A stretch of DNA of 24,279 bases from a virus, in IMG/VR virus record IMGVR_UViG_3300035698_015778, positions 1-24,279 of that record. One strand, written 5' to 3'. Position numbers and translations under genes: made by a program. Positions 1-24,279 of the stretch are shown here, in pieces (within the stretch, counting starts at the first letter, position 1; each line of letters opens with the position of its first letter). The notes under the pieces were generated by a model that saw only the letters and a list, made by a program, of their open reading frames with translations, searched no databases and had not been told where the DNA came from.

Positions 1-39
1 CACATATCTTAAACGTAGCACAACCAAGGGGGTAATAGG
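1..39. other. Short leader before the first gene
   Basis: This stretch holds no gene that can be recognised. An in-frame TAA at 10-12 could be the end of an upstream gene, but too little is visible to say. The AAGGGGG at about 26-32 is the ribosome binding site of the small terminase candidate. Confidence 0.4.
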
Positions 40-663
40 ATGCCACGGCCCAAAAGCGGTAAATGGTCTCAAAAGTATGAAAAGTGCGTGAAATGCGGCA
101 AAACTAAAAAACCTCACAAATCCCGTGGGCTATGCACCTCGTGTTACTCAACATATAGCGTTGCAAGACGTAAAGAAAAACGTAACGAAGTTAAAGCCGA
201 GGTATATGAAATATTCTCCCGACCTCTCGAATGGACTGAAGAACGTGTCGAAGAAGAAGCCACAGCATTAGTCGAATGGGCCAGCAGAGATGATAGCATC
301 GTTTTTGAAATGTTTCATTGCAAAAGACCCAAGCCCTACACGCGCGATATCATGTATAAACTTGCCGATAAGAACGTAAACTTCCGTAGCGCATTCGATC
401 TCGCGAAGGAATTAATACGGGGTAGAAGGGAGCAGGGAGCGTGTGTCGGAGCCATGAACGCAAGTAGCGTGCAGTTCTATCACGGCTTCTATGATCGCAA
501 CAATAAAAATGAGAATATGACCTTCACCGCTTACAAAGACGAGCGGAAGCAACTCGACGACTCCGCCGACGTCAATAAAGCAAAGCAGGCGATAAACGAA
601 TCACAAGCTTTCGTCGTTGAGGCTAAAAAGCGACGTAAGAAAAAAGACGAGCCGAGCGAATGA
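40..663 (+). CDS. Terminase small subunit candidate with N-terminal zinc ribbon
   Basis: This 207-aa protein probably recognises phage DNA and feeds it to the large terminase. It starts with a zinc-ribbon pattern, Cys16-x2-Cys19 and Cys32-x2-Cys35, in a basic context. A helical segment follows at about residues 63-135 (ALVEWASRDD, then AFDLAKELIRGRREQGA) that resembles the DNA-binding part of many phage small terminases. The C-terminus is a very basic tail (KKRRKKKDE). The ATG is preceded by AAGGGGG at a suitable distance. Its last codon overlaps the large terminase start as ATGA, the usual translational coupling of terminase pairs. The role is inferred mainly from position and the helical pattern. 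The zinc ribbon alone would also fit a homing-type or other DNA-binding protein. Confidence 0.68.
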   Translation: MPRPKSGKWSQKYEKCVKCGKTKKPHKSRGLCTSCYSTYSVARRKEKRNEVKAEVYEIFSRPLEWTEERVEEEATALVEWASRDDSIVFEMFHCKRPKPYTRDIMYKLADKNVNFRSAFDLAKELIRGRREQGACVGAMNASSVQFYHGFYDRNNKNENMTFTAYKDERKQLDDSADVNKAKQAINESQAFVVEAKKRRKKKDEPSE

Positions 664-2177
664 CCGATGACGCAAAGCGGGCTATCGCTGAGTTTGTCGC
701 CGACAAGGACGCCCGTATACGCGCCTTATATAAGGTCAAGGACAAGTGGGGTACCGTCGTAACGATAGAACCCAACGACACGCAACAGCAACTCCTAGAC
801 AACTGTCACACACGTAACATCATCCCCAAGGCACGGCAGCACGGCATTACTACGGGCGTGTGCATATTCAAGATTCTAGACGAGTGTCTTTTTAATGATC
901 ATTACAAGGCCGCTATCATAGCTCACAGAGAGAGTGACGCCCTCAAGATCTTCGCCTCTAAGATCAAATTTCCTTACGACAGCATCCCTCAGTTTCTCAA
1001 AGACAGTGGCTTTGTCCCTACTGCTACGAGGGTGACGACGTCTTCTATAGAGTTCAGCAACGGCAGCATAATCAGTGCCGACACGATGGTGAGGTCGGAC
1101 ACTTTGCAGATACTTCACATCTCAGAGCTCGCCAAGATGTACGCCCAGTTCCCCCAGAAGGCTGAGGAGGTACGCACGGGTGCCCTCCCAGCAGCGGAGA
1201 AGGGGCAAGTGTTTATCGAGTCTACCATGGAGGGACGCTTTGGCCTCATGTACGAGCTTGCAGAGCGTGCTAAAGCCCTTGAGGACTTGGGTACGCCACT
1301 TACCGACAAGGACTTCAAGTTCTTCTTCTTCCCGTGGCACGAGTGCAAAGAGTATCGCATGTATACGCCCGTCGAGATACCGCAGCCGTTCGTAGAATAC
1401 TTTGCTAAGCTTGCGGAGGACTCAGGCATACACCTAGAGGACGAGCAAAAGTGGTGGTACGTCAAAGAGGCAGAAATACAGGGGGAGACCATGAAGCAGG
1501 AGTATCCGTCTACATACAGAGAGAGCACCGAGGTTTCTGGCGATGCCATGTTCTTCGGTAACAACATCGTCAAGGCTCGGCATGAAGGCCGCATCTGTAC
1601 CGTTCCTTACGATAGCAATAGCCACGTATACGCCGCTATGGACATAGGCCGCAGTGACAGTACAGCTATATGGACTTTTCAGCTTATACGGCAGGAGAGG
1701 CACTTCCTTGAGTACTTCGAGCGCGACGGTGAAGAGCCAGCCTTCTATCACAAGTGGCTCAGTCAGCGTGAGTACCCTATAAAGACGCTAGGCCTCCCAC
1801 ACGATGCGAAGGCTTTGACACTCGCAGCTAGCAAAAGCATAGAGGAGATCTTCCGTGGCTTCGGCTACGATGTTGTCATACTCAAACGTGATGATCATGA
1901 GATACTAGGCATTAACGACGTTCGCAACGCCTTTAATCGCTGCTACATTGATAAGATCAAGTGTGCTAGGGGCCTAGAGTGCCTCGATAAGTTTCGCAAG
2001 GAGTACGACGACAAGCACTGCTGCTACCGCACAAAGTCAGTCCACGACGAGTATAGTGATGGGGCCAAGGGCTTTATTTACTCGATACAGCTTGGCAACA
2101 TCATGCGTAATCGTCAGGGTAGTATGTCACTTGATGACTACCGAGCCTTGAAAGCTTCACATAGAAAGATAATTTGA
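660..2177 (+). CDS. Terminase large subunit (packaging ATPase and nuclease)
   Basis: This 505-aa motor protein cuts concatemeric DNA and pumps it through the portal. The ATPase half has a Walker A-like loop KARQHGITT at residues 57-65, of the R-x-x-G-x-T type seen in many phage terminases. The Walker B-like strand is ILHISE at 151-156, with Glu156 as the probable catalytic carboxylate. A coupling-type motif IESTMEG lies at 186-192. The nuclease half shows the RNase H-fold acidic residues: Asp328 in YAAMDIG, Asp382 in LPHDAKA, and Asp463/Asp467 in HDEYSDGAKGF. Length is normal for the family. The start overlaps the upstream stop as ATGA. The canonical aspartate of Walker B is replaced by Ser, which also occurs in related families. 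Confidence 0.93.
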   Translation: MTDDAKRAIAEFVADKDARIRALYKVKDKWGTVVTIEPNDTQQQLLDNCHTRNIIPKARQHGITTGVCIFKILDECLFNDHYKAAIIAHRESDALKIFASKIKFPYDSIPQFLKDSGFVPTATRVTTSSIEFSNGSIISADTMVRSDTLQILHISELAKMYAQFPQKAEEVRTGALPAAEKGQVFIESTMEGRFGLMYELAERAKALEDLGTPLTDKDFKFFFFPWHECKEYRMYTPVEIPQPFVEYFAKLAEDSGIHLEDEQKWWYVKEAEIQGETMKQEYPSTYRESTEVSGDAMFFGNNIVKARHEGRICTVPYDSNSHVYAAMDIGRSDSTAIWTFQLIRQERHFLEYFERDGEEPAFYHKWLSQREYPIKTLGLPHDAKALTLAASKSIEEIFRGFGYDVVILKRDDHEILGINDVRNAFNRCYIDKIKCARGLECLDKFRKEYDDKHCCYRTKSVHDEYSDGAKGFIYSIQLGNIMRNRQGSMSLDDYRALKASHRKII

Positions 2178-2182
2178 TTGCG

Positions 2183-2188
2183 TATAAT
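2183..2188 (+). promoter_or_regulatory. Possible -10 element TATAAT in the terL-scaffold gap
   Basis: A perfect TATAAT lies just after the large terminase stop, in one of the few gaps of the cluster. No good -35 is found at 16-18 bp, since the hexamer there is CATAGA, and there is no TGn extension. It could be a phage- or host-driven promoter for the head genes, or chance in an A/T-rich spot. Confidence 0.25.
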
Positions 2189-2210
2189 TCAATTTTTACA
2201 GTTAATGAGT

Positions 2211-2243
2211 GCGTGAAGTCATATACGCGATAAGACTTCGCGC
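2211..2243 (+). other. Intergenic stem-loop without U-tract
   Basis: GCGTGAAGTC (2211-2220) can pair with GACTTCGCGC (2234-2243), giving a 10-bp stem with one G-U pair around a 13-nt loop. No T-run follows, so it is not a standard terminator. It sits between the large terminase stop and the ribosome site of the scaffold gene. It could be an RNA-processing or mRNA-stability element that sets scaffold and capsid expression apart from terminase. Confidence 0.45.
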
Positions 2244-2278
2244 TGCGTAACACCCCTCGCAAGGGAAAAGGAAAAGAG

Positions 2279-3058
2279 ATGTACGAAGATTACAACGAAG
2301 ACGTAGAGCAGCTCGTCGCTGCGGATGATGGAAGTATTGAAGGCGTAACAGAGGCCGTCGCTGATCCTCAGGCAGAGCAATCGAATAGCAAGGAGTTCAA
2401 CTTCAGGGCACTAGAGGCGGAGAGAGACCGTCTACGCCAGGAAGCTGATACTGCTAGAGAGAGCGTCGCCGAAAAGGAAAGACTTATAAACGTTTATCGT
2501 AATATGGGTTATCCGCAGGCACAGCCCGCGCAAGGCTACCAGCCGATATCACAGCAACCCGCACAGACTCAGCTTCCACAGACAACGGGGCTAGACTTTG
2601 GCGATGCTATAGATAAAGATGCGCTAGGCAAGCTTTCGGGGTATTTCTCCGAGCAGGCCCAACAGATCACCCAAGCCAGCAAGGCCCAGGCCGAGCAGAT
2701 GGAGCAACTAGAGCTTAAGATGCGTGATGCTTCATGGCGCGATACGATAAACAAATATTTACCGAAGGCTATGGAGCGAGACCCTAGTATCGCGGAGACT
2801 ATAAAGGCATCACCGAAGGCATGGACGGCAGCATACCACTTTGCTACGAGCAATATGGATTACTTGCAGTCTAAGATGGCAGAACAACAAGCCAACACGG
2901 CATCAGCGGATCGCATGATACAAAATGCGGAGAAGCCGAAGACGTTAGGTTCTGTTGGTGTTCAATCGCCCGTTGGTGGTTCAAGAGATGCGTTTTCGTT
3001 GTCTCAAGACGAGTTTGCGGAAGCAAAGCGGCGTTTGACGTCTACCGGAAAGTACTAG
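2279..3058 (+). CDS. Probable capsid scaffolding protein
   Basis: This 259-aa acidic, Gln-rich, mostly helical protein sits directly before the major capsid gene. The N-terminal 35 residues are acidic. Residues 40-75 look like a coiled coil (NFRALEAERDRLRQ). Residues 78-102 are a Pro/Gln-rich linker (PQAQPAQGYQPISQQPAQ). A second coiled coil covers about 120-150. The C-terminus is a short amphipathic basic helix (DEFAEAKRRLTSTGKY), the kind of tail scaffolds use to bind capsid subunits. The start has an AAGGA at about 2267-2272. No protease motif is visible. The call rests on position and overall architecture rather than on a conserved motif. Confidence 0.75.
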   Translation: MYEDYNEDVEQLVAADDGSIEGVTEAVADPQAEQSNSKEFNFRALEAERDRLRQEADTARESVAEKERLINVYRNMGYPQAQPAQGYQPISQQPAQTQLPQTTGLDFGDAIDKDALGKLSGYFSEQAQQITQASKAQAEQMEQLELKMRDASWRDTINKYLPKAMERDPSIAETIKASPKAWTAAYHFATSNMDYLQSKMAEQQANTASADRMIQNAEKPKTLGSVGVQSPVGGSRDAFSLSQDEFAEAKRRLTSTGKY

Positions 3059-3095
3059 AGTCCTGGGCCATAGCTACTATTAATGGGATATTACT

Positions 3096-4040
3096 ATGGC
3101 TAAAGGCATAACAACCTTCAACGACATACCTCCAGGCATCCGCAACATATACAACCGCGAGATGCTTGAGGTAGCTACAAAAGAGAAGATCTTCGGTCTT
3201 TTCGCTAACACCACGTCAATTCCTACGGGTAACGGCGACGGCATGGAGTGGAATCGCTACGATCCCTTCGAAGTCGTCACCACACCGCTTACCGACGGCG
3301 TCTATGGCGCTCCACGGAAGGCAATCCGCAGGCCTATTACCTCGAAGCTCGAAGTATACGGCGACTACAGCACCCTTACGAAAAAGGTGGTACGTACTAA
3401 CCTCGAAGACGTAACAATGCAGTACACGCAGGCTTTCGCTGAACAGGCTGGCCTCACGTTTGATACCCTGATGAGAGAAGTTCTCTACTCTGGCGTATCA
3501 TACATCAACTGCAAGAACGGCGTTACGGGCACACCTGGTACGCTTACTGAGATAACAGCGGTTGACGTTGCTATCATGGTCAAGCAGCTTAAGAACAACG
3601 GCGCAAAGATGCTTTCCTCGACACTACAGGCAGGCAGCGGCGTAGGTACTGCGCCTGTTTCTAAGGGTTACTTTTGCTTCGTACACACAGATATGCGCGA
3701 TGACGTTCGTGCTATGAAAGACTTCCAGCCGGTACGTACGTACTCGATGCTTAAGTCTGTGTACGAGAGCGAGCTTGGAGCCGTCGACGACGTCCGCTTC
3801 ATCGAGACCAACAACGGCAAAGTAGTTAGCGGTACATACACATGCTTCGTAGTAGGGGCGAACGCATATGGTGAGATCGATCTTTCTGGCAACAAGTACA
3901 CCGTATACCGCCATGGTTTCGGTTCTGCCGGTAGCGAAGATCCTCACTCGATGTTCATGTCCCTTGGATGGGATGGCTATTGGGGTGGCGTAATTCTTAA
4001 CGAAATGTGGCTTGGCCAACTTCGTTGCACACACTCATAA
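3096..4040 (+). CDS. Major capsid protein, N4-gp56 family type
   Basis: This 314-aa protein is the probable shell subunit with the HK97 fold. It matches the N4-gp56-type pattern. An N-terminal helix is followed by TTPLTDGVYG at 62-71 (the 'PL-x-EGV' element) and TSKLEVYGDYSTLTKKV at 82-98. A central segment has SKGYFCFVHTDMRDDVRAMKDF, then ELGAVDDVRFIET, then VVGANAYGEIDL. The end is SLGWDGYWGGVILNEMWLGQLRC, the typical C-terminal strand. The ribosome site is weak (TAATGGGATATTACT before ATG), which is odd for a gene expected to be highly expressed. The scaffold gene lies 37 bp upstream and a probable decoration gene follows 25 bp downstream. Confidence 0.9.
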   Translation: MAKGITTFNDIPPGIRNIYNREMLEVATKEKIFGLFANTTSIPTGNGDGMEWNRYDPFEVVTTPLTDGVYGAPRKAIRRPITSKLEVYGDYSTLTKKVVRTNLEDVTMQYTQAFAEQAGLTFDTLMREVLYSGVSYINCKNGVTGTPGTLTEITAVDVAIMVKQLKNNGAKMLSSTLQAGSGVGTAPVSKGYFCFVHTDMRDDVRAMKDFQPVRTYSMLKSVYESELGAVDDVRFIETNNGKVVSGTYTCFVVGANAYGEIDLSGNKYTVYRHGFGSAGSEDPHSMFMSLGWDGYWGGVILNEMWLGQLRCTHS

Positions 4041-4065
4041 CCATAACGTATAAGGAGATTTTATT

Positions 4066-4704
4066 ATGGACAGACGAGTAGTAAAAGTATTGACCTCTAC
4101 AGGAGCAGCGGTTAATCAAAACCTCGGTTTCGTACCTCACAAGGTAGTAACCCGTAACCTCACGAAGTGGGGATCTACAAGCGAAGTTATCCGTTGCGGC
4201 TATAGTGCAGCAATGGACGACGCTTCATACCTTTCTGAAGCTAACCAGGCGAGCTTAACTGACGGTATCCTTACCGCTCTTGAGACAACAAACGGTTTCA
4301 CTCCGTACGACACCACGGTGCGTGCTGAGCGTCAGAAGATCATCAGTGGAGCAACTGCGGCAAATCCTTGTGTTATCACAATGACAAGCCACGGATTCAC
4401 AGCGGCAGCCAACGACGGCGACACCCTTGCTATCAACCTCATGGGTTCCGATAGTATGGTAGAGCTTAATGGCAACCGCTACACGATGACGTATGTCAAT
4501 GCCAACAGTGTGAGCATTGACGTTGATTCAACCAACTTCACGGCATACAGCTCTACGCTTAATGCTGGTATTGGCATGAATACGACAACGGCATCCGACG
4601 ATACAGGCTACAAGGGTATTACCATAGGCACCGGCCCAATGGCAAACTCTTCGGACCTTATCGAAGTGACAGCAGAGTGGTTTGATAGCTACGAAGAAGT
4701 ATAG
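4066..4704 (+). CDS. Virion protein with HGF/GD module, possible head decoration
   Basis: This 212-aa protein of unknown exact role directly follows the capsid gene and precedes a terminator, so it should be made in the same amount as capsid protein. Residues 1-85 form a unique domain, which would be the part that attaches to the capsid if it is a decoration protein. Residues 92-166 form a beta-rich module: ATAANPCVITMTSHGF, then a Gly-Asp turn, MVELNGNRYT, and a final strand. Automatic annotation often labels this module 'E1 FCCH-like' in phage proteins. The same module occurs in the genes at 20039 and 23641. The start has a strong AAGGAG at 4052-4057. A decoration or accessory head role is inferred from position only. 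Confidence 0.6.
   Translation: MDRRVVKVLTSTGAAVNQNLGFVPHKVVTRNLTKWGSTSEVIRCGYSAAMDDASYLSEANQASLTDGILTALETTNGFTPYDTTVRAERQKIISGATAANPCVITMTSHGFTAAANDGDTLAINLMGSDSMVELNGNRYTMTYVNANSVSIDVDSTNFTAYSSTLNAGIGMNTTTASDDTGYKGITIGTGPMANSSDLIEVTAEWFDSYEEV
4339..4563 (+). repeat. HGF/GD module, copy 1
   Basis: Residues 92-166 of the 212-aa virion protein. Landmarks are ANPCVITMTSHGF, GDTLAI, ELNGNRYTMTYV and NSVSIDVDSTNF. Confidence 0.7.
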
Positions 4705-4713
4705 TAGTTTTTA

Positions 4714-4745
4714 GGGAGGGGGAGCGTTTCCCCTTCCCGCTTTTT
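4714..4745 (+). terminator. Rho-independent terminator after the head genes
   Basis: GGGAGGGGGA (4714-4723) pairs with TCCCCTTCCC (4729-4738), giving 10 bp with one G-U pair and a GCGTT loop. GC and then TTTTT (4741-4745) follow. It begins 9 bp after the stop of the 212-aa gene. It should end or attenuate the highly expressed scaffold-capsid transcript before the tail genes. Confidence 0.9.
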
Positions 4746-4774
4746 ACAACAATTTTAACAGGATTAATTTATTT

Positions 4775-5074
4775 ATGGCGAAACAAGACGGATGCCCAGC
4801 GATACACACGAAAAAGAGTGACTCCACGAGGAAGTACTACTTTGAGAATAGGGGACAGCCAGGTGCCGACCTCAACTTTTTTGCCGACTCAGGTGGCCAG
4901 GTTAAAACGTTTGATCTTAAGGATAGTTCTGTCGTAGAGCTTACCGAAGAGATGGCGTACTACATCAAGAGCAAGGGTGTCGAGAAGCCTATAGTCAACG
5001 AAGACGACTACGGCAAGCATAAGAGTTCAGATCGTACATATATAGAAAGAAAATTTGATCTACACGAGGTATAA
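4775..5074 (+). CDS. Small hypothetical protein in the connector region
   Basis: This 99-aa, highly charged protein matches no family I recognise. It lacks a signal peptide and membrane segment. The middle (VKTFDLKDSSVVELTEEMAY) reads like a small beta-then-helix fold. The end is charged (SSDRTYIERKFDLHEV). It follows the head terminator and precedes the adaptor gene by 2 bp, with an AGGA at 4760-4763 as ribosome site. By position it could be a small head-completion or capsid-vertex protein, but no motif supports that. Confidence 0.6.
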   Translation: MAKQDGCPAIHTKKSDSTRKYYFENRGQPGADLNFFADSGGQVKTFDLKDSSVVELTEEMAYYIKSKGVEKPIVNEDDYGKHKSSDRTYIERKFDLHEV

Positions 5075-5076
5075 CC

Positions 5077-6216
5077 GTGGCAGAGACTGTACCAGAAATA
5101 CTAACGTTAATACAAGACTTGACCCAACAGCGTGGCACATCAGATAGCACGTTGTTAGAGGGCGTAAATAGCTTCTATAGGGGCAAATTTTATATTGATA
5201 TAGGTATGGCCTCCACGAAGAAGCTTTGGAACTTCCAGACGTTGCCGAACGTTGACGAGTACGCGATACCAGAAACGTATCGCATTGTCACTATGAATAC
5301 GGCGAAGATAAATAATTCTATGGTTAGCCTCCTCTTTAGTAGGGAGGAGCTAGACCTTTACTTTCCCGATGCCTATGTTCCGCAAGAGGCAACGTCTACC
5401 GTAACGAAAACCGTGCCCTCGATAACTGTCGATACTGGTGATGGTACGGACACATACGCCTTCACTTTGGATGATACGGCTATCGTAGCAGGGAGTTTCA
5501 CTTTAAACGACCTTGTAGGTGTACAGACTCTCACGGACGATGGCGCTGGTGCCCTTACTGGTGACGGTACGGGAACGATAGACTACACGAGTGGCGCTGT
5601 TACGGTGGTCTTCACGGCTGCCGTCACGCTAGGAGATGCTATCACTGGTGACTACCAGAGTGTCGGCGCCGGCATAGGCGATGGCTCCTCTCTTTCCTTT
5701 ACGGGGTCGACTGTCAGTACCCCTATTATACAGGGCAGCTTTATTATTACTGACGGTGTGGAGACGTTCAAGGACGACGGTGGCTTGCTTACTGGCACGC
5801 TAGGAGGCTCGGGAACGCTTAACTATCTCACGGGGGCCTATGTCATAACGTTTGCGACGGCGCCCGTTGCTGACTCTGTCATAAAAGCCTCTTATAGCAC
5901 CTATGCGGCAGCATGCCCTGACCGTATGATAGCATACGACAACACCCTTACGATGCGTCCAATTCCTGATGACGTCTATGACGTGTACATCGAGGTAGCA
6001 GAGGTGCCAGCTACGTTGACGTTAACAAGCACGTTGCCGAACACCCTATGGGGCGAGGCTATCGCCTACGGTACGGCAATGGAGTTCATGCGTCGCACTG
6101 GCGACGATGACAACGCGATGAAGACCTACTCTTTTTATAAAGAGAAACTAGAGACAGTCCTAAAATATGCATACAAGCAACGCAGTGCTAATACGGCACG
6201 TTTCCCAAGGTGGTAA
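5077..6216 (+). CDS. Head-to-tail adaptor with two inserted beta modules
   Basis: This 379-aa protein starts with GTG, supported by GAGGT at 5066-5070 and the 2-bp spacing from the previous stop. Residues 1-100 and 275-379 read as one split adaptor. The N-terminal part is helical (ILTLIQDLTQQRG) and then a strand region. The C-terminal part has NTLWGEAIAYGTAMEFMRRT followed by a long helix (MKTYSFYKEKLETVLKYAY), the pattern of podoviral (SU10/P22 gp4-like) ring adaptors under the portal. Between them lie two tandem beta modules, at about 118-193 and 200-273. Each runs GDGT/S, then 'GSF', 'DDG', 'GT-x-(D/N)Y-x-(S/T)GA', then a strand and 'Y'. These would project from the neck of the virion. 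Confidence 0.72.
   Translation: MAETVPEILTLIQDLTQQRGTSDSTLLEGVNSFYRGKFYIDIGMASTKKLWNFQTLPNVDEYAIPETYRIVTMNTAKINNSMVSLLFSREELDLYFPDAYVPQEATSTVTKTVPSITVDTGDGTDTYAFTLDDTAIVAGSFTLNDLVGVQTLTDDGAGALTGDGTGTIDYTSGAVTVVFTAAVTLGDAITGDYQSVGAGIGDGSSLSFTGSTVSTPIIQGSFIITDGVETFKDDGGLLTGTLGGSGTLNYLTGAYVITFATAPVADSVIKASYSTYAAACPDRMIAYDNTLTMRPIPDDVYDVYIEVAEVPATLTLTSTLPNTLWGEAIAYGTAMEFMRRTGDDDNAMKTYSFYKEKLETVLKYAYKQRSANTARFPRW
5428..5895 (+). repeat. Tandem beta-module duplication inside the adaptor
   Basis: Two protein-level repeats of about 75 residues lie at 5428-5655 and 5674-5895. Shared landmarks are GDGT/GDGS at the start, VAGSFTLND/IQGSFIITD, TLTDDGAGALTGDG/TFKDDGGLLTGTLG, GTIDYTSGAVTVVF/GTLNYLTGAYVITF, and a final Y. 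DNA identity is low, so the duplication is old or the copies arrived separately. A third relative is in the nozzle-like gene at 7052-7267. Confidence 0.75.
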
Positions 6217-6219
6217 CAC

Positions 6220-6834
6220 ATGTCCGATTATGAAGTGACGGCGCCGGCTGATTCAGGGTCTAGCGTCCTTACAGAGAATGCAAAGGTTCGGGGTAATTGG
6301 GATGTGATCCAAAACACCCTTGATATCGACCACTTTGCTATGGCGAAGCCTTTGAGCGCTACCGATGGTCAGCATAAGCAAGTAACCATACCCGAGATAG
6401 ACACTACTCCAACGGGTGTTGATAACACTGGTATCCTCTATGTAGAAGAGACAGCCGCCAAAGCTGAGTTATTCTATCAAGATCAAGACGACAACGCCGT
6501 ACAGCTTACGAGCAAGGGGACCCCTACATCATTTATAAAGGCCTTCGTCTCGTTCTCTGTAACTGGCGCTATTGCTACAGGGTCTTTTAATGTGGCATCT
6601 GTTGCTAAAAACATAATTGGTGCGAATAAAGCCAGATTTTACTGGGATATTACCTTTAGCACACCATTTGCTGATACAAACTACACCATATTAGGGAATG
6701 CCGTAACAGATCAAAGAACAAGAGTTTTAATCGTTGTGGAGAAGTTTGTTGATAAAGTCCGTGTTATGATTATTGATGAGTCAGAAGAGGCAGCCACCTG
6801 GTATGGCGGCGAAGTGGTAATATTTAAGCTCTAA
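6220..6834 (+). CDS. Small tail fibre or neck-whisker-like protein
   Basis: This 204-aa protein has a beta-rich pattern common in phage fibres. Near residues 24-58 it has RGNWDVIQNTLDIDHFAMAK and ATDGQHKQVTIPE, a motif known from podoviral virion proteins that precede fibre tips. Around residues 70-97 a short stretch (GILYVEETAAKAELFYQDQD) resembles fibre shaft sequences. The C-terminal 90 residues (SFNVASVAKNIIG, then FYWDITFSTPFADTNY) follow the 'Yxv-S-v ... FstpfadtnY' pattern of fibre-tip domains. The ribosome site AAGGTGG is at 6207-6213. It lies between adaptor and nozzle, so it may decorate the neck. No enzyme motif is seen. Confidence 0.6.
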   Translation: MSDYEVTAPADSGSSVLTENAKVRGNWDVIQNTLDIDHFAMAKPLSATDGQHKQVTIPEIDTTPTGVDNTGILYVEETAAKAELFYQDQDDNAVQLTSKGTPTSFIKAFVSFSVTGAIATGSFNVASVAKNIIGANKARFYWDITFSTPFADTNYTILGNAVTDQRTRVLIVVEKFVDKVRVMIIDESEEAATWYGGEVVIFKL

Positions 6835-6844
6835 GGGGTGTTGT

Positions 6845-8785
6845 ATGACAGGATACCAAGGGTTTTTAATTGCGCCCTTCACTGAGGGTCTCAATAAGAA
6901 ACTACAACCCTGGCTAACGCCTGACGAAGCTTTCGTCGATTTCAACAACGTCTATATTGACCGAGGTGTTATCAAGAAACGCAAGGGAAGCACGGTCTTT
7001 GGACAGTTAGGAACTCGTGCTACAAAATCTGTAACGAATACACCAAGTAATACACTCAGAACTGGCACCATCTCCCTCGCTGCTGGCACTGAGATAATAC
7101 CGCACTCTTTGGTGATTACCTTAGTAGGAACGGTCGCATACGACGATGGAAACGGTGGCTTCTCTGGTGCTGTTTCAGCTGGTAGTATTGACTATGAGAC
7201 GGGTGTGTATAGCGTCACTTTTAATCTTGATAACCCTGCTGCTGCTACGGGAGTATATCATTACAACGATGAGACAGGTGAAAGAGACGTGCGTGGGATA
7301 CACCTCTTTAATAAAGATGGTGGAGCCGAAGAACTTCTTGCCTGCGATAGCAAGCGTCTAAATAGATGGAATACGACATATAACCACTTTGAGAACGTTC
7401 CTAACGCAATAGGGCTAACCTATGGCGACATCTTCAACTCCTCAAACCTCACCTGGGGAGTCTCTTGGGCTGGGTACTATTGGCTATGCCAAGATACGAC
7501 TGGTATCTTTGTCTATGAGGGTACTGCTCCTCAGTATGTCCATGATATTACGGCTAGTCTTCAGTATGGCCCCGCCGGTACTGATATCGTCGTTTCTGCG
7601 CGCTGTATGCTGCCATTTAAGGGACGACTTCTTCTCTTCAACATAAAAGAAACCGCAGCAGCGACGCCATACTCTAATAGGGTGCGCTGGTCTCAGGCTG
7701 GTAACCCCCTTGCTACGGAAGCCTGGTATGATTATGAGGACGGACGTGGTGACTACAGCGATGCCAGTACAAGCGATGAGATCATTACTGTTTTGCCGCT
7801 AGAAGATCGTATCATCGTCTTCTTCGAGAACTCGATACAGTTCTTGGTATACACGGGAAATCCTGACCTACCATTCAGCTGGCAGAAGATAAACACTACG
7901 TTTAAAACTGACTCTATCTTCGGGAGATGGGTGCTTGATAAGGTCGGCGTTTCTGTCGGAAAATACAACATGACGGTGAGTGACGGACAGAGCGCACAGA
8001 AGGCAAACGAAGCTCTTCCTAATTTTACCTTTGATATTGACTATGAAAACATCAATAAGTGCTACGGCTTCGTCTCTCAAAGCAAGCGTCAGGCATGGCT
8101 AGCATATCCTCCTAAATATGGCGATGGCACGCCGACCAAGGTACTCGTCTATAGCTTCGATGAGAACGTCATCTCCACCTACGACTTCAAAGATATAAAT
8201 GACGCTCCCATGGTGATAAAGTGCCTAGAACAATATTCCTATAGTGGTGATGCTACGTATACCGATCTAAGTCTTGCTAGATACTGGCCTGAGATAACAT
8301 CCCCCGCCGAATACGCTGACTACGCTGACTACGAGTACCTCGACCTTATGCATCAGAGCGGTGAGCAGGTGACGCTAGCGGGAAGCGATGACGGGCGTGT
8401 CTATCTTGTCGATGGTATAAACGCTATATCTGACAATGGCTTCAACTACAACTTCTATCTAGTCACTAAGGACTTCAACCCTTATGCTGACGCTGGGAAA
8501 CAGGTATCGCTAGGGTGGGTTGACTTCCTTGTTTCTGTAAATAGTCAATGCAAGATAGATGTTAAATTCAATATAGGATTTGGCAATGGCCCTAATGAGA
8601 ACCTCACCGTTTCGGTAGAGTGTGACGGCACAGAAAAGCGTGTGTGGAAGCGTGCATATTGCAGCACACAGGCGAGCGTTATAAGCTATAGTTTCTCTCA
8701 TAACGAGAAGCAATCCGATATGACGTCTACATTTAAGCTCCATGCTCACAAGCCGTACTTTAAATCGGGGGCGAACCTTATATGA
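6845..8785 (+). CDS. Tail nozzle or packaged-DNA-stabilising tail protein
   Basis: This 646-aa, mostly beta protein opens with FTEGLNKKLQPWLTPDEAF and NNVYIDRGVIKKRKGS at about residues 12-49. That is the 'aligned N-terminus, then RG-x(3)-KR-G' pattern seen in podoviral nozzle and P22 gp10-like tail proteins. A beta module at about 70-141 is related to the two in the adaptor. The rest is compatible with a beta-propeller platform, with short strands and a blade-like GSDDGRVYLVDG at about residue 510-525. A short ADYADYEY repeat lies at about 489-496. It would form the distal tube below the adaptor. Its end overlaps the next start as ATGA. The exact family is inferred from the N-terminal motif and context. 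Confidence 0.72.
   Translation: MTGYQGFLIAPFTEGLNKKLQPWLTPDEAFVDFNNVYIDRGVIKKRKGSTVFGQLGTRATKSVTNTPSNTLRTGTISLAAGTEIIPHSLVITLVGTVAYDDGNGGFSGAVSAGSIDYETGVYSVTFNLDNPAAATGVYHYNDETGERDVRGIHLFNKDGGAEELLACDSKRLNRWNTTYNHFENVPNAIGLTYGDIFNSSNLTWGVSWAGYYWLCQDTTGIFVYEGTAPQYVHDITASLQYGPAGTDIVVSARCMLPFKGRLLLFNIKETAAATPYSNRVRWSQAGNPLATEAWYDYEDGRGDYSDASTSDEIITVLPLEDRIIVFFENSIQFLVYTGNPDLPFSWQKINTTFKTDSIFGRWVLDKVGVSVGKYNMTVSDGQSAQKANEALPNFTFDIDYENINKCYGFVSQSKRQAWLAYPPKYGDGTPTKVLVYSFDENVISTYDFKDINDAPMVIKCLEQYSYSGDATYTDLSLARYWPEITSPAEYADYADYEYLDLMHQSGEQVTLAGSDDGRVYLVDGINAISDNGFNYNFYLVTKDFNPYADAGKQVSLGWVDFLVSVNSQCKIDVKFNIGFGNGPNENLTVSVECDGTEKRVWKRAYCSTQASVISYSFSHNEKQSDMTSTFKLHAHKPYFKSGANLI
7052..7267 (+). repeat. 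Third copy of the beta module, in the nozzle-like protein
   Basis: Residues 70-141 of the nozzle-like protein follow the same landmarks as the adaptor modules: GTISLAAGTEIIPHSLVITL, YDDGNGGFSGAV, GSIDYETGVYSVTF and a closing Y. It is inserted between the N-terminal arm and the rest of the protein. Confidence 0.7.
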
Positions 8786-9282
8786 CCGTCCCATTGACAA
8801 AAGTTTTTCCTACTGGTCAAAGCGAGCTTAATCAAGCCCTTGTAGAAGAGCATAGCGAACTTGCTAACGCTATCAATGGAAGCCAGGCATCATACGATCC
8901 ATATATCGAAGGTACTGATCCTTTGAATAAGGGAACATATACCTCGCAGTTAGGGAACTATTTCAAGAAGGGTCTGATCACTGACGTATGGTTTACGGTG
9001 ACATGGTCGGCACATGCTGACGCTGGCACGGCTATGAAGGTGAGCCTTCCCCAGAAAGTCAAGGGAACCTCAGATATACAGTGGATAGGCTCAGTTATGG
9101 CCGATGGCATTGCATACACGGCTGGTGCTCACCTCGTTCTACGTGGAATAAAGGACACCTTCTTTGCTGAGGTCGTCGCATGTACTAACGGTGGCGCTGT
9201 CGGTAATGTTGTGATATCGGGTACGGGGACTCTGGCAGGGAATATACGGTATATAGGGCAAGCTGACAGGGTGAAGGCATGA
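8782..9282 (+). CDS. Small fibre-tip-like virion protein
   Basis: This 166-aa protein has the sequence TYTSQLGNYFKKG (about residues 52-64). A strand with a GTAMKVSLP-like end (about 82-90) follows, which is the 'TYt-x-Q-x-GxY-x-(K/R)-x-G ... v-x-LP' motif found at the tips of many phage fibres and in stand-alone virion proteins. The C-terminus alternates strands (VVISGTGTLAGNIRYIG). The start is coupled to the nozzle gene and its stop to the GNAT gene, both as ATGA overlaps. It may sit on the nozzle as a receptor-binding or tail-completion piece. No catalytic motif is visible. Confidence 0.62.
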   Translation: MTVPLTKVFPTGQSELNQALVEEHSELANAINGSQASYDPYIEGTDPLNKGTYTSQLGNYFKKGLITDVWFTVTWSAHADAGTAMKVSLPQKVKGTSDIQWIGSVMADGIAYTAGAHLVLRGIKDTFFAEVVACTNGGAVGNVVISGTGTLAGNIRYIGQADRVKA

Positions 9283-9686
9283 GATTTTTACGATGTACTA
9301 ATCCTGAGTTTATACCAAGAACGTTACTTAAACAACTACCTAACAAGGACTTCGATGCGGACTCATTTTATACGTTTATGGGAGTTGCTTTACAAAGCCC
9401 TACGAGCCTTCTTTTTCTACTCATAGACGAAAAGAACGTTATTAGGGGCTTTCTGTGGGCAGAAATCAACGTACTTGAACAGGTGATGTTCGTTAACCTT
9501 CTCAGCGTTGATAAGGAATTATGGGGCAACGGCAGTGCGATAGACCTCGCCACCGATTTTTTAAAGAAACGTTTTGTAGAGTTAAGCTTAAAGAAAGTAG
9601 TATGGATTACAGATCGGCCCGCACTCTTCGAGCGCAAAGGATTTAAACAAGCAAAAGAAGTACTACTTGAGTACACAGGAGAATAA
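9279..9686 (+). CDS. GNAT-fold acetyltransferase-like protein
   Basis: This 135-aa protein has the order of a GNAT domain. A strand-turn-strand at about 44-64 (LLFLLIDEKNVIRGFLWAEI) comes first. Then VMFVNLLSVDKELWGNGSA has the Q/R-x-x-G-x-G/A-like acetyl-CoA loop (WGNGSA at about 82-87), followed by helix IDLATDFLKKRF. A late strand and helix follow (KKVVWITDRPALFERKGFK, the usual 'F-x(3)-GF' end). The canonical first Arg/Gln is replaced by Leu, so activity is uncertain. It would transfer acetyl to a protein or small-molecule amine. Related stand-alone GNAT genes occur in the late operons of P22-like and other podoviruses. It is translationally coupled at both ends. Confidence 0.75.
   Translation: MRFLRCTNPEFIPRTLLKQLPNKDFDADSFYTFMGVALQSPTSLLFLLIDEKNVIRGFLWAEINVLEQVMFVNLLSVDKELWGNGSAIDLATDFLKKRFVELSLKKVVWITDRPALFERKGFKQAKEVLLEYTGE
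9677..9681 (+). promoter_or_regulatory. Ribosome binding site that sets the 9688 start
   Basis: AGGAG lies 6 bp before the ATG at 9688, which begins 1 bp after the GNAT stop. An upstream in-frame TTG at 9667 has no ribosome site and would overlap the GNAT gene, so 9688 is preferred. Confidence 0.85.
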
Positions 9687-9687
9687 T

Positions 9688-10200
9688 ATGGGTGGCACGA
9701 AAGGTGGAATAGAACAGGTAAGCGCATTAACTCCAGAGCAACAGAGTCTCTTTACTAAACTGATGGCTGACTTTGATCCTACAGAGCTTACGGATATGTT
9801 TAAGAGTTCCGTAGCAGACCCAGCGCGGCAACAGTTTCAACAGAAGACACTCCCGGGAATTCAAGAGCGTTTTATAGCTGGCGGTGGCGCTGGTAGCGGT
9901 GCTCTTAACCGTGCAGCTGTAGGCGCTGGAGCAGACCTAGAGAGCGGCCTCAGTGGACAGCTGGCACAACTCCTAGCACAGGCCCAACAGGGCACATTAA
10001 GCCGTCAGGCTGGTCTTGCTGTTTCTCCTACACAGGAGACATTTCAGCAACTAAGTGACAACCCTATGCTTAAGTTTCTTACCCCTCTCCTCACGGGAGC
10101 AGGCACGGCGATCGGCGGGCCTCTTGGAACAGCAGGAGGAGCAGCCCTCGGAAATATGCTTACTGGTAAGAATCAACAAACTCCTGCCACAAAGGTATAA
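9688..10200 (+). CDS. Small internal or ejection protein candidate with Gly zipper
   Basis: This 170-aa protein (from the ATG at 9688) has an N-terminal helix (LTPEQQSLFTKLMADFD). It then carries DPARQQFQQKTLPGIQERFIAG followed by GAGSGALNRAAVGAGADLE, a pattern seen in small podoviral virion proteins near portals. The C-terminal 35 residues (PLLTGAGTAIGGPLG, then TAGGAALGNML) form a glycine zipper able to insert in membranes. Position beside the portal and the zipper suggest an ejected protein comparable in role to the small P22 E-proteins. No sequence homology to gp7 is claimed. Low hydrophobicity outside the tail argues against an inner-membrane resident such as a holin. Confidence 0.55.
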   Translation: MGGTKGGIEQVSALTPEQQSLFTKLMADFDPTELTDMFKSSVADPARQQFQQKTLPGIQERFIAGGGAGSGALNRAAVGAGADLESGLSGQLAQLLAQAQQGTLSRQAGLAVSPTQETFQQLSDNPMLKFLTPLLTGAGTAIGGPLGTAGGAALGNMLTGKNQQTPATKV

Positions 10201-10202
10201 CA

Positions 10203-12281
10203 ATGCTAAAAGAACACGAGATTCTTTCATCGTTCGGTGAGAGGTATAGCCAGGGCTTTGAGAAGCTACAGTCTTTCTATGAAGAGTCTCGTACTGATAT
10301 CGAGTTCTACCTGGGAAAGCAGTATACGTCAGCAGAAGAGCAGTATCTCCTTGAGAACAACAGAGAGATCATAACGAATAACAAGATTCGTCGTGCTGTT
10401 AATCTCATAACAGGAGAGCAGCGCCTAAACCGTATGGCCTCCATGGTCTTAGCTGTCCATGATGATCTGCCAGAGCAGCGCGAGACAGCAGATCAGTATA
10501 GCGACATTATTCAGACGGTCTTACAGAAGTACCAGGGATACTACCACATATCTGACTGCTTCCATGGCTCGATCATATCGGGGATAAACTTTAGTGAGAT
10601 GTATTTTGACTACTCGAATGACTTCGATGATGGCGATATCAAGTTTCAGCGGATACCATATAACGCCATGGTATGGGACCCATACTTCCAAAACTTCGAC
10701 TTGAGCGACTGTAACTACATCTTGCGAAGGAAGTACATATCAGCTACTACAGCGGTAGGTTTGCTTCCTGATAGAGCGAAGGAGATCAAGAAGCTTGTGC
10801 CTAGGAAGCAAGACGGAAAGTTCCCACAGATACCGTTTGCTTCAAACCCTAATGGGCAACCTCTCTTGATGTATGATGAGTTTTGGGAGAGAGACACTCG
10901 CGACACCTTCTACATGGTAAACCGTAAGGACAATACCCGTGTCGAGTTCAAAAATGACACCAAGAAGGCCGATGCCGAGGCCTTCATAAATGATATGAAT
11001 AGGTTCGCCCAGAATGAGATGGTCAAGCTCGTTGTGAAGCCGAAGGCCACTGTAAACCTCTACAGCATGATAGAGGGAGAGGTTTTCTACCACGGAAGAG
11101 ATCCTAATGGTATCGATGAGTATCCTTTCACTCCATTTATAGCAACTCACACACCCGAGTATGACGATGATAGTATAAGCTTGCAGTCTTTTATACGCCC
11201 AGCTAGAGATCCTCAGAAGGAGTTGAACAAGAGGATATCAAAGACCCTCGATATCATGGATAGCCGCATGTACGGTGGTCACTATGCGAAACTCAGCAAG
11301 CTTGTAGATCAGGACGACCTCTATAACAATACCAACAGTGGTAACATAGGTCTTACTGATGACGCTGTCATAGGACAGGACATCGCTCCTATACAACTCC
11401 CTGACGTGCCATCTTCGTTGTTTCAGATGGCGAACGTTTTTGATGAGAACGTCATGAGTACTCTCAATCTCAATGACTCAGCTTTTGGAGCGGCAGCATC
11501 AAGCAATACGTCAGCATTACAGACGATGGTACAGCAATCCTCTGCCATGATGGGTATACAGCCAACGTATGACAACCTAAACCGTAGCCAGAATATCCTG
11601 ACGTGTAAGCTCATGAAGATGATACAGACGTGGAGCGACAAGAAGATCGAGAAGATATCCAAGAAACCTCCGACAGCACTCTTCAGGGACAAGGACTTTA
11701 CGAAGTGGGAGGTAGTATGCTCACAGGGTGTACTCACAGAGCACCAAAAGAAGATGCAGTTTGCCCAGCTCGTAGAGCTTAAGAGCATGGGAGTCGAAGA
11801 GATAACGGGCCTTATGCTTCTCAAGAGGGCACCTATCCAAGACAAGTCATCGTTCCTCAAAGAAATCGAAGAGAACCAGAAGGCACAGGCCGAGCAACAG
11901 CAGAAGATTGAAGAGAAAATGGCCGTTCAAGAAGAGTTGGCGATGAAGCTCGCAAATGCGAAGGTGATAAGTGATCTGTCACTAGCCGAAGAGAGGAAGG
12001 CCAGAGCTAAGGCGGACGTAGGTCTCTTAATAGAAAGGACTTCGGAAAGCGTGCAGAACCAGAGTCAAGCAGTCCTTAACCAAGTAAAGGCCGCTAGTGA
12101 GATACAAGGGATGCGTCAAGATCAAGCTATGAGTGCTATAGATTTTGTACTTGCTTTGCAAGAGAGGGCTTCTGGCGAGGAGATTCAAAAAGAAGTAATG
12201 AGTACGGCCATTGCAGAGACGGCAAATGAAACACCGACACCTCAGCAGCAGCCTCAGCAACAACAATTAGCAACCGTATAG
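10203..12281 (+). CDS. Portal protein, P22 gp1-like
   Basis: This 692-aa protein should form the dodecameric ring at the packaging vertex. The N-terminal 100 residues (FEKLQSFYEESRTDIEFYLG, then NREIITNNKIRRAVNLITGE) show the P22-type portal opening. Clip and wing segments follow. FSEMYFDYSNDFDDGDIKFQ and IPYNAMVWDPYF match the 'i-x(4)-P-x-D/N-v-x-wDP' portal element. After SFIRPARDPQKELNKRISKT comes a helix-rich core. Residues about 550-675 are predicted long helices (ENQKAQAEQQQKIEEKMA), which would build the barrel that reaches into the head in P22. The end is Gln-rich (PQQQPQQQQ). An AAAGG ribosome site is 8 bp upstream. Its place after tail genes and far from the terminase is unusual. 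Confidence 0.9.
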   Translation: MLKEHEILSSFGERYSQGFEKLQSFYEESRTDIEFYLGKQYTSAEEQYLLENNREIITNNKIRRAVNLITGEQRLNRMASMVLAVHDDLPEQRETADQYSDIIQTVLQKYQGYYHISDCFHGSIISGINFSEMYFDYSNDFDDGDIKFQRIPYNAMVWDPYFQNFDLSDCNYILRRKYISATTAVGLLPDRAKEIKKLVPRKQDGKFPQIPFASNPNGQPLLMYDEFWERDTRDTFYMVNRKDNTRVEFKNDTKKADAEAFINDMNRFAQNEMVKLVVKPKATVNLYSMIEGEVFYHGRDPNGIDEYPFTPFIATHTPEYDDDSISLQSFIRPARDPQKELNKRISKTLDIMDSRMYGGHYAKLSKLVDQDDLYNNTNSGNIGLTDDAVIGQDIAPIQLPDVPSSLFQMANVFDENVMSTLNLNDSAFGAAASSNTSALQTMVQQSSAMMGIQPTYDNLNRSQNILTCKLMKMIQTWSDKKIEKISKKPPTALFRDKDFTKWEVVCSQGVLTEHQKKMQFAQLVELKSMGVEEITGLMLLKRAPIQDKSSFLKEIEENQKAQAEQQQKIEEKMAVQEELAMKLANAKVISDLSLAEERKARAKADVGLLIERTSESVQNQSQAVLNQVKAASEIQGMRQDQAMSAIDFVLALQERASGEEIQKEVMSTAIAETANETPTPQQQPQQQQLATV

Positions 12282-12290
12282 GAGCCTACT

Positions 12291-12938
12291 ATGGTAATAC
12301 AGCAACTCCAACCAGATCCCTCAGCATGGAGCCAGATCCTTGGCAGCCTAGGCGGTGGCTTAGGTCAGAGTTTCGGCACAGGAGTCCAACAGGGTACAGA
12401 AAGCAGCGTGCTCAACCAGATTATGCAGCAGCATGACGTTAACAAAGACCCTATGGGCTTTATAAACGCTCTTATCAGTGCCCCAGGAGTGTCACAGCAG
12501 ACGAAGCAGAATTATATCAGTGCCTCAACTGTAGCGTCGAATCTAAATAAAGCACCACTAGCTCTCAATAAAGAGATCCGCCTCGAAACAGACGCAATGA
12601 AAAAAGACTACACTCGTGCGGTTAAAGATGTAGCAGAGCTACATAAGAATATTGGTGGCATAAAATCTAAAGATGTCAAAGAGATAACAGGCCGCTTACG
12701 CGCTGAACAAGCACTGAATGAGAAGAACATTATAGCTGGAAAGCCATTTGTGGAAGATGCATTTCAGGAATATCTCGCCTTATTCACTGGAGACCCTAAG
12801 AGTCTAGCAACAGAAAGAGGAAAACCTAAGTACGACCCTAATAACCAAGAACACCGAGTCGCATACGAAAAGGCGAAGCAGCAGGCAAACGGTGACACTA
12901 ATGAGATAAACAGAATACTAGGGGAGATGTTTAGCTAA
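12291..12938 (+). CDS. Internal virion or ejection protein candidate
   Basis: This 215-aa protein is not assigned to a known family. It has a Gly-rich start (SLGGGLGQSFGTGVQQG at about 19-35), then helices, one long and charged (LALNKEIRLETDAMKKDYTRAV). It sits between the portal and the giant internal protein. Its ribosome site AGGAG (12280-12284) overlaps the portal stop codon, and its own stop overlaps the next ATG by one base (TAATG). By analogy with podoviruses, whose second ejection protein is encoded here, it may be one of the head-internal proteins. No membrane segment or enzyme motif is visible, so this is a context-based guess. Confidence 0.5.
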   Translation: MVIQQLQPDPSAWSQILGSLGGGLGQSFGTGVQQGTESSVLNQIMQQHDVNKDPMGFINALISAPGVSQQTKQNYISASTVASNLNKAPLALNKEIRLETDAMKKDYTRAVKDVAELHKNIGGIKSKDVKEITGRLRAEQALNEKNIIAGKPFVEDAFQEYLALFTGDPKSLATERGKPKYDPNNQEHRVAYEKAKQQANGDTNEINRILGEMFS

Positions 12939-15900
12939 TGCGAGACTTTCACTCTCTAACAGAACAGGCGTCGCAACGAGATTTTGTTTCAGAAACAGAA
13001 CAAGCGCCTTTAGTTCCTCCTGTTAGTGAGGTGGTGCCTTGGGGACATACGAAGAAAACGGTTCCAGGTGGTTCGGCACAGTTTTCTTCTCCTGAAGCAG
13101 ATAGTGAAACTCGTGACTTTACCGCTATCACAGAGAACAACAATAAATTAAGTGTCTGGGATAGATACTCTGCTGGCCTTGAATCGAGTACCTCGGGACT
13201 GCTTAAAGATGCGATATCAGGAAAGCTTAGTAAATCGGAGACATTAAAGCTAGCAGAGGAAGACCCTGGATTTTGGGAAGGCGTTATCCTCACAGGAGGA
13301 GAGCTTACGGGAGACTTCCCATATTTTGCTGCGGGGGCTACGATTGGATCAACAGTGGGCGCTCCTATAGGGGCTCTTGTTGGCTCTGCTGTTCCTGTTG
13401 CTGGAACTGCTTTCGGGGCAACTGTTGGATCAACATTAGGTGGTGGTGCTGGCGCATTCGCATTTAACACCTTCTTAAAGAGTACACTTAGCGAGTATCG
13501 AGACTATGCATTAAAGGGAAATGACATCACCTTTGGTGAGTTTTTGCAGCGTTCCGATAAGGTTGCTAGCGATACTCTTAAATCAGGCCTTAGTGGTGCG
13601 TTATTAGAGATGCTATCAGCGGCTATGCCAATTCTAGGAAAAACGAAGCTCTTCAAGAACCTTTTCAGCACAAAGATAGGAACAAAGGCTATAGAGCTTA
13701 CAGCGGAGACCGCTGCTTTGACTGCACTGCCGTCTTTGTCTGAGGGCCGCCTTCCTACAACAGAAGACCTTAAAGGGGCATTACAAACAGTCACAGCATT
13801 CCAACTCATAAAGGCAATACCTTCTATTAGCGGAACGATACGAGAGACGTTTAGCGAGGAGCGTGCCAAAAAGACTTTAGAGGTTCTTGATGCCATAAAG
13901 AAAGAACGCCCAGAAGATCTCACTCCCGAGCGTATCGATGAGATAAACGTTGAAGTACAGAACGAACTTGTAAAGCAAAAGTCAGCAGTAGCAAAAGAGG
14001 TGATTAAAGAATCGGAAGCCGTTGTAATCCGCAAAGTCAAGACTCTTGCTAATGAGAAAGAATCAAAGAAGAAGGACGCAGAAAAAGACCTCGAAAAGGT
14101 CTTATCAAAGCGTATTGTCATAGAAGAGAAGGGAGAAAAGAAAGCCGAGAATCTATCAGAAGACTTTGAAGCCGCCATAAAAACGCTAGAGAATACGCAT
14201 CAGAAGAGTATAGAGAACTCCGAAGAAGCGATAAAACAAAGGACAGAGAAAGAGACAAAGGCTTCAGAGAAAGAGCGACGTACCATAGACAATAAGGGCA
14301 ACGATAAAATCGACACGATAGAGAGCAACGCTGACGTTGAAAAGGCCCGTATCTTAGAAAACGATAAGGATAGGCTACAGCGAGAAAAAGAGCGCCTTGA
14401 TAAAAAACGTACCGTTGAAGAAAACAAAGTTGATCGTGAGCAGAAGAGAGCAGAAAAGCCTACGAAAGGTCGTCAAAAAGAGGCTAAAAGCAAGCTCATA
14501 AGGGATGTTTTAGCCAAAAAGCTAAAGAAGATCAAAGAAGAGTTTGATGCAAAAAAAGCTGCCATCAGAGAAGAATATAGGAAAGAAGAGGAGAGCGCCC
14601 TCGAACGTCATAACGAACGTGTCGCTGAAAAGTATTCAAAGATTGATGATGCAGATAAACTTAAAAAAGAACGTGTTGAAAAGCAGCGAGAATCCTATAA
14701 GAGAAAAAACGAAGAAGCCCTCAACAAAGCTACTGATAAAATACGGAAAGAGGAACTTGCGAAGCTTGAAAAGCGATATGATGCATCACAGGACAAACTT
14801 GCCAAGAAGTACTTCGCTAGGGAGAAAGAACTTACTGCATCCGAGAAGGACTCCATACGTAGCCTTGAGAAGGAGATTAAGAAGTCAAGAGCTGCGCTAG
14901 ATAAGATCGAGACGGACTTTAACCGTGAAGTATTGAAAACAAAGTCAAAGGAACAGCAGCGTCTATACGACAAATGGCTCAAAGAGAAGCAGAAGATAGA
15001 ATCACGCCGTCAGTCAATATTTGATAGGATCTCTAAGCGTCGATCTATTGAAAAGCAAATATCTATCGGTGAGAAGGGTGTTGAGAAGACGAAGACCGCC
15101 CAAGAGAAATTACGTGAAGTACACTCTGCTATTGTTAACGAGTTATCTCCTATAGAACGTTTCGTTGATACGTTCCTTCCAAAGGACTCACCTATATCAA
15201 AGAACGCATATAAGCTCTATCGCCTTACTCGTGGATTCATAGGAAAAGCAGAAACATTCTTGGAGCATAAAACCTTTGATCCTATAACGTTTAAGTTTAA
15301 GAACAAGGGCCTTGGAAAGATAATACAGCCAATAAAACATGAGCTTGAATCCTTCAGTAAGTACCTCGCTTCAGAACGTGTTATTGAGCTACATGAGAGA
15401 GGCATTGAAACGGGAGTAGACACAAAAAGTGCTCGCGATAACATAGCAAAGAATAGGAAGAAGTTCCAGAAGTACAAACGTGAGATAGATCGCTACCAGT
15501 CGGATCTCCTAGACTATGCACAATCAGCAGGGCTTATCTCTCCTCAGTTAAGAGGCGTCTTTGAAGAACTTAATAGAGACTATGTCCCCTTTCAACGTGT
15601 TATTGACGGAAAAACGGTATCTATAGGTGGTAAAAATTTAACCCCTAAGAACGAATTTTATAAGATAGAGGGTTCACAACGAAAGATCATAGACCCACTA
15701 GAGTCGATAGTAAGGAATACCTATCTAATAACACGTTCAGCTGATCTTAACATCGCTACGAAAGCCCTTGTTGATATGGTCGAGGCAAAAAGAGATTTCT
15801 GGGAAAGTCTTGGGATAAAGAAAGAAGGCATTAAAGAAGAGACTGCCGACAACCTTATAGACTTTATGAATATCTCAGCTGAAAACGAAGGCCAGATAAG

Positions 15901-17542
15901 CTACTTCGATAATGGCGTTAAGAAGACATATACGATACCGAAGGACGTTGCTGAAGCTATAAATGGCATAAGCTCTTCTGGTATGGACATTATAACAAAG
16001 ATAGCTGGCATCCCTGCAAAGTTTGTGAGAGCGACATCAGTAGGCGCGAACATTAACTTCTTTATAAAGTCGCTATTATTTAGAGATCAAAAAGAAGCTC
16101 TCTTCTACTCGAAGAATAATTTCATACCTTACTGGGACATGGCGAAGGGTATGTATGAAGTCTTTGGGAATAGGGAGATGTATTACAAGTTTAAGGCAGC
16201 AGGTGGAGACCAAAACATCTATAAAGGGATATCTCGCGAGGCTCATCAACAGACGATAGAGCGAATATCGAAACAAGGTAAGCATGATACGACGTTTTCA
16301 AGTTGGGGCGCTTTTGTTCAGAGCATTAAGGAGTCACCAGAAATAGCACACAAGCTTGAAAAGGCAACGCGTGTCGGTGACTTTGCGAAAGGGATAAGGC
16401 GCGAGGGGATGAGTAGAGAGACGCTATTAAAGAAGGCACTAGAGGCGCGTGAGATCACGATTGACTTTGCTGTTAAGGGAAGCAAGACTAATGCATATAA
16501 CTACGCGGTACCCTTCCTTAACGCTCATATCCAAGGGGTCAATAAGTTTTATAGCGAGTTCAAGCAAAATCCTGCTAAGGCTTCTCTTAAAGCCCTTTCC
16601 AATACGACATTACCAGCTCTTGCCTTATGGTATATAAACAAAGATAACGAAGCATATCAAGAGCTTCCGGACAGAGAGAAGGACTACTACTGGCATGTTT
16701 ATATTGGTAAAAAGCATTATCGTATCGCAAAATCATATGAGTTAGATGTTGTTTTTGGGACTCTTGCAGAACGCATCGCTCAGGGAATCTATAATGAGAA
16801 TCCCAAAGAGATCGAAAAGGCTTTAAGCGCTCTTTGGGCTATCACAGTGCCGCCAATAGTACCCGCAGCAGCGGCACCATTCATAGAAACTTTTGCGAAT
16901 AAGAGTCTCTTCTTTGGAACACCTATCGTAAAACCGAATCTTGAGAATCTTCCTCCTGAGCTTCAACAGACCGCGTATACTACGGGAACAGCCAAGGCAC
17001 TAGGAAAAGCAATATCAAAGATCCCTTATATTGGTGAGACGGGGGTTGCTTCTCCCGTAAGAATAGAACACTGGTTGACGGCGTGGACAGGAGATTATGG
17101 AAGGGCTCTTCTAGATTTATCCGATAGGTTTCTACAAAAAACGGGGATCATCCCGGAGAACATCGCCCCTGAAAAAGGGCCTGGAAATACGAACATCCTC
17201 AAAGCCTTTATGGGAAATGAGAAGTCAGGGACGGCATCTCAGTCAATAGCAACATTCTACGACAATGCTTCATCTATAGAGACGTACTACAAGGGCGTTA
17301 AAGAGAAGAGAAAGCGCGGAGAAGACGCTGATTATGACAAGTACAGCTACTCCGATTATACAAGGTCACAGAACGTGCGAAAGGCATTCTCAAGAGCTTT
17401 TAATACGATGAATAATATCCGTATGAATGATGAATTGACGGCATCAGAAAAGCGCATACAGATAGACGCTATTGCTGATGACATGGTCGTCGTAGCACGA
17501 GAGTTCAACAAAGAGCTAAAAGAAGATATGAAAGATCGATAA
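12938..17542 (+). CDS. Giant ejection protein: Gly zipper, coiled coil, LPD38
   Basis: This 1534-aa protein is probably stored in the head and ejected with the DNA. Domains in order: a low-complexity N-terminus with two adjacent RDFxSxTEQA motifs (2-11 and 14-23) and a third RDFTAITEN (59-67). A Gly/Ala zipper (about 129-178, FAAGATIGSTVGAPIGALVG) can span membrane. A long Lys/Glu-rich coiled coil covers about 310-730. An LPD38-like part spans about 755-1400: SIVRNTYLITRSADLNIATKA, IKSLLFRDQKEALFYSKNNF, ATRVGDFAKGIRREG and VPFLNAHIQG, then TLPALALWYINKD and GTPIVKP. A charged C-terminal tail follows. The start is coupled to the previous gene, with GGGGAG upstream. No polymerase, lysozyme or protease motif is seen. 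The LPD38 assignment is from remembered family landmarks; its biochemical role is unknown. Confidence 0.8.
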   Translation: MRDFHSLTEQASQRDFVSETEQAPLVPPVSEVVPWGHTKKTVPGGSAQFSSPEADSETRDFTAITENNNKLSVWDRYSAGLESSTSGLLKDAISGKLSKSETLKLAEEDPGFWEGVILTGGELTGDFPYFAAGATIGSTVGAPIGALVGSAVPVAGTAFGATVGSTLGGGAGAFAFNTFLKSTLSEYRDYALKGNDITFGEFLQRSDKVASDTLKSGLSGALLEMLSAAMPILGKTKLFKNLFSTKIGTKAIELTAETAALTALPSLSEGRLPTTEDLKGALQTVTAFQLIKAIPSISGTIRETFSEERAKKTLEVLDAIKKERPEDLTPERIDEINVEVQNELVKQKSAVAKEVIKESEAVVIRKVKTLANEKESKKKDAEKDLEKVLSKRIVIEEKGEKKAENLSEDFEAAIKTLENTHQKSIENSEEAIKQRTEKETKASEKERRTIDNKGNDKIDTIESNADVEKARILENDKDRLQREKERLDKKRTVEENKVDREQKRAEKPTKGRQKEAKSKLIRDVLAKKLKKIKEEFDAKKAAIREEYRKEEESALERHNERVAEKYSKIDDADKLKKERVEKQRESYKRKNEEALNKATDKIRKEELAKLEKRYDASQDKLAKKYFAREKELTASEKDSIRSLEKEIKKSRAALDKIETDFNREVLKTKSKEQQRLYDKWLKEKQKIESRRQSIFDRISKRRSIEKQISIGEKGVEKTKTAQEKLREVHSAIVNELSPIERFVDTFLPKDSPISKNAYKLYRLTRGFIGKAETFLEHKTFDPITFKFKNKGLGKIIQPIKHELESFSKYLASERVIELHERGIETGVDTKSARDNIAKNRKKFQKYKREIDRYQSDLLDYAQSAGLISPQLRGVFEELNRDYVPFQRVIDGKTVSIGGKNLTPKNEFYKIEGSQRKIIDPLESIVRNTYLITRSADLNIATKALVDMVEAKRDFWESLGIKKEGIKEETADNLIDFMNISAENEGQISYFDNGVKKTYTIPKDVAEAINGISSSGMDIITKIAGIPAKFVRATSVGANINFFIKSLLFRDQKEALFYSKNNFIPYWDMAKGMYEVFGNREMYYKFKAAGGDQNIYKGISREAHQQTIERISKQGKHDTTFSSWGAFVQSIKESPEIAHKLEKATRVGDFAKGIRREGMSRETLLKKALEAREITIDFAVKGSKTNAYNYAVPFLNAHIQGVNKFYSEFKQNPAKASLKALSNTTLPALALWYINKDNEAYQELPDREKDYYWHVYIGKKHYRIAKSYELDVVFGTLAERIAQGIYNENPKEIEKALSALWAITVPPIVPAAAAPFIETFANKSLFFGTPIVKPNLENLPPELQQTAYTTGTAKALGKAISKIPYIGETGVASPVRIEHWLTAWTGDYGRALLDLSDRFLQKTGIIPENIAPEKGPGNTNILKAFMGNEKSGTASQSIATFYDNASSIETYYKGVKEKRKRGEDADYDKYSYSDYTRSQNVRKAFSRAFNTMNNIRMNDELTASEKRIQIDAIADDMVVVAREFNKELKEDMKDR

Positions 17543-17625
17543 CCGCGATACGGGGATAGCCTCATACCGTGGTATTCCTAAGAGACTGGGGTTAATTAGT
17601 CTCACCAAACAAAAAGAGGTTTGCT
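17543..17625 (+). promoter_or_regulatory. Gap before the long fibre with two small hairpins
   Basis: This 83-bp gap holds ATACC/GGTAT around GT (17564-17575) and GAGACT/AGTCTC around a 10-nt loop (17582-17603). Neither is followed by a T-run, so they are not standard terminators. AGAGG at 17615-17619 is the ribosome site of the fibre gene. No convincing promoter was found. Confidence 0.4.
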
Positions 17626-19455
17626 ATGAGCAACATGTATTCTAACGACCCGTTCGGAGGTCGCCGTGCAGTACCACAAGGTGTTCCACGTATAATTATA
17701 AAGCAACGCGCCCCTACGTCGGCTGATACCAATATCAATGTCGGTGATATGTGGGTCGATACACTAACGAGCGAAGGGTACGTATGCACAGGCAAAAGTT
17801 CTGGTGTAGCTACATGGACAGATATGACAGGGGCTGTTGGATCAACCACGGTCGTTGGTAATGTACGTCTTGCTACCATCGCAGAGTCACAAGCAGGAAC
17901 AAGCGAAGCTATCGCAAACACTCCTGCTGGCCTTGCAGCGGTAGCTATAGCCGGCGCGCCAAACTGGTCGGAGGCCGTCTCTGGTATCGGTCAATTGGCT
18001 ACAACTGCTGAAGCCGTTGCCCTAACACTCGACACAGTAGCAATGACTCCAGCAAAAGTTGCCTCCGTTCTTGCAGCTCCTGCCGCCATCGGCTCCGGGA
18101 CTCCTGCCGCTGGTGCCTTCACGACACTAAGCTCTTCTGGCCTGGCTTCCCTTGGTGCTTCTGCGACTATCGTCACAGGCGCAACAGCATTGAACCTCGG
18201 TGCGGATGCTTCTACGGGTGCGATAAACTGCGGGACCGGCGCCGGCGCGCGTGTGCTTACGCTTGGCAACATTACTGGGGCAACTCAGATCGTAATGAAT
18301 GCTGGAACTGCTGGAATGACCTTAACGAGTACTGGAGCTGGCGATCTTAATTTTGCTGCTGGTGATAAATTCGTTGTTGATGCTGCTGGTACAGTAGACA
18401 TCAACTCTTCCGCTGCTGCTATCAACATCGCCGATGATGACATCGATCAAGATGTTAACATCGCTACTGATGGTGAAAGGACGCTGACATTAGGCTCGAA
18501 TAACGGCGCTGCTGGAGTCGATATAATCGGCGGTACATCGGGGATCACTGTTGGTAACAACGCAATTGCTCAGTCGGTGACTATTGGAAATCAGACCGGA
18601 GCCAGCGCATTAGCGTTTGAAGTTGGTACTGGAAACTTCTCGCTTGATGGTGTTGCTGCATCTACATATACCGTAGGCGCCTCGACGACAACGGGTACCG
18701 TGACCATAGGCGGCACGGCACAAACAGGAACTGCAACGCTATTTGGTGGAAACGGTGCACAGGCAATTAATATTGCTTCTTCGACCGGTGGAAAAACGGT
18801 CTCAATAGCAAATGGTGCTGGTGCGAACGTCGTAACTATCGGCTCGGCGACAACAACATCGAGCTTAGACCTTCTTGTAGGAACGGGCGACTTCACTCTT
18901 GAAGGCGCTACAGCCTCCACTTATGAGATAAGCTCGACAGGTGTTAACACCGGTACTGTGAAGCTTGCTTCAGGAACCGGAGCACGTACAATAGAGCTTG
19001 GCGGAGGAGGCACGGGAGCTAAGACGATCAACATCGGCGCCGCTGCCTCGGCAGATGTGATCACGATCGGTGATGCTACAGGAGCGGGAAGCTTAGACCT
19101 CGTTGCTGGAACAGGCGGTATAACCATAGATGCCGGTGGTATCATAGATATGGTTCCTGTTACAGATAGCGGTGCTGCTGCGACTGGTACTGTAAACGCT
19201 AACGTAGGTTCGACCACTCATACAGGTCTGACCACAGCTTCTGCTGCTGCTCAGGTATTCACTATCACAAACAGTGTATGTACTACTGGTAGTGCTATCC
19301 TAGTTAGTGCTTCGAATTTAGGAGCTAATGATGCGCAGATGACCGTAACGCGTATTACGCCTGGAGCAGGAAGCTTTACCGTAACGCTCACCAATAATGG
19401 CGCAGCGGCGCTTAACGGTGATGTTATCCTTACTTTCTGGATAATTGCCGCATAA
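17626..19455 (+). CDS. Long tail fibre with beta-strand repeats
   Basis: This 609-aa fibre opens with an attachment-type domain (residues about 20-65: RAPTSADTNINVGDMWVDT, then VATWTDM), which is also at the start of the 789-aa fibre downstream. Two short repeats of the 'LATxAE...TPAxxAxV' type follow at about 80-125, then GTPAAGAFTTLSSSG. Residues about 140-520 are imperfect beta-helix-like turns rich in Gly, Thr and Ala. An example is VGTGNFSLDGVAASTYTVG, echoed later by VGTGDFTLEGATASTYEIS. A small compact tip follows (about 535-609, VFTITNSVC ... GAGSFTVTLTNNG ... FWIIAA). It should trimerise into a thin shaft. No chaperone or endo-sialidase-like cutting site is visible. A terminator follows. 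Confidence 0.82.
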   Translation: MSNMYSNDPFGGRRAVPQGVPRIIIKQRAPTSADTNINVGDMWVDTLTSEGYVCTGKSSGVATWTDMTGAVGSTTVVGNVRLATIAESQAGTSEAIANTPAGLAAVAIAGAPNWSEAVSGIGQLATTAEAVALTLDTVAMTPAKVASVLAAPAAIGSGTPAAGAFTTLSSSGLASLGASATIVTGATALNLGADASTGAINCGTGAGARVLTLGNITGATQIVMNAGTAGMTLTSTGAGDLNFAAGDKFVVDAAGTVDINSSAAAINIADDDIDQDVNIATDGERTLTLGSNNGAAGVDIIGGTSGITVGNNAIAQSVTIGNQTGASALAFEVGTGNFSLDGVAASTYTVGASTTTGTVTIGGTAQTGTATLFGGNGAQAINIASSTGGKTVSIANGAGANVVTIGSATTTSSLDLLVGTGDFTLEGATASTYEISSTGVNTGTVKLASGTGARTIELGGGGTGAKTINIGAAASADVITIGDATGAGSLDLVAGTGGITIDAGGIIDMVPVTDSGAAATGTVNANVGSTTHTGLTTASAAAQVFTITNSVCTTGSAILVSASNLGANDAQMTVTRITPGAGSFTVTLTNNGAAALNGDVILTFWIIAA

Positions 19456-19485
19456 TCTTGATAGAAGTTTTGCTTTTATTAGAGT

Positions 19486-19512
19486 GCCCTCGCAGAGATG
19501 CGGGGGCTTTTT
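19486..19512 (+). terminator. Rho-independent terminator after the long fibre
   Basis: GCCCTCGC (19486-19493) pairs with GCGGGGGC (19500-19507), giving 8 bp with one G-U pair and a 6-nt loop. TTTTT (19508-19512) follows. It lies 31 bp after the fibre stop and should end the long late transcript. It faces the end of the only opposite-strand gene. Confidence 0.9.
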
Positions 19513-19519
19513 AAATCCC

Positions 19520-19550
19520 CTCGTGCCGAGTTTTTACACCCGACACGGGT
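19520..19550. other. Extra small hairpins between convergent genes
   Basis: CTCG-TGC-CGAG is followed by TTTTT (19520-19535), and ACCCG-ACA-CGGGT lies at 19538-19550. They lie between the + strand terminator and the end of the minus-strand gene. The first may be a back-up + terminator. No matching U-tract follows either stem when read on the minus strand. Confidence 0.35.
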
Positions 19551-19562
19551 TCACGACGAATC

Positions 19563-19829
19563 TTACTCTTCGCCCTTTTCGTCTACGGAAGTGGTGGCTT
19601 CCACAGACTTCTCTTCTTCTTTCGCTTTTTCAGCAGGAGCTTCTTCTTTTGCTTGCTTTGCTTCTATCTCGGTTCTTTCCTTGACGATGTTCTCTAGGAT
19701 TATCTTAGACATCTCCATGGTAGCTTCGTATGCCTCTGTAGCATAGAACTCTTTTGGTAGTAGTAGCGAGAATTCCTTCCCGTGTAGTTCAATAATAAGT
19801 GTTTGTCTTGCCTTTACGTTTGCAGCCAT
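19563..19829 (-). CDS. Small charged protein on the opposite strand
   Basis: This 88-aa protein is not recognised. The N-terminal 55 residues (KARQTLIIELHGKEFSLLLP, then ATEAYEATMEMSKIILENIV) look like a two-strand plus helix fold. The C-terminal 35 are a Glu/Lys/Ala-rich disordered tail (EEAPAEKAKEEEKSVE). It lacks signal or membrane segments. Support for a real gene: a strong AGGAG 5 bp before the ATG, an extended -10 promoter upstream on the same strand, and a coherent amphipathic helix. It is the only gene in the window facing the other way. It could be a regulator of the fibre cassette or an early gene. Confidence 0.75.
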   Translation of the reverse strand: MAANVKARQTLIIELHGKEFSLLLPKEFYATEAYEATMEMSKIILENIVKERTEIEAKQAKEEAPAEKAKEEEKSVEATTSVDEKGEE

Positions 19830-19832
19830 GGT

Positions 19833-19837
19833 TGCTC
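19833..19837 (-). promoter_or_regulatory. Ribosome binding site of the minus-strand gene
   Basis: Read on the minus strand, AAAAAAGGAGCAACC precedes the ATG at 19829. AGGAG with 5-bp spacing is as strong as any in the window and supports a real gene. Confidence 0.85.
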
Positions 19838-19870
19838 CTTTTTTAGCAGTTGGTTACTCGATATGCTAAA

Positions 19871-19879
19871 TTTATATCA
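19871..19879 (-). promoter_or_regulatory. Extended -10 promoter for the minus-strand gene
   Basis: Read on the minus strand, TGATATAAA fits the extended -10 form TGnTATAAT in all but the last base. A weak -35-like TTGATG lies 15 bp upstream of the TATAAA. Transcription would start around 19863, about 35 bases before the gene start. The fit is to a host sigma-70-type promoter. Confidence 0.55.
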
Positions 19880-19935
19880 CCCTCTCTTTTTCATCAAACT
19901 TTTTTCTTAAGTGCGCCCTTTGTTCGCCTTTTCTG

Positions 19936-19964
19936 TTGTGACAAATCCAAATTAGGAATATATA
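19936..19964 (+). promoter_or_regulatory. Possible promoter of the second fibre cassette
   Basis: TTGTGA (19936-19941) and TATATA (19959-19964) are separated by 17 bp, the ideal spacing, with 4 of 6 consensus bases in each box. It lies in a roughly 209-bp intergenic region that would be a divergent promoter pair with the minus-strand gene. It sits about 75 bp before the ATG at 20039. Confidence 0.45.
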
Positions 19965-20026
19965 GAGGGCAGCTTAACGAAATTTCCGCCCTAATCGGCG
20001 TGTCCCTCTACGAGGAGCCCTTACAA

Positions 20027-20032
20027 AAGGAG
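20027..20032 (+). promoter_or_regulatory. Ribosome binding site that sets the 20039 start
   Basis: AAGGAG with 6-bp spacing precedes ATG 20039. A longer reading that begins at 19850 would include an untypical hydrophobic/cysteine stretch, run through the promoter region and lack a ribosome site, so 20039 is preferred. Confidence 0.85.
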
Positions 20033-20038
20033 TATGTT

Positions 20039-20590
20039 ATGGCTAGATCGTACCGCCCTATTCAAGTGAGAGACGCCCAAGGCGCTCTTATTCAACTTGA
20101 TGAGAAAGACCTCAACATGACCACGAGTCGTGCTGGAACCCCCAATATCCGCTTCGTCGGATACAGCCGTCCAGGCATCCTTACTACAGAGCCAGCTTGG
20201 AAGATCAAGAAATACACATACGATGACTCTAATACTGTCGTTCGTGTACGTACAGCTACAACAAACGACCTCGCTGACAATAACAAGATATGGGATGACG
20301 TTGCCGCTGTGACGATTTCTTCGGTAACAAAGGCAACTCCTGGTGTAGTAACGACGGCAGCAGCCCATGGATACACTACTGGTGATAGCATAGAGATTAC
20401 TGGCTGCGACATGACGGAACTCAATGGCGATGGTTTTGGAGATGTTATCTTCACAATTGTAAAGACTGGCGCTGATACCTTCACGCTTAAAGATGTTGAT
20501 GGCGATGCTCTTGACACCTCTGGATATGTTTCTGCTGGAACTACAGGGTCGGCATGGAAGAGAGATTACTTGAACTTGGTCTACGCCTAA
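20039..20590 (+). CDS. Small virion protein with WKI-type and HGF/GD modules
   Basis: This 183-aa protein has a first half (residues 36-92: IRFVGYSRPGILTTEPAWKI, then YDDSN ... IWDDVA) that fits a small virion-protein pattern. The landmarks are 'vGyaxPG...aWqIkkixyd...vWddra', seen ahead of fibre genes in several phages. The second half (94-171) is the HGF/GD module: VTKATPGVVTTAAAHGYTTG, then TELNGDGFGDVIFTIVKTG, then DTFTLKDVDG. It is related to the modules in the genes at 4066 and 23641. A short trailing strand (AWKRDYLNLVYA) ends the protein. It heads the second fibre cassette and could be its base or attachment piece. No enzymatic motif is seen. Confidence 0.68.
   Translation: MARSYRPIQVRDAQGALIQLDEKDLNMTTSRAGTPNIRFVGYSRPGILTTEPAWKIKKYTYDDSNTVVRVRTATTNDLADNNKIWDDVAAVTISSVTKATPGVVTTAAAHGYTTGDSIEITGCDMTELNGDGFGDVIFTIVKTGADTFTLKDVDGDALDTSGYVSAGTTGSAWKRDYLNLVYA
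20318..20551 (+). repeat. HGF/GD module, copy 2
   Basis: Residues 94-171 of the 183-aa virion protein. Landmarks are ATPGVVTTAAAHGY, TGDSIEITG, MTELNGDGF and ADTFTLKDVDG. Confidence 0.75.
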
Positions 20591-20614
20591 GTCACTAAAG
20601 TATAGGAGATTAAA

Positions 20615-22984
20615 ATGGCATTTAAGATTAATTCTTTCACGGGAAGAATGGATAACGTTGGCGTTCCTTCTATTAACCAGACGCGTGTTCCTGCGGGAAC
20701 TGACTACAAGTATCCTCTTGGTCAACAGTGGGTCGATACCGATGGCGGAGGAGTTTACTTCCTTGCTAGCGTTACGGCTATGGTTGCGACCTGGGAGAAG
20801 GTAATAGGCGGTTCTACGGGCCTTTCTCAGCTTACGGCTGATAGTGGGAGCGCAAGCCCTGCTGCTGGAGCGATTACGATTGCAGGAGGAACAGCCCTTA
20901 CTACGACGGGCGCCGGCTCAACAATCACGATAAACGCTACAGATGCTACTACTCTTCAAAAAGGTGTCGCAAAGTTTCTAGCGGCTGATTTTTCAACGGC
21001 TGCGGGTGAAGTCTCTCTTGATGATGATGTCATTAAAGGAGTAACTACCGATGCTGGGATTATACCAGGTATAGGTCATGGAATATCAATAGTGGGTGGC
21101 GAGGGCATAGACACCTCTGGTGCAGGGGCTACCGTTACGGTTACAGGTGAGGATGCCAGCGCCACGAACAAGGGGATCGCAAGCTTCGATGCTTACGACT
21201 TCAGCGTGACCACTGGGGCTGTCTCATTGCGTCCTGGCTCCGCTGTATATTTCGTAGGAAAGTGGGGAAACGACGCCGCTGACGGCCTTACCTTCAGCAG
21301 TGCAAAGCTAACGGTACAAGCTGCTGTCACGGCTGCACCAGCAGGCTCAACTATACTTGTCTATCCTGGGACGTATACTGAAACTGTTACAATGACTGCC
21401 AACAATGTTATTATGCACGGTATGGGTAAGCCACCAAACGTGATAATAGAGCAAGCTGATGCTAACGTAATCGACTTCAATACAAGATCAAACATTGTGA
21501 TAAGCAGTATTCAAATTCGCGTTACGGCTGCTACAACAGCTATAGCAACTATCACTGGAACTACTGGAAGTTGTAAGCTAAGAGACGGCGTTGTAAGAAT
21601 GACGACAACGGCAAATATTGCTGCTGCTGCCCAACCCTCTTGTGCAAATGTTACCAGTACAGGTACGTTATTTTTGAGATTCTCTCAATTTCATTATACG
21701 AATAGTGGCAATGGTGGAGGGACAGCGAATAAGTCTGCCTTTAGAGTTAGTGCTGGAGGCACAGTAGACTTAAAGCTTGCTTGTTGCAGCACGGTAACTA
21801 CTTCTGGAACTGATTTAGTCTCGTCAATAGCAACCGATGCTGACACTACAGGTGTAGTGAAGATGGATAATTGTGATGTCACTATGGTTTGTGGTGGGAC
21901 TATTGCTGCTGCTCTAGCCTATCTTGGCGGAACAGGTATCACGCACCATTTTGGGTATAACAAGATCGAACTCGATGCTACTGGTTGTACCAATGCCTAT
22001 GGATTTTTTGCTGCTGATGCCGCATCGAAGACATACCTATTTTTCAACCATATCCATGTTACAGGAGCTACAAACAATTATGGCTATATCATCGGAGCAG
22101 CCTCAGAGTTAGTCTCACATTTCAACGATATTGTTGCTGCAAATGGTGTATCTGTTGCTGGAACAGCACACGAAGTAGACAGTCTTGCAGATGGTTATCT
22201 CACAGTAACACACTCCGTATATGCAGAAACCTTCGACACGAACATCGCTGCTGCTGGTGTCACGCTGACAGGGACTACGCTTGCCGCCGACGGGACTGAT
22301 GCTAACATACCTATAACTATCACTCCAAAGGGTGGCGAGGCGGTAACAATCGATGGCCTAGACTATCCTATGGCTGACGGTGCTGCTGGTACGGCTGTAG
22401 TTACTGATGGTGGTGGTGTCCTTTCTCTGGGCGTTGTTGGCGTTGCTGGTGGTGGATCAGGGGTCGCTACATTAACCGATGGTGGTATTTTACTTGGTTC
22501 TGGTGTTGGTGCTATAACAGCTACTGCACAGCCTACAAATGGTCAACTACTTATAGGCTCTACAGGGAACGACCCTGTGCTTGCGGCGCTGACGCCTGGT
22601 GACGGGATAAGCGTAACGAATGCAGCAGGGGGAGTCACTCTGGCGACAACTGGCGGTGGAATAGCATGGACGGTCGCGACAGGTACAACAGCAGCCGCTG
22701 TTAACAACGCATACATCTGCAACAACGCCGGAACGCGCGTCGTCGTGACACTGCCAGACACCGCAGCGGTAGGATCTGTAGTTGAGATAGTTGGAATGGG
22801 TGCGGCTGGGTGGCGACTTGCCTGTAACGCAGGAGAAACCATCCTCATTGGCGACTCCGCAGCAACTACAACCACAGGGTCTCTTGCCTCTACTGATACA
22901 GGAGACTGTGTAAGGCTTGTGTGCATTTTGGCTGACACAGATTGGAGGACAACATCCTCGTGGGGGAACCTGACCGTAGCTTAA
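20615..22984 (+). CDS. Tailspike-like fibre with parallel beta-helix
   Basis: This 789-aa fibre/spike shares its N-terminal attachment-type domain (residues about 23-62: PAGTDYKYPLGQQWVDT, then VATWEKV) with the 609-aa fibre. Two duplicated linker modules lie at about 87-135 and 157-205. At about 209-260 YFVGKWGNDAADGLTFSSAK, then VYPGTYTE, marks the entry of a right-handed parallel beta-helix, as in polysaccharide-degrading spikes, which continues to about 500. Fibre modules (GGGSGVATLTDGGILLGSG, then NGQLLIGS) follow at about 610-680. A C-terminal domain (683-789, WTVATGTTAAAVNNAYICNN ... TTSSWGNLTV) resembles a widespread phage fibre tip. The AGGAG is at 20604-20608. Catalytic residues cannot be pinned down by eye. 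Confidence 0.82.
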   Translation: MAFKINSFTGRMDNVGVPSINQTRVPAGTDYKYPLGQQWVDTDGGGVYFLASVTAMVATWEKVIGGSTGLSQLTADSGSASPAAGAITIAGGTALTTTGAGSTITINATDATTLQKGVAKFLAADFSTAAGEVSLDDDVIKGVTTDAGIIPGIGHGISIVGGEGIDTSGAGATVTVTGEDASATNKGIASFDAYDFSVTTGAVSLRPGSAVYFVGKWGNDAADGLTFSSAKLTVQAAVTAAPAGSTILVYPGTYTETVTMTANNVIMHGMGKPPNVIIEQADANVIDFNTRSNIVISSIQIRVTAATTAIATITGTTGSCKLRDGVVRMTTTANIAAAAQPSCANVTSTGTLFLRFSQFHYTNSGNGGGTANKSAFRVSAGGTVDLKLACCSTVTTSGTDLVSSIATDADTTGVVKMDNCDVTMVCGGTIAAALAYLGGTGITHHFGYNKIELDATGCTNAYGFFAADAASKTYLFFNHIHVTGATNNYGYIIGAASELVSHFNDIVAANGVSVAGTAHEVDSLADGYLTVTHSVYAETFDTNIAAAGVTLTGTTLAADGTDANIPITITPKGGEAVTIDGLDYPMADGAAGTAVVTDGGGVLSLGVVGVAGGGSGVATLTDGGILLGSGVGAITATAQPTNGQLLIGSTGNDPVLAALTPGDGISVTNAAGGVTLATTGGGIAWTVATGTTAAAVNNAYICNNAGTRVVVTLPDTAAVGSVVEIVGMGAAGWRLACNAGETILIGDSAATTTTGSLASTDTGDCVRLVCILADTDWRTTSSWGNLTVA
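20873..21229 (+). repeat. Internal duplication in the beta-helix fibre
   Basis: Residues 87-135 and 157-205 align: ITIAGGTALTTTGAGSTITI with ISIVGGEGIDTSGAGATVTV, then QKGVAKFLAADFSTAAGEVS with NKGIASFDAYDFSVTTGAVS. The two copies are linked by about 20 residues. This is a linker module commonly repeated in fibre shafts. Confidence 0.75.
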
Positions 22985-22996
22985 TAGGAGTCTAAT

Positions 22997-23641
22997 GTGG
23001 CAACAAATAATTCATGCAACTACGCAGATCCTGTAGCCATAGCAGAGGGTGGAACAGGGCAAGCAACAAAGGCTCCGGCCTTCGATGCGCTGTCTCCTCT
23101 GACGACCGTCGGTGATGTTATAATACACGACGGGGCTAACAACGTCCGTCTTGCTAACAGTACGACCGGGAAGGTCTTGACGGCGAACTCTGGCGCGATA
23201 CCTTCGTGGGAGGATACCGCTAGCATCCTCACGACTGCTGCGCCTGGGTCTGACCTGACGGCAACTGGCGTTAAGATAACGCTTGTGGCAAACGAGAACC
23301 AAGCTTTCGGAGACGTTGTGTACATCGACGGCGACGGAGAGGCTCACCTCGCTGACGCCAGTGTAATCGCCACGGGTAGGGTCGTTGGTATGTGTGCTGA
23401 CGCAACGATAGGCGCTGCTGCCTCGGGTACCTATCTTATACAAGGGATATCGCGTCAAGATTCCTGGAACTGGTCTGCTCCTGGCGTACCTATTTACCTA
23501 TCGCTGACAGGTACTACTACCAACACCTTGACGGAGACGGCTCCTTCGGCAACTGACGAGTGTGTTGTCGTTGTCGGCATCGCTACTCACGCTGATCGGA
23601 TGCTGTTCTCGCCGAGCTTCTCGATTGTGGAGGTCGTATAA
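22997..23641 (+). CDS. Fibre shaft or tip protein
   Basis: This 214-aa protein starts with GTG at 22997, with AGGAG at 22986-22990. An overlapping ATG at 22995 is out of frame and hits a stop after 13 codons. The first 75 residues are a fibre module (IAEGGTGQATKAPAFDAL, then TVGDVIIHDG, TGKVLTAN and IPSWE). Residues about 95-214 form a beta-barrel-like domain (LVANENQAFGDVVYIDGDGE, then ATGRVVGMCADA, IQGISRQDSWNW and DECVVVVGIATHADRMLFSP) of a type found in small capsid/fibre virion proteins. It would be a short separate fibre or the tip of the preceding one. Its stop overlaps the next start as TAATG. Confidence 0.7.
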   Translation: MATNNSCNYADPVAIAEGGTGQATKAPAFDALSPLTTVGDVIIHDGANNVRLANSTTGKVLTANSGAIPSWEDTASILTTAAPGSDLTATGVKITLVANENQAFGDVVYIDGDGEAHLADASVIATGRVVGMCADATIGAAASGTYLIQGISRQDSWNWSAPGVPIYLSLTGTTTNTLTETAPSATDECVVVVGIATHADRMLFSPSFSIVEVV

Positions 23642-24279
23642 TGAGCACGTTCTACATGTCATATTCTGACGGAAACGATAGCACTACTAATACCCCATTG
23701 GGTTGGTGGTCAATAGCTTACACCTCGGGAAACGATAACGGTTCAGCAGAACCTATAGCCGACGAGCTGGGAACCGGAGGAACATCGGGGTCTACAGCAA
23801 ACGTGACCGTCGTTGTTACAGATTCGGGAGCATGGAATACTGGTGACGCCGTCGGAACGGTTTATTGGTATGGCAAGAGCGCCGCATTTCAGTCAGAGAC
23901 GGTAACCTTTGCCGTCGGGGCCTCGATGTCAATCGCCGCCGACTTCACCTACTGCGCGTGGAAGACGACGAATTTTGGATCGACTGAAGCTCGTACGGCA
24001 GCCGGCGATATTATGCGTTTGGCAAAGAGTCCGGACACGGTAGCTGTAGGAGCAAACGGAACTTTTACCGATGCACCAGCAACAAAACCTTCGTCGAAAA
24101 CAGTAACTTCTTCAACGAACGCCTCTCCGATAAGCATTTTGACCTCAATCGATCATGGCATGGTAACTGGTGACTGCTGCTATATATATAATCACCTGAC
24201 AAATACCGTCGCTAATGGAGCTTGGGTTATTACGAAGGTCGATGACACAAATTTTACCCTCGACAACTCTACAGGGATA
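23641..24279 (+). CDS. Partial virion protein ending in an HGF/GD module
   Basis: The gene runs off the window, with 213 residues visible. It starts YMSYSDGNDSTTNTPLGWW, similar to the 'DGND-x(n)-G' openings of secreted or beta-helix-like proteins. A jelly-roll-like beta region follows (NVTVVVTDSGAWNTGD, then SETVTFAVGASMSIAADFTY). TAAGDIMRLAKSPDTVAVGANG is close to the 'a-x-GD-x-irIaKSPdP' motif of phage virion proteins. Residues 153-213 (SSTNASPISILTSIDHGMV, then GD, WVITKVDDTNFTLDN) are a third HGF/GD module. The start is fixed by a TAATG overlap with the previous gene. The function is unknown, probably a surface/fibre component. Confidence 0.7.
   Translation, partial: MSTFYMSYSDGNDSTTNTPLGWWSIAYTSGNDNGSAEPIADELGTGGTSGSTANVTVVVTDSGAWNTGDAVGTVYWYGKSAAFQSETVTFAVGASMSIAADFTYCAWKTTNFGSTEARTAAGDIMRLAKSPDTVAVGANGTFTDAPATKPSSKTVTSSTNASPISILTSIDHGMVTGDCCYIYNHLTNTVANGAWVITKVDDTNFTLDNSTGI
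24097..24279 (+). repeat. HGF/GD module, copy 3 (cut by the window end)
   Basis: Residues 153-213 of the last gene. Landmarks are SSTNASPISILTSIDHGM, TGDCCYI, ANGAWVITKV and DTNFTLDN. Confidence 0.65.

Follow-up and report, generated by a model that had tools for sequence, protein, structure and literature searches.

The window, by which we mean the whole 24,279-base stretch of an IMG/VR virus fragment analysed here, carries a run of genes arranged as in the internal virion cassettes of podoviruses. A GNAT-like protein (9279..9686, +), likewise found upstream of the ejection genes in relatives, is followed by a small protein at the gp14 position with a C-terminal Gly zipper (9667..10200, +; 177 aa, or 170 aa from the ATG at 9688), which has a 229-aa homologue in contig L198 (E=8e-17) and gave no T7_gp14 match. 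A P22-type portal protein (10203..12281, +; PF16510, E=3e-58) lies between this gene and that of a 215-aa gp15-position protein (12291..12938, +; 261-aa homologue in L198, E=8e-31). Next comes the subject of this report, a 1534-aa LPD38 protein (12938..17542, +), a candidate ejection protein at the position of T7 gp16. Elsewhere in the window, two genes (4066-4704 and 19850-20590) encode a beta-type segment (VxTSAAHGYxxGDxIxI...ELNG) common to each other's homologues and present also in the ~850-aa tail tube B of HTVC034P-type relatives. The 789-aa protein encoded at 20615-22984 matched no family and contains a segment resembling a right-handed beta helix (ILVYPGTYTETVTM...); it is possibly a tail spike.

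The reading frame of the giant protein is intact and uninterrupted. Its full-length relative in L069 (contig's full form L198; IMGVR_UViG_3300035698_005759), encoded at L069:1055-5629, has 1524 aa and is 38% identical across residues 73-1530; the C-terminal module is the closest part (50% identity), ahead of the N-terminal domain (30%) and of the rod that joins the two (26%). This relative begins at the equivalent residue, which supports both the assigned start and a single frame throughout, and the initial annotation was right to treat the locus as encoding one product.

The C-terminal half is the best conserved part of the protein. Pfam LPD38 (PF18857) was matched at aa 1238-1403 (16649..17146, +) with 130 bits (E=1.5e-37) against a curated cut-off of 27 bits, so the LPD38-like C-terminal half proposed initially is confirmed. 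The homologous region is larger than the Pfam model: alignment defines a conserved unit of ~810 residues, aa ~725-1534 (15110..17539, +), of which Pfam LPD38 spans about one fifth, and a profile built from an alignment including the window protein covers aa 725-1534. A tblastn search of phage records returned 50 records, among them Pelagibacter, Vibrio, Bacillus megaterium, Escherichia and Achromobacter phages, the best of which match the C-terminal half only. Viral contigs scanned with one protein at a time, the window module or a Manatee Spring protein, gave no match; degenerate DNA patterns for two conserved motifs recovered more than 100 IMG/VR ORFs bearing the module. Of 113 ORFs in which the end of the module is complete, 108 have no more than 40 aa beyond it (median 6); the clearest cases of a module that is not C-terminal are L117 and L149, with ~715-750 aa more after it. 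An AlphaFold2 model from 71 sequences gave a confident predicted fold (pLDDT 86.3, pTM 0.87). This model matched no PDB entry at E≤0.001 (best E=1.3, an unrelated protein), and a PDB sequence search with the module profile yielded chance matches only; against a viral structure library the model matched many LPD38 proteins (best E=4e-40). Six polar residues of the module are near-invariant (R1049, D1050, E1141, R1145, D1176 and K1265; nt 16082-16733) and could form a buried network or an active site.

We know of no agreed function for LPD38. The domain has been described from phage-type polyvalent proteins only (PMC5512222), so its initial attribution to phage and mobile-element proteins holds for phages and not for mobile elements generally. 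This origin, together with the methylase or other domains N-terminal to the module in relatives, would fit a polyvalent protein sent into the host as an effector, the role proposed for LPD proteins generally. However, Pfam and PHROG scans found no enzyme domain in aa 1-725, and short relatives consist of the hydrophobic domain and the module only. With no enzymatic domain beside LPD38, the window protein falls outside the definition of a polyvalent protein as one with at least two domains of disparate biochemical activity (Iyer et al. 2017), and we regard an effector role as quite improbable.

The first 71 residues (12938..13150, +), whose predicted structure is of low confidence, contain three DFxxxTE-like motifs (MRDFHSLTE, QRDFVSETE and TRDFTAITE). 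Three similar copies occur at L069:1055-1250, and rod-lacking relatives have paired GFSxxEI motifs there instead; the DFxxxxE motifs of the two rod-bearing proteins are possibly a docking or packaging signal. The segment is followed by a hydrophobic helical domain, aa ~72-329 (13151..13924, +), which AlphaFold2 predicted poorly, whose top 19-residue hydropathy (1.47) is borderline for membrane spans, and which has homologues in rod-lacking relatives (L003, E=6e-13; L151, 2e-7; others weaker). A GxxxG run is visible by eye at aa ~133-170 (GxxxGxxxG at aa 133-149), but Pfam Gly-zipper models reached only 11 bits (E~0.4) against cut-offs of 25-28.9; the zipper segment named initially therefore stands as a Gly-zipper-like run, short of Pfam membership and within a domain common to rod-lacking relatives. 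The Gly-rich run also weakly matches a probable tape measure chain (E=0.011) and tail-lysin PHROGs, as a tape measure protein of a long-tailed phage might. The matched region is, however, low-complexity Gly/Ala, and the window combines a P22-type portal and a podovirus gene order with no long-tail tube or assembly genes that we could find, which makes a tape measure hardly credible.

Between the hydrophobic domain and the module lies the rod. AlphaFold2 predicts two helices, aa 330-515 (arm 1, 186 aa; 13925..14482, +) and aa 519-709 (arm 2, 191 aa; 14492..15064, +), with pLDDT mostly 80-90 and a short break after Pro509. The inter-arm break, PTKGRQK (aa 509-515; 14462..14482, +), has a counterpart in L069, with Pro507 at the matching place. 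When a charged run was defined as one in which KRED make up 40% or more and Gly/Pro 5% or less of every 40-residue window, the window protein had a run of 399 aa (339-737) and L069 one of 360; in the rest of ~140 module-bearing ORFs none was longer than 106, although this rarity is an estimate because many of the other ORFs are cut on their 5' side. The charged helix of about 400 residues postulated in the initial annotation is thus borne out, longer than chance and far above ordinary relatives, and the structure prediction suggested there as a check returned long helices, two rather than one. Its extended length of about 60 nm is right as arithmetic (2 × ~28 nm) but passes over the Pro/Gly break in mid-rod at 509-515. 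Because rod-lacking relatives also have the hydrophobic N-terminal domain, only the rod counts as an insert, and what sets the window and L069 proteins apart from the known LPD38 family is this rod of ~380 residues, present in these two only. No rod-type relative was found in a scan of genome contigs, nor in a search of phage records with the N-terminus and rod of L069. Tandem repeats in the DNA, considered as an origin of the rod, amounted to a single trivial 2-copy array.

Hydrophobic residues recur along the rod with a period of 3.69 in the window protein and 3.68 in L069, coherent across ~400 residues; the power at this period (2.85 and 2.55) exceeds all 500 shuffles in each (maxima 1.52 and 1.49). 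By arm, the periods are 3.66 and 3.69 in the window protein and 3.65 and 3.69 in L069, in agreement with a hendecad (11/3 = 3.67), and the most enriched hydrophobic spacing is i to i+11 (z=3.5 and 4.3). Of the controls, MukB arms peaked at 3.48-3.51 and TolA domain II had no period. A canonical heptad coiled coil (period 3.5) is rejected, the power being 0.12 at 3.50 as against 0.83 at 3.69; the coiled coil originally envisaged is correct as to a long helix and wrong as to its repeat. The two rods share 44 hydrophobic positions where 13 would be expected, with 11 gap columns in 366. We found no report of hendecad coiled coils in phage proteins in paper titles or abstracts.

Basic and acidic residues flank the hydrophobic stripe on opposite sides, and the handedness is the same for each arm and in each virus, a signal that is modest in each arm (|z| 1.6-2.5). 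A class A membrane-surface amphipathic helix, which has basic residues on both flanks, is disfavoured. MukB arms pair antiparallel, and in our control they showed the opposite flank-charge handedness that an antiparallel pair should show. The common handedness in the rod therefore points to parallel neighbours and speaks against an antiparallel hairpin within one molecule; as the per-arm signal is modest and the two viruses are homologous, this is support for parallel assembly and not proof. A hairpin of ~28 nm folded at the Pro/Gly break, which would serve for storage or as a kind of spring and not as an extended bridge, has in its favour the near-equal arms (186 and 191 aa) around a single Pro-containing break that is kept in L069, as well as the fact that a rod of 57 nm would not fit straight in a typical podovirus head. 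Antiparallel pairing would nevertheless bring like charges together, and we consider the hairpin unlikely.

The position of the gene is informative about its role. HTVC034P and ct8d5349 have the order tail tube A, tail tube B, acetyltransferase, internal virion protein B, a 580- or 498-aa protein, LPD38 giant and tail fibre, and the gp14-position gene of ct8d5349 (L003) exceeds the Pfam T7_gp14 cut-off and matches a PHROG for internal virion protein (5e-24). The same arrangement of gene sizes is found in those metagenomic relatives with enough upstream sequence (L064, L108, L139, L152, L157, L170 and L175), and the T7 order is gp14, gp15, gp16, gp17. The window and L198 follow the order of these relatives, the window with a portal gene in addition. 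By gene position in the internal virion cassette, the window protein is a candidate member of the podovirus ejection class. Mass spectrometry of virions of the Burkholderia phage JC1 detected gp67, gp68 and gp69 (PMC9144972), and the C-terminus of gp69 corresponds to the whole module (hhalign 99.9%, E=3e-35). Taken together, the gene order of relatives and the JC1 proteomics indicate that the LPD38 giant holds the gp16 position and that a homologue is a virion protein. An ejection protein, as the initial annotation supposed, is well supported because the giant lies at a gp16-like position in relatives and the JC1 giant and its two neighbours are found in virions; the window protein is probably carried inside a short-tailed particle and enters the bacterium together with the DNA.

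It had also been suggested that this one protein replaces several ejection proteins of other podoviruses. That suggestion finds no support, since a small Gly-rich gene (177 or 229 aa) and a 215- or 261-aa gene still precede the giant in both rod-bearing viruses, ordered as gp14- and gp15-position genes should be, and these two small ejection-gene candidates persist. The most that the giant may have absorbed is a part of the gp15-position protein. Among relatives without a rod, the gp15-position protein measures 498-684 aa and the giant 1160-1320 aa, whereas the rod-bearing pair have gp15-position proteins of 215 and 261 aa and giants of 1534 and 1524 aa; the two lengths sum to 1749 and 1785 with a rod and ~1700-1950 without one. 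On the evidence of these two viruses, length may have passed from the gp15-position protein to the rod, although no homology between rod and gp15-position proteins was seen. The gp15-position proteins of L002, L003 and L064 end alike (PGExxxxYLKRxG-like); the 215-aa window protein lacks such an end and terminates in YDPNNQEH...INRILGEMF, as its L198 homologue does.

We infer that the window protein would be the functional counterpart of T7 gp16, in a podovirus with three ejection (internal virion) proteins of which it is the largest. Its LPD38 module, the conserved core of the protein class, would be packed in the head, and its hydrophobic N-terminal domain would enter the host membrane after ejection. 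The rod may form an extra parallel-assembling helical bundle, right-handed or near-straight, that would lengthen the ejected conduit or tether across the envelope and take over the length that relatives invest in a larger gp15-position protein. We give this reading as a whole (gp16 counterpart, packed module, membrane-inserting N-terminus and parallel rod lengthening a conduit or tether) a probability of roughly 0.55. The length of the rod counts against it: ~57 nm is more than the width of a Gram-negative periplasm.

The main rival reading is an ejection protein whose rod is no periplasmic bridge. With the topology of T7 gp16, the inner membrane would be crossed by the N-terminal domain, and a cytoplasmic rod would hold the module off the membrane or along the entering DNA. 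T7 gp16 has a membrane region I (243-410), a cytoplasmic DNA-binding region (411-1118) and a membrane region II (PMC8954989), onto which the window order of hydrophobic domain, rod and module most hydrophobic near its C-terminus can be mapped. This mapping is by analogy, there being no detectable homology with T7 gp16, and it leaves the small gp15-position protein unexplained; we hold a cytoplasmic rod to be rather unlikely. A bolder form of the envelope-spanning reading is that some podoviruses build a trans-envelope conduit from a parallel hendecad bundle fused to the gp16-position protein, replacing most of the gp15-type tunnel protein. We think this improbable; if true, a hendecad-bundle conduit would be a different architecture for DNA delivery.

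What was already known is the LPD38 family; what is new is the rare, hendecad-type rod that this ejection-type member carries. From the position data and the published proteomics of a homologue, LPD38 gains a concrete, testable role: it would make up the C-terminal core of ejection proteins of the gp16 type, and its fold has yet to be solved. The rod variant amounts to a natural length change in an ejection protein, and a comparison of rod-bearing with rod-lacking relatives could address what spans the envelope in podoviruses.

As compared with T7 gp16 (internal virion protein D), the window giant likewise follows the gp14 and gp15 counterparts and precedes the fibre, and is likewise largely helical with a large C-terminal domain. 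T7 gp15 forms a ~200-Å periplasmic tube and gp16 extends from periplasm to cytoplasm (PMC8954989). No sequence similarity was detected against 47 gp16 sequences (hhalign probability 0.4%), no fold similarity of the module to solved gp16 or core structures appeared at E≤0.001, and neither the module nor the N-terminal domain showed homology to ejection proteins of T7, P22 (gp16/gp20), epsilon15 or N4. We infer from position that the protein works like gp16, and do not claim identity with it. T7 gp16 has no comparable rod known, and the window protein lacks its N-terminal transglycosylase (no SLT match, as against 1.7e-31 for T7 gp16 in the same type of scan); P22-type ejection proteins also lack a transglycosylase (PMC8954989). 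TolA domain II of E. coli, in which a long charged helix likewise links a membrane part with a C-terminal domain, is offered as a works-like comparison only, as it has no hydrophobic period and no homology is claimed.

Among relatives that share the module, JC1 gp69 (DarB-like, LT plus LPD38) is the third of a virion trio in the same order of small, ~500-aa and giant proteins (PMC9144972) but differs in its 4515 aa, its lytic transglycosylase and methylase-helicase regions and the lack of a reported rod. The giants of the Pelagibacter phage HTVC034P (gp44) and of Podoviridae sp. ct8d5349 have the C-terminal module in common with the window protein over ~800 aa (27-29% identity) and lie, as it does, between the gp15-position gene and the tail fibre; ct8d5349 also has a detectably related hydrophobic N-terminal domain. 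Both giants lack the rod, at 1229 and 1280 aa, and accompany gp15-position proteins of 580 or 498 aa as against 215 in the window. L198 and the window are syntenic all the way from the major capsid protein gene to those of the fibres, the one exception being the portal, which in L198 does not separate the gp14- and gp15-position genes; these are adjacent, and no portal is present on the 19-kb contig. With its 261-aa partner, its L069/L198 giant has the same architecture as the window protein and a rod of similar length and period.
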